A stretch of DNA of 64,000 nucleotides from NCBI RefSeq assembly GCF_017876755.1, contig NZ_JAGIOO010000001.1:8293786-8357785 (forward strand), in the 5' to 3' direction. Source of the stretch: Crossiella equi (GTDB taxonomy: Bacteria > Actinomycetota > Actinomycetes > Mycobacteriales > Pseudonocardiaceae). Position 1 is the stretch's first letter; the number at the start of each line of letters is the position of its first letter. The notes beneath the pieces are model-generated. The model did no database searches, was not told the origin of the DNA, and worked only from the letters and a program-made list of their open reading frames with translations. The position numbers and the translations under genes were made by a program. Of this stretch, positions 1-64,000 are shown piece by piece.

Positions 1-1
1 C

Positions 2-2911
2 ACGCTCGGCTCCTATGCCGGGTACCAGTACCACAACGACAAGATCCGAGGTTTCAGCCTCACGCACGCCAGTGTCGGCTGCAGCGCGTTCGGGGACGTG
101 CCGATCCTGCCGGTGAGCGGGGAGGTCGGGGCCAAGCCCTGGGACCGGGTCGAGAGGTACCAGCACAGCTCCGAGCAGGCCGAGCCCGGCTACTACGCGG
201 TGACCCTGGAGGACTCCCGGGTGCGCGCCGAGCTGACCGCGACCACCCGCACCGGTCTGGCCACCTTCACCTTCCCGGCCGACGCCCCCGCGCACGTGCT
301 GGTCAAAGGCGGTGCCAGCCTTGGCGGCAACTCGCACGCCCAGGTCACGCTGGCGGGGGACCGCACGGTGACCGGGTCGGCGACCTCGGGCAACTTCTGC
401 GGCAAGAACAACAAGTACACCGTGCACTACGCGATCACCTTCGACCAGCCGTTCACCGCGCACGGCACCTGGGACGGCGGCACCGTCACCCCCGGCGGCA
501 CCCAGGTCACCGCCACCCGCGCGGGCGCCTACCTGAGCTTCGCCGCCCGCCAGGTCAAGGCCAAGGTAGCGCTGTCCTTCACCGATCTGGACGGCGCGCG
601 CCGCAACCTGGCCACCGAGGTGCCGCACTGGGATCCCGCGCTGGTGCGCGCGGACACCCGCGCCCGCTGGCAGCGCGAGCTCGGCAGGATCCGGGTCGCG
701 GGCACCGACACCGGCCAGCTCAAGACCTTCTACACCGCGCTGTACCACTCGCTGATGCACCCCAACACGTTCAACGACGTGGACGGCCGCTACCTGGGCT
801 TCGACCACCGGGTGCACACGCTGACCGGCGGGCGCACGCAGTACGCGAACTTCTCCGACTGGGACACCTACCGCAGCCTGGCCCCGCTGCACGGCTGGCT
901 GTGGCCCCGCGAGGCCAGTGACATGGCGCAGTCGCTGGTCAACGACGCCGTGCAGGGCGGCTGGTGGCCGCGCTGGCCGATCGCCAACCAGTCCACCGGG
1001 CAGATGACCGGCGACAACTCGGTACCGCTGATCGCTGCCCTGCACGCCTACGGCGCCCGCGACTTCGACCTGCCGACCGCGTTGCGCTACCTGGTCAAGG
1101 GCGCCACGACCGTGGACACCACGCCCGGCGCCTACCAGGAACGGCCGGGCATCACCGAGTACCTCAAGCACGGCTACCTGCCCAATACCGACGTGGCCAA
1201 GGCCGACCACAACCGCGCGGGCGCCTCGATCACCCTGGAGTGGTCGGTCGACGACTTCGCCATCGCCCAGCTCGCCCAGGCCGCGGGTGACCGGAAGACG
1301 GCGGCGGAGTTCGCGCGGCGCGCGCAGAACTGGCAGAACCTGTTCAACCCGGCCACCAGCCACATCCAGCCGCGCGGCGGTGACGGCCGCTTCCCGGACG
1401 GTCCGGTGGTCATCCCGCCCTCCGGCTTCGGCCAGGACGGCTTCGACGAGGGCAACGCCGTGCAGTACACGTGGATGGTGCCGCACAACCCGGCGGGCCT
1501 GATCACCGCGATGGGCGGCCGCACGGCGGTGGCCTCGCGCCTGGACACCTTCGTCACCAAGCTCAACGCCGGTCCGCTGCAACCGCACCTGTGGGCCGGG
1601 AACGAGCCCGCGTTCGGGATTCCGTGGCTGTACAACCACATCGGGCAGCCGTGGCGCACGCAGGAGGTCGTGCGGCAGGTCATGACCACCCTGTTCAGCC
1701 CGACCCCCGACGGCGAGCCGGGCAACGACGACCTCGGCGCGCAGTCCTCCTGGTATGTGTGGGCGGCGCTGGGCCTGTACCCGGCCACCCCCGCGACCCC
1801 GGAGCTGGCGCTGCACAACCCGCTGTTCCCGCGTGTGGTGCTGGACCTGCCGGGGCGGGACCTGGAGATCCGGGCGCCCAAGGCGGCCAGTGGCGGCAGG
1901 TACGTGCGGGGCATGACCCTGGACGGCCGGCGCTGGGACCGCGGCTCGCTGCCGCGCGAGGTCGTCGTGCGGGGCGGGCGCCTGGACGTGGACCTCGGCA
2001 CCTCGCCCGACCGCCGGTGGGCCACGTCCCCGCAGTCCGCCCCACCGTCCTATCGCGACGGTGAGCACGCGTTCCTGGCCAGTGCCACCAGTCTCACCAC
2101 GGTACGGCCGGGCGGGGTGGGGGAGTTCAGCGTGCACGCGCGCCGCCTCGCCGGTACCGACCGCGCGCTGGCGCTGACCGCGACCCCGCCCGCCGGGCTC
2201 ACCGTGACCGGCCCGCGCGAGCTGTCCCCGGACGGCGGGGTGGCGCGGTTCCAGGTGTCGGCGAGCGCGTCGGAGGGCTACCACGAGATCCCGGTCACCA
2301 TCACCGGCCGGGACCGTGTGGTGCGCACCTCGGTGACGGTGCTCGTCGCCCCGGAGGGCAGCCTGGTCACGCGGTACGACAACACCGGGATCTCCGACGA
2401 CACCGACAAGGGCCAGGCCAACATCGACAACGGCGGCAACAGCTACTCGCGGCAGGCCCTGGCCGAGGCGGGCCTGACCGGCGGCGAACCGGGGGAGGTC
2501 GGGGGACTGCGGTTCACCTGGCCCGCCGCGCCGCCGGGACGTCCGGACAACACCGCCGCGAACGGCCAGACCGTGGCGATCGCCGGTGCCCCCACCAGGC
2601 TGAGCTTCGTCGGCGCGGCCACCAACGGCGACCACCGGGGGAGAGCCAAGGTCACCTTCACCGACGGCTCCACCGCGGAGACCGACCTGTCCTTCGGCGA
2701 CTGGGTGCTGCCCGGCGGCGGGGACCGGGACCCGGTGTTCGGCAACTCGGTGGTGGCGCGGCCCCGTTACCGCAACGTGTCCTCGGGTGGTGCCGGACCG
2801 GCGTTCGTCTTCGCCACCGCGCCGTTCCAGGCCCCGGCGGGCAAGACGATCGCGAGCGTGACGTTGCCGGGCAACCGGCAGCTGCACGTGTTCGCGCTGG
2901 CGACGGCCTAA
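2..2911 (+). CDS. GH92 alpha-mannosidase, secreted type (5' end outside window)
   Basis: The frame is open from base 2, so the N-terminus lies upstream of the window. The first visible residues (GYQYHNDKIRGFSLTHAS) match the N-terminal GH92 signature around the calcium and substrate site. The hallmark GNDDLGAQSSWYVWAALGLYP lies at about 1730-1790. GH92 enzymes are calcium-dependent exo-alpha-mannosidases, mostly alpha-1,2 or alpha-1,3, acting on mannans or N-glycans. After the (alpha/alpha)6 catalytic part come a NEW3-like beta domain (about 2080-2350) and a C-terminal module starting YDNTGISDD, probably carbohydrate-binding. The stop overlaps the convergent LacI gene by 4 bp. Linkage specificity cannot be read from sequence. 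Confidence 0.9.
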   Translation, partial: TLGSYAGYQYHNDKIRGFSLTHASVGCSAFGDVPILPVSGEVGAKPWDRVERYQHSSEQAEPGYYAVTLEDSRVRAELTATTRTGLATFTFPADAPAHVLVKGGASLGGNSHAQVTLAGDRTVTGSATSGNFCGKNNKYTVHYAITFDQPFTAHGTWDGGTVTPGGTQVTATRAGAYLSFAARQVKAKVALSFTDLDGARRNLATEVPHWDPALVRADTRARWQRELGRIRVAGTDTGQLKTFYTALYHSLMHPNTFNDVDGRYLGFDHRVHTLTGGRTQYANFSDWDTYRSLAPLHGWLWPREASDMAQSLVNDAVQGGWWPRWPIANQSTGQMTGDNSVPLIAALHAYGARDFDLPTALRYLVKGATTVDTTPGAYQERPGITEYLKHGYLPNTDVAKADHNRAGASITLEWSVDDFAIAQLAQAAGDRKTAAEFARRAQNWQNLFNPATSHIQPRGGDGRFPDGPVVIPPSGFGQDGFDEGNAVQYTWMVPHNPAGLITAMGGRTAVASRLDTFVTKLNAGPLQPHLWAGNEPAFGIPWLYNHIGQPWRTQEVVRQVMTTLFSPTPDGEPGNDDLGAQSSWYVWAALGLYPATPATPELALHNPLFPRVVLDLPGRDLEIRAPKAASGGRYVRGMTLDGRRWDRGSLPREVVVRGGRLDVDLGTSPDRRWATSPQSAPPSYRDGEHAFLASATSLTTVRPGGVGEFSVHARRLAGTDRALALTATPPAGLTVTGPRELSPDGGVARFQVSASASEGYHEIPVTITGRDRVVRTSVTVLVAPEGSLVTRYDNTGISDDTDKGQANIDNGGNSYSRQALAEAGLTGGEPGEVGGLRFTWPAAPPGRPDNTAANGQTVAIAGAPTRLSFVGAATNGDHRGRAKVTFTDGSTAETDLSFGDWVLPGGGDRDPVFGNSVVARPRYRNVSSGGAGPAFVFATAPFQAPAGKTIASVTLPGNRQLHVFALATA

Positions 2912-3933
2912 CGCGCGGCGGGGGCGGGCGGCGCGGTCGTCGCCCGCTCCACCAGGCGCGTGGGCAGCCACTCCCGGCGCGGCTGGTCCGGGGCCTCGTC
3001 GGCCTCGGGCGGGTTGAGCAGCATCTCCACCGCGAGCCGCCCGGCCAGCGCCACGGGCATGGCCACCGTGGTCAGCGCGGGCTGGCAGAGCCCGGCGAAG
3101 ACCAGGTCGTCGTACCCGGTCAGGCTCATGTCCTCTGGTACGCGCACGCCGTGCTCGCGCAGCCGCGCCAGCACGCCCAGGGCCATCACGTCGTTGTAGG
3201 CGATGGTCGCGGTGATGCCCTGCTGGGCCAGCAGCAGGTCGGCCGCGGCCACCCCGCCCTCGTAGCGGGGCGGGAACGGCCCGAGCTCGACGACCTCCAG
3301 GCCGTGCTCGGGCGCGGAGGAGCGCAGACCCTGGCGGCGCTGCTGGTTGGACCAGGAGGTGTCCGGGCCGCTGAGAAAGGCGACCCGGCGGTGCCCGAGG
3401 CCCGCGAGGTGCTCGACGAGCTGGCGGATGCCGTCCCCGGCGTTCATCAGCGCGGCGGGCGTGCCGGGCAGCTCGCGGTTGACCAGGACCAGCCTGGTGG
3501 AGGCGGCGACCTTGAGCAGCGGCTCGTCCGGCAGGCCGGGTGCGCACACGATGAGCCCGTCGACCTGCTGGGCCATGGTGCGTACCAGCTTCTCCTCGAC
3601 CACCGGGTCCTCGTCGCTGTCGGCGACGAACACCGAGTGGTCGGCCTGGCCGGCCGCGTGCTGCACGGCCTTGAGCACGCCGGTGAAGAACGGGTTGTCC
3701 AGGTCGGGCACCACGATGCCGAGGTTGCCGGTACGCCCGGTGATCAGGCCGCGGGCCGCGCGGTTGGGCTGGTAGCCCAGCGCCGCGGCGGCGGACAGCA
3801 CCCGTTCCCGGGTCTGCTCGCGCACCAGGTTGGGTGAGCTCAGGGCTCGCGAGACCGTGGCCACCGACACCTGCGCCTGGCGCGCGACGTCCCGGATGGT
3901 CGCCGCCGCTCCCGTGGTTCCCCGTTGCCGCAC
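2908..3933 (-). CDS. LacI-family transcriptional regulator
   Basis: 341 aa, GTG start with AGGATGA just upstream. The LacI helix-turn-helix and hinge (TIRDVARQAQVSVATVSRAL) span residues 12-31 and are followed by a periplasmic-binding-protein-like effector domain (LGIVVPDLDNPFF onward). It sits between the GH92 mannosidase, whose stop it overlaps, and the GH109-like gene on its own strand. It is therefore the likely local repressor of glycan use. A dyad at 5475-5492 in front of the GH109-like gene is a candidate binding site. The inducer is unknown. Confidence 0.9.
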   Translation of the reverse strand: MRQRGTTGAAATIRDVARQAQVSVATVSRALSSPNLVREQTRERVLSAAAALGYQPNRAARGLITGRTGNLGIVVPDLDNPFFTGVLKAVQHAAGQADHSVFVADSDEDPVVEEKLVRTMAQQVDGLIVCAPGLPDEPLLKVAASTRLVLVNRELPGTPAALMNAGDGIRQLVEHLAGLGHRRVAFLSGPDTSWSNQQRRQGLRSSAPEHGLEVVELGPFPPRYEGGVAAADLLLAQQGITATIAYNDVMALGVLARLREHGVRVPEDMSLTGYDDLVFAGLCQPALTTVAMPVALAGRLAVEMLLNPPEADEAPDQPRREWLPTRLVERATTAPPAPAAR

Positions 3934-4023
3934 GCGATCATCCTAGTCAGTGGGAGGGGTGGACGCCGGGCGTGACGGCGCCCACTTCCCACTGTGCCAC
4001 ATCGCCGTGCCGCGGAGTGGGGC

Positions 4024-5451
4024 TCAGGCGGGCTTCGGCGAGTCGAGCGTCGGACGGCTCTTGTCCCGCCACTTCCCTCGCGTGAAGTCCGGGATCGCCA
4101 CCGACGCGCCCTTGCGCTTGATCGACTCGGCGCTGAGCGGTACCGGCGCGCTCCACGCGGCGGAGTCGTAGACGTCGATCTCCGGCGCCAGCCCCAGCTT
4201 CATGGTCTGCATGGTGCGGTAGACCATGAGGTAGTCCATGCCGCCGTGCCCGCCGGGCCCGGGACCGATGTCGGTCCACAGCCAGTGGTCGAACTCCTTG
4301 AAGTCGGCGAAGGAACCCCACTTGTGCCCGCTGTGGCGCGGCTCGACGTAGATGCGCGGCGGGTAGTCCTCGAACACGCCCTTGGTCCCGGCGACCTGGT
4401 TGAGGCGGCTGTAGGGGTAGGGGTTGGACACGTTGTGCTGCAAGCGGATCACCTTGCCGAGCGCGGTCTGGATCAGGCTCATCGTGGTGTCGCCCTTGAC
4501 GTAGTGCTCCTTCCACGAGGAGTCGCCGGGCTCCTCGTGCGCCTGCCGGTACTCGGCCATGCCGAGCGCGGGCGTGGCCATGGAGGTGATGCGGGCCAGC
4601 CGGTCACCGCGGTGTACGCCGAAGTACCCGGCGACGGGGCCGAGGCCGTGGGTGGGGTAGTGGTCGGCGTTGAGCTTGGTGTGCCAGGCGCGGCGCCACT
4701 CGGCGGCGTAGTAGGTGTCGGAGAGCAGGAGCTCGCGCAGGTCGTGGATGTAGGCACCGGCGCCGTGCAGCACCTCGCCGAAGACCCCGGCGCGCACCAT
4801 GCGCAGCAGGCGCAGCTCGTTCTGGCCGTAGCAGCAGTTCTCGAGCTGGACGCAGTGGCGGCGGGTGCGCTCGGAGGCGTCGACCAGCTGCCAGAGTTCG
4901 GGCAGCGTCAACGCCATGGGGCACTCGACGCCGACGTGCTTGCCCCCGTGCAGGGCGGCGAGCGACATCGGCACGTGCCACTCCCAGGGCGTGGCGATGT
5001 AGACGAAGTCGACGTCGTCGCGGGCGCACAGCTGCTCGTAGGCGCGCTCCCCCTTGACGTGCCGCGCGGGCTCGGGCTGCCCGGCATCGCGCACCTTCTT
5101 GGCGGCCCGCTCGACGGCGGCGGCATTGGTGTCGCACAACGCGGTCACCCGCACCCAGGGCACGGCGAGGAACATGTCGATCATCGACCCGCCGCGGTTC
5201 CCGAGCCCGACGATCCCGACCCGCACGACGTCATGCCGCTGGAACGGCACCCCGATCATGGTCTTCCCACGGGAGGGCGGCGCGGCCCCGGTGTCCCCGG
5301 CCCCACTCTGATCGGCGGCGGCCGGGTCGGCGGCGGCGCTGGCCCCCACGACCCCGAACCCCCCGAGGGCAGCCGCCCCAGCCGCCGCGGCCCCGGTCCC
5401 GAGCAAAGCCCGCCGAGAGACCCCGCTGCCCGGATGCTCCTGCTGCGCCAT
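4024..5451 (-). CDS. Tat-exported Gfo/Idh/MocA oxidoreductase, GH109-like
   Basis: 475 aa from the ATG at 5449-5451, chosen because a perfect AGGAGG lies a few bases upstream; a longer reading from 5493 would run through an operator-like dyad. A twin-arginine signal ([20 protein letters not shown]) opens the protein. The Rossmann NAD(P) site follows ([19 protein letters not shown]), then [19 protein letters not shown] and [10 protein letters not shown], typical of GH109 alpha-N-acetylgalactosaminidases, which cleave by a transient NAD+ redox step. Tat export fits a folded, cofactor-loaded enzyme. With GH92 next door it suggests glycoprotein glycan degradation. GH109 activity is a family inference; other secreted sugar dehydrogenases share the fold. 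Confidence 0.82.
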
Positions 5452-5474
5452 GACGCCTCCTGATCGAAGCTGAC

Positions 5475-5492
5475 TGAAACCGCGATGTTTCA
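5475..5492. promoter_or_regulatory. candidate LacI-type operator
   Basis: Perfect dyad TGAAAC-N6-GTTTCA, 24 bp upstream of the GH109-like start codon. The half sites match the TGAAA/TTTCA style of many LacI-family operators. The adjacent LacI regulator at 2908-3933 is the natural candidate to bind it. No footprint data; inference from symmetry and position. Confidence 0.5.
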
Positions 5493-5493
5493 A

Positions 5494-6077
5494 GCACTAA
5501 TCAACATCAGGGGCAGGTTTACACAGCCTGGAGACCTCCGGGACCCGACGATCGGAGGGTGTCCCGCCCCTGACCGGCCGCAAGATCGCGTAGCCGTGCG
5601 GTTTCCGGGCCGCCAGAGCGCGCGGTAGGGTGAAACCAGACGGGCCCGGAGCTGCGACAACACCCATCAGCTGGGCCCCGGCGAACCCGGTGGAACCTCA
5701 CCCGATCGTGGCGGAAATCAGGGAAACGAAATCGCCGCGGAAAACGATCCGCTGGGGGAAGGCGGTGGGCGCGGCGGCAGGCTCCACACTGCGCCATCCG
5801 GCCCAGTGCCCGGGGCGGGTGCATGAGGTGGGACGCCGCCCGCGACGGCTCCGGCCTCGCGCACGTCGGAGGCTTCCGGGCTTGCGTGAAGGCTCGCGGT
5901 TCGCGCACCCCGATGCGGCTCGCGCCCCCGGCCACGGGACCTTGAGCAGCACGCCCCGGAACCCTGCCCGCCTCGGCCTCGGCCTCGGGATCGACCTCGG
6001 CCTCGGCCTCCGGATCGGGACCTGGGCCCGAGAGCCCGGCCCGGGAATGGCACACCGGGTGTGGCCCGGCCCCGGCG
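5494..6077. other. non-coding gap with CCTCGG hexamer repeat
   Basis: About 580 bp with no gene I can support. It holds a low-complexity run of CCTCGG hexamers at 5971-5988 and again at 5995-6006, separated by GATCGA. Open frames crossing it on either strand are repetitive and lack conserved features or a convincing ribosome site. No clear terminator was found for the PfkB operon ending at 6078. Confidence 0.5.
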
Positions 6078-6980
6078 CTAGGCGATCTCCACCATCACCG
6101 TTGGCAGGAAGCCCGTGTAGGCCGCTGGGTCGAAGCTCCCTGCCTGGGGGTGCAGGACCGCGGCCGCTGACAGGGCGGCGGCTTCGCGGAGGATCTGGGG
6201 CCAGGTGTGGTTCGTGGTCAGGCCCGCGGCCAGGGCGGCGACGCAGGCGTCGCCCGCGCCGGTGGGGTTGCCGGAGAGGCGGCGGGGTGGGCGGGCTCGC
6301 CAGGAGCCTTCGGTGGTGATGGCCAGGAGGCCCGCTGGGCCGCCTGAGGCCAGGACCGCCTCCGCGCCCTGGTCCAGGAGGGTTCGGGCCGCGGTGGCCG
6401 GGTCGGCTATGCCGGTGACCGCTCGGAGTTCGGCCGCGTTCGGTTTGACCGCCGTCGGGTTGGCCGGAAGGGCCTGGCGGAGGGCTTCGCCGTCCGCGTC
6501 CAGGACTGTGGGGGTGTCTCCGGCCAGGGTGAGGAGGTCTCGGTAGGCGTCCGGTGGTGCGCCCGGGGGGAGGCTGCCCGAGAGGACCACGACCGTGGCC
6601 TGTTGTGCCAGGGAGGCGTAGTGGGTGCGGAAGGTCGCCCATTCGGCGGAGGTGATCCCGGGGCCCGGTTCGTTGAACAGGGTCGCGTCGCCCGTGCTCA
6701 CGATCGTCACCGTGCGGCGGGACTCGCCGTCGATCTTGACCAGGGCCTCCGGGAGGTTCGCGGCGGCCAGCTCGGTGCGGATCGCGTGGCCCGTGTCGCC
6801 GCCCGCCAGGCCCGTCACCAGCGTCTCGTGCCCCAGTGCTCGGAGGACCCGCGCCACGTTCACGCCTTTGCCGCCCGCCCTCGTGTGCACCTCGCGCACC
6901 CGGTGGGTCGTGTGCGGGCGCAGGTCGTCGACCGTGTAGGTGACGTCCAGCGCCGCGTTCAGGGTGACCGTCAGGATCAC
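6078..6980 (-). CDS. PfkB-family sugar-phosphate kinase (1-phosphofructokinase / tagatose-6-phosphate kinase type)
   Basis: 300 aa, GTG start overlapping the aldolase stop (GTGA at 6977-6980), so translation is coupled. It carries the PfkB N-terminal signature (ILTVTLNAALDVTY), the substrate loop AGGKGVNVARVL and the C-terminal signature NPTGAGDACVAALAAGL, whose Asp is the catalytic base. Length matches FruK/LacC enzymes. With the SIS isomerase and class II aldolase of the same operon it would phosphorylate a ketose-phosphate before aldol cleavage, as in tagatose-6-phosphate or fructose-1-phosphate routes. Which sugar is used is not decided by the sequence. Confidence 0.9.
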   Translation of the reverse strand: MILTVTLNAALDVTYTVDDLRPHTTHRVREVHTRAGGKGVNVARVLRALGHETLVTGLAGGDTGHAIRTELAAANLPEALVKIDGESRRTVTIVSTGDATLFNEPGPGITSAEWATFRTHYASLAQQATVVVLSGSLPPGAPPDAYRDLLTLAGDTPTVLDADGEALRQALPANPTAVKPNAAELRAVTGIADPATAARTLLDQGAEAVLASGGPAGLLAITTEGSWRARPPRRLSGNPTGAGDACVAALAAGLTTNHTWPQILREAAALSAAAVLHPQAGSFDPAAYTGFLPTVMVEIA

Positions 6981-7816
6981 GGGGTCGCTCGCAGGACCGC
7001 CAGCAGGCGTGCCGACTCCGCCGCCACCGCGTCCCGGCCCGCCTTGAAGTACTTGCGGGTGTCCACTGTGGACGGATTGTCGGCCAGGAAGGCGCGGACC
7101 GCCTCGGTGAAGACCTTGTTCAGGTGGGTGGCGATGTTGATTTTGGTCATGCCCGCCTCGACCGCGGTGGTCAGGTCCGCGTCCGGGACGCCCGAGGAGC
7201 CGTGCAGGACCAGTGGTACCGGGACCTCGGCCCGCAGGCGGGCGATCAGGTCGAAGTCCAGGGCCGCCGTGCGGGTCAGCATCGCGTGCGAGCTGCCCAC
7301 CGCCACCGCCAGCGCGTCCACGCCGGTGGCCTCGACGAAGGAGACCGCCTCGTCCGGGTCGGTGCGCACCCCCGGGGCGTGCACGCCGTCCTTGCCGCCG
7401 ACCTCGCCCAGCTCCGCCTCCACGAACACGCCGCGGGAGTGGCAGTGCTCGGCCACCGCCCTCGTGGCCGCCACGTTGTCCGCGTAGTCCATCGTGGAGG
7501 CGTCGAACATCACGCTGGTGAACCCCAGCGCCACCGCCTCGCGCACCAGGTCGGCGTCCTCGGCGTGGTCCAGGTGCACCGCCACCGGCACCGCCGCCGC
7601 CCGTGCCACCGCCAGTGTGGCCAGGCCGATCGGCGCCAGCGCGCCGTGGTACTTCACGCAGTTCTGGCTGATCTGCAGCACCACCGGCGCACCGGCCCGT
7701 TCCGCGCCTGCCACCAGCGCCTCGGCGTGCTCCAGCTGGATGACGTTGAACGCCGCCACGCCGCGGCCCGCCGCCGCGGCCGCGCTGACGATCTCTCCGG
7801 TGGGGGACAACGGCAC
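6977..7816 (-). CDS. class II (zinc) ketose-bisphosphate aldolase
   Basis: 279 aa from the GTG at 7814-7816, chosen because the conserved start of the TIM barrel (LSPTGEIVSAAAAAGRGVAAFNV) follows at once and a GGAG lies upstream. Zn2+-binding histidines sit in HLDHAED and in VLHGSSGVPD. EAELGEVGGKDG is the signature of FbaA/KbaY/GatY enzymes. It cleaves a ketose 1,6-bisphosphate into two trioses. It lies between the SIS gene and the PfkB kinase with a coupled overlap to the kinase, giving an isomerase-kinase-aldolase route. Fructose- or tagatose-bisphosphate specificity cannot be separated here. Confidence 0.9.
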   Translation of the reverse strand: MPLSPTGEIVSAAAAAGRGVAAFNVIQLEHAEALVAGAERAGAPVVLQISQNCVKYHGALAPIGLATLAVARAAAVPVAVHLDHAEDADLVREAVALGFTSVMFDASTMDYADNVAATRAVAEHCHSRGVFVEAELGEVGGKDGVHAPGVRTDPDEAVSFVEATGVDALAVAVGSSHAMLTRTAALDFDLIARLRAEVPVPLVLHGSSGVPDADLTTAVEAGMTKINIATHLNKVFTEAVRAFLADNPSTVDTRKYFKAGRDAVAAESARLLAVLRATP

Positions 7817-7848
7817 GGGTCTGCTCCGCTCGACGAGGACGAGGTTGC

Positions 7849-8733
7849 TCAGGACGTGTGGTCGAGGATCACCGATCGGGTGAGGTGGCGCGGCTGGTCC
7901 GGGTCCAAGCCCTTGGCCGACGCGATCGCCACCGCCAGCCGCTGCACCGCGACCAGCTCGGCCATCGGGTCGCCGCCACCGGTGAGGAACGTGCCGCCGG
8001 TGTCGGCCACCTGCTGCGCCAGGCCCTCCGGCGCGGGGCCGAACATCCAGGTCACGCGGTTGGGGCCGGTGATGCTGATCGGGCCGTGCCGGTACTCCAT
8101 GGCCGGGTAGGACTCCGTCCACGCGCACGCCGCCTCGCGCATCTTCAACGCGGCCTCCTGCGCCAGCCCGTAGGTCCAGCTCCGCCCCAGGAAGGTGAAC
8201 TGCTCGGCCCCGACGAGCGCGGACGGCAGCTCCCGCGCCAGGGCGGCCTCGGCGTCGGCGATCGCGGCGGTCAGGTCCTCACCCAGGCTGGCCCGCAGCA
8301 GCGCCAGCGCCGTGGTGGCGAAGCGGGTCTGCACCACCGAGCGCTCGTCGGCGAAGTCCAGCAGCACGATCGCGTCGGCGGCGGTGGAGATCGGCGTGTC
8401 CGCGTCCCCCGTGATCGCCACCGTCGGGTCGTCCAGCCGCGCGGCCAGGTCCAGCACCTCGGTGGTCGTCCCGGACCGCGTGATCAGCACGACCCGGTCG
8501 TAGCGGCGGCCCAGCGGGTACTCCGAGGCCGCGAACGCGTCGGTCTGCCCGTGCCCACCGCCCTCCCGCAGCGACGCGTAGGCCTGCGCGATGAACCACG
8601 ACGTGCCACAGCCGACGACCGCGACCCGCTCCCCGTCCCGGGGCAGCAGCTCGGCGAAACCCTCGGCCAGTCCGGCCGCCCGCCGCCAGCACTCCGGCTG
8701 GCTGCGCAGCTCGGCCACCACGAACGGCTCCAC
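7849..8733 (-). CDS. SIS-domain sugar-phosphate isomerase/deaminase (AgaS-like)
   Basis: 294 aa, GTG start preceded by AGAGGAGG. Two SIS domains are visible: VAVVGCGTSWFIAQAYASL near residue 38 and a second around QFTFLGRSWTYGLAQEAALKMREA, with the SGTTTE phosphate loop (ITRSGTTTEVLDL). Such proteins isomerise or deaminate amino-sugar or ketose phosphates; AgaS in galactosamine use is the best-known relative. First gene of a three-gene operon with the aldolase and PfkB kinase, divergent from a DeoR regulator, which resembles aga gene order. No NagA deacetylase is nearby. A fructosamine or sulfosugar route is an alternative. Confidence 0.8.
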   Translation of the reverse strand: MEPFVVAELRSQPECWRRAAGLAEGFAELLPRDGERVAVVGCGTSWFIAQAYASLREGGGHGQTDAFAASEYPLGRRYDRVVLITRSGTTTEVLDLAARLDDPTVAITGDADTPISTAADAIVLLDFADERSVVQTRFATTALALLRASLGEDLTAAIADAEAALARELPSALVGAEQFTFLGRSWTYGLAQEAALKMREAACAWTESYPAMEYRHGPISITGPNRVTWMFGPAPEGLAQQVADTGGTFLTGGGDPMAELVAVQRLAVAIASAKGLDPDQPRHLTRSVILDHTS

Positions 8734-8873
8734 GGCGAACCTCCTCTATCCCCAGGTTCTGCAACAATCCTGCGCGATGCTGCGTGTAAGTGCGTGCAAT
8801 AAGCAACAATAGTGCACGATCGACCATTCACAGTCGAGGGCCGCATGAGCGATCATGTGCGCGGAGGTGCGTG
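8734..8873. promoter_or_regulatory. divergent promoter region of SIS operon and DeoR gene
   Basis: A 140-bp divergent region, locally AT-richer than its surroundings. GCAACAAT occurs twice in direct orientation (8761-8768 and 8803-8810) around a stretch of TGCG/GTGC words. DeoR regulators commonly bind spaced direct repeats, so this is a plausible operator for the adjacent regulator. No confident -10/-35 pair could be assigned. Confidence 0.4.
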
Positions 8874-9659
8874 GTGAACCGGTACGAGCGGCTGAACACC
8901 CTGTTGGAGATCCTGGCCGAGCGCGGACGCGTCGAGGTGGACGACATCGCGGCGGAGCTGGACGCCTCGGCGGCGACGATCCGGCGGGACCTGGACCACC
9001 TGGCCGGGCAGCAGCTGCTGACCCGCACCCGGGGCGGCGCGGTCGCGCACGCGGTCTCCTACGACCTGCCGCTGCGCTACAAGTCGGTCCGGCACGCCGA
9101 CGAGAAGCAGCGCATCGGCAAGGAGGCCGCCGCCCTGGTCGCGCGCGGCTCGGTGGTCGGCCTCAACGGCGGCACCACCACCACGGAGGTGGCCCGCGCC
9201 CTGGCGACCAGGGGCGACCTGCCGCACGTGGAGGGCGAGACCGCGATCACCGTGGTCACCAACGCGCTCAACATCGGCAACGAGCTCGCGGTACGCCCGC
9301 AGGTCAAGCTCGTCGTCACCGGCGGGGTCGCCCGCCCGCAGTCCTACGAGCTCATCGGCCCGCTGGGCACCAAGATCCTGGACGAGCTGACCCTGGACAT
9401 CACCTTCCTCGGCGTGGACGCGATCGACCCGGCCACCGGCGCGGCCGCCCACCACGAGGGCGAGGCCAGCATCAACCGGCTGCTCGCCGCGCGGGCCCGC
9501 AAGGTCGTGGTGGTGGCCGACTCCTCCAAGATCGGCGGCAGCGCCTTCGCCCGCATCTGCGGCATCGAGGAGGTCGACGTGCTGGTCACCGACACCGACG
9601 CCACCGACGAGGACGTGCGCCGCTTCGCCGAGCGCGGCGTGGACGTCGTACGGGTCTGA
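8874..9659 (+). CDS. DeoR-family transcriptional regulator
   Basis: 261 aa from the GTG at 8874, chosen for GGAGG six bases upstream; GTG 8871 is possible but too close. The N-terminal DeoR helix-turn-helix (NRYERLNTLLEILAERGRVEVDD, ASAATIRRDLDHL) is followed by the DeoR sensor domain with GGTTTTEVARAL and a VADSSKIGGSAF segment. Sensor domains of this family bind sugar phosphates. Divergent from the SIS/aldolase/PfkB operon and followed by the ABC importer operon; it probably represses both until a phosphorylated intermediate accumulates. Confidence 0.92.
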   Translation: MNRYERLNTLLEILAERGRVEVDDIAAELDASAATIRRDLDHLAGQQLLTRTRGGAVAHAVSYDLPLRYKSVRHADEKQRIGKEAAALVARGSVVGLNGGTTTTEVARALATRGDLPHVEGETAITVVTNALNIGNELAVRPQVKLVVTGGVARPQSYELIGPLGTKILDELTLDITFLGVDAIDPATGAAAHHEGEASINRLLAARARKVVVVADSSKIGGSAFARICGIEEVDVLVTDTDATDEDVRRFAERGVDVVRV

Positions 9660-9758
9660 GCACGGTCCTCGCCCACCGCCGCGGGCCGCTGAGTAGAACC
9701 ACCCTGGTCCGGCCGTGTGACACAGCGCTATGGTGCGATTACGGTTGGCGCAAGAGTG

Positions 9759-9825
9759 TTGACTAGTGCGCATTACACCGCAAGCATGAGCGAAATCACG
9801 CATCTTGTGACCATCCTTCGCTCAT
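9759..9825 (+). promoter_or_regulatory. ABC operon promoter region with 9-bp dyad
   Basis: A TTGACT -35-like hexamer lies at 9759-9764. Downstream, ATGAGCGAA (9786-9794) and TTCGCTCAT (9817-9825) form a perfect 9-bp inverted repeat with a 22-base spacer, ending 22 bp before the binding-protein start. It could be an operator bound over three helical turns or an mRNA leader stem. The -10 element is unclear. Confidence 0.4.
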
Positions 9826-9847
9826 CGGCGAGACTAGGGGAGAAGTC

Positions 9848-11143
9848 ATGATCCTGTCCTCGAAGAGGGCGAGGCGCGGGCTGTCGGTCGTACTGGCCGC
9901 GGGCCTCGGCCTCGCGTTGACGGCCTGCGGTTCGGGGGGTGCCGGGGGCGACGGCAAGTCGTTGACCTACTGGTCGATGTGGAAGGAGAACGAGCCGCAG
10001 GCCAAGGTTCTCCAGGAAGCCGCGACCGCCTTCGAGCAGGCCAACGGGATCAAGGTCAACATCCAGTGGCAGGGCCGCGACGTCCTGAAGAAGGTCGCGC
10101 CCGCCCTGCGCGGCGGCGACCTGCCGGACCTGATCGACCAGGAGGTCAGCCAGGTCAACGCGACCCTGGTCAGCAGTGGCGCCCAGCGCGACCTGACCGG
10201 GCTGTTCGCCGCGGACGCCGGTGGCAAGAAGGTCTCCGACGTGGTGCCGGACCGCTACCTGGCCAACGCCAAGAAGGACGGCAAGCCGTTCCTGCTGCCC
10301 TACACCCTGCTGGGCTTCGGCATCTGGTTCGACGGCGCCGCGCTGCCCGAGGTCGCGGGCAAGCCCATCACGCAGTGGAACGACTTCACCCAGCTGCTGG
10401 CCAAGCGCAAGAGCGAGGGCAAGAACCCGCTCGCGCTCGACGGCGACATCGGCGACTACAACGGCTACTGGACCATCGGCCTGCTGCAGAGCCAGCTCGG
10501 CGTCGGCAAGGTCAACGAGCTGGCCAAGGACCCCGAGGGCAAGGCGTGGAACACCGAGCCGGTCAAGACCGCGCTCGGCGAGATCCGCAAGCTCGTGCAG
10601 AACGGCTACTTCATCCCCGGCTACGACGGCAGCAAGTTCCCCGCCGTGCAGGAGCGCTGGGCGCAGGGCCAGGCCGACTTCGTCTACGTCGGCAGCTGGC
10701 TGCCCAGCGAGACCGGTGAGAAGGCCAAGCCCGGCTTCCAGTTCCGCTTCATGCCGATGCCGTCGCTGACCGGCAAGGTCGTGGTGCCCTCCTCGATCAT
10801 CGGCTTCGCCATCCCGCAGCGCGCCAAGAACGCCGAGGCCGCCGAGAAGTTCGCCGCCTACTTCATGCGCGACGAGCAGCTGGGCAAGATCGCCACGGTG
10901 GCCGGGAACATCCCCGCCAACCCGAAGCTGCCCGCGCCGGAGAAGCTCGCCGACGTCGGCAAGGCCTTGTCCGAGAACGAGGTCGGCCGCCCGCTCGACG
11001 GTGTGGACGCCGACTTCCCCGGGTACAACACCGAGGTGTTCAACCCCGTCAACGACCAGCTGATCAAGGGCAAGATCGGCGTGGCGGAGTTCCTCACCCA
11101 GCTGGCCACCGCACAGGCCAACTACTGGAAGAAGCAGCGCTGA
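9848..11143 (+). CDS. ABC sugar importer, extracellular solute-binding lipoprotein
   Basis: 431 aa, preceded by AGGGGAGAA. Lipoprotein signal peptide with lipobox LTAC-GSGG at residues 23-26 (cleavage before the Cys), then a MalE/family 1 binding fold beginning LTYWSMWKENEPQAKVLQEA. It captures an oligosaccharide or sugar outside the membrane and delivers it to the two permeases that follow. The stop overlaps the next start (TGATG at 11141-11145). No ATPase gene is in the operon, so a shared MsiK-type ATPase elsewhere probably energises it. Substrate unknown. Confidence 0.9.
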   Translation: MILSSKRARRGLSVVLAAGLGLALTACGSGGAGGDGKSLTYWSMWKENEPQAKVLQEAATAFEQANGIKVNIQWQGRDVLKKVAPALRGGDLPDLIDQEVSQVNATLVSSGAQRDLTGLFAADAGGKKVSDVVPDRYLANAKKDGKPFLLPYTLLGFGIWFDGAALPEVAGKPITQWNDFTQLLAKRKSEGKNPLALDGDIGDYNGYWTIGLLQSQLGVGKVNELAKDPEGKAWNTEPVKTALGEIRKLVQNGYFIPGYDGSKFPAVQERWAQGQADFVYVGSWLPSETGEKAKPGFQFRFMPMPSLTGKVVVPSSIIGFAIPQRAKNAEAAEKFAAYFMRDEQLGKIATVAGNIPANPKLPAPEKLADVGKALSENEVGRPLDGVDADFPGYNTEVFNPVNDQLIKGKIGVAEFLTQLATAQANYWKKQR

Positions 11144-12105
11144 TGGCCGCCCCCGCCGTGCCGGCGCCCGCGGTCCGGGCACCGGCGCGGCGGGCCGGCG
11201 CGGGCTCGGCCGCGTCCGGCCCGCTGGCCCGTCGCCGCCGCCAGATCTTCTGGCCGTTCCTGCTGCCCGCGCTGCTGGTCTACGTCGTCTTCTTCATCGG
11301 TCCCACGGCCGCCTCGGTGTGGATCTCCTTCCACCGCTGGAACGGCATCGGCGAGATGGAGCCGCGCGGCTTCGACAACTACCTGCTGCTGCTGGACGAC
11401 TCGGTCTTCCTGACCTCCTTCGCCAACACCATGGTCATCCTGGTGGGCGTGGGCCTGGCCACGTTCGTGGTCAGCTTCGCCTTCACCATGGTGCTGCGCG
11501 AGATGCGCGGCCGGAAGTTCGTGCGCTCGGTGCTGTTCTTCCCCTACATCATCGCGCCGCTGGTGCTCTCGGTGCTGTGGGGCTTCCTGTTCTCCAACGA
11601 GGGCCTGGTCAACGCCGCCTGGACCGCGATCTCGGGCGGGGACGGCCCGAAGTGGCTCTCCGACCACCTGTTCGCCATCGTCGCCATCGGCCTGGTGTGG
11701 ATCAACACCGGCTTCTACACCACGGTGATCATGGCCGGGGTGGACCGGATCCCGCCGGAGCTCTACGAGGACTGCTCGCTGGCCGGTGCCAACGCCTGGC
11801 AGCGCTTCCGCTACGTCACCCTGCCGCTGTCCTGGGAGGTCGTCGCCACCGCCGCGGTGATCTGGACGATCTCCTCGCTGAAGATCTTCGAGTTCATCTA
11901 CGCCTTCGGCGGCACGCCCAACGACATGCCGACCCCGGGCATCTGGAACAGCGCGCTGTTCGTCTACGGCCAGACCTTCGGCAACCGGGTGCCGCAGTAC
12001 CAGTTCGGCTACGCCTCCGCGGCCGCGGTCGCCACGCTGGCCGTGATCATCGTGCTCGTCGTGCTGCTGCGCCGGTTGATGCGGCGCGAGGCCATCCAGT
12101 TCTGA
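11143..12105 (+). CDS. ABC sugar importer permease, MalF type
   Basis: 320 aa with an Ala/Pro/Arg-rich cytoplasmic N-terminus and six membrane segments (first about 38-60, FWPFLLPALLVYVVFFIG). The EAA-type coupling loop is at ELYEDCSLAGANAWQRFRYVTLPL, matching the EAA---G motif that contacts the ATPase. Start overlaps the binding-protein stop by one base. Pairs with the MalG-type permease at 12122 to form the translocation path. Confidence 0.92.
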   Translation: MAAPAVPAPAVRAPARRAGAGSAASGPLARRRRQIFWPFLLPALLVYVVFFIGPTAASVWISFHRWNGIGEMEPRGFDNYLLLLDDSVFLTSFANTMVILVGVGLATFVVSFAFTMVLREMRGRKFVRSVLFFPYIIAPLVLSVLWGFLFSNEGLVNAAWTAISGGDGPKWLSDHLFAIVAIGLVWINTGFYTTVIMAGVDRIPPELYEDCSLAGANAWQRFRYVTLPLSWEVVATAAVIWTISSLKIFEFIYAFGGTPNDMPTPGIWNSALFVYGQTFGNRVPQYQFGYASAAAVATLAVIIVLVVLLRRLMRREAIQF

Positions 12106-12121
12106 GGGAGGGGGCGTCGTC

Positions 12122-12994
12122 GTGACCAGCTCCGTGATCGAGGAGACCGCGCCGAAGGCCAAGCGCGAACGCCAGCCGCTGCGCGCCGCGGGCCTCGGCC
12201 TGGTGTGGCTGCTCGTCGCGTTCAACGTCGGCGTGCTGCTGTGGATGCTGCTCGCCGCCCTGCGCGAGCACACCGCGATCTTCGCCAACCCATGGGGCCT
12301 GGACTCCTTCGGCGCGGTCGGCAACTTCGTGCGCGCCTGGGTGGACAGCGACTTCGGTGGCGCCGCGCTGAACACGATCCTGGTGGTGGCCTCGGCCTCG
12401 GTGGTGGTCACGCTGATCTGCGCGCCCGCCTCCTATGTGCTGTCCAAGACCAGGAGCCGCCTCTCCGGCGGCATGTCGGTCTTCTTCGCGATGGGCATCG
12501 GCATCCCGGTGCAGGTCATCGTGATCCCGCTGTTCGTGCTCATGCAGGAGCTCGGGCTGGTGGACAGCCTGTTCGGGCTGTTCGTGCTGTACGTGGCGCT
12601 GTCGGTGCCGTTCACCGTGTTCCTGCTGACCGGGTTCTTCGGCTCGCTGCCGGATGAGATCGAGGAGGCCGCGGCCATCGACGGCGCGGGCTCGCTGCGC
12701 ACCTTCGCCCTGATCGTGCTGCCGCTGGCGCGCAACGGCCTGCTCACCGCGCTGATGCTGAACGTGATCGGGCTGTGGAACGAGACGTTCATCGCGATGG
12801 TGTTCGTGCAGACCACGGACAAGTACACGCTGTCGTTGTCGCTGCTGGGCTTCATGCAGACCCAGCAGTACTCGGGCCTGGACTACGGCACGCTCTTCGC
12901 CGGGGTGAGCATCCTGGTGCTGCCCATGGTCCTGGTCTACGTCTGGCTCGGTCGGCGCATCATCGAGGGTCTCACCGTGGGAGCGGTCAAGTGA
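12122..12994 (+). CDS. ABC sugar importer permease, MalG type
   Basis: 290 aa, GTG start behind a GGGAGGGGG stretch. Six membrane segments and the coupling motif EIEEAAAIDGAGSLRTFALIVLPL place it in the MalG/UgpE permease family. It follows the MalF-type gene by 16 bp and overlaps the DUF5107 gene in a GTGA (12991-12994), so four genes are likely made from one transcript. Confidence 0.92.
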   Translation: MTSSVIEETAPKAKRERQPLRAAGLGLVWLLVAFNVGVLLWMLLAALREHTAIFANPWGLDSFGAVGNFVRAWVDSDFGGAALNTILVVASASVVVTLICAPASYVLSKTRSRLSGGMSVFFAMGIGIPVQVIVIPLFVLMQELGLVDSLFGLFVLYVALSVPFTVFLLTGFFGSLPDEIEEAAAIDGAGSLRTFALIVLPLARNGLLTALMLNVIGLWNETFIAMVFVQTTDKYTLSLSLLGFMQTQQYSGLDYGTLFAGVSILVLPMVLVYVWLGRRIIEGLTVGAVK

Positions 12995-14934
12995 CGAGCT
13001 TCGCGCAGGGACGGCTGCGGCTGCCGATGTCCCCGGTCGGTCCGGAGAACCCGCTGCCGCCCATCACCGGGCTGCTGGACGAGCTGGGCGCCACGGACCT
13101 GTCCGGGGTGCCGGAGGACCTGGCCGCGGCGGCGCGGTACGGGCACGTGCGCGGCATGATGCCCTACCTCACCCAGGACTCGTACACCCGGGCCCCGGTT
13201 GAGTCCACTGTGGACACCGTGGTGCTCGACAACGGGCGCCTGCGTGCGGAGTTCGTGCCCTCGCTCGGCGGTCGGCTGTGGTCGCTGCGGGACCTGGACC
13301 GCGACCGCGAGCTGCTGCACGTACCGCGCCTGTTGCAGCCCGCCAACCTCGCGCTGCGCAACGCCTGGTTCGCCGGTGGCGTGGAGTGGAACATCGGCAC
13401 GCGCGGGCACAGTCCGTTCACCTGCGCGCCGCTGCACGCCGCCCAGGTGCGCGGTCCAGGCGGGGTGCCCGCGCTGCGCATGTGGGAGTGGGAACGCCTG
13501 CGGGGCGTGGTGTTCCAGGTCGACGCGTGGCTGGGCGAGGACTCGCCGGTGCTGCACGTCGGCGTGCGGATCCACAACCCGCAGCCGCACGAGGTGCCCA
13601 TGTACTGGTGGTCCAACACCGCGGTCACCGAGTCGCGCGAGCTGCGGGTGCTGGCGCCGTCGGCGAGCGCGTTCCGCACCCACTACAGCGGAAAACTGTC
13701 CAGAGTGGACGTTCCGGTGGCCGGCGGTCTGGAGACCACCTACCCGGCGGGCGTCCCGGACGCGGCGGACTTCTTCCACGACCTCCCGGACACCCCGGAC
13801 GGCCACCCCTGGATCGCCGCCCTGGACGCGCAGGGCTACGGCCTGGCGCAGTCCTCGACCGGTCGGCTGCGCGGCCGCAAGCTGTTCACCTGGGGCGACT
13901 CGGTGGGCGGGCGGCACTGGCAGGAATGGCTGGGCGGTGCGGACACGGCCCCGTACTGTGAGATCCAGGCGGGCCTGGCGCGCACGCAGTACGAGCACCT
14001 GCCGATGCCCGCCGGCGCGGACTGGACCTGGGTGGAGACCTATGGCCCGCTGGCGGCCGATCCCGCCGCGGTGCACGGGGACTCGTGGCCGGACGCGGTG
14101 GCCGAGGTCGGGCGCGCGGTGACGGCCTCGGTGTCGACGGCCTGCCTGTACGCGGCGCTGCACGAGTACGACGCGGTGACCTCGAAGCTGCCGCCGGTGA
14201 CGGACTTCTCGGCGGGCAGCGGCTGGGGCGCGCTGGAACGCCACCGCCGGGCGGCCTCGGGTGAGCCCCTGCTGCCCGCGTCGACCCCGTTCGCCGAGCA
14301 GACCCTGGGCCCGGACCAGCAACCGTGGCTGGAACTGTTGCGCACCAAGACCTTCCCGGAGCACGACCCCGCCACACCACCGCCGTCCTACGCGGAACCG
14401 GCCGACTGGGCCGCCCGCCTCGCGGCGGCGCCCCAGCACTGGGCGACGGCCTACCACCGCGGCGTCCTGGCCCACAACACGGGCGCGCTGGACGAGGCCG
14501 CCGACCACTACCGCCAGTCCCTGGCCCTGGCCCCCTCGGCGTGGGCACTGCGCGCGCTGGCGCGGGTGTCCACCGAACAGGGCGACCCGGGCAAGGCCGC
14601 CCAGCTGCTGCGCGAGGCCCTCGCCCTGGCGCCCGGGGTGTGGCAGCTGGCGGCGGAGACGGTCTCGACCCTGCTCTCGGCGGGCTCGGCCCGGGAGGCG
14701 CTGGACGTGCTGGACGGCCTGACCGCGGCGGTCGCGGAGCGGGGACGGCTCCAGCTGCTGCGGGTGCAGGCCCACCTGGCGGCGGGAGAGCCCGAGGCCG
14801 CCGCGGCCTTGCTGCGGGCGGGGATCGAGGTGCCGGACCTGCGGGAGGGTGAGGTCAGCCTGGACCAGCTGTGGGCCACGGCCTGCCCGGAGGAGGACCT
14901 GCCCGCGCGGTACGACTTCCGCATGCACGAGTAG
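12991..14934 (+). CDS. DUF5107 protein with C-terminal TPR repeats
   Basis: 647 aa from the GTG that overlaps the permease stop; upstream in-frame sequence is a shadow of the permease. The N-terminal half (about residues 60-370) is a DUF5107 domain with an aldose-epimerase-like beta fold: EFVPSLGGRLWSLRDL, ANLALRNAWFAGGVEWNIGTRGH, PMYWWSNTAVTES. The C-terminal part (about 470-630) is helical with TPR-like units (DEAADHYRQSLALAPSAWALRALARV). DUF5107 proteins recur next to sugar ABC importers in actinobacteria; the domain suggests sugar binding or anomer conversion, but no reaction is established. No signal peptide, so cytoplasmic. Translational coupling ties it to uptake of the same substrate. 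Confidence 0.85.
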   Translation: MTSFAQGRLRLPMSPVGPENPLPPITGLLDELGATDLSGVPEDLAAAARYGHVRGMMPYLTQDSYTRAPVESTVDTVVLDNGRLRAEFVPSLGGRLWSLRDLDRDRELLHVPRLLQPANLALRNAWFAGGVEWNIGTRGHSPFTCAPLHAAQVRGPGGVPALRMWEWERLRGVVFQVDAWLGEDSPVLHVGVRIHNPQPHEVPMYWWSNTAVTESRELRVLAPSASAFRTHYSGKLSRVDVPVAGGLETTYPAGVPDAADFFHDLPDTPDGHPWIAALDAQGYGLAQSSTGRLRGRKLFTWGDSVGGRHWQEWLGGADTAPYCEIQAGLARTQYEHLPMPAGADWTWVETYGPLAADPAAVHGDSWPDAVAEVGRAVTASVSTACLYAALHEYDAVTSKLPPVTDFSAGSGWGALERHRRAASGEPLLPASTPFAEQTLGPDQQPWLELLRTKTFPEHDPATPPPSYAEPADWAARLAAAPQHWATAYHRGVLAHNTGALDEAADHYRQSLALAPSAWALRALARVSTEQGDPGKAAQLLREALALAPGVWQLAAETVSTLLSAGSAREALDVLDGLTAAVAERGRLQLLRVQAHLAAGEPEAAAALLRAGIEVPDLREGEVSLDQLWATACPEEDLPARYDFRMHE

Positions 14935-15202
14935 GGGCTGGTCGGGTTGTGGCGGTCCCGGCCCACCTCGTGGGGTGCGGCCCTGGACCGGCTGGAGGGC
15001 TGATCGCGACCCGGCGGCAGCTGCTGCACACCGTCCTGGGGGAGTGGGCGGACCACCTGTCCGCGGAGTGAACACCGCCGTTGCCCTGGACGTCCTCCGC
15101 CGGTTGGCCTGGATCGATACAAGATCCGGCGGGGTGGTGGGCCGGGACGCGGCGGCGGTGGAACCTGGGGCGGTCATCGCCTTCCGGAGAGAGGCCCCAC
15201 CG

Positions 15203-16978
15203 ATGTTCTTCACCGTGCGGCGACGGGTCGGCGCCGTTGTCCTGTTGAGCGTTCTCGCCCTGTTCGGGGGCGGGGTCCTGCCTGCCGGGGCCGAGGTCTC
15301 GCACCCCCGGCAGGAGTGGTTGCGGGCGGCCACCGCCGGGCTGTTCCTGCACTGGGGGATGCGCACCGCGCCCGGGTACACCAGTTGTGCCGAATGGGAG
15401 AAAGCGGTTACCAGCGGCGGGTGGTCCGCCGACTACTGGGTGGCCGAGGCGGAGAAGCTGCACGCCCGGTACCTCGTGCTGGCCTCCTTCCACAGTCGGC
15501 TCGGGTACGGGCGGGCCTGGCCGTCCGCGGTGCCCGGCAGCTGTGCCACCCGGCGGGACTTCGCCCGGGAGCTCCTGGACGCCGCCGGGAAGCGCGGGGT
15601 GAAGGTCATCATGTACATGACCGACGACCCGCAGTGGCACCAGGAGGGGCGGCCCGGCGGGAGCTGGCTCGACTCGGCCGCGTACTCCCGGTACAAGGGG
15701 CGCCAGGTCGACCTCGGCACCCGGGACGGGTTCGGGGAGTTCAGCTACGACGCGATCGTGGAGGTCGCGCAGCGCTACCCCGACCTCGCCGGGTTCTGGA
15801 TCGACAACGACAACGCCTACTGGGAGCGCACCGGGCTCTACGAGCGGATCCGGCGGGAGCGGCCGAACTTCCTGCTCAGCAACAACAACGAGGACACGCC
15901 GATCATGGACACCATCTCCAACGAGCAGAAGACCGGCATGTCCCCGGGCTATGACTACCCGCAGGCCGTGTACACCGCCGCGCCCCGGCTCGTCGAGGCG
16001 TGCTTCAAGCTGCCCTCCACCGGGGCCTGGTGGTACTCCGGGGCCGACTCCACTGTGGACTACCAGCTCACGCTCGGACGGCTGGTCACCAACATCGGCT
16101 CCGACGTCAAGGCGCTCATGGCCGAGACCGCCATGGTCAACGGCAGGTTCCCGTCGAGGCAGGCCGAGTTCAACAACTTCGCGAAGGGCTACCTCGACCG
16201 GATCGCGGAGTCGGTCACCGGGGTGCACGGCGGCGGCTACTCGCACGGGGGGCTCAAGCCCGGGTTCTGGAACGACGGGGCGCACGGGGTCACCACCGTG
16301 GCGAAAGCGGATGCCAACCGGCACTACGTGCACGTCCTGACCAAGCCGTCCGGGAACACCCTGCGGTTGCGGGACAACGCCTACCGGGTGCGGGCGGTGA
16401 CCGAGCTGCGGACCGGGGCGCCGGTGAGGTTCACCCAGGCGGGCGGTTGGCTGACCTTGTCCGGGATCAACGCCTGGGACAGCTACGACACCGTGTTCAA
16501 GGTCGTCACCGACGGGCGGGCCGGGGTCCTGCCGAGGACGGCGGTCCGGGTGAGCGCCTCGGCGTCGGCGTCCGGGCACCCGGCCACGGCCCTCAACGAC
16601 GGGGACCACGCCAGCTACTGGGACAGCGACAAGAACACGCCCGTGTCGCTGCGGTTCGACCTCGGGCAGGCCCGGCCGGTGCGCTACCTCGCCCTCAACC
16701 AGCGGGAGGACTCGGTCAGCTACGCCCGGTCCGCCACCGAGCAGTCCGCGCGGATCAAGGACTACCGCGTGTACGCCAGCCAGGACGGGGTGAGCTGGGG
16801 CTCGCCCATCGCCTCCGGGCAGCTGCCCAGCCAGCGCGGGGTGGCCGTGGTCGACCTGCCGGTCACCGCAGCCGCCCGCCACCTGCGGTTCGAGGTGGTC
16901 AACACCTGGGCCGCCGCCTCGGACAGCACCCGCTACCAGCGGCTGCGGGTGGAGGAGGCCTGGCTCGGCAGCTACTGA
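15203..16978 (+). CDS. secreted GH29-like alpha-L-fucosidase with F5/8-type C domain
   Basis: 591 aa from the ATG at 15203, behind GGAGAGAGG. Signal peptide (RRRVGAVVLLSVLALFGGG, cleavage near AGA-EV). The catalytic TIM barrel carries AGLFLHWGMR, YLVLASFHSRLG and GFWIDNDNAYW, where the Asp corresponds to the GH29 nucleophile in the usual WFDG motif; the changed neighbours mark it as a divergent member. The C-terminus (about 450-590) is a discoidin-type domain (ASGHPATALNDGDHASYWDSD) that would bind polysaccharide. Stands alone, with a hairpin right after it. Fits the glycan theme of the left end. Confidence 0.78.
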   Translation: MFFTVRRRVGAVVLLSVLALFGGGVLPAGAEVSHPRQEWLRAATAGLFLHWGMRTAPGYTSCAEWEKAVTSGGWSADYWVAEAEKLHARYLVLASFHSRLGYGRAWPSAVPGSCATRRDFARELLDAAGKRGVKVIMYMTDDPQWHQEGRPGGSWLDSAAYSRYKGRQVDLGTRDGFGEFSYDAIVEVAQRYPDLAGFWIDNDNAYWERTGLYERIRRERPNFLLSNNNEDTPIMDTISNEQKTGMSPGYDYPQAVYTAAPRLVEACFKLPSTGAWWYSGADSTVDYQLTLGRLVTNIGSDVKALMAETAMVNGRFPSRQAEFNNFAKGYLDRIAESVTGVHGGGYSHGGLKPGFWNDGAHGVTTVAKADANRHYVHVLTKPSGNTLRLRDNAYRVRAVTELRTGAPVRFTQAGGWLTLSGINAWDSYDTVFKVVTDGRAGVLPRTAVRVSASASASGHPATALNDGDHASYWDSDKNTPVSLRFDLGQARPVRYLALNQREDSVSYARSATEQSARIKDYRVYASQDGVSWGSPIASGQLPSQRGVAVVDLPVTAAARHLRFEVVNTWAAASDSTRYQRLRVEEAWLGSY

Positions 16979-16996
16979 ACGTGACCGGTTGTGACT

Positions 16997-17022
16997 GGCC
17001 AGTCGGCCGAGGCTGACTGGCC
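16997..17022 (+). terminator. hairpin after the GH29-like gene
   Basis: GGCCAGTC (16997-17004) pairs perfectly with GACTGGCC (17015-17022) across a 10-base loop, 18 bp after the stop. No U-tract follows, as is common for actinobacterial terminators. Confidence 0.5.
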
Positions 17023-17058
17023 GAAAGTCCGAGCCACGCCCGCCGTCCGCCGGGGATC

Positions 17059-17442
17059 GTGGTTGACGTGGGGAAACGAACTCGCGACCTGCTGTTGCTG
17101 ACCGGCTGCCTCGCCTGCATCGGGGCGGCCGGTCTGTACATCCGCGGCATCATGACCGACCTCAGCGGCCCTCCGGTGCGCTCCGGCCAGGCCGCCGTCG
17201 AACTCACCGGCAAGCGCGAGCAGAGCTCCGCCGAGATCCGGCTCACCGAGACGCTGCGCGTCGGCCCGGCGCAGAACGCGCAGGTCGTGCCCAGCGGCAC
17301 CGTGCTCAAGGTCAAGGCCTCCCTGCTGCCCGAAGGCGACGGGCCGCTGCGCTGCACCCTGGCCGTGCAGGCCGGGCAGAACGAGACCCCGCGCGTGGAG
17401 GTCAGCTCCTGCGAGCTCACCACCAGCGCTCAGCGGCTCTGA
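17059..17442 (+). CDS. hypothetical membrane-anchored protein
   Basis: 127 aa, GTG start. One N-terminal membrane segment (about 9-27, DLLLLTGCLACIGAAGLYI), then a soluble part of about 95 residues with a beta-rich pattern (GQAAVELTGKREQSSAEIRLTETL) and two cysteines that could pair (RCTLAV, SSCELTT). Topology predicts an exported C-terminal domain. No family recognised. Its 3' end overlaps the convergent P450 by 13 bp. Confidence 0.65.
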   Translation: MVDVGKRTRDLLLLTGCLACIGAAGLYIRGIMTDLSGPPVRSGQAAVELTGKREQSSAEIRLTETLRVGPAQNAQVVPSGTVLKVKASLLPEGDGPLRCTLAVQAGQNETPRVEVSSCELTTSAQRL

Positions 17443-18737
17443 GCCCAGCGGATCGGCAGGCGTTTCACCCCGTTCTGGAAGTTCGACCTCAGCCGGACGG
17501 GTGAACCGGCCAGCTCGACCTCCCCGAGCCGGGTGAACACCGCGCGGAACATGGCGCGCATCTGCACCCGGGCCAGGTGCGCGCCCAGGCAGAAGTGCGG
17601 GCCGTGCCCGAAGCCCAGGTGGTCGTTGGGGGTGCGGGCCGGGTCGAAGCGGTCCGGGTCGGCGAAGGCGCGCGGGTCGCGGTTGGCCGAGCTGAACCAC
17701 ACCACCACCTTGTCCCCGGCCCGGATCCGCACCCCGCCCAGCCCGGTGTCCTCGGTCGCGGTGCGGCGGAAGTGCATCACCGGCGTCCACCAGCGCAGCA
17801 TCTCCTCCACCGCGGTCGGCAGCAGCTCCGGCGCGGCCAGCAGCCGCCGGTACTGCTCCGGGTTGGCCAGCAGCGCGAGCAGCCCGCCCGGGATGCCGTT
17901 GCGCAGCGTCTCGTTGCCCGCCACCGAGAACAGCCAGAACAGGTTCTCGAACTCCGCCAGGCTGACCTGCTCGCCCTGGCGCATCAGGTTGCTCATCACG
18001 TCCTCACCCGGGTGCCTGCGCTTGTACGCGCCCAGGTCGTGCGCGTAGGCGTACAGGTCGGGCATGCCGCCGCGGGAGCGCGGATCGGGTACCCGGCCGT
18101 CGGCGTCCGGTACCGGGCGCAGGCTCAGCGCCCGCTGGGCCAGCGCGCTCGACCCGGCGGCGTCGACCCGGGCGCTCACCGCGTACTCGCTGTCCTGGTA
18201 GCCGATCGCGCGGTTGCTCCAGTCGAACATCAGCCACCGGTCCTCGCGTGGCACCCCGAACACCTCGGCCAGGGTGAGCAGCGGCAGGTCGGCGGCCACC
18301 TCCTTGGCGAAGTCGCACTCGCCCCGCTCGGCCACCGCCGCGACCAGGTCCTCCGCCCAGCCGTTGATGCGCTGCTCCAGCCGGGTGATCACGCGTGGGG
18401 TGAAGGCCTTGGCCAGCAGACCGCGCAGCCTGCCGTGCTCGGGCGGGTCGAGGTTGAGCATCATCCGCCGCACGTACGCCAGGTCCTCGGGGGTGGCGGG
18501 GTCGCGGATCTGCGTGGCGCCGAGCTGGGAGGAGAACAGCGCCGGGGTGCGCAGCACGTGCTTGACCTCGGCGTGCCGCAGCACCGCCCAGAACCCGGGG
18601 CCCGCGGGCCAGGTGTCCACCGGCGGTTCGGGCACCCACACCACGGCGGCCTGCTCGCGCAGCGCGGCCAGCTCGGGGTACGGGACGCCGGTCAGGTACG
18701 TGTCCGGGTCGAAGATCACGTCAGTCGCGGTCGGCAC
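17430..18737 (-). CDS. cytochrome P450, CYP125/CYP124-like
   Basis: 435 aa from the GTG at 18735-18737; longer readings have no domain support and cross the divergent hydrolase start. P450 marks: MLNLDPPEHGRLR, I-helix SVAGNETLRNG (NET instead of the usual HET, as in CYP124/125/142 steroid and lipid hydroxylases), K-helix EEMLRWW, and heme loop FGHGPHFCLG with the ligand Cys near 383. It needs partner ferredoxin and reductase, none of which is adjacent. Substrate unknown; a sterol or methyl-branched lipid is a family-based guess. Confidence 0.9.
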   Translation of the reverse strand: MPTATDVIFDPDTYLTGVPYPELAALREQAAVVWVPEPPVDTWPAGPGFWAVLRHAEVKHVLRTPALFSSQLGATQIRDPATPEDLAYVRRMMLNLDPPEHGRLRGLLAKAFTPRVITRLEQRINGWAEDLVAAVAERGECDFAKEVAADLPLLTLAEVFGVPREDRWLMFDWSNRAIGYQDSEYAVSARVDAAGSSALAQRALSLRPVPDADGRVPDPRSRGGMPDLYAYAHDLGAYKRRHPGEDVMSNLMRQGEQVSLAEFENLFWLFSVAGNETLRNGIPGGLLALLANPEQYRRLLAAPELLPTAVEEMLRWWTPVMHFRRTATEDTGLGGVRIRAGDKVVVWFSSANRDPRAFADPDRFDPARTPNDHLGFGHGPHFCLGAHLARVQMRAMFRAVFTRLGEVELAGSPVRLRSNFQNGVKRLPIRWAQSR

Positions 18738-18783
18738 AGGAGGATTCTTACCGCTGCGCCCTTGATCGGGCAGGATCTGCGGT

Positions 18784-19485
18784 ATGGCAGACACCCCGCT
18801 CCTGCTCCTGCTGCACGGACTCGGCGCCACCGGTGCGGTCTGGGACGCCGTCGTGGCGGACTGGCCCGGCGAGCACCTGGCCCCGGACCTGCCCGGACAC
18901 GGCCAGGCCGCCCCGCTGGCGCACTACTCCTTCGGCACGCTCGCCGCGGCCGTGGCCGCCCAGGTGCCCGCGGACCGGGACGTGGTCGTGGTCGGGCACT
19001 CGCTCGGCGGGGTGCTCGCGCTGACCCTGGCGTCCGGGTGGTTCCGGGTGCGGGTGCGCGCCGCGGTCGGGTTGGGCATCAAGGTGCGCTGGACCGAGGA
19101 GGAGCTGGCCAAGACTGCGGAGCTGGCCACGCGGCCCGCGCGGGTGTTCGCCACCGAGGAGGAGGCCGTGGACCGGCACCTCAAGGTCAGCGGCCTCGCC
19201 GGGCTGGTCGCGGCGGACTCGGCGGCCGCGCGCACCGGGGTGGTGGCCGTGGACGGCGGCTGGGGGCTGGCGCTGGACGCGGGGGCGTTCGCGGTCGGGG
19301 CGCCGGACGTGCCCGGGCTGCTGGCGGTGGCGAAGTGCCCGGTCACGCTCGCCACGGGGGAGCAGGACCCGATCAGCCCGGTGGCGCACCTGCGGGAGCT
19401 GGTGGCCGAGCCCGTGGTGATCCCGGGGGCCGGGCACAACCCGCACGTACAGGCGCCCGGGGCGGTGCTGGAGTTGCTGGGGTGA
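18784..19485 (+). CDS. alpha/beta-fold hydrolase
   Basis: 233 aa. Oxyanion loop LLHGLGATGAVWD near residue 10, nucleophile elbow GHSLGG near 77, a late acidic residue in TGEQDPISP and a His in GAGHNPHVQAP: a complete serine triad in canonical order. The lid region is short. Divergent from the P450, whose start is 46 bp away, and coupled by a GTGA overlap to the next small gene. Substrate not predictable. Confidence 0.85.
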   Translation: MADTPLLLLLHGLGATGAVWDAVVADWPGEHLAPDLPGHGQAAPLAHYSFGTLAAAVAAQVPADRDVVVVGHSLGGVLALTLASGWFRVRVRAAVGLGIKVRWTEEELAKTAELATRPARVFATEEEAVDRHLKVSGLAGLVAADSAAARTGVVAVDGGWGLALDAGAFAVGAPDVPGLLAVAKCPVTLATGEQDPISPVAHLRELVAEPVVIPGAGHNPHVQAPGAVLELLG

Positions 19486-19781
19486 CCGAGGTGTGGCGGC
19501 TGGTCCGCCGCGAGGAGCTGCTCGGCGAGGTGGTGGTCGAGGAGAGGGACTTCCCGTGGCTGCGGGGCAGGTTCCTGGCACAACCGGGGTTCGCGGAGGT
19601 CAAACCGCTCTTCGACGAGGAGCTGGCGCTGCTGGAGGCGGACGTGGCCGAGGGGTGGGACGAGGCCTACAGTCTGGTCGAGGCCGCGGTGCGGCTGGTG
19701 GCCCCGAACGGCGGGCGACCTGAGTTCCTCCTGCACATCGAGGGCGAACGAGCGTGGTTCCGCTGGCGCGACTCGGACTGA
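19482..19781 (+). CDS. conserved-looking hypothetical protein
   Basis: 99 aa, GTG start overlapping the hydrolase stop in GTGA; long open frames through the region upstream are shadows of the antisense P450. Acidic, mixed alpha/beta composition, no membrane segment or signal. Ends FLLHIEGERAWFRWRDSD. No family recognised. Strong G/C third positions and the coupled start argue it is real. Confidence 0.65.
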   Translation: MTEVWRLVRREELLGEVVVEERDFPWLRGRFLAQPGFAEVKPLFDEELALLEADVAEGWDEAYSLVEAAVRLVAPNGGRPEFLLHIEGERAWFRWRDSD

Positions 19782-19824
19782 ATTGGTTTGGTGTCCAGCG
19801 GTCCGGGCGGGGATGATGTGAGGC

Positions 19825-20250
19825 ATGGCTGATGACCTGCGGGTGAACGCCGCGCTGGTCATCCCCGGCGCGGAGCTGAGCGAACGCTTCTCCCGGTCCT
19901 CCGGACCCGGTGGGCAAGGGGTGAACACGGCGGACAGCCGGGTCGAGCTCTCCTACGACCTGGCGGGTTCGCGCGCGCTGTCCGAGCACCTTCGGCAGCG
20001 GGCGGTCGGGCGGTTGGCGCCGCGGCTGGTCGACGGAGTGCTGACCATCGCCGCGTCGGAGTACCGGACGCAGCTCGCCAACCGCAAGGCCGCCCGGGAG
20101 CGGTTGGCCAGTCTGCTGCGGGATGCCGTGCTGCCACCCGCGCCGCCCCGGCGCAAGACCAAGCCCAGTCGGGGGGCCCAGCAGCGGCGGCTGACCGAGA
20201 AGAAGCAGCGGTCGGAGATCAAGAAGACGCGGCGGTCCACCGGGGACTGA
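19825..20250 (+). CDS. arfB: ArfB-type ribosome-rescue peptidyl-tRNA hydrolase
   Basis: 141 aa. The release-factor catalytic GGQ is at residues 29-31 (RSSGPGGQGVN), with the codon-recognition domains of RF1/RF2 absent. The C-terminal tail is strongly basic (RRKTKPSRGAQQRRLTEKKQRSEIKKTRR), as needed to enter the empty mRNA channel of stalled ribosomes. It hydrolyses peptidyl-tRNA on non-stop complexes. Length and architecture match ArfB/YaeJ. Confidence 0.92.
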   Translation: MADDLRVNAALVIPGAELSERFSRSSGPGGQGVNTADSRVELSYDLAGSRALSEHLRQRAVGRLAPRLVDGVLTIAASEYRTQLANRKAARERLASLLRDAVLPPAPPRRKTKPSRGAQQRRLTEKKQRSEIKKTRRSTGD

Positions 20251-20281
20251 CCTGGCGCGGGTTTCGGCATGAGGTGTACGC

Positions 20282-20476
20282 ATGCTGGTCGGCACCTCGG
20301 ACCGGGTGGCCACGGACCCGCGGGTCTCGCTGACCGACCGCCGCAACCTCCGGTGTACCTGCCGCATGCCCGTCGAGGGGCTGAACCGCATCATCGGCGT
20401 CTCGCCGGAAGGCGGTGGCCTGGCTCTGTCCTCGCGATGTCCGCCGGAGGACAGGAAGCCGCGGCGAGTGCGCTGA
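20282..20476 (+). CDS. possible small protein with CxC motif
   Basis: 64 aa, ATG with GAGG upstream, strong G/C third-position bias, and a perfect terminator hairpin starting 8 bp after the stop. It contains RCTCRMP and a third Cys (SSRCPPE), so metal or thiol chemistry is possible. No family recognised. Short length keeps confidence low. Confidence 0.42.
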   Translation: MLVGTSDRVATDPRVSLTDRRNLRCTCRMPVEGLNRIIGVSPEGGGLALSSRCPPEDRKPRRVR

Positions 20477-20483
20477 ACGGGTG

Positions 20484-20514
20484 AGGGGTGGGCGCCGGTG
20501 CGGCGCCCACCCCT
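20484..20514. terminator. bidirectional terminator hairpin
   Basis: A perfect 14-bp stem AGGGGTGGGCGCCG / CGGCGCCCACCCCT closed by GTG. It lies between the plus-strand arfB/small-ORF unit and the minus-strand glsB gene, so it can end transcription from both sides. Confidence 0.8.
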
Positions 20515-20536
20515 CGACGATCGTCGCCGGGTCCGG

Positions 20537-20803
20537 TCAGATCCGGCTCTTGCGCCCGGTCACCTTGTTGTAGACGACCAGCACGATCACCGCGCCGATG
20601 ACGGACCCGATCCAGCCCGCGGGCTGGAAACCGCGGAAACCGACGGTGAGCAGCCCGAACAGGAAGCCGCCGACCACCGAGCCGACCACGCCCAGCACGA
20701 TCGTGCGCAGCACGCCGATGTCGTCCTTACCGGGCACCAGCGCCCGGGCGATGAATCCGGCCACGAGCCCGAACACGATCCAGCCCAGGATTGTCCACAG
20801 CAT
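20537..20803 (-). CDS. GlsB/YeaQ/YmgE-family stress membrane protein
   Basis: 88 aa with three membrane segments and the family glycine pattern: MLWTILGWIVFGLVAGFIARALVPG, GVVGSVVGGFLFGLL, IGSVIGAVIVLVVYNKV. ATG preceded by GAGGTGAA. Members are often called transglycosylase-associated proteins; they are induced by stress, but their molecular role is not known. Confidence 0.9.
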   Translation of the reverse strand: MLWTILGWIVFGLVAGFIARALVPGKDDIGVLRTIVLGVVGSVVGGFLFGLLTVGFRGFQPAGWIGSVIGAVIVLVVYNKVTGRKSRI

Positions 20804-20841
20804 TGCTTCACCTCAGTATCGGTAGGGGGACCCGCCCCAGC

Positions 20842-21357
20842 TTAGGATCGGGCCCCGCCACACGCTGCCCGACACGGCGTCCCGGGGGCCGGGGGAGCCC
20901 CGCCGTCCTCCGACCGGGGGAAGGCGGACCCGGCACCGGGTGTTCCTGTGTGGACGGTGTGCCAGGAGGCCACCTCGGCCAGCGGGGCGGACACCGAGTG
21001 GTTGAGCAGGTCGGCCACCGCGTGGATGGCCCGCAGCGTCGGCACCTCGGCACCGGCCAGCCGCCGCTCGATGGAGATCTCCGGGTGGGAGCCGAGCCGC
21101 CGGGCGTCGCGGTGGCGGCAGATCGCGGCCATCGCGGACCGGGTCAGCGCGGAGATCGGGTTGAACGCGATGTTGACCATGAGCTTGAGCCAGACGTCCT
21201 TGCGGAGGTCGGGCTCCACCGGGCACTCCAGGCCGCCCGCCACCACCGCGGCCAGCTGGCGGCCGCGCGCGATGGGATGAACCTGCGCTCCGGCGCGGTG
21301 CAGGGCGGCCCCCACGTACGCGCCGATGGCGCCGGCACCAAGAACAGCGATTCGCAC
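20842..21357 (-). pseudogene. 2-dehydropantoate 2-reductase (PanE/ApbA) remnant with internal deletions
   Basis: An open frame of 171 codons, GTG start with AGGAGAG upstream. Residues 1-40 are the Rossmann start of ketopantoate reductases (VRIAVLGAGAIGAYVGAALH). The frame then jumps to the C-terminal helical domain (DVWLKLMVNIAFNPISALT), skipping about 130 residues. A second gap removes the segment between ERRLAGAE and VPTLRAIHAVADLL. The family is about 300 aa. Both losses keep the frame open, so a short product could be made, but the NADPH and substrate sites are incomplete. An operator-like motif lies 36 bp upstream. Confidence 0.7.
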
Positions 21358-21392
21358 AGCACTCTCCTGTTCTTGTGCCGACAACCCATTCA

Positions 21393-21410
21393 GCATACAG
21401 TATGGAGTAA
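21393..21410. promoter_or_regulatory. candidate GntR operator, copy 1
   Basis: GCATACAGTATGGAGTAA agrees at 14 of 18 positions with the near-perfect copy at 32384. It lies between the divergent panE and selB remnants. Proposed target of the GntR regulator at 30008-30760. Confidence 0.5.
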
Positions 21411-21462
21411 CCCGGTCAGCGGGAGTGCGCGGCGCCGTCCGCGTGGGTGAGGAGGCGTTGCG

Positions 21463-21891
21463 GTGCCTGCTGGTTCTCCGTACCCGCCCCCGCCGATGCG
21501 TGTCGTCGCCACCGCGGGCGGAGCCGGTCACGGCAAGTCGACGCTGGTGCGCGCACTCACCGGCCGGGACAGGTGGGCGAAGCTGCCGTCCGGACACGTG
21601 CTGGCCCTGCTGGACAACTCCGGCGAGGGGATCGTGCCCGGGCTGGCCACCGCGGTCCGCACGGGGCTGCTGCTCCGCCTGGCCGACGGCGTCTACTTGG
21701 CCCCGGATGCGGTGGAACGGGCGGAAAGCGTGTTGCGCGCGCTCCCGCAGCCGTTCACCGTGGCCGCGGCCCGCACCGCGCTGCGCACCTCGCGCCGGGT
21801 CGCGGTACCGCTGCTGGAACTCATGGACACCCGGGGCATCACGGCCAGGCTGCCCGACAGCCGGCGCCGGATTCGCCCGGAACACGACTGA
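21463..21891 (+). pseudogene. selenocysteine elongation factor SelB remnant (P-loop fused to C-terminal winged helix)
   Basis: 142 codons, GTG start behind GAGGAGG. The first part (MRVVATAGGAGHGKSTLVRALTG) is the start of SelB, where the family has AGHVDHGKST. From about residue 45 it reads as the extreme C-terminal winged-helix of SelB (LADGVYLAPDAVERAESVLRALPQPF, SRRVAVPLLELMDTRG). Roughly 400 residues containing the rest of the GTPase and the middle domains are missing. It cannot act as an elongation factor. The intact ribosome site and open frame leave the chance of a short expressed protein. Confidence 0.65.
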
Positions 21892-21976
21892 CGAAGGCAT
21901 ACGTCGGTACGAATCGCGACACGATCGGCGGTATCCCGCTGGACATCGCCCGCCGACCGGAGTATCACTGGACCAC

Positions 21977-21994
21977 GCATACGGTATGCAGTAT
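21977..21994. promoter_or_regulatory. candidate GntR operator, copy 2 (oxalate operon)
   Basis: GCATACGGTATGCAGTAT matches 15 of 18 positions of the copy at 32384. It lies 119 bp upstream of the TPP decarboxylase start, where a repressor could block the promoter of the catabolic operon. Confidence 0.6.
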
Positions 21995-22112
21995 GGGGAG
22001 CGAGTGGTGTGCGGTTCGCACGATCGTCGGCCTTCACCAGACTCACCACCAACGAATGCCCGGTTCCGCCCAGAGCTGGCGGCCGGGCGCGACGTGAGGA
22101 GATGACGCACCT

Positions 22113-23840
22113 ATGGCGCAGACCGCCCAGGCACTGCCCCAGAGCGCCAGCACCCCGGTCGAGGTAACCGAGAGCAAGACCATCTCGGGCGGCCACCTGG
22201 TGGCAAAGGCTCTCAAAGCCGAAGGCGTCGACGTGGTGTTCACTCTGTGTGGCGGCCACATCATCGACATCTACGACGGCTGCGCGGACGAGGGCATCGA
22301 GCTCATCGACGTCCGCCACGAGCAGGTCGCCGCGCACGCCGCCGACGGCTACGCCCGCATCACCGGCAAGCCCGGCTGTGCGGTCGTCACCGCCGGACCG
22401 GGCACCACCGACGCGGTGACCGGCGTGGCCAACGCGCTGCGCGCGGAGAGCCCGATGCTGCTGATCGGCGGGCAGGGCGCGCTGACCCAGCACAAGATGG
22501 GCTCGCTGCAGGACCTGCCGCACGTGGACATGATGACCCCGATCACCAAGTTCGCGGCCACCGTGCCGGACACCGCGCGCGCCGCGGACATGGTCTCCAT
22601 GGCCTTCCGCGAGTGCTACGCGGGCGCCCCGGGCCCGGCCTTCCTGGAGATCCCCCGCGACGTGCTCGACGCCTCGGTCCCGGTGGAGAAGGCCCGCATT
22701 CCCCGGGAAGGCGCCTACCGCGCGTCCACCCGCTCGCTCGGTGACCCGGCCGACGTCGAGAGGCTGGCCGACCTGCTGGTGAAGTCGGAGAAGCCGTGCA
22801 TCCTGCTCGGCAGCCAGGTCTGGACCACGCGGGGCACCGACGCCGCGCTGGACCTGGTGCGGGGCCTCAACATCCCGGCCTACATGAACGGCGCGGGCCG
22901 CGGCACCCTGCCGCCCGGCGACCCGCACCACTACCAGCTCTCCCGCCGCTACGCCTTCACCAACGCGGATCTGATCATCATCGTGGGCACGCCCTTCGAC
23001 TTCCGTATGGGCTACGGCAAGCGCCTGTCCGCCGCCGCCACCGTGGTGCAGATCGACCTGGACTACCGCACGGTCGGCAAGAACCGCGACGTCGACCTGG
23101 GTATCGTCGGCGACGCCGGTCTGGTGCTCGCCCAGGTCTTCGCCGCCACCACGGGCCGCACCAACAACGGCGCGGCCAACCGCAAGGCGTGGCTGGAGGA
23201 GCTGCGCGCGGTGGAGGAGCAGTCCCTGGCCAAGCGGATGCCGCGCCAGCTGTCCACCGCCAACCCGATCGACCCGTACCGCCTGGTGCACGAGATCAAC
23301 GAGTTCCTCACCGAGGATTCGATCTACATCGGCGACGGCGGGGACATCGTCACCTTCTCCGGTCAGGTCGTACAGCCCAAGTCCCCCGGCCACTGGATGG
23401 ACCCGGGCCCACTGGGCACCCTCGGCGTCGGCATCCCGTTCGTGCTGGCCGCCAAGTACGCCCGCCCGGACAAGGAGGTCGTCGCGCTCTTCGGGGACGG
23501 TGCCTTCTCCCTGACCGGCTGGGACTTCGAGACCCTGGTCCGCTACAACCTGCCATTCGTGGGCATCGTGGGCAACAACTCCTCGATGAACCAGATCCGC
23601 TACGGCCAGGCCGCCAAGTACGGGCAGGACCGCGCCCGCCTGGGCAACACCCTGGGCGATGTCAAGTACGACCAGTTCGCCAAGATGCTCGGCGGCTACG
23701 GCGAGGAGGTCCGCGACCCCGCCGACATCCGCCCCGCGCTGGAGCGCGCCCGCTCCTCGGGCCTGCCCTCGCTGGTCAACGTGTGGGTCGACCCCGACGT
23801 GTACGCGCCGGGCACGATGAACCAGACCATGTACAAGTAG
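22113..23840 (+). CDS. TPP-dependent decarboxylase, probable oxalyl-CoA decarboxylase by context
   Basis: 575 aa with all three TPP-enzyme domains. The activating Glu is at residue 70 (DVRHEQVAAHAADGYA), which rules out glyoxylate carboligase, where it is Val. The TPP/Mg motif is GDG 461-463 to NN 488-489. Overall it resembles the actinobacterial IlvG-like acetolactate-synthase group more than Oxalobacter Oxc, and the Oxc active-site Tyr in QGDYEEMD is replaced (MGSLQDLPHVD). Immediately followed (12 bp) by formyl-CoA:oxalate CoA-transferase, so decarboxylation of oxalyl-CoA to formyl-CoA is the best inference. 2-hydroxyacyl-CoA lyase or acetolactate synthase activity are alternatives. Confidence 0.75.
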   Translation: MAQTAQALPQSASTPVEVTESKTISGGHLVAKALKAEGVDVVFTLCGGHIIDIYDGCADEGIELIDVRHEQVAAHAADGYARITGKPGCAVVTAGPGTTDAVTGVANALRAESPMLLIGGQGALTQHKMGSLQDLPHVDMMTPITKFAATVPDTARAADMVSMAFRECYAGAPGPAFLEIPRDVLDASVPVEKARIPREGAYRASTRSLGDPADVERLADLLVKSEKPCILLGSQVWTTRGTDAALDLVRGLNIPAYMNGAGRGTLPPGDPHHYQLSRRYAFTNADLIIIVGTPFDFRMGYGKRLSAAATVVQIDLDYRTVGKNRDVDLGIVGDAGLVLAQVFAATTGRTNNGAANRKAWLEELRAVEEQSLAKRMPRQLSTANPIDPYRLVHEINEFLTEDSIYIGDGGDIVTFSGQVVQPKSPGHWMDPGPLGTLGVGIPFVLAAKYARPDKEVVALFGDGAFSLTGWDFETLVRYNLPFVGIVGNNSSMNQIRYGQAAKYGQDRARLGNTLGDVKYDQFAKMLGGYGEEVRDPADIRPALERARSSGLPSLVNVWVDPDVYAPGTMNQTMYK

Positions 23841-23852
23841 GGGGAAACCACC

Positions 23853-25082
23853 ATGGCACAGGCACTTGACGGTGTTCGCGTCCTGGACATGACCCACGTG
23901 CAGTCCGGTCCCTCGGCCACCCAGATCCTGGCCTGGCTCGGCGCCGACGTGGTCAAGCTGGAGGCACCCACCGGCGACATCACCCGCAAGCAGCTCCGCG
24001 ACCTCCCCGAGGTCGACAGCCTCTACTTCACGATGCTCAACTGCAACAAGCGCAGCATCACGCTGAACATGAAGTCCGGGGCGGGCAAGGAGCTGTTCAC
24101 CAAGCTCGTGTCCGATGTGGACATCCTGGTGGAGAACTTCGGTCCGGGCGCGGTGGACCGGATGGGCTTCACCTGGGACCGCCTCCAGCAGCTCAACCCG
24201 AAGCTCATCTACGCCTCCATCAAGGGTTTCGGCGACGGGCCCTACACCCACTACAAGGCCTACGAGGTCGTCGCCCAGGCCATGGGCGGCTCGATGGCCA
24301 CCACCGGTTTCGAGGACGGCCCGCCGCTGGCCACCGGCGCCCAGATCGGTGACTCCGGCACCGGCATCCACACCGTGGCCGGGATCCTGGCCGCGCTGTA
24401 CCAGCGGGAGCACACCGGGCGCGGGCAGCGGGTCACCGTGGCCATGCAGCACGCGGTGCTCAACCTGTGCCGGGTCAAGCTGCGCGACCAGCAGCGCCTG
24501 ACCCACGGCCCGCTCGCCGAGTACCCGAACAAGGAGTTCGGCCAGGAGGTGCCCCGCTCGGGCAACGCCTCCGGCGGCGGCCAGCCCGGCTGGGCGGTCA
24601 AGTGCGCGCCCGGCGGGCCCAACGACTACGTCTACGTGATCGTGCAGCCCGTCGGCTGGGCCCCCATCGCCAAGCTGATCGGACGGCCCGAGCTGGCCGA
24701 GGACCCCGAGTGGGCCACCCCCGAGGCGCGGCTGCCCAAGCTGGACAAGATGTTCCAGCTCATCGAGGAGTGGACGGTCCACCACACCAAGCGGGAGGTC
24801 CTGGCGATGCTCAACGCCGAGAACGTCCCGTGCGGGCCCATCCTGTCCACCCAGGAGCTCATCGACGACGAGTCCCTGGTGGCCAACGAGATGGTCGTCG
24901 AGGTGGACCACCCCGAACGCGGCCCGTTCAAGACCGTGGGCATGCCGCTGAAGCTGTCGGACTCCCCGGCCAAGGTCGAGCGCTCGCCGCTGCTCGGCGA
25001 GCACAACGAGGACGTCTACGTCAAGCAGCTCGGGCTCACCGGCACCGAGCTGGCACAACTGCGGGCGAACGGAGTGATCTGA
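23853..25082 (+). CDS. frc: formyl-CoA:oxalate CoA-transferase
   Basis: 409 aa, class III CoA-transferase (CAIB/BAIF). It follows Oxalobacter Frc closely: [49 protein letters not shown]-like text, the catalytic Asp at residue 167 (GDSGTGIH), [20 protein letters not shown] and the glycine loop [11 protein letters not shown]. The enzyme moves CoA from formyl-CoA to oxalate, forming oxalyl-CoA for decarboxylation, as an interlocked dimer in the cytoplasm. RBS GGGGAAA. Operon position 2, five bases before the ligase gene. This is the firmest functional anchor of the cluster. Confidence 0.88.
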
Positions 25083-25086
25083 GGCG

Positions 25087-27225
25087 ATGTCCTCCTACGA
25101 CAAGGCCGTGGTGCGCGAGGTCCTGGACAAGGCCCGCGCGCAGGGACGTGAGGCGCTGTCCGCGCCCGAGGGCAAGCTGCTCTGCGACGCCTACGGCATC
25201 CCCACCCCGGGCGAGGGACTGGCCACCACGGCCGAGGACGCGGCCGGTGTGGCCGCCGCGATCGGCTTCCCGGTGGTCATGAAGATCGTCTCGCCGGACA
25301 TCCTGCACAAGACCGAGGCGGGCGGGGTCGTCGTCGGGGTCGCCGACGAGAGCGCGGCCCACGAGGCGTTCGAGACGATCGTGGCCAACGCCAAGGCCTA
25401 CCAGGCCGACGCCGAGATCACCGGCGTGCAGGTGCAGGCGATGGTCGGCGGTGGCCAGGAGGTCATCATCGGCGCCACCACCGACGACTCCTTCGGCAAG
25501 ATCGTGGTGTTCGGCCTCGGCGGTGTGCTGGTGGAGGTCCTCAAGGACGTCACCTTCCGCCTGGCCCCGCTCGAACCCGCCGAGGCGCGGGTGATGGTCA
25601 CCGACATCAAGGCCGTGGAGATCCTGCACGGGGTGCGCGGGGCCGAGCCGGTCGACCTGGACGCGCTGGCCGACGTGGTCCGGCGCCTGGGCGACCTGGT
25701 CACCGACTTCCCGGAGATCCGCGAGCTCGACCTCAACCCGGTGTTCGCCTCCGCCGACGGCGCGATCGCCGCGGACGTGCGGGTGCTTGTGCAGACCGGT
25801 GAGCTCACCGACAGGCACGTGTACTCCGACGAGGACATCATCCGGGTGATGAACCGGCTGATGAAGCCCAGGAACGTCGCCGTGATCGGGGCCTCCGCCG
25901 AGGAGGGCAAGATCGGCAACTCGGTGCTGAGGAACCTGGTCAACGGCGGTTACCAGGGCGGCATCCACCCGATCAACCCCAAGGCGGACGAGATCCTGGG
26001 CCACAAGGCGTTCAAGGCCATCGGCGACGTGCCGGTGGACGTGGACGTGGCGGTGTTCGCCATCCCGGCCAAGTTCGTGGCCGGTGCCCTGGAGGAGTGC
26101 GGCCGCAAGGGCGTGCCCGCCGCGGTGCTCATCCCCTCCGGCTTCGCCGAGACCGGCAACCAGGAGCTCCAGGACGAGGTCGTGGCCATCGCCCGGAAGT
26201 ACGGCATCCGCCTGCTCGGGCCCAACATCTACGGCTACTACTACACCCCCGAGAACCTGTGCGCGACCTTCTGCACCCCCTACGACGTGCGGGGCGGGGT
26301 GGCGCTGACCTCGCAGTCCGGCGGCATCGGCATGGCCATCCTGGGCTTCTCCCGCACCACCAAGATGGGTGTCTCCGCAATCGTCGGTCTGGGCAACAAG
26401 TCCGACGTGGACGAGGACGACCTGCTCACCTTCTTCGAGCAGGACGACAACACCCAGTGCGTGGCGATGCACCTGGAGGACCTGAAGAACGGCCGCGCGT
26501 TTGTGCACGCGGCCAAGCGGATGACCAAGAAGAAGCCGGTCGTCGTGCTCAAGGCGGGCCGTACCTCGGCGGGGGCGAAGGCCGCCAGTTCGCACACCGG
26601 TGCCCTGGCCGGTGACGACAAGGTCTACGACGACATCCTGCGCCAGGCCGGTGTGGTGCGGGCACCCGGCCTCAACGAGATGCTCGAGTACGCCCGGGGC
26701 CTGCCGCTGCTGCCCACCCCGAAGGGCGAGAACGTCGTCATCATCACCGGCGCGGGCGGTTCGGGCGTGCTGCTCTCCGACGCCTGCGTGGACAACGGCC
26801 TGTCCCTGATGGAGATCCCGGACGACCTGGACGCGGCCTTCCGGGAGTTCATCCCGCCCTTCGGCGCGGCGGGCAACCCGATCGACATCACCGGCGGCGA
26901 ACCGCCGTCCACCTACGAGGCCACCATCCGGCTCGGCTTGGAGGACCCCCGGATCCACGCCCTCATCCTCGGCTACTGGCACACCATCGTCACCCCGCCG
27001 ATGGTCTTCGCCGAGGTGACCGCCCGGGTGGTCGAACAGGCCCGCGCGAAGGGCATCGACAAGCCGGTCGTGGCCTCGCTGGCGGGCGACGTGGAGGTCG
27101 AGCGGGCCAGTGGATACCTGTTCGACCACCGTGTTGTCGCCTATCCGTACACCACCGAGCTCCCGGTCGCGGTGCTGGGAGCCAAGTACCGCTGGGCGCG
27201 CTCGGCGGGACTGATCGAACGGTAG
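25087..27225 (+). CDS. ADP-forming acyl-CoA ligase (acetate-CoA ligase family), ATP-grasp first
   Basis: 712 aa. Domain order: ATP-grasp (about 1-235; FPVVMKIVSPDILHKTEAGGVVVGV), CoA-binding Rossmann domain (about 255-350; VAVIGASAEEGKIGNSVLRNL), then succinyl-CoA-synthetase-like domains with LTSQSGGIG and the phosphohistidine loop SSHTGALAGDD. Many relatives have the ATP-grasp last. NDP-forming ligases run acyl-CoA + ADP + Pi to acid + CoA + ATP, or the reverse. In this operon it could prime the cycle by making oxalyl-CoA or recover ATP from formyl-CoA. Substrate is inferred from context only. Confidence 0.85.
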   Translation: MSSYDKAVVREVLDKARAQGREALSAPEGKLLCDAYGIPTPGEGLATTAEDAAGVAAAIGFPVVMKIVSPDILHKTEAGGVVVGVADESAAHEAFETIVANAKAYQADAEITGVQVQAMVGGGQEVIIGATTDDSFGKIVVFGLGGVLVEVLKDVTFRLAPLEPAEARVMVTDIKAVEILHGVRGAEPVDLDALADVVRRLGDLVTDFPEIRELDLNPVFASADGAIAADVRVLVQTGELTDRHVYSDEDIIRVMNRLMKPRNVAVIGASAEEGKIGNSVLRNLVNGGYQGGIHPINPKADEILGHKAFKAIGDVPVDVDVAVFAIPAKFVAGALEECGRKGVPAAVLIPSGFAETGNQELQDEVVAIARKYGIRLLGPNIYGYYYTPENLCATFCTPYDVRGGVALTSQSGGIGMAILGFSRTTKMGVSAIVGLGNKSDVDEDDLLTFFEQDDNTQCVAMHLEDLKNGRAFVHAAKRMTKKKPVVVLKAGRTSAGAKAASSHTGALAGDDKVYDDILRQAGVVRAPGLNEMLEYARGLPLLPTPKGENVVIITGAGGSGVLLSDACVDNGLSLMEIPDDLDAAFREFIPPFGAAGNPIDITGGEPPSTYEATIRLGLEDPRIHALILGYWHTIVTPPMVFAEVTARVVEQARAKGIDKPVVASLAGDVEVERASGYLFDHRVVAYPYTTELPVAVLGAKYRWARSAGLIER

Positions 27226-27342
27226 GGCTCTTCGGCTGGCGGTGTGGCTCCCCCCTGTCAGCCCGCCGGGGAGCCGTGCTGCCATGCCATGAGGAGGTCA
27301 ACGGGCGGAGTCCGAGAGTTCTCGTGGAAGAGGTAGCTCAAC

Positions 27343-28860
27343 ATGGATTCTTCGAACACCCCGAGCGCGGGGTCGTCGGCGAGCGGGGTCAGCGATCCCG
27401 TGGCCGGTGGTCAGGAACGCGTGTGGAGAGCCGGTCGGCTCGATCCCATGCCCATCCGGAAGCTGCCCGACGCGCCGCCGTCGGTGCACCTCATCGGTCC
27501 GACGGTGTTCCTGGTGGCACTGGGCGTCGGCATGGGCGAGTCCTACATGTGGCCGCGCCTGGTGCTGATCTTCGGACCGGAGATCCGGTGGCTGTTCCTC
27601 ATCGGCGTCACCTTGCAGGCGGTGGTGATGCTGGAGATGGCCCGCTACGCGATGGCCACCGGCGAGAGCATCTTCGCCGGGGCGGCGCGGGTCTTCAAAC
27701 CCGTCATGTGGTTCTTCTTCGTCGTGGCGATCGCGGTCTACATCTGGCCGGGCCACCTGTCGGCGGGCATGTCGGCGCTGGAGAAGATCACCGGGATTCC
27801 CTGGCAGGCCAGCGCGATCGCCGGGCTCGTGCTCGTGGGCGTGGTCTTCAGCCTGGCCAAGGTGATCTACAACCTGCTGGAGAACGTGCTGTCCATCCTG
27901 ATCGGCCTGCTGGTCGTGGGCACCGCGGTGGCGGCGGCGTTCGTGGGCACGTGGCAGGACCTGGCCACCACCATCACCGGTATGTTCAGCTTCGGCTACC
28001 TGCCCAGCGAGGTGTTCACCCCGACCTGGTTCCCGATCATCGTGGGCGCCATCGCCTTCGCCGGGCCCTCGGGCATGCAGCAGATGTGGTACACGCTGCA
28101 CCTGCGCGACTCCGGGGCCGGGATGGGCGCGCACATCCCGCAGATCAAGGGCCTGCGCAGCGCCGAGTCCGGTGAGGCGGAGCAGATGCCCGCCCGCGGC
28201 TTCATGTTCGACACCTCCGACCCGGAGGAGATGGCCAAGTGGAAGGGCTGGCGGCGCTGGGTCACCTTCGACGCGCTGCTGCTGTTCTGGGGCGTCACCA
28301 TGCTGGTCACCATCTCCTTCACCGTGCTCGCGCAGACCGCGGCCCGGCAGAACCCCGACGTGAAGACGCTGATCGCCGCCGGGGACCGCACCGCGGCGCT
28401 GGACGCGATGTCGGATGCCTTCGCCACGCTCGGCGGTCCCGCGCTCGGCACGGTGTTCTTCGGCTTCATCGCGCTCATCGGCCTGAACGCGACCCTGGGC
28501 CTGTTCGACTCCTTCTCCCGGGGCCAGGCCGACATGACCTACTTCTTCGTGCCCGGCGCCAAGAAGATCGGCATGTCCCGGCTGTACGCGGGCTTCCTGT
28601 GGGGCCTGATCCTGTTCGGCATCGGCATCCTGCTCTTCGGACCGGCCGACGGCCCGGCGGAGATCCTGGACATCCTGGCGTTCCTGTCCTCCTTCGCGAT
28701 GGGCGCCTACTGCGTGGTGCTGCTGCTGGTGAACAACCTGATGCTGCCCAAACCGATCCGGCCGAAGTGGTGGTCCAACGCCATCATCGGCTTCGGCGCG
28801 GTGTTCTACCTGGGCGCGTTGTTCTACTCCCTGTTCGCCTACGGCGTGGCATTGGACTGA
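27343..28860 (+). CDS. Nramp-fold transporter lacking the metal-binding motifs
   Basis: 505 aa, about eleven membrane segments with the Nramp (SLC11, LeuT-fold) pattern. In the first helix the metal-binding DPGN of true Nramps is replaced by GMGESYMW (residues 63-70). In helix 6 the MPH motif is replaced by a GPSGMQQMW segment. Both substitutions remove the ligands for Mn2+/Fe2+. It lies in the oxalate operon and overlaps the next membrane gene by one base, so uptake of an organic acid or a metal-carboxylate complex is more likely than free metal transport. That substrate is an inference; the family itself is clear. Confidence 0.75.
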   Translation: MDSSNTPSAGSSASGVSDPVAGGQERVWRAGRLDPMPIRKLPDAPPSVHLIGPTVFLVALGVGMGESYMWPRLVLIFGPEIRWLFLIGVTLQAVVMLEMARYAMATGESIFAGAARVFKPVMWFFFVVAIAVYIWPGHLSAGMSALEKITGIPWQASAIAGLVLVGVVFSLAKVIYNLLENVLSILIGLLVVGTAVAAAFVGTWQDLATTITGMFSFGYLPSEVFTPTWFPIIVGAIAFAGPSGMQQMWYTLHLRDSGAGMGAHIPQIKGLRSAESGEAEQMPARGFMFDTSDPEEMAKWKGWRRWVTFDALLLFWGVTMLVTISFTVLAQTAARQNPDVKTLIAAGDRTAALDAMSDAFATLGGPALGTVFFGFIALIGLNATLGLFDSFSRGQADMTYFFVPGAKKIGMSRLYAGFLWGLILFGIGILLFGPADGPAEILDILAFLSSFAMGAYCVVLLLVNNLMLPKPIRPKWWSNAIIGFGAVFYLGALFYSLFAYGVALD

Positions 28861-29411
28861 TGGCGATGAGCGAACCGCTCGAACGGCCGAGCCCGCTCGC
28901 GCTCGCCCAGGTGGCCCTGCCGGGTGCCGTGGTCGGGCTGCTGGCCGGGACGGTGGCCTTCGGCCTGGCGCTGCTCGTGGGGCAGCCCGGTTCCTGGGCA
29001 CTGGCCACCGCTCTGGGCTTCGGCCTCCCGCTGGCGCTGTTCGGGGCGCTGTACGGGCTGCTGGCGGCCACCGGCCGCATCCGCCTGGGCACCTTCGCCC
29101 CGGCCGCCCTGTTCTGGCTCGTCGGCTTCCCGCTGGCCAGGCTCATCCAGGAGGTCGTGGTCGGGCTGACCGCGGTCGGCGCGTTCCGGCTGCCCCCGGA
29201 CCTGCTCGGGTTCCTGGCCTACCAGGGCATCGTCAGCGCCGGGTTCGCGATCGGCTTCCTCTGGCTGCACGAGCGCCTCGCACCCCAGGCGTTCCGCCAC
29301 TTCGCCCCCGGAAACCCGCTGGCCGCCTCGGCCTTCCGGCGCTACGCCACGCACGCCGCGACCGTCTGGGCCCAGAAGAGCCGGGCCCGTGCCGCCAGGG
29401 GAGCCCGATGA
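28860..29411 (+). CDS. small multi-pass membrane protein of the oxalate operon
   Basis: 183 aa; the ATG overlaps the transporter stop by one base (TGATG). About five hydrophobic segments (PGAVVGLLAGTVAFGLALLVG, LATALGFGLPLALFGALYGLLAAT, LFWLVGFPLARLIQEVVVGL, GFLAYQGIVSAGFAIGFLWL) and a basic C-terminal tail. No family recognised. Tight coupling suggests an accessory subunit of the Nramp-fold carrier or a membrane protein of the same uptake route. Confidence 0.7.
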   Translation: MAMSEPLERPSPLALAQVALPGAVVGLLAGTVAFGLALLVGQPGSWALATALGFGLPLALFGALYGLLAATGRIRLGTFAPAALFWLVGFPLARLIQEVVVGLTAVGAFRLPPDLLGFLAYQGIVSAGFAIGFLWLHERLAPQAFRHFAPGNPLAASAFRRYATHAATVWAQKSRARAARGAR

Positions 29412-29620
29412 CCTGGCTGCCGCACGCGGTCAGGCGCTCCGTGCCCGCCAGCGATGGGTACACGGGCGCCAGTGCGGGGACCTCGGCTGTCACCGTGGTG
29501 GCGAGTGTGGTCAAATCAGGGAGGACCGGGCGCGAGGCCGCCGTGGCGGCCCGGCAGCCCGTTCGGTCGGCCCATGCCTCGTCGAGCGCGGCAACGCTCG
29601 ACGAGACCGGGACCGGTTGA
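29408..29620 (+). CDS. possible small protein coupled to the membrane gene
   Basis: 70 aa, ATG overlapping the previous stop in ATGA. Ser/Ala/Thr-rich, no recognised domain, and codon bias weaker than in the neighbours. The coupling is the only positive sign; it may be chance. Confidence 0.28.
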   Translation: MTWLPHAVRRSVPASDGYTGASAGTSAVTVVASVVKSGRTGREAAVAARQPVRSAHASSSAATLDETGTG

Positions 29621-29700
29621 GCGATGCACTGGATCCTTCTGCCCGTCGGGCCCAGTTGAGCTCAGTGGTTCGTGCGGTTTCCCGGCCGGTGTGACCGGGG

Positions 29701-29895
29701 TCAGCTGGAGACGGCCTGGCCCTGGTCACGCTTCGGCGTACCCGCCCGGCGTCGCAGGTAGTTCTCCACAGTCGCGGTCGGGTTCTTCTCCGCCTCGGCC
29801 ATGGCCAGGGCCAGTCCCAGCCCCATCGGCCGGTCACCGCGGGCACCCAGCGGCTTCTCCGCCAGGGCGCGCAGCAGGTCCTTGAACTTGCGCAC
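29701..29895 (-). CDS. small basic hypothetical protein
   Basis: 64 aa from the GTG at 29893-29895, preceded by a strong AAGGAGG. Sequence begins VRKFKDLLRALAEKPLGARG, is helical and positively charged at both ends, and ends RRRAGTPKRDQGQAVSS. No family recognised. It sits alone between the oxalate operon (convergent) and the GntR gene on the same strand. The ribosome site and codon bias support translation. Confidence 0.6.
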   Translation of the reverse strand: MRKFKDLLRALAEKPLGARGDRPMGLGLALAMAEAEKNPTATVENYLRRRAGTPKRDQGQAVSS

Positions 29896-30007
29896 GACAA
29901 ACACCTCCTTCCATCCAGGACTACCCTCGCGGCCGCATCGCCATTCGGGAGTGAATGTGAACGGGAATGCACTCTCCCGTTCCAATACCCGGTCTGCGCC
30001 GACCGGA

Positions 30008-30760
30008 TCAGACCTTCGGTGCGGTGCGCGGCGCGGTGCGGCGGCGCCTGCGCAGCGGCAGCTCCGGGGCCGGTGCGGCGTCCGCGACGCTCTGCCGGTT
30101 CTCCAGGTAGGACTGCCGGGTGCGGTCGGTGTGCTCCCGCATGATCTCCGCCGCCTTGTCCGCGTCACCAGCGGCGATGGCGGTGATGAGCTTGCGGTGC
30201 TCCTTCCACGACTGCTTGCCGCGTTGCCGGGCCACCGGGGTGTGGAACCAGCGCACCCGGCGGTCGACCTGCGAGGCGAGCTCCAGCAGCACCTTGTTGC
30301 CGGACAGCTCGGTCACGCAGCGGTGCAGGGCGGCGTTGGCGGCCACCGCGCCGTCCACGTCGTCGGCGGCCACCGCGGCCTCGCCCTGCTGGCACAGCTC
30401 GCGCAGGCGGGCCAGGCCGTCCTTGTCGGTGTGCAGGGCGGCCAGCCGGGCCGACTCGGTCTCCAGGAGGGTGCGCACGGCCAGCAGCTGGTCGGCCTCG
30501 GCCTCGGTCGGTACGTGCACGAACGCGCCGTAGCCGGGTACCAGGTCGACCCAGCCCTCGTTGGACAGCCACTGGAGGGCCTCACGCACCGGCTGCCGGG
30601 AGACGCCGAGCATCTCCGCCAGCTCGCCCTCGACCAGGTGCTGCCCGGGGGCGAGGTTGCCGGTGATGATCTCCTCGAGCAGGGCCTCGAAGACCCGCTC
30701 CCGCAGGGGGACCGGCCGGTCGATCTTGCGTGCCGACGTGCCCTGCGACAGCTCCGACAT
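30008..30760 (-). CDS. GntR-family regulator, FadR/FCD subfamily
   Basis: 250 aa. The winged helix (LRERVFEALLEEIITGNLAPGQHLVEGELAEMLGVSRQPVREALQWL) spans about 18-65. The all-helical FCD effector domain follows (LLAVRTLLETESARLAA, AALHRCVTELSGNKVLLEL, WKEHRKLITAIAAGDADKAAEIMREHTDRT) with the Asp/His pattern that binds metal and small carboxylates. The tail is Arg-rich. FCD regulators usually sense organic acids, fitting the adjacent oxalate genes. An operator-like site lies about 75 bp upstream of its start, suggesting autoregulation, and the same motif recurs at three more promoters in the island. Confidence 0.9.
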   Translation of the reverse strand: MSELSQGTSARKIDRPVPLRERVFEALLEEIITGNLAPGQHLVEGELAEMLGVSRQPVREALQWLSNEGWVDLVPGYGAFVHVPTEAEADQLLAVRTLLETESARLAALHTDKDGLARLRELCQQGEAAVAADDVDGAVAANAALHRCVTELSGNKVLLELASQVDRRVRWFHTPVARQRGKQSWKEHRKLITAIAAGDADKAAEIMREHTDRTRQSYLENRQSVADAAPAPELPLRRRRRTAPRTAPKV

Positions 30761-30834
30761 CGTGCGCTCCAGATGTTCCGGTGGGCGGTTGGGCCCGGAT
30801 TGCCGATCTTGCCGTAATTGTGCCTGGTCGACTG

Positions 30835-30851
30835 ACTACAGCATACAGTGT
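30835..30851. promoter_or_regulatory. candidate GntR operator, copy 3 (own promoter)
   Basis: On the minus strand ACACTGTATGCTGTAGT; 12 of 15 core positions agree with the copy at 32386-32400. It lies upstream of the GntR gene itself. Confidence 0.5.
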
Positions 30852-31000
30852 TCCATATGCCCGAAATGCGTGAGGACGGCCACAGCTGTCAGACCACCCA
30901 TACCGCGTAGGCCATTCGCGTCCGAATACACCGCCTGCGAGCACGGGATCACCGGGAGTCGCGGATTGCCGTTCATAATGCCCCAGATGGTCGCAGGCAA

Positions 31001-32335
31001 TCACCGGACACGCTGCGTTGTCCAGGGCGGCACCATTCGGCCGGGCTGGCGCAGGCCCCGGCTCAGTCCGGCCGAGACCAGGGCGAGCAGGCTCGTGACC
31101 AGGAACAACACCGGATAACCCCAGGTCGGGGCGAGGGTGGCGCCCACCCCGATGCCGACCAGCCCGCCGACGGCCTTCGCGCTGTAGACCAGCGCGTGGA
31201 TCTCGGCGTGTCGCGTGTCCCCGAAGTAGTCGCGCACCACGCTGGCCACCAGCGGGTAACAGGCCCCGCCCGCCCCGGCCAGCACCGCGCCCGCCAGCAG
31301 CGGTGCCGCGTTGGCCGAGCCGCCGCCGACCGCCAGGCACAGCTGGGACAGCGCCAGCACGGTCAGCGCCGCGCCGAGTGTCCTCGTGCGACCGATCCGC
31401 TCGGAGACCCTGAGCACCACCGCGCGCGCCGCGCCGTTGGCCGCCACGAGCAGGACGGCCGCGGTGGTCAGCACGGGCACGCCCAGGCCCAGGTCCCGGG
31501 CGAAGGGGACGAAGGTGGCGACGGTGAACAGGGTGACCGCGCTCGCGCAGCACAGCACGGCGGCCAGCAGCGGCGCCCCGGCGCGCACGGCCTGGCCGGG
31601 GGAGTGGTCCCGGACGGCGGGCAGCGCGCCCCGGCTGCGCCGCAGCGCCCAGACCCGGGGGTCCACGTGCGGCGGCCACCAGCGGGGCGGCGGGTCGCGC
31701 AGGAGCAGACCGGCCGCGATGACCAGGCAGGCGCTGAGCACCGCGGTCGAGTCCAGCAGCACGCGCACGGTGTCCGGGGTGGCCATCGGTACCGCGAGCG
31801 CGGTGAAGGGCACCGCGCCCCAGGCGAAGGCGCCGGTGGCCAGGCTGACCCGCACCGCCGAGCGGTCCGGGAACCACTTCGCCGCGGTCGAGGTGGCCAC
31901 CGCGTAGACCAGGCCCGCGCCCGTGCCGCCCAGCACGGAGAAACCGAGCAGGGCACCCAGGTAACCCGGTGTCCTGCCCAGAGCGGCCGGGGCCAGCAGG
32001 CAGCAGAACCCGCCCAGGACCACGAGGGGCACCGGCCCGGCCGTGCCGCGTTCGCGCAGCCGTGCCACCGGCAGGCCGACCAGGGCCTGCGCGGCCGTCC
32101 ACACCGCGAGCAGCCACAGCGTGGCCGTGCCGGACCAGCCGTGCAGGTCGGACAGGGAAGGCACGAGGGCGCCGAAACCGTACTGGAGGACCCCGGCGGC
32201 GGCCATGGCCACCGCGGCGAACGCCAGCTGGGCGCCCCTCGGGTGGCCGGTGAGCAGTTCCGCCGACGGGCCGACCCGGTAGGCGCGGCCGTAGCAGTCG
32301 TGGAGCTGGTGGGACGCGGGCGGTGTGCTGCCCAT
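31001..32335 (-). CDS. MFS transporter, OFA-like (oxalate/formate antiporter type)
   Basis: 444 aa, ATG preceded by AGGAGG. Twelve membrane segments. The N-terminal DCYGRAYRVGPS stretch is reminiscent of actinobacterial OFA carriers, and the helix 4-5 region reads GTGAGLVYAVATSTAAKWFPDR, a typical OFA pattern. OFA members exchange oxalate for formate. With Frc and the decarboxylase making formate from oxalate, an oxalate2-/formate- exchanger would also generate a proton gradient. Specificity is inferred. An almost perfect operator palindrome lies 51 bp upstream. Confidence 0.78.
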   Translation of the reverse strand: MGSTPPASHQLHDCYGRAYRVGPSAELLTGHPRGAQLAFAAVAMAAAGVLQYGFGALVPSLSDLHGWSGTATLWLLAVWTAAQALVGLPVARLRERGTAGPVPLVVLGGFCCLLAPAALGRTPGYLGALLGFSVLGGTGAGLVYAVATSTAAKWFPDRSAVRVSLATGAFAWGAVPFTALAVPMATPDTVRVLLDSTAVLSACLVIAAGLLLRDPPPRWWPPHVDPRVWALRRSRGALPAVRDHSPGQAVRAGAPLLAAVLCCASAVTLFTVATFVPFARDLGLGVPVLTTAAVLLVAANGAARAVVLRVSERIGRTRTLGAALTVLALSQLCLAVGGGSANAAPLLAGAVLAGAGGACYPLVASVVRDYFGDTRHAEIHALVYSAKAVGGLVGIGVGATLAPTWGYPVLFLVTSLLALVSAGLSRGLRQPGRMVPPWTTQRVR

Positions 32336-32383
32336 CCTGCCCTCCTGTGGTCAGATGCCGGAGAACCCTGGTGCCCAGTATCG

Positions 32384-32400
32384 CATACTGTATACAGTAG
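32384..32400. promoter_or_regulatory. candidate GntR operator, copy 4 (best palindrome)
   Basis: Contains the perfect 14-bp palindrome TACTGTATACAGTA at 32386-32399, in the divergent region between the MFS gene and the hyi remnant. The TGTATACA core is common among FCD-type GntR operators. It is the reference against which the other three sites were aligned. Confidence 0.7.
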
Positions 32401-32404
32401 TCAA

Positions 32405-32878
32405 CGTGGATCTGTACGAGTACCAGGCGAGGTGGCCCTGGCCAACCTCACCCACGCCGCCCGTGCCGCGCAGGCCATCGGCGCCACGGTCGTGCTGGAG
32501 GCGCTGAACTCCCACGAGAACCCGGCCTACCCGATCCTGTCCCTGGCCTCGGCCTGCCACGTGCTGGACCCGGTGCGCGCCAGCGGTGTGCACAACGTCG
32601 CCTTCCTGGCCGACCTTTACCACCTGGGCCGCATGGGCGAGGACCTCCTGGCGCAGGTGCGGCGGCACGGCGTGGAGTTCGGGCACGTGCAGATCGCGGA
32701 CACCCCCGGCCGCGGCCAGCCCGGCACCGGCGAGATCGACTTCGGGGAGGTGCTCACCCGGCTGGTCCGGTCCGGGTACGCGGGGCACATCGGGCTGGAG
32801 TACCGGCCCGTCGGTCCCAGCGCGGCCAGCTTCGGCTGGCTGCCCGCCCTTCGAGCCAGCGTGGAGGCAGCCGCGTGA
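32405..32878 (+). pseudogene. hydroxypyruvate isomerase (Hyi) remnant, N-terminal half missing
   Basis: About 155 codons read as the C-terminal half of the TIM-barrel isomerase: ANLTHAARAAQAIGATVVLEALNS, NVAFLADLYHLGRMGEDL, FGHVQIADTPGRGQPGTGEIDF, GHIGLEYRPVG, where the Glu and His residues are the metal ligands. The family is about 260 aa; the first 100 or so residues are gone and replaced by the operator region. No good start remains. It couples through GTGA to a glxR remnant, the usual glyoxylate-pathway order. Confidence 0.7.
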
Positions 32879-33099
32879 CCACGATCGGGTTCCTCGGCCT
32901 GGGCACCATGGGCGCGCCCATGGCGGTCAACCTGGTGCGCGCCGGACACCGGGTGACCGGCTACGACCTCGCCGGACCAGGCCTGGCCCGGCTGCGCGAG
33001 GCGGGCGGGGCCACCGCCGCACTGGTCGCGGCGGCACGGCCTTCCGCGGGCAGCTGGGCCTGGAACGCCATTTCCGGGACGCCCGGGTGGTCCGGGTGA
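32875..33099 (+). pseudogene. 2-hydroxy-3-oxopropionate reductase (GlxR/GarR) N-terminal remnant
   Basis: 74 codons from a GTG overlapping the hyi stop. Residues 1-45 are the NAD(P)-binding start of tartronate-semialdehyde reductases (TTIGFLGLGTMGAPMAVNLVRAGHRVTGYD). After about residue 48 the text is unrelated to the family and ends early; intact enzymes are about 295 aa. No catalytic Lys or substrate domain remains. With hyi it records a lost glyoxylate-salvage operon. Confidence 0.7.
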
Positions 33100-33243
33100 C
33101 GGCCCCGACCACGGACACGCTCCTGGACTGCATCGGCCGCCTGCCCCTGCTCTGGCCCCTTCGGCCACCCTCTCCCGCCCGCGCGGGCCACGCACTCCTG
33201 CTACGGTGGGGATTCCGGTGATCAATTCCTGAGGAGCACGCCG

Positions 33244-33273
33244 TGGTGAACGAGGACGACACCTCCAGCTGAG
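33244..33273 (+). CDS. possible leader mini-ORF (9 codons) upstream of P450
   Basis: A GAGGAG at 33231-33236 is followed eight bases later by GTG and nine codons (VVNEDDTSS) ending in TGA. It lies 119 bp before the P450 start with a perfect dyad in between. It could be an attenuation leader or a very short precursor peptide. It lacks the aromatic residues of known P450-crosslinked peptides, so a leader is more likely if it is real. Confidence 0.25.
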
Positions 33274-33350
33274 GCTGACGCGTACCCGTTCCCCCTCTCC
33301 TCCACCCGGATTCCCCTTCTGAGCGCGTGCCCGCTGCCTGCCGTGTCGCC

Positions 33351-33369
33351 GCACGGCGCGGCGCCGTGC
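33351..33369. promoter_or_regulatory. perfect 9-bp dyad in P450 leader
   Basis: GCACGGCGC-G-GCGCCGTGC, a perfect inverted repeat with a one-base centre, 23 bp upstream of the P450 ATG. It could fold in the mRNA near the ribosome site or act as a protein-binding palindrome. Confidence 0.45.
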
Positions 33370-33392
33370 TCGCGCGCCCCTTGGAGCCGTAG

Positions 33393-34598
33393 ATGAACCA
33401 CGCCCTGCCCCAGTTCCCCTTCGCCCGCGCGGCGGGCTGCCCGCTGGACCCGCCCCCGGCCTATGCGGACCTGCGCGAGGCCGCCCCGCTGACCAGGGTG
33501 CGCCTGTGGAGCGGCCGGACCCCGTGGCTGCTGACCCGCTACGAGGACCAGCGCGCGGCGCTGGCCGACCCGCGCCTGAGCGCGGACCCGGCCCACCCGG
33601 ACTACCCGGCCCCGAGCGAGGGCTTCCAGGCCCAGGGCGAGGACGAGATCCGCTCCTTCGTCACCGAGGACGACCCGCTGCACCACCGCCACCGCCGCAT
33701 GTTCACGGCCCACTTCACCGTCCGCCGGGTGGAACGCCTGGCCCCGCGGATCGGGCAGGTGATCGACACCCTGTTGACCGAGATGGCCGAGACCGGCCCC
33801 CCGGCAGACCTGGTGACCTCCTTCGCCCTCCCGATGCCCTCCCTGGTGATCAGCGAGCTCCTGGGCGTCCCGCCAGCAGACCAACCCCTCTTCCAGGAAA
33901 CGGCAAACCGCCTGATCGCCCGCGACAGCACGGCGGAACAGTTCCGCACAGCCGACCTGGCCCTGCGTGAACACCTGCTGGACCTGTTGCACCACAAGGA
34001 GAAGCACCCGTCCGACGACCTCCTGGGCGCAGTCCTGCACGGCCCGGTCAAAGCAGGCGACCTGACCAAGCAGGAGCTGGCCGCCACAGCGGTGACCCTG
34101 CTGGTGGCGGGCCACGAAACCACCACGAACATGACCAGCCTGGGCACGCTGGCCCTTCTCCAGGACCCCGCCCGAGCAGAACTCCTCCGCACCGGCACCC
34201 CAGCCCAGGTGGCCACGGCAGTCGAAGAGCTCCTCCGCTACCTGTCCATCACCCACACCGGCATCCTCCGAGTGGCAACCGAAGACCTGACCCTGTCCGG
34301 CCACACGATCCGAGCAGGCGAAGGCGTGATCATCGCCAACCCGGCCGCCAACCACGACCCCAACACCTTCCCGACCCCCACCACCCTGGACCTGACCCGC
34401 CCGAACGCCCACCGCCACCTCTCCTTCGGCCACGGCACCCACCAGTGCATCGGCCAGAACCTGGCCCGCAAGGAACTCCAGCTCGCCTACCCGGCTCTGC
34501 TGCGCCGCTTCCCGAACTTGCACGTGACGTCCCAGGACCTCCCGTTCAAACACGACATGCTGGTGTACGGCCTGCACGAGCTGCCCGTGTCCTGGTAG
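33393..34598 (+). CDS. cytochrome P450, CYP105/CYP107-like
   Basis: 401 aa, ATG with TTGGAG upstream. Clear P450 marks: DDPLHHRHRRMFTAHF, I-helix LLVAGHETTTN with the acid-alcohol pair, K-helix EELLRYL, heme loop FGHGTHQCIG with the Cys ligand near 352. The N-terminal FPFARAAGCPLDPPPAYADLREAAPLTRV is typical of actinomycete class I P450s in secondary metabolism and xenobiotic oxidation. From about 33800 on, codon choice drifts toward C-ended and A-containing codons (gcagac, gaaaac), unlike the neighbours, hinting at separate ancestry. No redox partner adjacent. Confidence 0.92.
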   Translation: MNHALPQFPFARAAGCPLDPPPAYADLREAAPLTRVRLWSGRTPWLLTRYEDQRAALADPRLSADPAHPDYPAPSEGFQAQGEDEIRSFVTEDDPLHHRHRRMFTAHFTVRRVERLAPRIGQVIDTLLTEMAETGPPADLVTSFALPMPSLVISELLGVPPADQPLFQETANRLIARDSTAEQFRTADLALREHLLDLLHHKEKHPSDDLLGAVLHGPVKAGDLTKQELAATAVTLLVAGHETTTNMTSLGTLALLQDPARAELLRTGTPAQVATAVEELLRYLSITHTGILRVATEDLTLSGHTIRAGEGVIIANPAANHDPNTFPTPTTLDLTRPNAHRHLSFGHGTHQCIGQNLARKELQLAYPALLRRFPNLHVTSQDLPFKHDMLVYGLHELPVSW

Positions 34599-34988
34599 TG
34601 ACGAAGCCGTCTGGCCGCAGCGACTGTCCACTGTGTCCAGACGGCATGCTCGTCCGGACGATCCGTGCCGAGCCTGCTGGCAAGCTAGCCGCCCCCCTTG
34701 CCCTGACCCCTTGCCCTGCCCGCCGACTCCACCCCGAGCCGCCCCGATTCACGCGCCCGCGAGGGGGACCCCCCATTTCCAGTCCATCACATCCCACCGA
34801 TGGCCAGCCCGGCAATCGGCTCCAAGATCCCGAGTTGTCCACAGCGGCTCAGTTGTCCACAGCCCCGCCCAAGCCGATGGCGACTGCCCGCGTATCGGGG
34901 AATGCTGAAGCCATGCCCACACCCGAGTCCCGTGCCCCTGCCGCCCCCGGTTCGCCGTTCGTGGCAGCGGGCCCGTTCCTGGAGGCGA
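34599..34988. other. intergenic region with short repeats and DnaA boxes
   Basis: About 390 bp with no supportable gene. It holds a direct repeat of CCCCTTGCCCTG around 34695-34720 and two perfect actinobacterial DnaA boxes, listed separately. Confidence 0.5.
34835..34861 (+). promoter_or_regulatory. pair of DnaA boxes
   Basis: TTGTCCACA occurs at 34835-34843 and again at 34853-34861, same strand, 18 bp apart. This is exactly the high-GC actinobacterial DnaA box. No dnaA, dnaN or AT-rich unwinding element is nearby, so this is not the replication origin; titration or DnaA-dependent regulation are options. Confidence 0.45.
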
Positions 34989-35689
34989 TCACCGCGGCGG
35001 GTGGCCGCCCGTCCGGCGGGGTGGTCGGCGCGCGCCCGGGTTGAGCAGGCCCCGGCGGAAACCCTCGGCCACCGCCGCCGCGCGGTCGCGGACGCCGAGT
35101 TTGGCGTAGATGTGCTGCAGGTGCGTTTTCACCGTGGCCTCGCTCAGGAACAGGCGTTGGGAGGTCTCACGGTTGTTCACGCCGGCCGCGACCAGTTCCA
35201 GGACCTCCAGTTCGCGGGGGCTCAGGGGTTCCTCCGCGGGGGCGGGGTGCGCAGGCGGCCCAGGACCGTCGCGGCCACGGCGGGGGAGAGCACCGACTCG
35301 CCCCGGGCCGCGGCCTCGACCGCCCGGAAGAGGTCCTGGCGCGGGGCGTCCTTGAGCAGGTAGCCCGTGGCGCCCGCCTCGATGGCCGGAAGCACGTCGT
35401 GGTCGGCGTCATAGGTGGTCAGCACCAGGACCTGGCTCGGGAGGTTCCGGGTGCGCAGCGCGGCGGCCTCGCGCCGGACGTCGCGGCCCAGCACGGTGAT
35501 CCGGCCGCCGTCCGGGCGGCGCAGCCCGGTGACGCACTCGACCGTGGTGGTCTTGCCCGCGCCGTTGCGCCCCAGGACGCCGAAGATCTCACCGCGTGCC
35601 ACGGTGAAGGACACATCGGCCACGGCGACGCGGTCGCGGTAGCGCTTGTGCAGGGAGTCGACCTCGATGACTGGCTCGGTGACTGGCAT
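34989..35689 (-). pseudogene. chimeric remnant: ABC transporter ATPase N-terminus fused to NarL-type response regulator
   Basis: From the ATG at 35687-35689 the frame reads an ABC ATPase start with Walker A (FTVARGEIFGVLGRNGAGKTTT) for about 80 codons. It then continues in frame as the second half of a receiver domain (QVLVLTTYDADHDVLPAIEAGATGYLLKDAPRQDLFRAVEAA). The Walker B/signature motifs and the phospho-acceptor Asp region are both missing, so a deletion joined two genes. A frameshift near 35220-35250 then puts the LuxR helix-turn-helix (LSPRELEVLELVAAG, TVKTHLQHIYAKLGV) in another frame. Neither parent activity can remain. Confidence 0.75.
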
Positions 35690-35960
35690 GGGACCAGCGT
35701 GTCCTGTGCCACCGTGGCACAGGATCACTCAGCTCGGTGGGGATGGACCGGTGGGTGGTGGAGCCGGGATCAGCTGATCGGTTGATGCGCCCGGCCCCTT
35801 ACTCCCCTTACCCGGCGCCGCCCCCGCCTAAGGGCCCCTCAGTCGCCCGCCTGAGGCCTCCGCACGGCCAATCCCGAGGTGATCACCCCATGCCCACCCC
35901 CACCCCTCAGCAGCACTCTGGTCCTCGTCACCGACCAGCGCTCCCGAGAGGACGACCACG

Positions 35961-36176
35961 ATGATCACCTGGACCGACCAGGCACTCCGCGCCGAGATCG
36001 ACTACCGCGCCCACCTGGCCACCGCGGCCATGGGGCACGGCGAGGGCAAGGACCGGCAGGCCCACCGCTGGCTGCGCGCCTTCGGCACCCGCGTCGACGA
36101 GGTGCCCGAGCGCGAACAAGTCCCGGAGAAGGATCCCGAGGAACCGTCGGAGCAGTACCGGCCGTGCGCCGCCTGA
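35961..36176 (+). CDS. small hypothetical protein
   Basis: 71 aa, ATG with GAGAGGA upstream. Begins MITWTDQALRAEIDYRAHLA, helical, with an acidic, Glu/Pro-rich C-terminus. No family recognised. Good codon bias; next gene starts 22 bp later on the same strand. Confidence 0.5.
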   Translation: MITWTDQALRAEIDYRAHLATAAMGHGEGKDRQAHRWLRAFGTRVDEVPEREQVPEKDPEEPSEQYRPCAA

Positions 36177-36197
36177 GGCCGGGAAACCGGCACGGCC

Positions 36198-39167
36198 ATG
36201 TCGGCGGGGTGTGCCACGATGCTGGATGTGGCGAGACTGGGGTCGGGTATCCCGCTCGTCGCGCGGGGCGCGCAGCTGCGCCAGCTCCGCGCGGCGCTGC
36301 GGCAGGCGGGCAAGGGCACGGCGGGGGCGGTGCTCCTGGCCGGTGACGCCGGAGTCGGCAAGTCCCGGCTGCTCACCGAGCTGAGCGGGCTGGCGGCCGG
36401 TGAGGGCGCGCTCGTGCTCACCGGGCGCTGCCTCGACGTCGGCGAGGGCGGCCTGCCGTACCTGCCGTTCGTCGAGGCGCTGGGACAGCTCCGCGAGTCC
36501 CACCTGGACGCTCTGCGCGCCCACCCCGCCCTGGCCAAGCTGCTGCCCGAGGTCCTGCCCGAGCACGTGTCCACAGGGGAGGCACGACGGTCCGACCTGG
36601 ACATGAGCCAGCTGCAGATGTTCGACGCGGTGCACGTGCTGCTCACCGAGCTGGCCGCCGAGCGCACCGTGCTGCTGGCCCTGGAGGACCTGCACTGGGC
36701 CGACGGCTCCACCCGGCACCTGGTGTCCTTCCTGCTCTCCCGGCTGCGCGGGCACCGACTGCTCGTGGTCGCCACCTACCGCAGCGACGACCTGCACCGG
36801 CGCCACCCGCTGCGCCCGCTGCTGGCCGAGCTGGTCCGGCTGCCCGCCGTCGAACGCCTCGACCTGGCGCCGTTCACCACCGCCGACGCGCGCACCTTCG
36901 TCCGCAGGCTCGGCGACGGCCTGCCCGAGCGCCGCGTCGCCCAGATCGCCGAGCGCTCCGAGGGCAACGCGTTCTTCGCCGAGGAGCTCATCGCCGCCTG
37001 CGCCGACACGGGCGACGGGGTGCCCATCGGCCTGGCCGACGTGCTGCTGGCCCGCATCGAACGGCTCGCGCCCACCACCCAGCAGGTCATCCGGGTGGCC
37101 TCGGTGTCCGGCCGCCGGGTCACCGACGCGCGGCTGGGCGCGGTCACCGGTCTGCCCGACCACGAGATCGAGGCCGCGCTGCGCGAGGCCGTCACCCACC
37201 ACGTGCTGGTCTACAAGGACACCTCGCACGCCTACGTCTTCCGGCACGCCCTGCTGCGCGAGGCCGTCTACGCCGACCTGCTGCCCGGCGAGCGGGTGCG
37301 GCTGCACGCCGGGTACGCCAAGTTCCTGGCCGCCAAGCAGAACAAGCGCGGCCTCGCCGCCGAGCTCGCCCACCACAGCATGCGCTGCCACGACCTGCGC
37401 CAGGCGCTGGCCGCCTCGGTGGCCGCCGCGCGGGAGGCCGCCGACGCCCGCGCGCCCGCCGACGGGCTGCGGCACCTGGAGGCCGCGCTGAAGCTGTGGA
37501 ACGCGGTGCCCGACCCGGAGGAGGTCACCGGCGGTGACGAGCTGTACCTGGTGCACAAGGCCATGCACACGGCCAGCTCCGCCGGTGAGGACGACCGGGC
37601 ACTGGCCTACGGCCGCACCGCCGTCACCATGGCCGAAGCGCTGGGCGACCCGGTGCGCGCGGCCGAGGTGCAGCGCAAGTACGTGCAGACGCTGATGGCG
37701 GTGGAGGGCAAGCGCGACAAGGCGCAGCAGGTCATCGAACGGGCCTGGCAGCTGGTGGCCGACCAGCCGCCCAGCCCCACCCGCGCCTGGGTGCTCGCGG
37801 TGCGGGCGCGCGTCACCATGAACGTCGACCGCCAGGGCACCGGGCTGGCACTGGAGTACGTGCGCGCCGCGCGGGCCGATGCCGAGGCCTGCGGGGCGAT
37901 CGGCGCCCAGGTCGACGCGGAGGTCTCGCTCGGCATCCTGGCCTCCCGCCTGGGTGACCAGGAGCAGGCCGCCGAGCACTACCGGGTCGCGCTGCGGCGC
38001 ACGCAGGACGCCGACATCCCGTCGGTGGAGCTGCGGGCCTGGTACAACCTGGCGGTCAACCGCTACGAGGCGGGCGAGGTCGGCGAGGCCCTGGACACCG
38101 CCCGGCGCGGCTGGGCCCGGGCCGAGGCCACCGGGCTGTCCTGGAGCACCTACGGCGTGGAGCTGCGGGCCCTGCACATCCTGCTGCTCTACGTCCACGG
38201 CGACTGGGACTCCGCGCGCAAGGCCGCCGACCTGAGCGGCTGCGCGGTGCCGGACGCGGCCAGTGCCCGCATCGCCGCGGTCTCGCTGTTCACCCTGGTC
38301 GGCCGGGGCGAGTTCGCCCGGCTGCCCGAGATGGCGCAGCGGGTGCGGCCGGACTGGCACAAGGACTGGGACATCGCGATCATCGCGGCCGCCTGCTTCG
38401 GCGACGCCGAGCTGTGGCGGGGCGACCTCGACCGCGCGCTGGACTGGATCGTCGAGGCCCTGGACATCGCCTACGAGCACCGCGAGCTCGCGGTGGTCCG
38501 CATCGGCACCCTGAAGCTGGCCGTGCACGCCGAGTTCGCGGCCAACGCGCGCCAGCACAAGGACACCGCCACCGAGACCGAACACACCGCCGAGGCCGCG
38601 GAGGTGCTGGCGGGCATCCACGAGGTGCTGGCCAACCTGCCCGAGACCAAGGTGCTGGGCCCGGAGGCCCGCGCCTGGCTGGCCCGCGCCGAGGCCGAGG
38701 AGGCGCGCACCCGGGCGGCGGACACCTCGGCCCACTGGCGCAAGGTCGTCGACGGCTTCGCCTACGGCCACCGCTACGAACAGGCCCTGGCGCGCTACCG
38801 CCTGGTCCGCACCCTGACCGCCGAGGGCGACAAGCAGGCCGCCGCGCGGGAGCTGCACGAGGCGACCGCGGCGGCCACCGCCCTGGGCGCGGCGCCCCTG
38901 GCCGAGGCCCTGGCCACACTGGCCCGCCGGGCCCGCCTGGCCACCCCGGCGGGCGAGCACCCCGAGCTGGGCGTGGACCCGTTCACCCCGAGGGAGCGCG
39001 CGGTCCTGGACCTGGTCGCCAAGGGCCACACCAACCGCCAGGTCGGCGAGCAGCTGTTCATCAGCGAGAAGACGGTGAGCGTGCACCTGAGCCGGGTGAT
39101 GGCCAAGCTGGGCGCCGCCAGCCGCACCGAGGCGGTGACCAAGGCCCACGAACGCGCGTTGCTCTGA
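36198..39167 (+). CDS. large LuxR/AAA (MalT/LAL-type) transcriptional regulator
   Basis: 989 aa (or 982 from the ATG at 36219). AAA-type sensor ATPase at the N-terminus: Walker A GDAGVGKS near 50-57, Walker B TVLLALEDLHWAD. A long TPR-like helical middle follows (about 350-880), and a C-terminal LuxR helix-turn-helix (FTPRERAVLDLVAKGHTNRQVGEQLFISEKTVSVHLSRVM). Such LAL regulators act as ATP- and ligand-switched activators, often pathway-specific for polyketides or sugars. Next to it lies a LacI-GH13 unit; a direct link is not shown. Confidence 0.88.
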   Translation: MSAGCATMLDVARLGSGIPLVARGAQLRQLRAALRQAGKGTAGAVLLAGDAGVGKSRLLTELSGLAAGEGALVLTGRCLDVGEGGLPYLPFVEALGQLRESHLDALRAHPALAKLLPEVLPEHVSTGEARRSDLDMSQLQMFDAVHVLLTELAAERTVLLALEDLHWADGSTRHLVSFLLSRLRGHRLLVVATYRSDDLHRRHPLRPLLAELVRLPAVERLDLAPFTTADARTFVRRLGDGLPERRVAQIAERSEGNAFFAEELIAACADTGDGVPIGLADVLLARIERLAPTTQQVIRVASVSGRRVTDARLGAVTGLPDHEIEAALREAVTHHVLVYKDTSHAYVFRHALLREAVYADLLPGERVRLHAGYAKFLAAKQNKRGLAAELAHHSMRCHDLRQALAASVAAAREAADARAPADGLRHLEAALKLWNAVPDPEEVTGGDELYLVHKAMHTASSAGEDDRALAYGRTAVTMAEALGDPVRAAEVQRKYVQTLMAVEGKRDKAQQVIERAWQLVADQPPSPTRAWVLAVRARVTMNVDRQGTGLALEYVRAARADAEACGAIGAQVDAEVSLGILASRLGDQEQAAEHYRVALRRTQDADIPSVELRAWYNLAVNRYEAGEVGEALDTARRGWARAEATGLSWSTYGVELRALHILLLYVHGDWDSARKAADLSGCAVPDAASARIAAVSLFTLVGRGEFARLPEMAQRVRPDWHKDWDIAIIAAACFGDAELWRGDLDRALDWIVEALDIAYEHRELAVVRIGTLKLAVHAEFAANARQHKDTATETEHTAEAAEVLAGIHEVLANLPETKVLGPEARAWLARAEAEEARTRAADTSAHWRKVVDGFAYGHRYEQALARYRLVRTLTAEGDKQAAARELHEATAAATALGAAPLAEALATLARRARLATPAGEHPELGVDPFTPRERAVLDLVAKGHTNRQVGEQLFISEKTVSVHLSRVMAKLGAASRTEAVTKAHERALL

Positions 39168-39175
39168 CGCAGGTT

Positions 39176-39200
39176 TCCGCAACTCTGTCGATAAATTGCG
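39176..39200. promoter_or_regulatory. candidate LacI autoregulatory site
   Basis: Inverted repeat CCGCAA-N13-TTGCGG in front of the LacI gene. The half sites resemble the TTGCGCAA boxes at the GH13 promoter, suggesting the same regulator acts here. Confidence 0.4.
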
Positions 39201-39243
39201 GTCTGGTGACCTTGATTTCCAGCCGCTCTGTTACCTTTCCCTG

Positions 39244-40254
39244 GTGGCGTCCAACAAACTGGCCCGAGTCGCCGAGTTCGCCGGGGTGAGCGTGTCCACG
39301 GTCAAACGGGTCCTGGCCGGGACGTCGGAGGTCTCGCCCCGGACCCGGGACGCCGTGCTCACCGCGCTGACCGCCTGCGGCTACGACCGGCCGGACCGGG
39401 TGCACGACCAGCGGCTGCCCCTGGTCGGGCTGGTGGTGCCCGACCTGCTCAACCCGATCTTCCCGGCCTTCGCCGAGGCCGTGGTCGGGCTGCTCAACCT
39501 GCACGAACTGATCCCCGTGCTGTGCGCGCGCACCGCCGACGGGGTGGTGGAGACCCAGCACATCGACACCCTGCTGCGGCAGAACCCCAGCGGCCTGGTG
39601 TTCATCGGCGCCAGCCTGGCCGACGCGGGGGAGGAGCAGGGCAGGCTGCTGCGCGAGCGCGGTGTGCCGCTGGTGCTGATCAACGCCGACGACGAGTACA
39701 GCGGCGGCGCGCGCCTGGCCGTGGACGACGCCGGGGCCGCGGAGTCCGCGCTGGCCTACCTGGCCGCGCTCGGGCACGAGCGGGTCGGGCTGCTGCTCGG
39801 GCCCATCGCGCACGTGCCCTCGGCCCGCAAGCTCGCCGGGTTCGCCGCCTTCCAGCAGCGGCGCGGGGTGCCGCCGGAGGAGTGGCGCGCCCTGGTCAGC
39901 CACGCGCTGTTCTCCATGGAGGGCGGTGCCACCGCGCTGCCCCGGCTGCTCGCCCAGCGGGTCAGCGCCGTGGTGTGCGCCAGCGACGCGCTCGCGCTCG
40001 GTGTGGTCCGGGCCGCCCGCCGCGCCGGGCTGCGGGTGCCGGAGGACCTGTCCGTGATCGGGTTCGACGACTCGCCGTTCATGGTCGCCACCGACCCGCC
40101 GCTGACCACCATCCGCCAGCCGGTGGCCGCCATCGCCGCCGCCGCGGTGTCCGCGCTGGTCGGGCAGATCGAGGGGCACGCGCCCAGCGCCGAGCTGATG
40201 CTCTTCGACACCGAGCTGATCGTGCGCGCCTCCACCGCACCCCGCCTGCGCTAG
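39244..40254 (+). CDS. LacI-family regulator of the GH13 gene
   Basis: 336 aa from the GTG at 39244, chosen because the helix-turn-helix starts at once (KLARVAEFAGVSVSTVKRVLAG); no clear ribosome site is visible, so a leaderless transcript is possible. The effector domain follows (LPLVGLVVPDLLNPIFPAF, GFDDSPFMVATDPPLTTI). It precedes a GH13 alpha-glucosidase on the same strand by 117 bp holding two TTGCGCAA palindromes; control of alpha-glucoside use is the natural reading. Confidence 0.9.
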   Translation: MASNKLARVAEFAGVSVSTVKRVLAGTSEVSPRTRDAVLTALTACGYDRPDRVHDQRLPLVGLVVPDLLNPIFPAFAEAVVGLLNLHELIPVLCARTADGVVETQHIDTLLRQNPSGLVFIGASLADAGEEQGRLLRERGVPLVLINADDEYSGGARLAVDDAGAAESALAYLAALGHERVGLLLGPIAHVPSARKLAGFAAFQQRRGVPPEEWRALVSHALFSMEGGATALPRLLAQRVSAVVCASDALALGVVRAARRAGLRVPEDLSVIGFDDSPFMVATDPPLTTIRQPVAAIAAAAVSALVGQIEGHAPSAELMLFDTELIVRASTAPRLR

Positions 40255-40262
40255 TCGGATTC

Positions 40263-40291
40263 TTGCGCAATCCGGTCAGTGGTTTGCGCAA
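40263..40291. promoter_or_regulatory. paired TTGCGCAA operators of the GH13 gene
   Basis: Two perfect 8-bp palindromes TTGCGCAA at 40263-40270 and 40284-40291, centres 21 bp apart (two helical turns, same face). This core is typical of LacI-family operators in high-GC bacteria. They lie 81-109 bp before the GH13 start. Confidence 0.65.
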
Positions 40292-40371
40292 GCCGCTGTC
40301 GTCGGACCGGAGGTTCCCGGCGGGGGCGCCGAACCGGTAACAGTGGAGTCCCCGAGCGGAAGGAACTCCCG

Positions 40372-41967
40372 GTGACGGACACGCCTTGGTGGCGGCACGC
40401 GGTGATCTACCAGGTCTACCTGCGCAGCTTCGCCGACGGGGACGGCGACGGCATCGGCGACCTGGCCGGGGTGCGCGACCGGCTGGGCTACCTGCGCGAG
40501 CTCGGCGTGGACGCCCTGTGGTTCACGCCCTGGTACACCTCGCCGATGGCCGACGGCGGCTACGACGTCGCCGACTACCGCGCCATCGACCCCGTCTTCG
40601 GCGACCTCGACCAGGTCCGGGCCCTGCTGGAGGAGGCGCACGCGCACGGCCTGCGCGTCATCTGCGACCTCGTCCCCAACCACTGCTCCGACCAGCACCC
40701 GTGGTTCCGGCAGGCCCTGGCCGATCCCGCCTCGCCGCTGCGCCACCGCTTCTGGTTCCGGCCCGGCCGCGGCGAGCACGGCGAGCTGCCGCCCAACGAC
40801 TGGCCCTCCCAGTTCGGCGGCGACGCCTGGACCCGCACCACCAACCCCGACGGCAGCCCGGGCGAGTGGTACCTGCACCTGTTCACCCCCGAGCAGCCCG
40901 ACCTCAACTGGGAGCACCCGGCGGTGCGCGCGGAGTTCGAGGACATCCTGCGGTTCTGGCTCAAGCTCGGGGTGGACGGCTTCCGCGTGGACGTGGCCGT
41001 CGCCCTGGCCAAGAAGCCCGGCCTGCCCGACCAGGGCGCCGACCCCGACCCGCTCGACCTGCCCTACCAGGACCAGCCGCAGGTGCACGAGATCTACCGC
41101 TCCTGGCGGCGGGTGCTGGAGGAGTTCCCCGACCGCGCCTTCGTCGGCGAGGTGTGGCTGCCCAACCCGGAGGGCCTGGCCGACTACCTGCGCCCGGACG
41201 AGCTGCACACCGCGTTCAACTTCGACTTCCTGTGCTGCGCCTGGGACCCGGCCGCGCTGCGCGAGGTCGTCGAGGGCACCCTCGCCGTGCACGCCACCGT
41301 CGCCGCCCCGCCGACCTGGGTGCTGTGCAACCACGACACCATCCGCCAGGTCACCCGCTACGGCCGCGCCGACACCTCCTTCGACATCGACCACCGCCGC
41401 TTGGAGGACCCGGCCGATACCGACCTGGGCCGCCGCCGCTCGCGCGCGGCCGCGCTGCTCAGCCTCGCCCTGCCCGGTTCGGCCTACGTCTACCAGGGCG
41501 ACGAGCTGGGCCTGCCCGAGGTGCGGGACCTGCCCGACGAGCTCCGCCAGGACCCGACCTTCCAGCGCTCCGGCGGCCAGGACCGGGGCCGCGACGGCTG
41601 CCGCGTCCCGCTGCCGTGGACCACCGAGGGCCCGTCGCTGGGCTACTCCACCGCACCGCCCTGGCTGCCACAGCCGCCGGACTGGGCCGCGCTGTCCGTG
41701 CAGGCCCAGCGCGCGGACCCGGAGTCCATGCTCAGCCTGTACCGCACCGCCCTGGCCCTGCGCCGCGAGCACCTCACCGACGAGTCGCTGACCTGGCTGG
41801 ACCTGCCCGCCGACGCCCTCGGCTTCGAGCGCACCGGCGGGTTCCGCTGCGTGGTCAACCTGGGCCCGGCCGACCTGCCGCTGCCCCCGCACAACCGGGT
41901 GCTGCTGGCCAGCGGCCCGCTGCGCGGGGGCGCGCTGCCCACGGACACGGCGGTGTGGCTGGCCTAG
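40372..41967 (+). CDS. GH13 alpha-glucosidase (oligo-1,6-glucosidase type)
   Basis: 531 aa, GTG start with AAGGA upstream. GH13 regions in order: AVIYQVYLRSFADGDGDGIGDLAG, region I DLVPNHCSDQHPWF, region II GFRVDVAVAL with the nucleophile Asp 207, region III FVGEVW with the acid/base Glu 260, region IV CNHD with Asp 322. No signal peptide, so it hydrolyses imported alpha-glucosides in the cytoplasm. Downstream of its LacI regulator. Its TAG stop forms part of the CTAG target into which the IS inserted; the protein is intact. Confidence 0.92.
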   Translation: MTDTPWWRHAVIYQVYLRSFADGDGDGIGDLAGVRDRLGYLRELGVDALWFTPWYTSPMADGGYDVADYRAIDPVFGDLDQVRALLEEAHAHGLRVICDLVPNHCSDQHPWFRQALADPASPLRHRFWFRPGRGEHGELPPNDWPSQFGGDAWTRTTNPDGSPGEWYLHLFTPEQPDLNWEHPAVRAEFEDILRFWLKLGVDGFRVDVAVALAKKPGLPDQGADPDPLDLPYQDQPQVHEIYRSWRRVLEEFPDRAFVGEVWLPNPEGLADYLRPDELHTAFNFDFLCCAWDPAALREVVEGTLAVHATVAAPPTWVLCNHDTIRQVTRYGRADTSFDIDHRRLEDPADTDLGRRRSRAAALLSLALPGSAYVYQGDELGLPEVRDLPDELRQDPTFQRSGGQDRGRDGCRVPLPWTTEGPSLGYSTAPPWLPQPPDWAALSVQAQRADPESMLSLYRTALALRREHLTDESLTWLDLPADALGFERTGGFRCVVNLGPADLPLPPHNRVLLASGPLRGGALPTDTAVWLA

Positions 41968-41984
41968 AGCCTGTCCTGTAAGTC
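41968..41984 (+). repeat. IS left terminal inverted repeat
   Basis: AGCCTGTCCTGTAAGTC, identical in reverse to 42882-42898. Confidence 0.92.
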
Positions 41985-42005
41985 GTTGATCTGGGCGTCT
42001 GGTAT

Positions 42006-42883
42006 TTGTGTGTCGTGGTGGGTCGCGGTGAGTTGACGGATCGGGCGTGGGCGGTGATCGAGCCGTTGCTGCCTCCAGTGGCCAGTGGTGGGCGGCGGTG
42101 GCGTGATCACCGGCAGGTGATCAACGCGATCCTGTGGAAGCTGCGTACCGGCGCGCCCTGGCGTGACCTGCCTGAGCGGTATGGGCCGTGGAAGACCGCG
42201 CATGAACGGCTGCGGTTGTGGACCAAGGACGGCACCTGGGCGCGGATCCTGGACGAGGTGATCGTCAAGGACGACTCCGTCGGCGCTCTGGAGTGGGTGG
42301 TCAGCGTGGACTCCAGCGTGGTGCGGGCCCATCAGCACTCGGCCGGAGCCCGGAAAAAGGGGGCTGCGGCCCCGAAGTCGAAGCCCTCGCGGTCGAGGGG
42401 GAAGGACTCGGCCGCTCCCGTGGAGGACTGAGCACCAAGATCCACCTCGCGGTGGACGGGCGTGGTCTGCCGATGCGGGTGCTGCTCACCGCCGGGCAGG
42501 CCGGGGACAACCCACAGCTCCTGCCCCTGCTCGACGGTATCCGCATCCGGCGCGACGGGCCGGGCCGTCCGCGATCACGACCGGATGCCGTGATCGCGGA
42601 CAAGGCCTACTCGCACCCCTCGACCAGGAAGGCGTTGCGACGGCGAGGGATCACTTTCGTCAGCCCGGAACGCACCGACCAGATCGCTCAGCGCGCGGCC
42701 AAGGGTGCACGCGGCGGGCGGCCACCAGCCTTCGACGTCGAGCTCTACAAGCAGCGCAACGTGGTCGAACGCTGCTTCAACCGGCTCAAACAGTTCCGCG
42801 ACCTTGCCACCCGCTATGCCAAGCGGGCCGCCTACTACCAGGCCGAACTCACCATCGCCGCCATCACGCTCTGGCTCCGATGA
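42006..42883 (+). CDS. IS5-family DDE transposase, two overlapping frames
   Basis: The first frame (TTG 42006 or GTG 42015, to 42431, about 140 aa) has the DUF4096-like N-terminus (LTDRAWAVIEPLLPP, LRTGAPWRDLPERYGPWKTAHERLRLW) and the first catalytic Asp in VVSVDSSVVRAHQHSAG. The second frame (open to 42883, -1 relative) continues GGLSTKIHLAVDGRGLP, the second Asp in DAVIADKAYSHPSTRKAL, and the YREK-like end NVVERCFNRLKQFRDLATRYAKR with the Glu. The shift probably occurs by -1 slippage at the AAAAAG run at 42354-42359. A fused product of about 290 aa is expected. Confidence 0.88.
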
Positions 42884-42898
42884 CTTACAGGACAGGCT
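42882..42898 (-). repeat. IS right terminal inverted repeat
   Basis: Reverse complement is AGCCTGTCCTGTAAGTC, identical to the left end; the transposase stop codon overlaps its inner edge. Confidence 0.92.
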
Positions 42899-45667
42899 CT
42901 AGGCAGTGTCGTCCAGGCGACGCGCCAGCTGTCCGCGCGAGGTGATGCCGAGCTTGCGGTACACGCTGGTCAGGTGCACCTCGATGGTGCGCCTGCTGAC
43001 GAACAGCGTCTGCGCCAGCTCCCGGTTGGTCGCGCCCCCGGCGGCCAGCCGGGCCACCCGCAGCTCGCTCGCGGTCAGCGCCCGCGCCCCGGTGGACTCG
43101 GCTCGGCGTGGCCGCGCGCCGCTGGCCACCAGCTCCTCCCGGGCCCGCGCGACCACGGGCTGGGCGCTGTGCTTGGCGGCCAGGTCCAGGCCCTGCCGCA
43201 GGTGGTGCTGGGCCTGCGTGCGCTGCCCGGCCCGGCGCAGTGCGCTGCCGTACTCGACCAGCGAGTAGCCCAGTTCCAGCTGCCCGCTGGACTCCCGCAG
43301 CACCGCCACGGACTCGGCCAGGTGCGCGAGCCCGGCCGGACCGCCCTCGACCAGGCCCTGTGTGCGCAGCGCGATGCCGATCGACCGGGGCGCCCCGAAC
43401 CGCCGGGCCAGGGCCAGCTCCTCCGCCACCAGCGCCCGGGCCCGCTCGGTCTGGCCGAGCGCGTGGTGGGCCAGCGCCGCGTCCGAACGCCAGTGCGCGA
43501 AGCCGGGGTTCACACAGCCCGCCCGCACCAGGCCCTCCCCGCAGGCCAGCAGGTCGCCCAGCGCGGCCTCCGGACGGTGCTGGCGCAGCCGCAGGCGGCC
43601 CCGCGCCATGTGCACGAAGTGGCCGATGAGCATGCGCACCTCGCGCTCGGTGTCCAGGTCGTGCGCGGTGAGCACCTCCTGCGCCTGCTCGTGCTGGCCC
43701 TGTTCGGCCAGCGCCTCCACCAGCACCGCCGCGGCCAGGGGCAGCTCGCGGTCGCCGTCCACCTCGTGCAGGGCCAGCGCGGCCCGGCCGTCCGCCTCGG
43801 CGTCCAGCAGGTGCCCGGCGGTGAACGCCGTCCGCGAACGCAGTACCGCCAGGTACCGGAACTCCGACAGGTTGCCCCGGGACCGCGCGTGCTCGATGCC
43901 CCGGTCCAGCACGACCAGCGCCTCGGGCAGCCGGTCGGCCATCACCAGGGCGGTGCTGGCGAAGTTGGCCAGGATCCACACGTCGCGGTCGGGCAGCGGC
44001 CCGTCCACCGCCCGCGCGGCCAGGTCGCCGACCACCTCGGCGGAGCGGTCCCCGGTGGCGCACGCGCCGAAAGCCAGGCAGGCCAACAGCATCCGGCCCG
44101 CCGGGGAAGTGGAGTCCACAGTGGACGCCAAGCCCTCCAGGCGGGCGATCAGGCTCGCGGGCGGTTCCATGCTGACGAAGCTGGCCATGGCGTAGGCGAC
44201 GGTCAGCCGCAGCGGCAGCTCACCCTCGGCCAGCGCGGCACGGGCCACCTCGAAGGTCTCCAGCGCCGCCGAGGGCCGCCCGGTCTGCACCATGAACCCG
44301 CCCAGGTCCAGGGCCAGCTCCCCGCGCAGCACCGGGTCTTCGGTCAGCTCCAGCGCGGTGTGCAGCACCTGCGCGGCCTCCACCGGCCGGTTCGCCATGC
44401 CCAGCGCCCGCCCCAGCTCCGCGTGCAGCCGCGGCCGCTCCACGGTCACCGGCGGCTCGGCCAGGGCCCGGCGCAGGCAGCTCGCCGCCACCTCGGGCGC
44501 ACCCCGGGACAGCGCCTTCCCGGCGGCCGCGCGCAACGTCCGGACCACCGCCGCGTCGCCCGAGGGCGCGGCGACCAGCAGGTGCGGCACCAGGGACTCC
44601 ACCGGGGCGTCCTCACCGCTCAACAGCTCCGCCGCGCGGCGGTGGTCCTCGGCGCGGCGGGTGTCGGTGCCCTCGGCGTAGACCGCGGTGCGCACCAGCG
44701 GGTGCGTGAACTCCAGGGGCGTGCCGCCGGTCAGCACCCCCTCGCGCGCCAGCACGTCCACCAGGTCGGTGGCCTCGCCCTGGTCCACCCCGGCCAGCGC
44801 CGCCACCCGGCGCAGGTCCGCCGAGCCGAGCACGGCCAGCGCCCGGGCCAGCCGGGTCGCCGCCGGACCCAGCCGGGCCAGGCGGGAGAGCACGGCCTGG
44901 CCGATCGGCTCCGCGTTGACCCGCGCCACGCGGTCCGCCTCGGCCGCCACCGGCGCCACCCCGTCCGCCCGCAGCGCGGACACCGCCGCGGTCAGCAGGA
45001 ACGGGTTGCCACCGCTGGCGCGGGCCACGGCCGCGCAGAACTCCTCCTCGGCGCCGGGCCAGGCCTCGCGCACCACGTGGCCGACCCCGGCCGGGCTGAG
45101 CGGGGCCAGCGCGAGGACCAGCTCGGCACCGGTGAGCACCCGCGCCAGCGCACTGCCCGGGGGCTGCGGGCGGGCGCCGAGCAGCAGCACCACCGGCAGG
45201 TCCGCGAGCCGTCGGACCAGGTGGGACAGGAAGCGCAGCGAGGCGCCGTCGGACCAGTGCACGTCGTCCACGGCCAGCAGCAGCGGCGCGGTCTCGGCCA
45301 GGTCCGAGCACAGCCAGTACAGCCCGTGCACCACGCTGCCGACCTCGGCCAGGGTGTCCCCACCGGTGAAGACCGGCCCGGCCAGCGCCGCCGCCCCCGA
45401 GAGCGCCTCCGGCCCGGACCCGCGCAGCGCCGGTTCGAGCAGCTGCCGGACCAGCGCGAACGGCAGGTCCTGCTCCAGCTCCCCGCCGAGCGCGGCCAGC
45501 ACCCGGAACCCCTGTCCGGCCGCCCGGCGCCGCACCTCGGCCAGCAGCGCCGTCTTGCCCAGCCCCGGCGCGCCGGTGACCAGCACCCCGCCGCCCCGGC
45601 CCGCCCGCGCCCCGGCCAGGGCCAGGTCCAACCGGTCCAGCTCGCCGTCCCGTTCGAACAGCCCCAC
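42899..45667 (-). CDS. large LuxR/AAA (LAL-type) transcriptional regulator
   Basis: 922 aa from the GTG at 45665-45667, placed so that the protein opens GLFERDGELDRLDLAL as family members do; a longer reading to 45706 is possible. Walker A TGAPGLGKTALLAEV, Walker B LLLAVDDVHWSDGASLRFL, a long helical middle, and a C-terminal LuxR domain (LTASELRVARLAAGGATNRELAQTLFVSRRTIEVHLTSVYRKLG). Its TAG stop lies in the CTAG copied by the IS. Before insertion it overlapped the convergent GH13 stop. Targets unknown. Confidence 0.9.
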   Translation of the reverse strand: MGLFERDGELDRLDLALAGARAGRGGGVLVTGAPGLGKTALLAEVRRRAAGQGFRVLAALGGELEQDLPFALVRQLLEPALRGSGPEALSGAAALAGPVFTGGDTLAEVGSVVHGLYWLCSDLAETAPLLLAVDDVHWSDGASLRFLSHLVRRLADLPVVLLLGARPQPPGSALARVLTGAELVLALAPLSPAGVGHVVREAWPGAEEEFCAAVARASGGNPFLLTAAVSALRADGVAPVAAEADRVARVNAEPIGQAVLSRLARLGPAATRLARALAVLGSADLRRVAALAGVDQGEATDLVDVLAREGVLTGGTPLEFTHPLVRTAVYAEGTDTRRAEDHRRAAELLSGEDAPVESLVPHLLVAAPSGDAAVVRTLRAAAGKALSRGAPEVAASCLRRALAEPPVTVERPRLHAELGRALGMANRPVEAAQVLHTALELTEDPVLRGELALDLGGFMVQTGRPSAALETFEVARAALAEGELPLRLTVAYAMASFVSMEPPASLIARLEGLASTVDSTSPAGRMLLACLAFGACATGDRSAEVVGDLAARAVDGPLPDRDVWILANFASTALVMADRLPEALVVLDRGIEHARSRGNLSEFRYLAVLRSRTAFTAGHLLDAEADGRAALALHEVDGDRELPLAAAVLVEALAEQGQHEQAQEVLTAHDLDTEREVRMLIGHFVHMARGRLRLRQHRPEAALGDLLACGEGLVRAGCVNPGFAHWRSDAALAHHALGQTERARALVAEELALARRFGAPRSIGIALRTQGLVEGGPAGLAHLAESVAVLRESSGQLELGYSLVEYGSALRRAGQRTQAQHHLRQGLDLAAKHSAQPVVARAREELVASGARPRRAESTGARALTASELRVARLAAGGATNRELAQTLFVSRRTIEVHLTSVYRKLGITSRGQLARRLDDTA

Positions 45668-45766
45668 GCCCACCCCATCCACAAAAGACTTCGGTGGGGA
45701 CCACAATGCCGAGCCCGTAGCGGAAAGTCATCGTGGTGTTTCGGACTGTTACCTGGGGACGGGGAT

Positions 45767-46420
45767 ATGCGCCGAGTCCGGCTCGCCACGCTCGTGCTCG
45801 CTCTCGTGACCGCGCTGTCCGGGTGCGAGCTGGAGCACCAGGGCCCCGCGCCGGTCCCGACCAACCAGGCGGGTGTGCTCGCACCCCTCCCGACCAGCGC
45901 GGCACCCTCCGGTGGGGACTGCGGGCGGGTCGGTCCCAAGATCGCGGGCGTGCTGCCCGCGCTCGGCCGGGACTTCACCACGGCCAAGGCCAACCCGTGC
46001 GTCCCCTTCGCCGGGCTGGCCGAGGAGGTGCTGCGGTTCGTGCCGCAGTCGCAGCGCCAGGCGCTGGCCGCCTTCCAGGACCGGGTGGACCGGCTGGCCG
46101 GGGCGGCCAGCACCGTGGACACCGTGATGGGCTGCGCCTACCAGCTGGACCGCCTCGGCGTGGTGTTCTACCAGGAGAAGAGCCAGGCGCTGTCCCTGGG
46201 ATTGGTGGTGGCGGTCCGGGGCGGGTTCGACGCCGCGGCCGAGGTCGCGGCCTGCTACCTCAAGGTCACGCTGACCGGCGTGCGCCTGGAGACCACCGCG
46301 CCGGGCAGGGGCCCGTGCTTCCGCCGAGCCTCGGTGACGCGGGCGGGGGAGGGCTACGAGCTGTTCTGGGTCGGCTCCACCACCGCCATGTGCACGGCCC
46401 TGGACGTCCTCCGGAAGTAG
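45767..46420 (+). CDS. hypothetical secreted lipoprotein
   Basis: 217 aa, ATG 45767. Signal with lipobox LSGC (RRVRLATLVLALVTALSGC), then a Pro/Ala linker and a domain of about 180 residues containing five further cysteines (GGDCGRVG, ANPCVPF, MGCAYQL, VAACYLKV, GPCFRRA), which probably form disulfides outside the membrane. No family recognised. Divergent from the LAL regulator. Confidence 0.75.
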   Translation: MRRVRLATLVLALVTALSGCELEHQGPAPVPTNQAGVLAPLPTSAAPSGGDCGRVGPKIAGVLPALGRDFTTAKANPCVPFAGLAEEVLRFVPQSQRQALAAFQDRVDRLAGAASTVDTVMGCAYQLDRLGVVFYQEKSQALSLGLVVAVRGGFDAAAEVAACYLKVTLTGVRLETTAPGRGPCFRRASVTRAGEGYELFWVGSTTAMCTALDVLRK

Positions 46421-46511
46421 TAGGCGGAAACCTCAGTGGAAACCCTGAGGCGGGCACGCGCCGGAATTCCTAGCGTGGGCGGGGAAAGCCGCTTCACGTG
46501 GAGGAATCCCC

Positions 46512-48101
46512 TTGGCAGCAAAGCTCGTCACCGCCGTGCTCACCACCGCCGTCGTGTTACCGCTGCTCGGCGGTGCCACCACGGCGCAGGCCGCGCCCGC
46601 GCTGGACTGGAAGCCGTGCAAGGACCTCGCCGCCCACTGGCCGGTCCCGGACGACACCCGCAGCGAGTGCACGCTGGTGGCGGTCCCGGTCGACCACGCC
46701 GCGCCGGACGGCCGCAAGATCCAGCTCGCGGTCAGTCGCGTCCGCGCCACCGACGCGGCCAAACACCGGGGCGTGGTGCTGGTCAACCCCGGCGGCCCGG
46801 GCGGGGCGGGCACCACCATGCCCTTCTCGCTGGCCGGCAGCGGCAGCACCGTGGCCGGGATCAACACCGACCACGACCTGATCGGCTTCGACCCGCGCGG
46901 CACCGGCTACAGCTACCGCCCCGACTGCGACACCGCCGGGCGCGGCCGTACCGCGGCCGACTCCGGGCTGTCCGAAAAGGACAGGTGGGAGCTCAACCTC
47001 AAGCACGACGCCGAGGTGCGCGACCGCTGCGCCAGGGTGGACCCGGAGTTCACGGCCAGCCTGTCCACCGCGACCATCGCCAAGGACATGGACGCCATCC
47101 GCGTCGCCCTGGGGGAGAAGAGGATCGGCTACTACGGCGTCTCCTGGGGCACCGCGCTCGGCGCGTCCTACCGCACCCAGTTCGACGGCAACGTCGACCG
47201 GATGCTGCTGGACTCGGTGATGTCCTCGACCTTCGACCTCACCTACATGGCCGACTCCACCGCGGCCGCCTACGAGAACAACTTCCACAGCTTCGCCGCC
47301 TGGCTGGCGCGCTACGACACGCACTACGCCTTCGGCACCACCGAACCCGAGGTGGTCAAGACGATCACCGACCTGCGCGCGCTGCTCACCGGCAACCCGC
47401 GCGAGGTCGGCAGCGGCCCGTCGAAGGTCACCCTGGACGGGGAGACCGTGCAGTACCTGGCCGTCTCCGCGCGGCACCGGTGGCCCTCGGCCGCCCGGGA
47501 CCTCAAGACCCTGCGCGAGGGCGGGGTGCCCGACCGCGCCCGCGCCGCCGCCGGGGCCGCCTCGGCCCGCGCCGCCGCGCCTGCCGCCGGGACCGGCTAC
47601 GACCAGCCGTTCCTGCCGATGAGCCGGTTCCTGTACGCGTCGGTGATCTGCAACGACTCGGAGAGCACCCGCGACCTCGGCACCGCGTGGGCCAACCGGG
47701 ACAAGCGCATCGCCAAGCAGCCCTTCGGCGGCTCGGTGCCCGGCTTCGACGGCATCTGCACCGGCTGGCAGCTGCCCAGCCGCCCGTGGCGGTTCACCCA
47801 GGGCCAGAGCCCGCTGCAGCTGGTCGGCCACACCTACGAGGCGGTCACCCCGATCGGCTGGGCGCACCGCATGCAGGGCAAGACCGGTGGCGCGCTGTTC
47901 GCCATCGAGGACGACCGGCACGGCTCGCTCAACGACCTGCCCTGCGGCAGCCGCGCGGCCGAGTTCTTCACCTCGGCCAAGACCAGCACCGAGTCCTGCC
48001 CCGGTGCGCCGGTGCCCTCGCCGCTGACCGACGACGAGCCGAAGCCGTCGGTGGCGCTGGACCCGGTGGCGCCGTACGTCCCGGACGCGGAACGAGTCTG
48101 A
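46512..48101 (+). CDS. secreted S33-type alpha/beta hydrolase (tripeptidyl aminopeptidase-like)
   Basis: 529 aa, TTG start with GGAGGAA in front. Signal peptide (LVTAVLTTAVVLPLLGGATTAQA). Oxyanion segment VVLVNPGGPGGAGT, nucleophile elbow YGVSWGTALG, C-terminal TAP-like domain with a catalytic His in EDDRHGS. The third triad member, usually Asp in DPVTP, reads YEAVTP, so Glu seems to replace Asp. Relatives are SlpD/SlpE-like mycelial proteinases that remove tripeptides from secreted proteins. The altered acid could lower or change activity. Confidence 0.8.
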   Translation: MAAKLVTAVLTTAVVLPLLGGATTAQAAPALDWKPCKDLAAHWPVPDDTRSECTLVAVPVDHAAPDGRKIQLAVSRVRATDAAKHRGVVLVNPGGPGGAGTTMPFSLAGSGSTVAGINTDHDLIGFDPRGTGYSYRPDCDTAGRGRTAADSGLSEKDRWELNLKHDAEVRDRCARVDPEFTASLSTATIAKDMDAIRVALGEKRIGYYGVSWGTALGASYRTQFDGNVDRMLLDSVMSSTFDLTYMADSTAAAYENNFHSFAAWLARYDTHYAFGTTEPEVVKTITDLRALLTGNPREVGSGPSKVTLDGETVQYLAVSARHRWPSAARDLKTLREGGVPDRARAAAGAASARAAAPAAGTGYDQPFLPMSRFLYASVICNDSESTRDLGTAWANRDKRIAKQPFGGSVPGFDGICTGWQLPSRPWRFTQGQSPLQLVGHTYEAVTPIGWAHRMQGKTGGALFAIEDDRHGSLNDLPCGSRAAEFFTSAKTSTESCPGAPVPSPLTDDEPKPSVALDPVAPYVPDAERV

Positions 48102-48147
48102 CCCGATTGGTGGCGGTCGGCCCCCGGGACGGCCGCCACCCCCTACC

Positions 48148-48705
48148 ATGTCGCCCGTGAACCCGGAACTGACTCGCAAGCTCGAACACTCCTTCGCCAC
48201 CTTCGACGAGGACAACGACGGCTTCATCGAGCTCTCCGACCTGGAGGAGCGCAGCAGGCGGTTCGCGGTCCGCTTCAACGAGACCGACTCGCCGAAGGGC
48301 ATCGCCGCCCTGGAGGGCATGCGGGCGCACTGGCAGGCGCTGGCCGAGCTCACCGACGCCGACGCCGACGGGCGCATCAGCAAGACCGAGTTCGTCGACG
48401 CGGTCGGCGCCGCGCTGGCCGAGTCCGACAGCGGCTTCGACCGGGTGTTCCGGCCCGCGCTCTCGGCCGGGTTCGCCCTCGCCGACACCAACGACGACGG
48501 CTACATCGGTGTCGAGGAGTTCGTCGCGTTCATGTACCTGGCCGGGTTCTCCCTGGCCAAGGCGCCGCGCCTGTTCGCCGCGCTGGACACCAACGGCGAC
48601 GGCAAGGTCACCGTGGACGAGTGGCTGACCGCGTTCAAGGCGCACTACACGCAGGTCACCGCCGATCTGGACCTGCCGGTGAACGCCTTCTTCGGCTCCA
48701 CCTGA
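48148..48705 (+). CDS. EF-hand calcium-binding protein (calerythrin-like)
   Basis: 185 aa with four EF-hand loops: DEDNDGFIELSD (20-31), DADADGRISKTE (70-81), DTNDDGYIGVEE (113-124) and DTNGDGKVTVDE (147-158), each with the expected Asp/Asn, Gly and Glu/Asp ligands. No signal peptide, so a cytoplasmic calcium buffer or sensor of the calerythrin/CabD type known from actinomycetes. Partner unknown. Confidence 0.9.
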   Translation: MSPVNPELTRKLEHSFATFDEDNDGFIELSDLEERSRRFAVRFNETDSPKGIAALEGMRAHWQALAELTDADADGRISKTEFVDAVGAALAESDSGFDRVFRPALSAGFALADTNDDGYIGVEEFVAFMYLAGFSLAKAPRLFAALDTNGDGKVTVDEWLTAFKAHYTQVTADLDLPVNAFFGST

Positions 48706-48774
48706 CCCGGCCCGGCGGAGTGCTCCTCGTCGCCTCGCGTACCGCCGGGGCGCTCCGCCGACTACCATCGCCCG

Positions 48775-49509
48775 GTGATCTTCCGGCCCCCACTGCTCAT
48801 CCTCGCCGGGCACGACGGTGACGCCGTCCTGGACCAGGACGCCGTCGTGTTCCGCTTCCCCCGGCGCTACACCACCAGCCAGGTCAAGAGCGCGCGCAGT
48901 CCACGCCGGATCCCGCTCATCGCGGTCACCGAGGTCGAGCACGAGACCGGCAGGCGCCCCCACCTGCGGCTGCGCCTGGCCGGGACGATCCCCGGGCACG
49001 AGCCGGGCCCGCCGCAGCGCGACATCGACACGCTGCTGCTGGACCCGTCGCGGCGCGCGGAGAACGAGGCCTTCGTCGCCGAGCTGCGCACCCGCCTGGT
49101 CGCCCACCCGGTGCCCGAACCCCGCCTGCTGGCCCCGGACGCGCACGCCCCGGGCCTGCCGCCGGTGACCGGCCCGCTGCACCTGTCGGTGTCCGTGCTG
49201 GACGGCGTGGTCACCGTGGACGGGCAGCGCGTGCTGCTGGAGTTCAACTCGACCATGCGCAAGCCCAGCCGCCATGAGCTCCCGCTCACCGCGCTCCGGG
49301 GCGTGGAGCTCGTCCCGGCCAAACCGCACCGCTCCGGCCTGCTGCGGTTCCTGGTCGAGGGCGCGCGGCCGCATGCCGACCCGCGGCGCGACCCGCACAC
49401 CGTGCGGTTCATGGCCGGGACCGAGGAGGGGCGGATCACCGACCTGGCCGCGGAGCTGGCCGCGCGGCTGGCGCCGTCGGCGGACCGGGTGCTGATCGCG
49501 GGGGCCTAG
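48775..49509 (+). CDS. DUF4429-like hypothetical protein with two similar halves
   Basis: 244 aa, GTG start. Two halves follow the same pattern: VVFRFPRRYTTSQ...RRIPLIAVTEVEH and VLLEFNSTMRKPS...HELPLTALRGVELVP, suggesting an internal duplication of a PH-like beta domain as in DUF4429 proteins. The second half is followed by RSGLLRFLVEG. No catalytic residues visible. Function unknown. Confidence 0.65.
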   Translation: MIFRPPLLILAGHDGDAVLDQDAVVFRFPRRYTTSQVKSARSPRRIPLIAVTEVEHETGRRPHLRLRLAGTIPGHEPGPPQRDIDTLLLDPSRRAENEAFVAELRTRLVAHPVPEPRLLAPDAHAPGLPPVTGPLHLSVSVLDGVVTVDGQRVLLEFNSTMRKPSRHELPLTALRGVELVPAKPHRSGLLRFLVEGARPHADPRRDPHTVRFMAGTEEGRITDLAAELAARLAPSADRVLIAGA

Positions 49510-49517
49510 GTCGTGTC

Positions 49518-50516
49518 CTAGACCGCGATCGGCGGGCACACCAGCATCGCCGCGTCCAGCTCGGCGTGTGCCTCGGGATGCCGTTCCCACCACTGCGCGA
49601 ACGTCGGGTTCCGGTCCACAATGGACCGGTAGGCGTAGGCGGCGCTGGCGAACACCTCGTGCGCGCGCCCGGCCAGCGGGCCGTCCGTGCGCACCCCGAC
49701 CATGATCGGCACCTGCAACGGGTCGCCCCGCAGCGGGCGCACCGCGATGCCGTTGCCGCTGCGCGAGGCCGGGGCGGCCAGCGACACCGCGCCGTTCTCC
49801 ACCAGCACCCGCGCCATGCCCGCCTCCCAGGTGTGGTGGCGGATGCGCGGGGTGAAACCGGCGGTGGCGCAGGCGGTGTGCAGCTGCATGCGCAGGCTGT
49901 TGGCCTCCGGGGGCGGCACCACCCAGTCGCAGTCGGCGAGCTCGGCCAGGGAGATCACCTCGTGCAGCGCCAGTGGGTGGTCCTCGGCGACCGCGACGAA
50001 CTGCGGCTCCTGCACCAGCGTGCGGATCTCCACCCCGCTCAGCTTGCGGCGTTCCAGGCCGTCGAAGCGTTCGAACACCGCCAGGTGCAGGCGGCCGGAG
50101 CCGAGCATCTCCAGCAGGGTGGCGCCGGAGGGCTCGATCTCGGTGCGCACCTCCGAGCACGGCAGCCGGTTGCTCAGCTCGGCGACCAGGCGGGCCAGGA
50201 AGAGCATCGGCATGCACCCGGCCAGCAGCGGCTGCGGGGTGAAGGTGCGTGCGCGGTCCTGCGCGGAGGCGAGCAGGTGGTCGAGGTCGTCGAGGACCAG
50301 CCGCGCGGTGTTGACCACGTAGCGGCCGAGCTCGGTCGGGGTGCTGCCGGTGGGGCTGCGGTCGAACAGCCGCCCACCCACCAGGCGCTCCACCCGTTGC
50401 AGCTGGGCGGTGAGCGCGGGCTGGGTGAGGCCGAGCCGGACGGCGGCCTTGCTCATGCTGCCGGTCTCGACGATGGCGCAGACCGCACGGAGGTGACGCA
50501 ACTCCAGGTCAGCCAT
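49518..50516 (-). CDS. LysR-family transcriptional regulator
   Basis: 332 aa from the second ATG (MADLELRHLRAV). Winged helix with GSMSKAAVRLGLTQPALTAQLQRVERLVGGRLFDRS, then the two-lobed effector domain. The target is not evident: the nearest divergent gene is the ArsR regulator 190 bp away, and the gene downstream is convergent. Confidence 0.9.
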   Translation of the reverse strand: MADLELRHLRAVCAIVETGSMSKAAVRLGLTQPALTAQLQRVERLVGGRLFDRSPTGSTPTELGRYVVNTARLVLDDLDHLLASAQDRARTFTPQPLLAGCMPMLFLARLVAELSNRLPCSEVRTEIEPSGATLLEMLGSGRLHLAVFERFDGLERRKLSGVEIRTLVQEPQFVAVAEDHPLALHEVISLAELADCDWVVPPPEANSLRMQLHTACATAGFTPRIRHHTWEAGMARVLVENGAVSLAAPASRSGNGIAVRPLRGDPLQVPIMVGVRTDGPLAGRAHEVFASAAYAYRSIVDRNPTFAQWWERHPEAHAELDAAMLVCPPIAV

Positions 50517-50676
50517 CAACAAAAATTATCGCCGAATCCGGTGAGGGGGCACCCGACGTTCGGACGATATTGCGGTTGTCGCGACAAGCAAAGGCAATCG
50601 CATGCCGCCGGGGGATCCGTGCCTGGGCCCGCCGCTCGGCGCACGCCGCTTGACCCCGTCCCGCCCATGCGGTACA

Positions 50677-50708
50677 AAACCAGTAGGTTATGAAACCGAG
50701 AGGTTATG
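50677..50708. promoter_or_regulatory. tandem 16-bp ArsR operator
   Basis: AAACCAGTAGGTTATG (50677-50692) is followed directly by AAACCGAGAGGTTATG (50693-50708), two bases before the ArsR start. Each unit holds the inverted repeat AACC-N4-GGTT, a common actinobacterial ArsR half-site arrangement. Position over the start region implies autorepression of the whole operon. Confidence 0.65.
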
Positions 50709-50710
50709 GC

Positions 50711-51052
50711 ATGAGGGCTGACACGCTCGACGCGACCTTCGCCGCGCTCGCCGACCCCACCCGGCGGGCCATCCTGGCCCGGCTCACCCGGGGCGAGGCC
50801 ACGGTCACCGAGCTGGCGGAGCCGTTCGCCATGAGCCAGCCCGCCATCTCCAAACACCTCAAGGTCCTCGAACGGGCCGGACTGGTCACCCGGGGGCGTG
50901 ATGCCCAGCGGCGCCCGGTCCGGTTGGAGGCCGCTCCGCTCAAGGCGGCGACAGACTGGCTGCTGGAGTACCGCGACTACTGGGCACGCAGCTTCGACCG
51001 GCTCGACGCACTGCTCGCCGAGCTCAAGGAGGAGGACGACTCCCATGACTGA
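50711..51052 (+). CDS. ArsR/SmtB-family regulator
   Basis: 113 aa from the ATG at 50711; a longer reading starts inside the operator. Winged helix ALADPTRRAILARLTRGEATVTELAEPFAMSQPAISKHLKVLERAGLV. It lacks the metal-binding Cys motif of ArsR/SmtB metal sensors. It overlaps an AHSA1-type gene by 8 bp, the common ArsR/SRPBCC pair in actinobacteria, where the regulator controls the SRPBCC protein. Confidence 0.88.
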   Translation: MRADTLDATFAALADPTRRAILARLTRGEATVTELAEPFAMSQPAISKHLKVLERAGLVTRGRDAQRRPVRLEAAPLKAATDWLLEYRDYWARSFDRLDALLAELKEEDDSHD

Positions 51053-51557
51053 CGGCTCGCGCGTGCGACCACGCGTCTCGGTCACCGCTCCGGGGGAGCG
51101 GGAGCTGTGCGTGCGGCGGGGTTTCGACGCACCCGCCCGGCTGGTTTTCCGCACGTTCACCGAGCCCGCGCTGCTGCGCCGCTGGTTCGGCGCGGAGGGC
51201 TGGCAGCTGGTGCAGTGCGAGATCGACCTGCGGCCCGGCGGCACCTGGCGGTTCGTCTCCCGCGACGGCCGGGGCCACAAGATGGGGCACCGCGGGGTGT
51301 ACTGGGAGGTCCGCCGCCCGGAGCGGCTGGTCTACACCGAGACCTACGACGACCAGTGGGTGCCGGGGGAGGCCGTGGTCACCGTCGACTTCGAGGAGTC
51401 CGGCGGGGGCACCGAGCTGACCACGCTCATCCGCTACCCGACCAAGCGGGCGCGCGACCTGGCCGCCGCCAGCCCGATGGAACGCGGGCTCGCCGAGGGC
51501 TACCTGCGCCTGGCCGACGTGCTCGCCGAACTCACCGAAGGGGTGGCCACACCGTGA
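51045..51557 (+). CDS. SRPBCC/AHSA1-family protein
   Basis: 170 aa, ATG inside the end of the ArsR gene. The helix-grip fold reads VRRGFDAPARLVFRTFTEPALLRRWFG and ends with a long helix (MERGLAEGYLRLADVLAEL). Such proteins bind hydrophobic small molecules in a deep cavity; reaction, if any, unknown. Coupled to the VOC gene by GTGA. Confidence 0.85.
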   Translation: MTDGSRVRPRVSVTAPGERELCVRRGFDAPARLVFRTFTEPALLRRWFGAEGWQLVQCEIDLRPGGTWRFVSRDGRGHKMGHRGVYWEVRRPERLVYTETYDDQWVPGEAVVTVDFEESGGGTELTTLIRYPTKRARDLAAASPMERGLAEGYLRLADVLAELTEGVATP

Positions 51558-51967
51558 ACTGGACGCTGGAAGTCGTCGTGGTGCCTGTGTCCGATGTGGA
51601 CCGGTCGCGGGAGTTCTACGCCGACAAGCTGGGTTTCACCGTCGACCACGACACCAGGATCAGCGACTCGGTCCACGTCATCCAGCTCACCCCGCCCGGT
51701 TCGGGCTGCTCGATCGTGATCGGCAAAGGCGTGGGCGCGATGGAGCCGGGCACGCTCCAGGGCGTGCAGCTGGTGGTCAACGACATCCGGGCGGCCCACG
51801 CCCAGCTGGCCGCCCAGGGGGTCAAGACCACCGAGGTCCAGGTCGCGGGCCCGGAGGGCTTCCGCCCGGCCACCGCCGAGGACGACCTGAACAACCAGGG
51901 CTTCCTCTTCTTCGCCGACCCGGACGGCAACGGCTGGGCGGTCCAGCAGATCACGGCCCGGGCCTGA
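51554..51967 (+). CDS. VOC-family (glyoxalase/bleomycin-resistance fold) protein
   Basis: 137 aa, GTG overlapping the previous stop. Paired beta-alpha-beta-beta-beta modules: LEVVVVPVSDVDRSREFYADKLGF and VQLVVNDIRAAHAQLAAQG, ending FFADPDGNGWAVQQI with the Glu/Gln position of the usual metal ligand occupied by Gln. Could be a dioxygenase, isomerase or drug-binding protein. In an operon with ArsR and AHSA1 genes. Confidence 0.88.
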   Translation: MNWTLEVVVVPVSDVDRSREFYADKLGFTVDHDTRISDSVHVIQLTPPGSGCSIVIGKGVGAMEPGTLQGVQLVVNDIRAAHAQLAAQGVKTTEVQVAGPEGFRPATAEDDLNNQGFLFFADPDGNGWAVQQITARA

Positions 51968-51969
51968 GC

Positions 51970-52707
51970 ATGTCCGGCTCCAGTGCACCCACCCTCAGCG
52001 CGGCCACGTACGCCGAGGCGATCATGGCGCTCGCCAACGACGTCGAACGTGAGAAGCTCCAGCGCTACTTCAAGACCGGTCCGGGCGAGTACGGCGAGGG
52101 CGACCAGTTCCTGGGCGTGCGCATGGCCCAGCTGTTCGACCTGGCCAAGCAGCACCTCGAGCTGCCCCCGGCCGAGCTCGACCAGCTCCTGCTCAGTCCC
52201 TGGCACGAGATCCGGGCGGGCGCGCTCTCGGTGATGGACAAGCAGGCCCGCCGCAAACGCACCCCGGACACCCGCCGCGCGGAGCTGTACGAGCTCTACC
52301 TCCGCCGCCTGGACCGCATCAACAACTGGGACCTGGTCGACCTGGCGGCCATCCACGTCGTGGGCGGCTACCTGCGCCCGCGCTCCCGGGCCCCGCTCTA
52401 CGACCTGGCCCGCTCCTCGAACATGTGGGCCCGCCGCACCGCGATCGTGGCCACCGCGCACTTCCTCCGCACCGACGACGACGTCACCGACACCCTGGCC
52501 ATCGCCGAGCTGCTCCTGCACGACCCGGAGGACCTGGTCCACAAGGCCACCGGCGGCTGGCTCCGGGAGGCGAGCCGCCGGGACCCCGTGCGCCACCGGG
52601 CCTTCCTCGACAAGCACGCACCGCGGATGCCCAGGGTGATGCTGCGCTACGCCACCGAGTACCTGCCGGAGGAGGCGCGCCTGCACTACCGCAAGCGGAA
52701 GGCCTGA
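51970..52707 (+). CDS. HEAT-repeat DNA alkylation repair (AlkD-like) protein
   Basis: 245 aa, starts 2 bp after the VOC stop. Helical repeats with AlkD-family text: GVRMAQLFDLAKQHLELP, SPWHEIRAGALSVMDKQAR, NNWDLVDLAAIHVVGGYL, SSNMWARRTAIVATAHFLR, DLVHKATGGWLREASRRD. The Trp/Asp residues of NNWDLVD and SSNMWARR correspond to those that frame the damaged base in AlkD. Probably excises alkylated bases without flipping them; some members are only DNA-binding. Confidence 0.85.
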   Translation: MSGSSAPTLSAATYAEAIMALANDVEREKLQRYFKTGPGEYGEGDQFLGVRMAQLFDLAKQHLELPPAELDQLLLSPWHEIRAGALSVMDKQARRKRTPDTRRAELYELYLRRLDRINNWDLVDLAAIHVVGGYLRPRSRAPLYDLARSSNMWARRTAIVATAHFLRTDDDVTDTLAIAELLLHDPEDLVHKATGGWLREASRRDPVRHRAFLDKHAPRMPRVMLRYATEYLPEEARLHYRKRKA

Positions 52708-52764
52708 GCACCCGCGTCCGTTCGGCGGTCAGCACCGCGTGATGCCGCCTTCCGGGACCGGTGG

Positions 52765-53658
52765 GTCAGCGCACCGCCGCCAGCGTCCGCTCGACCAGGC
52801 ACAGCCAGCCGTCCACGTCGTCGGACTGGTACATCAGGTCCACCAGCACGTGGCGCACGTCGGTCTCAGCCGCCACCCGGCGCCGCCATGTCCGCGACAT
52901 CGGCGACCACGCCCGTGGAGCGTTCGGTGGGGTAGACGCGCAGGATCATGTCCAGGGTCGCCGGGTCGCGGCCCGCTTCCGCGGCCAGGGTGCGGATCAC
53001 CGCCATCGGCTGGTTCACCGCCGCGTCCAGGTCGGTCATGTGCGGCGGCACCGCAGCCGGGAGCCAGCCATCCGCGCGGCGGGCCACCCGGCGCATCGCC
53101 GCCGGGGTGAAGCCCGTCAGGCAGAGCGGAGGCCCGCGGACCGGGCGCAGCTCCGCGCGCGTCTCCGGGATCCGCCAGCAGCTGCCCTCGTGCGCGACCC
53201 GGTCGCCGGTCCACAGCTTGTCCAGCACGTCCAGGGTCTCGTCGAAGCGCGCGCCGCGTTCGGACATCGGCACCCCCACCGCCTCGAACTCATCCGGCGA
53301 CCAGCCCATCCCGAAACCGGGGACCAGGCGGCCGTCGCTGAGCAGGTCCAGCGTGGTCAGCGCGCGCCAGCAGGACCGGCGGGTACCAGGGCGTGTTCAG
53401 GATGTTCGTGCCGATGGCCACCCGCTCGGTGGCCCCGGCCGCCGCCGCCAGCAGCGCGAACGGGTCCAGCACCGCGTTGAACTGCTCCGGGAACGTCTCG
53501 CCGCCGTTGTAGCCCACCTTCGGCGCCACCGGCGACAGCGCCCGGTCGATCACCCACAGGCTGTCCCCGCCGAGCCGCTCCACCTCCCGGGCGTACCGTC
53601 CGACCTCCGCCACCTGCCCGCCAGAAACCCGGCGCGGCACGGGGCCCGTGCCTGCCAT
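52765..53658 (-). pseudogene. LLM-class flavin (F420/FMN)-dependent oxidoreductase with two frameshifts
   Basis: The gene reads in three pieces. From ATG 53658: VGRYAREVERLGGDSLWVIDRALSP to TNILNTPWYPPVLLAR. After a shift near 53370, in a GCGCGCG run: LTTLDLLSDGRLVPGFGMGWSPDEFEAVGV through WLPAAVPPHMTDLD. After a second shift near 52885: AETDVRHVLVDLMYQSDDVDGW ending at 52765. Together they form a full luciferase-like enzyme of about 295 aa. Either a young pseudogene or two sequencing errors in GC runs. Confidence 0.75.
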
Positions 53659-53667
53659 GCTCGTCTG

Positions 53668-54165
53668 GTGGATGTGGTGGTGCAGTGGGTGAAGACGTCG
53701 TGGACCAAGGCCTCCCGGGGCGGGGCGGCCGCGACCCGGCGCAACGCGCTGCCGGTGGCTTTCACACTTCCGGAGACCACTGTGCCACTGTGGCACGAGG
53801 TCCGGATGACCGAGTGGGACAACGGCTTCACACCGCGGCACACCGTGCGCCCCGGGGCGCCCCCGCGCCACGAGGTGCACGTGCGGGAGGAGGAAGGGCG
53901 GCTGCGCGTCATGCCACCGTGGCGCCAGTACGTCGGGGACACCCCGCGCCGCCCGCCCGCGGTGCGGCTGGGTCCCGGTGAGTGGCTGCGGTGGCAGACC
54001 ACCTATCGCCGGGCCAGGCTGTCCGGCGGGGGCGAGTGGGTCTACAGCCTGGAAACCCTGAACCTGGCCTACGGCCCGGTGCCCGCCGACTGCTTCCTGG
54101 GCACGCCCACCCGCTCCGTGGACGAGCGTGCCCAGCTCACGACCTACCGCCGCCTCACAACGTGA
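53668..54165 (+). CDS. hypothetical protein
   Basis: 165 aa if it starts at GTG 53668, but that is only 10 bp from the divergent LLM start; later in-frame GTGs (53674-53689) are likely. Visible text such as HEVRMTEWDNGFTPRHTVRPG and RLGPGEWLRWQTTYRRARLSGGGEWVYSLETLNLAYG suggests a beta-rich soluble protein. No family recognised. Overlaps the convergent MBL gene by 11 bp. Confidence 0.6.
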   Translation: MDVVVQWVKTSWTKASRGGAAATRRNALPVAFTLPETTVPLWHEVRMTEWDNGFTPRHTVRPGAPPRHEVHVREEEGRLRVMPPWRQYVGDTPRRPPAVRLGPGEWLRWQTTYRRARLSGGGEWVYSLETLNLAYGPVPADCFLGTPTRSVDERAQLTTYRRLTT

Positions 54166-55105
54166 ACGGCACCAGGTGGTTCGACGGCTCCACCACCGTG
54201 CTGCCCGGGCTCACCCGCGCCACCACCGCCCGGAAGTCCCGCAGCAGCGCGGGATCCACGCCCGGCGACCCGAGCGGGCTGTCCATCAGGTCGTGGTGGC
54301 TGGGCACCACGAAACGCGGGTACCCGAGCGTGGCCAGCACGCGTTCCACGAACTGGTAGGTGGTGCCGCCGGTGAGGCTGAGGAAGGCGACGTCGGGGTG
54401 GTGGCCGCGCAGGTCCGGTTCGGCGAAGGCGGCCGTGCCGATGAAGACCGCCGAGAGCCGGTCGCCGATGTCCACGCGGTAGGCCAGGGTGCCGCCTTCG
54501 ACCAGGTCGGCGATCGTGGCCGGGCGCGGGGGCGGGGACAGGTGCGTGCCCGGGGCGAAGTACTGGTGGGTGGCGCCGGTGCCGTGCAGGCTGCGGATCG
54601 CCTGGACGGTGAAGCCAGGGAACGCCAGGTACTCGCCGCCGCGTGCGTCGATCATGCGGGACGGGTCCGATCCCATGGCGCGCAACAGGTTCCGGTGGGT
54701 CTCGGTGCCCATCACCCGTGCCGACGGCAGGGCGCGCAGCAGTTCCGGCACGTCGGCCATGTGGTCCCAGTGACCGTGTGTCACCAGGATCAGGTGCACG
54801 GGTGTCGGATCGGTGGTGACCTGTGCCAGGTTGGCGAGGTTGACCGTCAGCGGCGCGGCCGGGTCGAGCTTGCCGTCCTTGAGGTAGCGGAAGCGGCTCA
54901 GGTACGGGTCCACCAGCACGCGGCGGTTGTCGAAGCACAGCTCCCAGCCCGCCACGCCCAGCCAGCGGAAGCGCACGCCCGCCGGACGGCGACCGGCGGG
55001 TGCGGCCGAGGCGGTGGCGGGGGAGAGGGCCAGCCCGGCGGAGGCGGCCAGGGCGCCGCGCAGCAGGGAACGGCGGCCGACGGTGGGTTCGCAGCTCGTG
55101 CACAT
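54155..55105 (-). CDS. Tat-exported MBL-fold metallohydrolase
   Basis: 316 aa. Twin-arginine signal (GRRSLLRGALAASAGLALSP). Metallo-beta-lactamase fold with THGHWDH at residues 109-115 (His 110, His 112, Asp 114, His 115 for two zinc ions), a later SLHGTGATHQYF and VPSHHDL giving the remaining ligands. Resembles the UlaG/lactonase and phosphodiesterase branch rather than true beta-lactamases. Substrate unknown. Divergent from a LysR regulator (86 bp). Confidence 0.85.
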   Translation of the reverse strand: MCTSCEPTVGRRSLLRGALAASAGLALSPATASAAPAGRRPAGVRFRWLGVAGWELCFDNRRVLVDPYLSRFRYLKDGKLDPAAPLTVNLANLAQVTTDPTPVHLILVTHGHWDHMADVPELLRALPSARVMGTETHRNLLRAMGSDPSRMIDARGGEYLAFPGFTVQAIRSLHGTGATHQYFAPGTHLSPPPRPATIADLVEGGTLAYRVDIGDRLSAVFIGTAAFAEPDLRGHHPDVAFLSLTGGTTYQFVERVLATLGYPRFVVPSHHDLMDSPLGSPGVDPALLRDFRAVVARVSPGSTVVEPSNHLVPFTL

Positions 55106-55191
55106 GTCCCGAGTGGATCAGCGGTCGTCACCGCGTGTCCAACACCGATATCGGAGCCGCAGCGATATCCGGAACCGTATGATTGCTGTTC

Positions 55192-56133
55192 GTGAACCTG
55201 GTTCGGCATCTGCGCTACTTCCTCGCGGTGGCCGACGAGCTGCACTTCGGCCGGGCCGCGGCGCGGCTGCACATGGCCCAGCCGCCGCTGTCCCAGCGCA
55301 TCCAGCGCCTGGAGAAGGAGCTCGGCGTGCGCTTGTTCGACCGCTCCGCCCGGTCGGTCGCGCTGACCGAAGGCGGTCGCCTGCTGCTGCCCGAGGCTCG
55401 GGAGCTGGTCGAGCGCGCCGACCGGCTGCACGCCCTGGCCGGACAGGTCGCGCGCGGCGAGGTCGGCACGCTGCGCGCCGGGATCCTGCCCGACCTCGGC
55501 GGAACCACGATCGCGGCGGTGTACACCGCGTTCCGGCGGCGCTGCCCCGAGGTGACCCTGGAGCTGCACGAGATCACCACCGCCGAGCAGATCCGCGAGC
55601 TGGCCGGGCGGCGCCTGGACGCGGGCATCCTGCGCCACCCCTTCGACGTCCACAGTGGACTCGCGATGGGCCCGGTGCTCACCCGCGCCCTGGACGTCGT
55701 GCTGCCGGGCGGGCACCCCCTGGCCGCGCGGGAGGAGGTCGCGGTGCACGAGCTGCGCGGCGGGCTGGTGCTGTTCCCGCGTGCGGACGCGCCCGCCCTG
55801 CACGACGAGCTGCTCACCGCCTGTGCCCGCCACGGGTTCACCCCGACCGAGGTGCACGCGGCCAGCAACCCCGAGTTCGCCGCGGGCCTGGTGCTCACCG
55901 GTGCGGCGGTGGCGCTGGCGGCCGACACCCGCCACCCGGGCCTGGTGCGCCGTCCGCTGCGGGGGCGGCCGCTGCTCGTACGCACCTGCGCGGTCTGGCC
56001 CGCCGACCGCGCGAGCACGGCCACCGCCGCGTTCGCCGACGCCGTCACCGAGGTCCTGGGCGCGACGGCCCCGCCCGAGGTGCCGCGTCCCCCGGCCCTG
56101 CACCCACGACCGGTCTCGGAGTTCTGGCTGTGA
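55192..56133 (+). CDS. LysR-family regulator coupled to a beta-lactamase-fold gene
   Basis: 313 aa from the GTG at 55192 (VNLVRHLRYFLAVADELHFGRAAARLHMAQPPLSQRIQRLE). Standard LysR winged helix and effector domain. Its stop overlaps the GTG of the next gene (GTGA at 56130-56133), so regulator and enzyme are made together, unlike the divergent ampR-ampC layout. It may also act on the divergent MBL hydrolase. Confidence 0.9.
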   Translation: MNLVRHLRYFLAVADELHFGRAAARLHMAQPPLSQRIQRLEKELGVRLFDRSARSVALTEGGRLLLPEARELVERADRLHALAGQVARGEVGTLRAGILPDLGGTTIAAVYTAFRRRCPEVTLELHEITTAEQIRELAGRRLDAGILRHPFDVHSGLAMGPVLTRALDVVLPGGHPLAAREEVAVHELRGGLVLFPRADAPALHDELLTACARHGFTPTEVHAASNPEFAAGLVLTGAAVALAADTRHPGLVRRPLRGRPLLVRTCAVWPADRASTATAAFADAVTEVLGATAPPEVPRPPALHPRPVSEFWL

Positions 56134-56990
56134 GCATCCGCGAGCGCGTCACCGACGCCTTCACCCAGGCCGGGGTCACCGGCTGCCTGCACGTGACCGA
56201 CCTGGACGGCCCGGGCGAGGTCGCGGTGCGCGCGGACACCCCGGTCTGCCTGGCCAGCGTGTTCAAGCTGCCGCTGCTGGTGGCCTTCCACAACAGCGGC
56301 CTGGACCCGGCGGCCCGGGTGACGCTGCGCCCGGAGGACCGCTCCGGCGGCCCGACCGGCGTGGGCGCGATGCGGGACGAGGTGACGATGTCCTTGCGCG
56401 ACCTGGCCTACCTGGCGATCGCGGTGAGCGACAACGCGGCCGCCGACGCGCTGCTGGACCGGGTCGGCATCGAAGCGCTCAATGCGCTGCTCACCCGATT
56501 GGGGCTGACCGAGACGGTCGTGCGCCACCGGGCGGGGGACTTCGCCGCGACGATGGCCGCCGACGCGGGCGGCCCGGACCCGGCACTGCTGGCCGACCCG
56601 GCGGTGCTGGCCCGCCTGCGCGTGCTGGACCCGGCACGCACCAACCGCTCCACCGCCAGGGAGATGACCCGGCTGCTGGGCCTGGTCTGGCACGACGAGG
56701 TCCCTGGTGGCCCGGAGATCCGGCGGGCGCTGGGCCTGCAGGTGTGGCCGCACCGGCTGTCCTCGGGGTTCCCGTTCGATGACGTGCGGGTCTCGGGCAA
56801 GACCGGCACACTGCCGACGATCCGCAACGAGGTCGGCGTGGTCGAGTACCCGGACGGCGGCCGCTACGCGGTCGCGGTGTTCACCCGCGCCGCGAGCACG
56901 GCCTTCGCCCTGCCCGCGGCCGACGCGGTGATCGGCACGACGGCCCGCCTGGCAGTGGACCACCTGCGCGCCCGCCACGCGGACGGCTGA
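56130..56990 (+). CDS. class A beta-lactamase-fold serine hydrolase, no signal peptide
   Basis: 286 aa. Serine-hydrolase motifs in order: SVFK (43-46), SDN (100-102), KTG (224-226). The omega-loop ExxLN that supplies the deacylating Glu of class A enzymes is not visible between SDN and KTG. No signal peptide, so the protein would stay in the cytoplasm. An esterase/transacylase-like role is at least as likely as beta-lactam hydrolysis. Translationally coupled to the LysR gene. Confidence 0.8.
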   Translation: MSIRERVTDAFTQAGVTGCLHVTDLDGPGEVAVRADTPVCLASVFKLPLLVAFHNSGLDPAARVTLRPEDRSGGPTGVGAMRDEVTMSLRDLAYLAIAVSDNAAADALLDRVGIEALNALLTRLGLTETVVRHRAGDFAATMAADAGGPDPALLADPAVLARLRVLDPARTNRSTAREMTRLLGLVWHDEVPGGPEIRRALGLQVWPHRLSSGFPFDDVRVSGKTGTLPTIRNEVGVVEYPDGGRYAVAVFTRAASTAFALPAADAVIGTTARLAVDHLRARHADG

Positions 56991-57008
56991 CCGCCCGGGG
57001 TACGGGCC

Positions 57009-57164
57009 CGGCCAACACGGGGTACGGGACCGGCCAACACGAGGTGCGGGTTCGGCCAACACGGGGTACTGAACCGGCCAACACGGTCTGCTGGGTTGGT
57101 TGGCGCGGGCGTGTTGGCCGATTTCGTACGTCGTGTTGGCTGTTTGCGTACCTCGTGTTGGCCG
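57009..57164. repeat. 22-bp-period inverted repeat array
   Basis: CGGCCAACACG occurs four times at 57009, 57031, 57053 and 57075, exactly 22 bp apart. The reverse orientation CGTGTTGGCCG (one copy with T for C) follows at 57110, 57132 and 57154, again 22 bp apart. Sequence between cores is also alike (GGTACGGG and its inverse). The array lies between two convergent genes and could form several alternative long stems; a bidirectional terminator is one reading, a family-specific repeat another. Confidence 0.85.
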
Positions 57165-57171
57165 TTTCGGG

Positions 57172-58164
57172 TTATCTGGCTCGGCGGCGGGAGCTGTCCA
57201 GCAGGGCCGAGCCGCCTGCGCTGAGGCGGTGGTAGGCGGCGCCCGCCCGGCGTTCGGTGGTGATCAGACCGGCGTTGCGCAGCACGCTGGCGTGCTGGCT
57301 GGCACCGGCCAGGGAGATGTGCAGCATCTTGGCCAGCTCGGTGGTGGTCAGGCTGGGGGTGGCCGCGATGGTGTCCAGCAGCTGGGCCCGGGTACGGCCC
57401 AGCAGCGTGCCCAGCGAGGCCGAGGTGACCGGGGGCTCGCCCAGCGACCAGGACCAGTCGGCGGGGCGGGCCACCGGGTAGACCAGGACCGGTGGCAGGT
57501 CCGGGTCCTCCAGGCTGATCGGGCGGCCCCAGCAGAAGAACGAGGGGATGAGCAGCAGGCCGCGGCCGTCCAGGTGCAGGTCCTGCGCCACCGGGTAGTC
57601 GACTTCCAGGACCGGGGCACGCCAGCGCACGGACGGGTGCAGCTTGTCGAACAACTGGTCCAGGCCGCCCTCCATCAGGGTCTGGCCCCTGGCCTGGCGG
57701 TCGGCCTGCACCACCGAGGTGATCGCGGCCCAGTGCGGGGCCAGGGCCGCCCGGTGGAACTGGCGCAGCGAGTCGCCCAGTCGGTGCACCGCGGTCGACT
57801 GGCCCCTGGCCAGCTCGGCGCACCAGGCGGGCAGGCGTCGTTGCGCCGCGAGCCTGCCCAGGTCGCGGTGCAGGACGGGGGGACGGGTGGAGGCCAGGAC
57901 GTCGACACCCTCCTCGACCGTCTGGCCGGTGGCGCCAGGGGTGAGGAAGTCGGCGGAGTAGCCGGTGGGCGGGGCGAGCATGGTCAGCATGCCGGCGGAC
58001 GGAGGGAGCTCGGCGCGGGTGTGCCGGCGCCAGTGCCCGAACAGCTGTGGGGCTGCTCCGGACTGCAACACGTGCAGGCTGAGCAGGATCTCCCACATCG
58101 GGTCGGCGCCGCCGTTGATCCGGACCCTGGTGAGGTCGGCCGGGGTGAAATGGATGCGCAGCAC
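57172..58164 (-). CDS. ArsR-like winged-helix regulator with large N-terminal domain (DUF5937 type)
   Basis: 330 aa. The N-terminal 240 residues form an unknown domain (MLRIHFTPADLTRVRINGGADPMWEILLSLHVLQ) seen in actinobacterial regulators. The C-terminus holds an ArsR winged helix (LLDTIAATPSLTTTELAKMLHISLAGASQHASVLRNAGLITTERRAGAAYHRLS). Domain order is reversed compared with most sensors. Target not evident; GGTTAAACC lies about 90 bp upstream as a possible own operator. Confidence 0.85.
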   Translation of the reverse strand: MLRIHFTPADLTRVRINGGADPMWEILLSLHVLQSGAAPQLFGHWRRHTRAELPPSAGMLTMLAPPTGYSADFLTPGATGQTVEEGVDVLASTRPPVLHRDLGRLAAQRRLPAWCAELARGQSTAVHRLGDSLRQFHRAALAPHWAAITSVVQADRQARGQTLMEGGLDQLFDKLHPSVRWRAPVLEVDYPVAQDLHLDGRGLLLIPSFFCWGRPISLEDPDLPPVLVYPVARPADWSWSLGEPPVTSASLGTLLGRTRAQLLDTIAATPSLTTTELAKMLHISLAGASQHASVLRNAGLITTERRAGAAYHRLSAGGSALLDSSRRRAR

Positions 58165-58549
58165 GGGACTTCCAACGTGGTCAGGGAGCGGACTGGTGAG
58201 GTCGGGGAAGCGCTCCGGGTAAACGCTACATCCTGAAACAGTTAGTAGGCTGGTTAAACCCTAAACATCCCACCTTTAAGTCTTGAATGAAGCCGTTCGG
58301 GCGACGGGACCGTCCACAGTGCACGCACTCCGGTGCGGCGGGGCGGGGTTGCCGCCCGTGTGCGTGACGTGCGTCTCGTTTTGCCATCGGGCTGATGGGG
58401 GTAAAGATCCTGACCTGCGGCGATGTTGATGCCCTCGGCGCAGACCCCGGGTCCGACCTGATCGGGGTATGGAGCACACCCGCGCGTGGCCTAGAGTTGC
58501 AGGCTGCGCTGGGTGACGTACCCGGCGGGAGTCGGAGGTACGTAGCGGA
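58165..58549. promoter_or_regulatory. AT-richer divergent intergenic region
   Basis: 385 bp between the ArsR-like gene and the polyamine decarboxylase. It contains GGTTAAACC (58252-58260), repeated TAAAC words (58219-58266) and the most AT-rich stretch nearby, so promoters for both sides are likely here. No gene is supported in it. Confidence 0.4.
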
Positions 58550-59770
58550 ATGGTCGAGCGCCTCGCCGTCGCAGCAGGAGTGCACACGGACTCACGCACC
58601 CGCCCCACGGTCGCTTCGACTTTTCCGCCGACAGCCGCTGATACCGGCCGCGTCCAGCGTTTTCTGGACACCCAAAAGCCCGCCACCCCGTGCCTGGTGC
58701 TGGACCTGGACATCGTCCGCCAGCGCTTCCTCGACCTGCGCGCCGCGCTGCCCGAGGCGGAGATCTTCTACGCGGTGAAGGCCTGCCCCACGCCCGAGGT
58801 GGTGCGCTTGCTCGTCGAGCTGGGCTCCTGCTTCGACGTGGCCAGCGTGGCCGAGATCGACCTGTGCCTGGCGCAGGGCGCCCGCCCGGAGGCCATCTCC
58901 TACGGCAACACCATCAAGAAGGCCGCCGACATCGCCTACGCCCACTCGGTGGGTGTGGGCCTGTTCGTCACCGACAGCGCCGACGACCTGGCCAAGCTCG
59001 CCGAGCACGCGCCGGGCGCCGAGGTGTTCTGCCGCGTGCTGGTGGTCAACGAGGGCTCGCGCACGCCGTTCGGCAAGAAGTTCGGCTGCGCCGAGGACAT
59101 GGCCCTGGACCTGCTGGAGCGGGCCCGGGAGCTGGGCCTGCGCCCGGCCGGGATCTCCTTCCACGTCGGGTCCCAGCAGATCGACCCGAACGCCTGGAAC
59201 GACGGGATCGCCCAGGCCGGTCGCATCACCCGGGCGCTGCGCGGGCGCGGCATCGAGCCGACCCTGGTCAACCTCGGCGGCGGGTTCCCCGCGCGCTACA
59301 CCGAGCACGCCCCGGCCCTGGCCGAGTACGCCGCCGCGATCCAGGGGCAGCTGGCCGAGCACTTCGGCGAGCACCGCCCCCGGGTGCTGATCGAACCGGG
59401 CCGCGCGATCGCCGCGGACGCCGGGATCATCCGCACCGAGGTCGTCCTGGTCGCGCGGAAGTCCTATGTGGACGACCGTCGCTGGGTGTACCTGGACATC
59501 GGCCGCTACAACGGCCTGGCCGAGACCGAGGGTGAGATGATCACCTATCGGCTCGCGGCCGGGCACGAGGACAGCGAGCGCGGCCCGGTGGTCCTGGCCG
59601 GACCCACGTGTGACGGCGACGACGTGCTGTACCAGCGCACGGTGTACGAGTTGCCGCTAGCCCTCCGCGCCGGGGACCACCTGGACATCCTCAGCGCGGG
59701 TGCGTACACGGCCAGCTACGCCTCGGTGGAGTTCAACGGCTTCGCGCCGCTGCCCACGTACTGCGTCTGA
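58550..59770 (+). CDS. fold-III PLP-dependent basic amino acid decarboxylase (ornithine/lysine type)
   Basis: 406 aa from ATG 58550; the first 35 residues are poorly conserved, so the start is uncertain. PLP Lys in FYAVKACPTPEV, HVGSQ substrate loop, GGGFPARY phosphate site and the catalytic Cys/Asp motif GPTCDGDDVLY, all typical of eukaryote-like ODC and bacterial L/ODC. It makes putrescine or cadaverine. SpeH and SpeE follow, 142 bp downstream, completing a spermidine route. Confidence 0.92.
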   Translation: MVERLAVAAGVHTDSRTRPTVASTFPPTAADTGRVQRFLDTQKPATPCLVLDLDIVRQRFLDLRAALPEAEIFYAVKACPTPEVVRLLVELGSCFDVASVAEIDLCLAQGARPEAISYGNTIKKAADIAYAHSVGVGLFVTDSADDLAKLAEHAPGAEVFCRVLVVNEGSRTPFGKKFGCAEDMALDLLERARELGLRPAGISFHVGSQQIDPNAWNDGIAQAGRITRALRGRGIEPTLVNLGGGFPARYTEHAPALAEYAAAIQGQLAEHFGEHRPRVLIEPGRAIAADAGIIRTEVVLVARKSYVDDRRWVYLDIGRYNGLAETEGEMITYRLAAGHEDSERGPVVLAGPTCDGDDVLYQRTVYELPLALRAGDHLDILSAGAYTASYASVEFNGFAPLPTYCV

Positions 59771-59836
59771 CGAAGCCTGTCTGACACCTGACGGTCTGCC
59801 CGAAGCAGGCCGATCTCTCACACACACCCACAACTC

Positions 59837-59886
59837 CCCACGCCCGTGCACGGGGTGGGACTTCCCTGCGCGCGAACCCCGCGCGC
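59837..59886 (+). promoter_or_regulatory. two-stem leader before speH
   Basis: Stem 1: CCCAC and CCCGT (59837-59847, one bulged G) pair with ACGGG and GTGGG (59850-59859). Stem 2: GCGCGCG-AACCC-CGCGCGC (59868-59886), perfect. The speH ribosome site GGAGG lies at 59901-59905. The pair could be a terminator for the decarboxylase or a polyamine-responsive leader. Confidence 0.45.
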
Positions 59887-59912
59887 TACTTCGATGGTAG
59901 GGAGGTAGATAG

Positions 59913-60320
59913 ATGTCCATTGCGCCCGAAGCGGTGCAGACCGTCGGTCTGTTCAGCGGACAGCATGTCCTGGCGGAGATCGACGGGATCGACGCCGCTG
60001 TGCTGGACGACGAAGTGTTCCTGTGCCAGCTCCTGGATGACGCGCTCCAGCGGGCGGGTGCCACCGTCCTGCAAGTCATCTCCAAGCAGTTCGACCCGCA
60101 GGGGGTGACCGTGCTGGCCCTGCTCTCGGAGTCGCACGCCTCCCTGCACACCTACCCCGAGATCGGGTCGGTGTTCGTCGACGTGTTCACCTGCGGCACC
60201 AAGGCCCAGCCCGAGATCGCGGTCAACCTCCTGGCCGAGGGCATGGGCGCCAAGACCGTGCACCGCCGGACCATCCGGCGTGGCCTGGAACCCCAGAACG
60301 AGATGAAGGTGACCCCATGA
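59913..60320 (+). CDS. speH: S-adenosylmethionine decarboxylase proenzyme
   Basis: 135 aa, ATG behind GGAGG. The self-cleavage site is LSESHASLHTYPE: cut between Glu 73 and Ser 74, the Ser becoming the pyruvoyl cofactor; His 75 and the later CGTKAQPEIA Cys complete the processing and catalytic set. Small prokaryotic class 1B type. It makes decarboxylated SAM, the aminopropyl donor for the next enzyme. Its stop overlaps speE in ATGA (60317-60320). Confidence 0.95.
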   Translation: MSIAPEAVQTVGLFSGQHVLAEIDGIDAAVLDDEVFLCQLLDDALQRAGATVLQVISKQFDPQGVTVLALLSESHASLHTYPEIGSVFVDVFTCGTKAQPEIAVNLLAEGMGAKTVHRRTIRRGLEPQNEMKVTP

Positions 60321-61201
60321 CCAGTGTCGTCGAGTCCACGCGGGTCATCCGCGAACCCATGGGCGCGGGCCTGACCCGCCACTGGGACATGACCGAGGTG
60401 CTGTGGGAGGGCGACACCGCCTTCCAGCACGTGGTGATCGGCCGCACCGAGCAGGGCGTGTCCCTGTTCTGCGACAACGACCGCCAGAGCACCGAGTTCA
60501 GCCAGCTCACCTACCACGAGGCGCTGCTGGTGCCGGGGCTGCTGCTGGCGGACAAGGTCGAGCGGGTGCTCGTGGTCGGCTCCTCCGAGGGTGTGGTCTG
60601 CCAGATGTCGGTGGCCTTCGGCGCCGAGGTCGTGGACCACGTGGACATCGACTCCGAGTGCGTGAAGATCTGCGCGGAGCGGCTGCCCTACGGCTACACG
60701 CCCGAGGAGCTGGCCCGCGCCGAGCGCCACGAGGGCCCGGTCAAGGTGCACTACACCGACGGCTGGCAGTACCTGGTGGACGCCGCCAACGACGAGTCGC
60801 AGCGCTACGACATCGTCCTGGTCGACCTCCCCGACGAGCGCGAGGAGGAGGCCCAGCACAACCGCCTGTACGGCGAGGAGTTCCTCGGCATGTGCAAGGC
60901 CGTGCTGGCCCCCGGCGGTGTGGTGATCACCCAGGCGGGCTGCCAGACCATGTGGCGCAACACCACGCTGGTCCGCTCCTGGCAGCGCTTCAACGACACC
61001 TTCGGCACCGTCGTCTACTACGGCTCCGACGAGCACGAGTGGGCCTACCTGTTCGGCCGCGCCGACGAGGTCGCCGAGCCGGTGGAGAAGATGGTGCGCC
61101 GCCTGGAGACCAGCACCTACCACCCGGTCTCCATCGACGCGGACGCCCTGCGCGGCAACAGCGTCCCGCCGTACCAGGTGCGCAAGAGCTACCAGCGCTG
61201 A
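60317..61201 (+). CDS. speE: spermidine synthase
   Basis: 294 aa, coupled to speH. Aminopropyltransferase pattern: HWDMTEVLWEGDTAFQHVVIGRTEQGVSLFCDNDRQST, QLTYHEALLVPGLLL, then the nucleotide site VLVVGSSEGVVCQMSV, where most family members have GGGDG. VDHVDIDSECVKIC holds the acidic ribose ligand. The usual DxxDP polyamine loop reads VDLPDEREEE. It transfers aminopropyl groups to putrescine or a related diamine. The altered loops suggest a divergent acceptor preference. Confidence 0.88.
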   Translation: MTSVVESTRVIREPMGAGLTRHWDMTEVLWEGDTAFQHVVIGRTEQGVSLFCDNDRQSTEFSQLTYHEALLVPGLLLADKVERVLVVGSSEGVVCQMSVAFGAEVVDHVDIDSECVKICAERLPYGYTPEELARAERHEGPVKVHYTDGWQYLVDAANDESQRYDIVLVDLPDEREEEAQHNRLYGEEFLGMCKAVLAPGGVVITQAGCQTMWRNTTLVRSWQRFNDTFGTVVYYGSDEHEWAYLFGRADEVAEPVEKMVRRLETSTYHPVSIDADALRGNSVPPYQVRKSYQR

Positions 61202-61209
61202 ACGACGAA

Positions 61210-61245
61210 GCGCCGGTTTCCCTGCCGAGCAAGGGAAACCGGCGC
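61210..61245. terminator. bidirectional terminator hairpin
   Basis: Perfect 14-bp stem GCGCCGGTTTCCCT / AGGGAAACCGGCGC with an 8-base loop, between the stops of the convergent speE and protease genes. Confidence 0.85.
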
Positions 61246-61256
61246 CTCGCGCTGGA

Positions 61257-62099
61257 TCAGGCCGCCGCGCGCGGACTGATGTAGGTGCCGATCTCGGTGT
61301 TGGACAGCTTCGCGTACACACCCGGGTAGCCGGTGGCCGCGCAGCCGAAGCCGCGGCTGACCACGCCCACCTGGATGAAGGTGTTGCGGCTGGGCAGGGA
61401 GACGAACAGCGGGCCGCCCGAGTCGCCCTGGCAGGTGTCCTTGCCGGTGCGACCGGCGCACAGGTCGCGGTCACTGGTCTCGGGGTAGGAGACCGCGCAC
61501 TCGTCGTTGGACACGATCGGCACGTCCACCTCCTGGAGGCGGTCCGGCCGCACGGTCACGCCGCCGCCGGGGAAACCGGGCTGGGCCTCGGTGTTGCCCC
61601 AGCCGATGCCGGTGACCAGGCGGCCCGGGCGCTCCAGCGCGTCGGTGCCCGGGGTGACCAGCTGGATCGGCTTGATCGTGGTGATCGGCGTGGCCAGGAA
61701 CAGCAGGGCCACGTCGTAGCTGCCGTCCTGGGCGTACTTCTCGTGGATGTCCACCGCGACGACCTGGCGGCTCTCGCCCTGGCTGGCCGAGAGCTGCGTG
61801 CGGCCGACGGTGACCGACAGGTGCTTGACGGTCTCGGCGTTGTAGATCGTCACGCAGTGCGCGGCGGTCAGCACCACGCGCGGGCCCACCAGCGAGCCGC
61901 CGCAGCGGTGCCGGTCGAAGGCGGTCGGGCCGCGCCGGTCGTCCTGCAGCGTGGCCATGAACGGGTACTTGCCGTCCGCGACCGGCGTGCCGCCGACCAC
62001 GACGCCCGGGTCGTCACCGGGCGAGGCCGACGCGGAGGTGCCGGAGAGCAGGCCGAGGCCGAGCACGGTGGCCACCAGGGCCGTCATGAAGCGCTTCAC
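61257..62099 (-). CDS. secreted trypsin-like serine protease (S1), second of a tandem pair
   Basis: 280 aa, GTG overlapping the stop of the upstream paralog in GTGA. Signal peptide (RFMTALVATVLGLGLLSGTSASA), short propeptide, then VVGGTPV as the mature start. Triad His 81 (TAAHC), Asp 129 (DVALL), Ser 227 (GDSGGP); Asp 221 at the base of the pocket predicts cleavage after Lys/Arg. Cysteines pair as in chymotrypsins. Followed by the terminator at 61210. Confidence 0.93.
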   Translation of the reverse strand: MKRFMTALVATVLGLGLLSGTSASASPGDDPGVVVGGTPVADGKYPFMATLQDDRRGPTAFDRHRCGGSLVGPRVVLTAAHCVTIYNAETVKHLSVTVGRTQLSASQGESRQVVAVDIHEKYAQDGSYDVALLFLATPITTIKPIQLVTPGTDALERPGRLVTGIGWGNTEAQPGFPGGGVTVRPDRLQEVDVPIVSNDECAVSYPETSDRDLCAGRTGKDTCQGDSGGPLFVSLPSRNTFIQVGVVSRGFGCAATGYPGVYAKLSNTEIGTYISPRAAA

Positions 62100-62965
62100 T
62101 GACCGGCCTCCAGTGCGGCGAGGGTGGTGGGGTTCTGGATCCAGCCGCCCAGCTCCGGGTGCGAGAGCTTGGCGTAGACACCGGGGAAACCGGTGGCGGC
62201 GCAACCGATGCCGCGGCTGACCACGCCCACCTGGATGAAGGTGTTGCGGGCGGGCAGCGAGACGAACAGCGGGCCGCCGGAGTCGCCCTGGCAGGAGTCC
62301 TTGCCGGTGCGGCCCGCGCACAGGTCGCGGTCACTGGTCTCGGGGTAGGAGACCGCGCACTCGTCGTTGGACAGGATCGGGACGTCCACCTCCTGCATGC
62401 GGTCGGGGTAGTTGGTCACCCCGCCGCCCGGGAAGCCCGGCTGCGGCTCGGTGTTGCCCCAGCCCGCGGTGGTCACGATCCGGCCCGGGCGCTCCAGCGC
62501 GTCGGTGCCCGGGGTGACCAGCTGGACCGGCTTGACCGTGGTGACCGGCGCGTCGAGGGAGAGCAGCGCGATGTCGTAGCTGCCGTCCTCGGCGTACTTC
62601 GGGTGGATGCTGGTGAAGCGCACCTTGCGCGCCTCGCCCTGGTTGGCCGACAGCTGCGTGCGGCCCACGATCACCGAGAGGTTGCCCAGCGTCTCGGGGG
62701 TGTAGAACTCCACGCAGTGCGCCGCGGTCAGCACCACGCGCGGGCCGATCAGCGTGCCGCCGCAGTTGTGGCGGTCGTAGGCGGTGGGCCCGAAGCGGGC
62801 GTCCTGGAGCGTCACCATGAACGGGTACTTGCCGTCGGTCACCGGCTGCCCGCCCACGATGATCCCGGGGTCGCCGGGCGGCGGCGCCGCCGCGGCCGCC
62901 CCGGCGGTGGCCACCACACCGAGGGTCGCGGCGAGTACCGCCATGAGGAGACGTCTACCAAGCAT
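62096..62965 (-). CDS. secreted trypsin-like serine protease (S1), first of a tandem pair
   Basis: 289 aa from ATG 62963-62965 with a purine-rich GGAGAAAAAGGGG upstream. Signal peptide LLMAVLAATLGVVATAGAAAAA, mature start IIVGGQPV. Triad His 83, Asp 131, Ser 229 and pocket Asp 223 give trypsin specificity. It closely resembles the next gene, with long identical stretches around VSNDECAVSYPETSDRDLCAG, so the pair arose by tandem duplication. Confidence 0.93.
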   Translation of the reverse strand: MLGRRLLMAVLAATLGVVATAGAAAAAPPPGDPGIIVGGQPVTDGKYPFMVTLQDARFGPTAYDRHNCGGTLIGPRVVLTAAHCVEFYTPETLGNLSVIVGRTQLSANQGEARKVRFTSIHPKYAEDGSYDIALLSLDAPVTTVKPVQLVTPGTDALERPGRIVTTAGWGNTEPQPGFPGGGVTNYPDRMQEVDVPILSNDECAVSYPETSDRDLCAGRTGKDSCQGDSGGPLFVSLPARNTFIQVGVVSRGIGCAATGFPGVYAKLSHPELGGWIQNPTTLAALEAGQ

Positions 62966-63394
62966 GAGTGCCCCTTTTTCTCCGTGCTGGCAGTGAGGTG
63001 TGCAGACCCCGAACCTGAAGATCGGGTCGGGGGATGCAGGCGACGCTATGCGCCAGCTCACACGGACCACATCAGACGAACGGCCGGACTGGGGGATACC
63101 TTCGGCGTCAGCCGGACGGCCTATGACGGGGGTCACGGTTTGCGGGGTCAACCTCGGCGGTCACCTGCGCGTCTTCACTGTTGGCCCGCTCCCGGTGGCA
63201 AACGTTGGACCACGCCCGCGGTGTGTCCCGACCTTCGTCAGTCGGGTACTCGACGAACGTTCGTCCTCCCCGGTCGGGTGACACCCTAGTGTCTCTTCTG
63301 GAACCACACCGGCTCGTTCCGCGTTGGTCCGGGCAGGGAGATAGGGTGGCCGCGCCGGGAGGGGAGTTCCCGGTGCCAGGCAGGGGAGGGCTCG
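62966..63394. other. intergenic promoter region between protease pair and MFS gene
   Basis: About 430 bp, divergent, with no supportable gene. Promoters for both flanking units must lie here, but no clear -35/-10 pair or operator was recognised. Confidence 0.4.
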
Positions 63395-64000
63395 ATGGAC
63401 ACCGCAGCCACGGCGGTGGTCTCACGGCGGCGCTGGGCCGTCCTGGTCGTGCTGGCGGTGAGCCTGCTGCTGGTCGCGGTCGACGCGACCGTGCTGCACA
63501 CCGCGGTGCCCTCGCTGGCCGCCGACCTGAAACCCGGCCCGGTCGGGCTGCTCTGGATCATCGACGTCTACTCGCTGCTGGCCGCGCCGCTGCTGATCGC
63601 CTTCGGCACGCTCGGCGACCGGTTCGGCCGCCGCCGCGTGCTCATGCTCGGCTACGTCGTCTTCGGCCTGGCCTCGGTCGGTGCCGCGCTGGCCACCACG
63701 ACCGGCCAGCTCATCGCCGCCCGCGCCGCGCTCGGCATCGGCGGCGCGATGATCATGCCCGCCACGCTGTCCGTGCTGCGGCACATCTTCCCCGACCGCA
63801 AGGAACGCCAGTTCGCCATCGGCGTGTGGAGCGCGGTGGCCGCCGCCGGTGCCGCGCTCGGCCCGCTGCTGGGCGGTGTGCTCGTGGAGTTCTTCAGCTG
63901 GCACGCGGCCTTCCTCGTCAACGTGCCGGTCATGCTCATCACCATCCCGCTCGCGCTGTGGCTGGTGCCCGAGTCGGCCGACCCGGCCAAGGGCCGCTGG
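63395..64000 (+). CDS. DHA2-family MFS exporter (14-TM type), 3' end outside window
   Basis: First 202 residues only; ATG with GGGAGGG upstream. Helix 1 carries LLLVAVDATVLHTAVPSLAADL, loop 2-3 GTLGDRFGRRRVLM (MFS motif A), and motif C lies in helix 5 (VAAAGAALGPLLGGVLV), which marks drug/H+ antiporters of the DHA2 group (EmrB/QacA/LfrA type). Probably exports a toxic or self-made compound. Confidence 0.88.
   Translation, partial: MDTAATAVVSRRRWAVLVVLAVSLLLVAVDATVLHTAVPSLAADLKPGPVGLLWIIDVYSLLAAPLLIAFGTLGDRFGRRRVLMLGYVVFGLASVGAALATTTGQLIAARAALGIGGAMIMPATLSVLRHIFPDRKERQFAIGVWSAVAAAGAALGPLLGGVLVEFFSWHAAFLVNVPVMLITIPLALWLVPESADPAKGRW

Follow-up and report, generated by a model that had tools for sequence, protein, structure and literature searches.

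Organization of the frc operon

The window, a 64,000-nucleotide stretch of Crossiella equi DNA taken as a whole, contains on one strand the genes for a TPP-dependent enzyme, a formyl-CoA:oxalate CoA-transferase (FRC), an ADP-forming acyl-CoA ligase, an Nramp-fold carrier and a small membrane protein, separated by 12, 4, 117 and 5 bp, respectively (Table 1). The carrier is encoded by a single unbroken frame of 505 amino acids. Its neighbors had initially been placed three bases to one base away; in fact, the ligase gene ends at 27225, 117 bp before the carrier start at 27343, and the ATG of the downstream small gene (28866) lies 5 bp past the carrier stop. The MFS carrier encoded outside the operon is a distant relative of oxalate/formate and lactate MFS carriers.

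Table 1. Features of the window and the evidence for their assignment
Feature	Position (nt)	Strand	Evidence
First operon gene, TPP-dependent enzyme (oxalyl-CoA decarboxylase/2-hydroxyacyl-CoA lyase group)	22113..23840	+	Pfam TPP_enzyme N/M/C
frc, formyl-CoA:oxalate CoA-transferase	23853..25082	+	TIGR03253, 660.9 bits (cut-off 504.2)
ADP-forming acyl-CoA ligase	25087..27225	+	Pfam ATP-grasp_5, CoA_binding_2, Ligase_CoA_2; PDB 8wzu, 465 bits
Nramp-fold carrier, proposed oxalate importer	27343..28860	+	NF037982, AF2, Foldseek to DraNramp, operon linkage
Helix-1 G63-M64-G65-E66 replacing DPGN	27529..27540	+	Alignment with canonical Nramps
Arg72, helix 1b, clade-invariant	27556..27558	+	27/27 clade members versus 26 distant relatives
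Helix-6 G241-PSGMQQ-247, MQQ replacing MPH	28063..28083	+	Alignment; helix break 239-245 in the model
Small membrane partner protein of the carrier, ~4 predicted TM helices	28866..29411	+	Adjoins the carrier in all surveyed loci
terC remnant with an internal deletion between start-codon region and 3' end	29408..29620	+	Local alignment to L053
GntR/FCD regulator facing the operon	30008..30760	-	Pfam FCD and GntR; kept in most loci
MFS carrier outside the operon	31001..32335	-	SfMCT 122.8 bits, TIGR00890 112.5 bits, both below cut-off

By sequence, the frc product is firmly assigned as FRC, with a score above the curated equivalog cut-off. The ADP-forming ligase may be an oxalate- or formate-CoA ligase. 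The best PDB match of the TPP-dependent enzyme was a 2-hydroxyacyl-CoA lyase (279 bits, versus 207 bits for oxalyl-CoA decarboxylase (OXC), 2q27); its score against TIGR03254 (oxalyl-CoA decarboxylase) was 237.9 bits at a cut-off of 739.4, and Tyr120-Glu121 of OXC are replaced by Leu-Gln. By contrast, the OXC of locus L172 has Tyr-Glu and passes the TIGR03254 cut-off. Judged from these sequence features, the window enzyme falls outside the canonical oxalyl-CoA decarboxylases, and the designation oxalate operon therefore rests on FRC and the comparative context rather than on the TPP-dependent enzyme. Thus, the carboxylate operon proposed in the initial annotation holds with respect to frc-type oxalate catabolism but not with respect to a canonical decarboxylase. 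The window enzyme, which adjoins frc, represents a distinct actinobacterial type that is highly conserved and carries Leu-Gln in place of the catalytic Tyr-Glu of OXC.

Family assignment and fold of the carrier

The carrier matched the NCBIfam model NF037982 (Nramp_1, Nramp family divalent metal transporter) with 452.6 bits at a cut-off of 50. It gave no match to Pfam PF01566 (Nramp), of which the whole genome contains no member, and a sequence search of the PDB retrieved nothing. An AF2 model built from 55 sequences (pLDDT 86.0, pTM 0.86) showed a confident Nramp/LeuT fold, with helix 1 broken at residues 62-63 and helix 6 at residues 239-245; an earlier prediction from four sequences (pLDDT 39) was set aside. 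In Foldseek, the top ranks were taken by DraNramp structures (E = 1.8e-9, TM normalized by target (TMt) up to 0.84), and EleNRMT (7qia, TMt 0.73) and a YcsG model (9a52, 13% identity, TMt 0.73) also ranked high. The Nramp fold noticed in the initial annotation was thus corroborated by structure prediction.

With canonical Nramp/MntH (Slc11) proteins such as DraNramp, the carrier shares the overall fold, the broken helices 1 and 6 and the helix-6 Met. It differs from them in the lack of PF01566, DPGN and MPH, and it is only 15-19% identical to the members from its phylum. A score above the NF037982 cut-off, an Nramp fold and the absence of DPGN/MPH together place it among the Nramp-related proteins. 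The Mg2+ transporter EleNRMT is likewise Nramp-related and without DPGN/MPH. The signature of this NRMT group, DxxG in helix 1 and TxxA/T in helix 6 (PMC8806188), is absent from the carrier, which has Gly63 instead of Asp at the first position.

The position of the Nramp metal site and clade-specific residues

When the carrier was aligned with canonical Nramps from its own phylum, the D-P-G-N column corresponded to G63-M64-G65-E66, as had been read from the sequence initially, and the M-P-H column to M245-Q246-Q247. Accordingly, the D, N, P and H of the metal site are exchanged; the presumed change of the helix-6 ligands holds for MPH to MQQ, except that the Met itself is kept. E66, Q246 and Q247 were shared by each of the 27 clade members in the comparison, so that the GMGE/MQQ pattern is not due to chance. 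A Glu at position 66 was also found in 26/26 distant relatives. Every clade member has Arg72, Arg82, His138, Glu147 and Gln395, whereas most distant relatives carry other residues at these positions, most often Tyr, Leu, Phe or Ala at position 72. Arg72 is a candidate carboxylate ligand.

The view that the metal ligands have been lost is probably wrong. Nramp-related proteins without DPGN/MPH form a paraphyletic group basal to the canonical Nramps (PMC12873925). With the motif-less proteins at the base of the family in published phylogenies, parsimony therefore favors a later gain of the metal motif (PMC12873925), which is more likely than its loss. The plain reading of lost ligands was dropped, as published rooted trees point the opposite way.

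Linkage of the carrier to frc and to a small membrane protein

A profile built from four sequences was used to scan the contigs of 84,980 species and yielded 219 relatives, of which the best 80 were surveyed. Linkage of these GMGE-type proteins to frc was almost complete: the order TPP-dependent enzyme-frc-ligase-carrier-small protein on one strand was found in 79 of the best 80 loci, from approximately 20 genera, with a median ligase-carrier gap of 103 bp. The single exception was a second copy in Kibdelosporangium persicum, where the carrier and the small protein are encoded alone. These counts do not represent independent events, because the loci come from related actinomycetes. The oxalate-linked carriers formed a single group in an unrooted tree (support 100/100). 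An OxlT-like MFS gene was absent within ~10 kb in 16/62 loci with full flanks; many loci, including the window, do have an MFS gene nearby.

The small protein adjoins the carrier in all of the best 80 actinomycete orthologs and in 7/7 Rubrobacteraceae copies. It matched no Pfam or NCBIfam family; W85, F89, P90, R93, F117, G127, G131, F132 and E137 are invariant. This linkage strongly indicates that it is an obligate partner of the carrier.

Replacement of the carrier by an MFS protein in frc loci

Because generic frc paralogs occur everywhere across the order, counting CaiB-type transferases of any kind alongside the carrier is uninformative; the comparison was limited to 75-79% identical frc orthologs. 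In a sample of 150 genomes from the order of the window, nine had such an frc and no carrier of the clade. An MFS gene directly follows the ligase gene in the same direction in six of these nine loci (L161-L166), and a seventh (L167) agrees with this arrangement; of the remaining two, one gave no ligase match (L168) and one is broken up (L169). Five of the MFS proteins were tested, and TIGR00890 (oxalate/formate antiport) was their best or second-best match, with scores of 182-192 bits, which lie below the strict cut-off. The small protein was present in none of the nine loci. Thus, an MFS protein of the oxalate/formate antiporter family fills the slot of the carrier in at least six of nine frc loci without the Nramp-fold protein.

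Linkage to oxalate oxidoreductase in Rubrobacteraceae

In Rubrobacteraceae, a 63-65% identical carrier is encoded together with the small protein behind three oxalate oxidoreductase (OOR)-like genes. The best PDB relatives of the three gene products were the alpha, beta and delta subunits of Moorella OOR (E = 1e-104, 9e-91 and 1e-18), with pyruvate:ferredoxin oxidoreductase clearly weaker for the first two of these subunits (1e-62 and 1e-57); the NCBIfam OOR models were the best for the Rubrobacter genes, yet scores stayed below the curated cut-offs. Among 39 genomes, the carrier was found in seven and OOR alpha in eight, with an overlap of 7/7 (Fisher p = 5e-7); in one of the seven (G437), carrier and OOR were found on two different small contigs. 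OOR is not related to FRC; what connects the two enzymes is oxalate.

The eighth OOR genome (G087) has no carrier; an OxlT-family MFS gene (TIGR00890, 201.9 bits, below cut-off) directly follows OOR. In a comparison with its congener G109, the DNA flanking the cassette on either side was 95-98% identical, and the difference was confined to the cassette itself: carrier-small-YjbE-YjbE versus a single MFS gene in G087. The swapped cassettes of the two congeneric genomes lie at L036 9047-12750 and L185 10553-12938.

TerC/YjbE genes next to the pair

Among the best 80 of the 219 relatives, a TerC/Alx gene directly follows the small gene in 70 of the 79 actinomycete operons; two such genes were tested and exceeded the TIGR03718 cut-off of 246 bits, with scores of 369 and 386. 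In 5/7 Rubrobacteraceae loci, the corresponding gene is a YjbE gene (TIGR03717), presumably of the same superfamily. The nine frc stretches of the MFS type lacked any TerC/YjbE gene (Fisher p = 8.5e-8, uncorrected for kinship), as did G087. An Rfam scan of five loci detected no Mn2+ riboswitch.

In the window, a terC remnant follows the small gene (Table 1). Positions 29470-29953 align at 75% with DNA of the Crossiella locus L053 that comprises the 3' end of terC and the region behind it, and the protein tail LDETGTG is common to the remnant and to L053 terC, of which the full gene is a TIGR03718 TerC/Alx member. The deletion comprises ~0.9 kb; terC is intact in most sister operons.

Metal-citrate carriers take up the acid together with a metal that is exported afterwards. 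TerC proteins have been reported as Mn2+ exporters or exoenzyme metallators (PMC13274385, PMC10550928). The TerC/YjbE neighbor suits an uptake of oxalate plus metal followed by metal export, and it also suits plain metal transport. It lends circumstantial support to the metal-oxalate carrier considered in the initial annotation; that a metal travels with oxalate is possible, though we hold this part only tentatively.

Proposed function

Genomic context makes it likely that the carrier and the small protein together import oxalate, with the carrier as the main membrane subunit of a two-protein importer. Of the organic-acid or metal-oxalate carrier suggested at the outset, the organic-acid part gained support from the frc linkage in 79/80 loci, the OOR link and the two OxlT-family replacements. 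The Nramp-fold protein would form an alternating-access carrier, with the four-TM protein as an obligate partner for assembly, stability or gating. Imported oxalate would be activated by FRC, perhaps also by the ADP-forming ligase, and the TPP-dependent enzyme would cleave the activated oxalate to CO2 and formyl-CoA/formate. At the site where Asp, Asn, Met and His coordinate Mn2+ in metal Nramps, the clade has an open Gly-rich turn with Glu66, Met245 and Gln246/247; Arg72, which is clade-specific, could bind the two carboxylates of oxalate together with Arg393. Oxalate as substrate, the inward direction and the mode of coupling are what we infer from the gene neighborhoods; an oxalate/formate exchange would be compatible with oxalate import.

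Oxalate may enter together with a metal ion, which the TerC/YjbE protein encoded beside the pair in most relatives may then export. A more far-reaching version, which we regard as speculative and rather doubtful, is a metal-oxalate importer that binds an oxalate-divalent cation complex near the ancestral site, with the small four-TM protein as essential subunit and TerC/YjbE expelling the metal; carboxylates, perhaps together with a cation, would have been the cargo of the ancestral Nramp-related group, from which dedicated metal transport would have evolved.

OxlT-type carriers occupy the same operon slot in sister genomes, and the same job is proposed for the carrier, which may work like OxlT without being OxlT: the MFS fold is unrelated to Nramp/LeuT, and neither a small partner nor a TerC neighbor was found with OxlT-type genes. 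A closer parallel is given by PxpT, an Nramp-family protein of Corynebacterium glutamicum required for growth on 5-oxoproline; Nramp-related YcsG/PxpT are genetically tied to 5-oxoproline uptake (PMC13274462). This role is contested by a report of YcsG (also MntG) as a Mn2+ importer that raises cellular Mn2+ (PMC10448178). The YcsG group lacks the canonical metal motif (PMC12873925). PxpT/YcsG and the carrier are alike in being Nramp-family proteins whose genes lie in an operon that degrades a small carboxylic acid and has a GntR regulator (PMC13274462). The operon of PxpT (436 amino acids) is pxpABC, similarity between the carrier and YcsG is remote (13% identity to 9a52), and neither a small partner nor a TerC neighbor has been described for PxpT/YcsG. 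With this precedent, carboxylate transport on an Nramp fold is not wholly new, and the new substrate class claimed for the fold in the initial annotation needs to be qualified by the contested link to 5-oxoproline. Apart from NRMT and YcsG, most Nramp-related groups are uncharacterized (PMC12873925).

Relatives with ~25-30% identity adjoin genes for lactate utilization, lactate-racemase-type, UxaA, PdxA, FMN-dehydrogenase, mandelate-racemase-type and lactate-permease proteins, which is an anecdotal observation. Distant Nramp-related genes annotated as divalent metal transporters on a Haloarcula plasmid (L182) and a Rubrobacter indicoceani plasmid (L184) have genes for L-lactate permease, FAD/Fe-S dehydrogenase, LutABC-like, UxaA and PdxA proteins as neighbors. 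Small downstream genes in Haloarcula were considered as relatives of the small partner and judged different both by eye and by hydropathy.

Alternative functions

Points against oxalate import are the MFS and OOR scores below the cut-offs, the nearby MFS genes and the Mn2+ report for YcsG (PMC10448178). A divalent-metal (Mn2+ or Mg2+) transporter that keeps the metal balance during oxalate use would fit the NCBIfam name, the Nramp fold and the adjoining TerC/Alx or YjbE metal-homeostasis genes; oxalate chelates metals, the TPP-dependent enzyme needs Mg2+, and Mg2+ or Mn2+ transport has been reported for NRMT and MntG/YcsG (PMC8806188, PMC10448178). We nevertheless consider it unlikely: DPGN and MPH are replaced, the DxxG of NRMT is absent, OxlT-type organic-acid carriers take the slot in two unrelated enzyme contexts, and the distant relatives lie in lactate, sugar-acid and hydroxy-acid gene clusters.

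The TPP-dependent enzyme lacks Tyr120-Glu121 of OXC and is nearer to 2-hydroxyacyl-CoA lyases, and therefore the pathway could start from another acid. The carrier would then move formate (export), glyoxylate or a 2-hydroxy acid that the ligase activates before the lyase-type enzyme cleaves it, in line with the hydroxy-acid genes around distant relatives and with a second TPP carboligase and hyi near many loci, apparently a glyoxylate gcl-hyi-glxR cluster. Another starting acid, however, does not explain the OOR loci; FRC scores above the formyl-CoA:oxalate transferase cut-off and has oxalate in common with OOR, and the replacement carriers are nearest to the oxalate/formate family, all of which renders this option rather improbable. 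Plant EIN2, an Nramp-fold relative, acts in signaling, and carrier activity is so far a prediction, but a membrane sensor or a passenger gene linked by chance is very improbable given the linkage kept over ~20 genera and two enzyme systems, the conserved residues and the clean swap with another carrier.

OxlT is hardly described in actinobacterial oxalate use (PMC10192776), and none of the papers searched joined Nramp, oxalate and formyl-CoA. If oxalate import by the carrier is correct, it would supply the uptake step of oxalate use in many soil actinobacteria, would make carboxylate transport on the Nramp fold more than a single oddity and would bear on the origin of metal selectivity in the family. 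Nramp-related proteins are numerous and named metal transporters in databases, so oxalate import would also flag a widespread misannotation; the clade offers a concrete, testable substrate, and the two nearly identical Rubrobacteraceae genomes represent a natural swap experiment.

Shortened genes around the operon

In comparison with L053, genes flanking the operon are also shortened (window 21496-21888, 32357-33000 and 20842-22110 (-)). The remaining parts correspond to residues 13-65 and 501-583 of selB, only 120-294 of hyi and only 1-42 of glxR; the window no longer contains gcl, and inspection by eye suggests an internal deletion in a 2-dehydropantoate-reductase-like frame. The shortening reflects either real decay or an assembly error and does not extend to the core operon. 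In relatives, the region upstream of the operon contains selB, a formate dehydrogenase alpha subunit gene and a MoeA-like gene (L053 2793-4544; L061 718-2448 and 3571-4809), a set fitting for the disposal of oxalate-derived formate.
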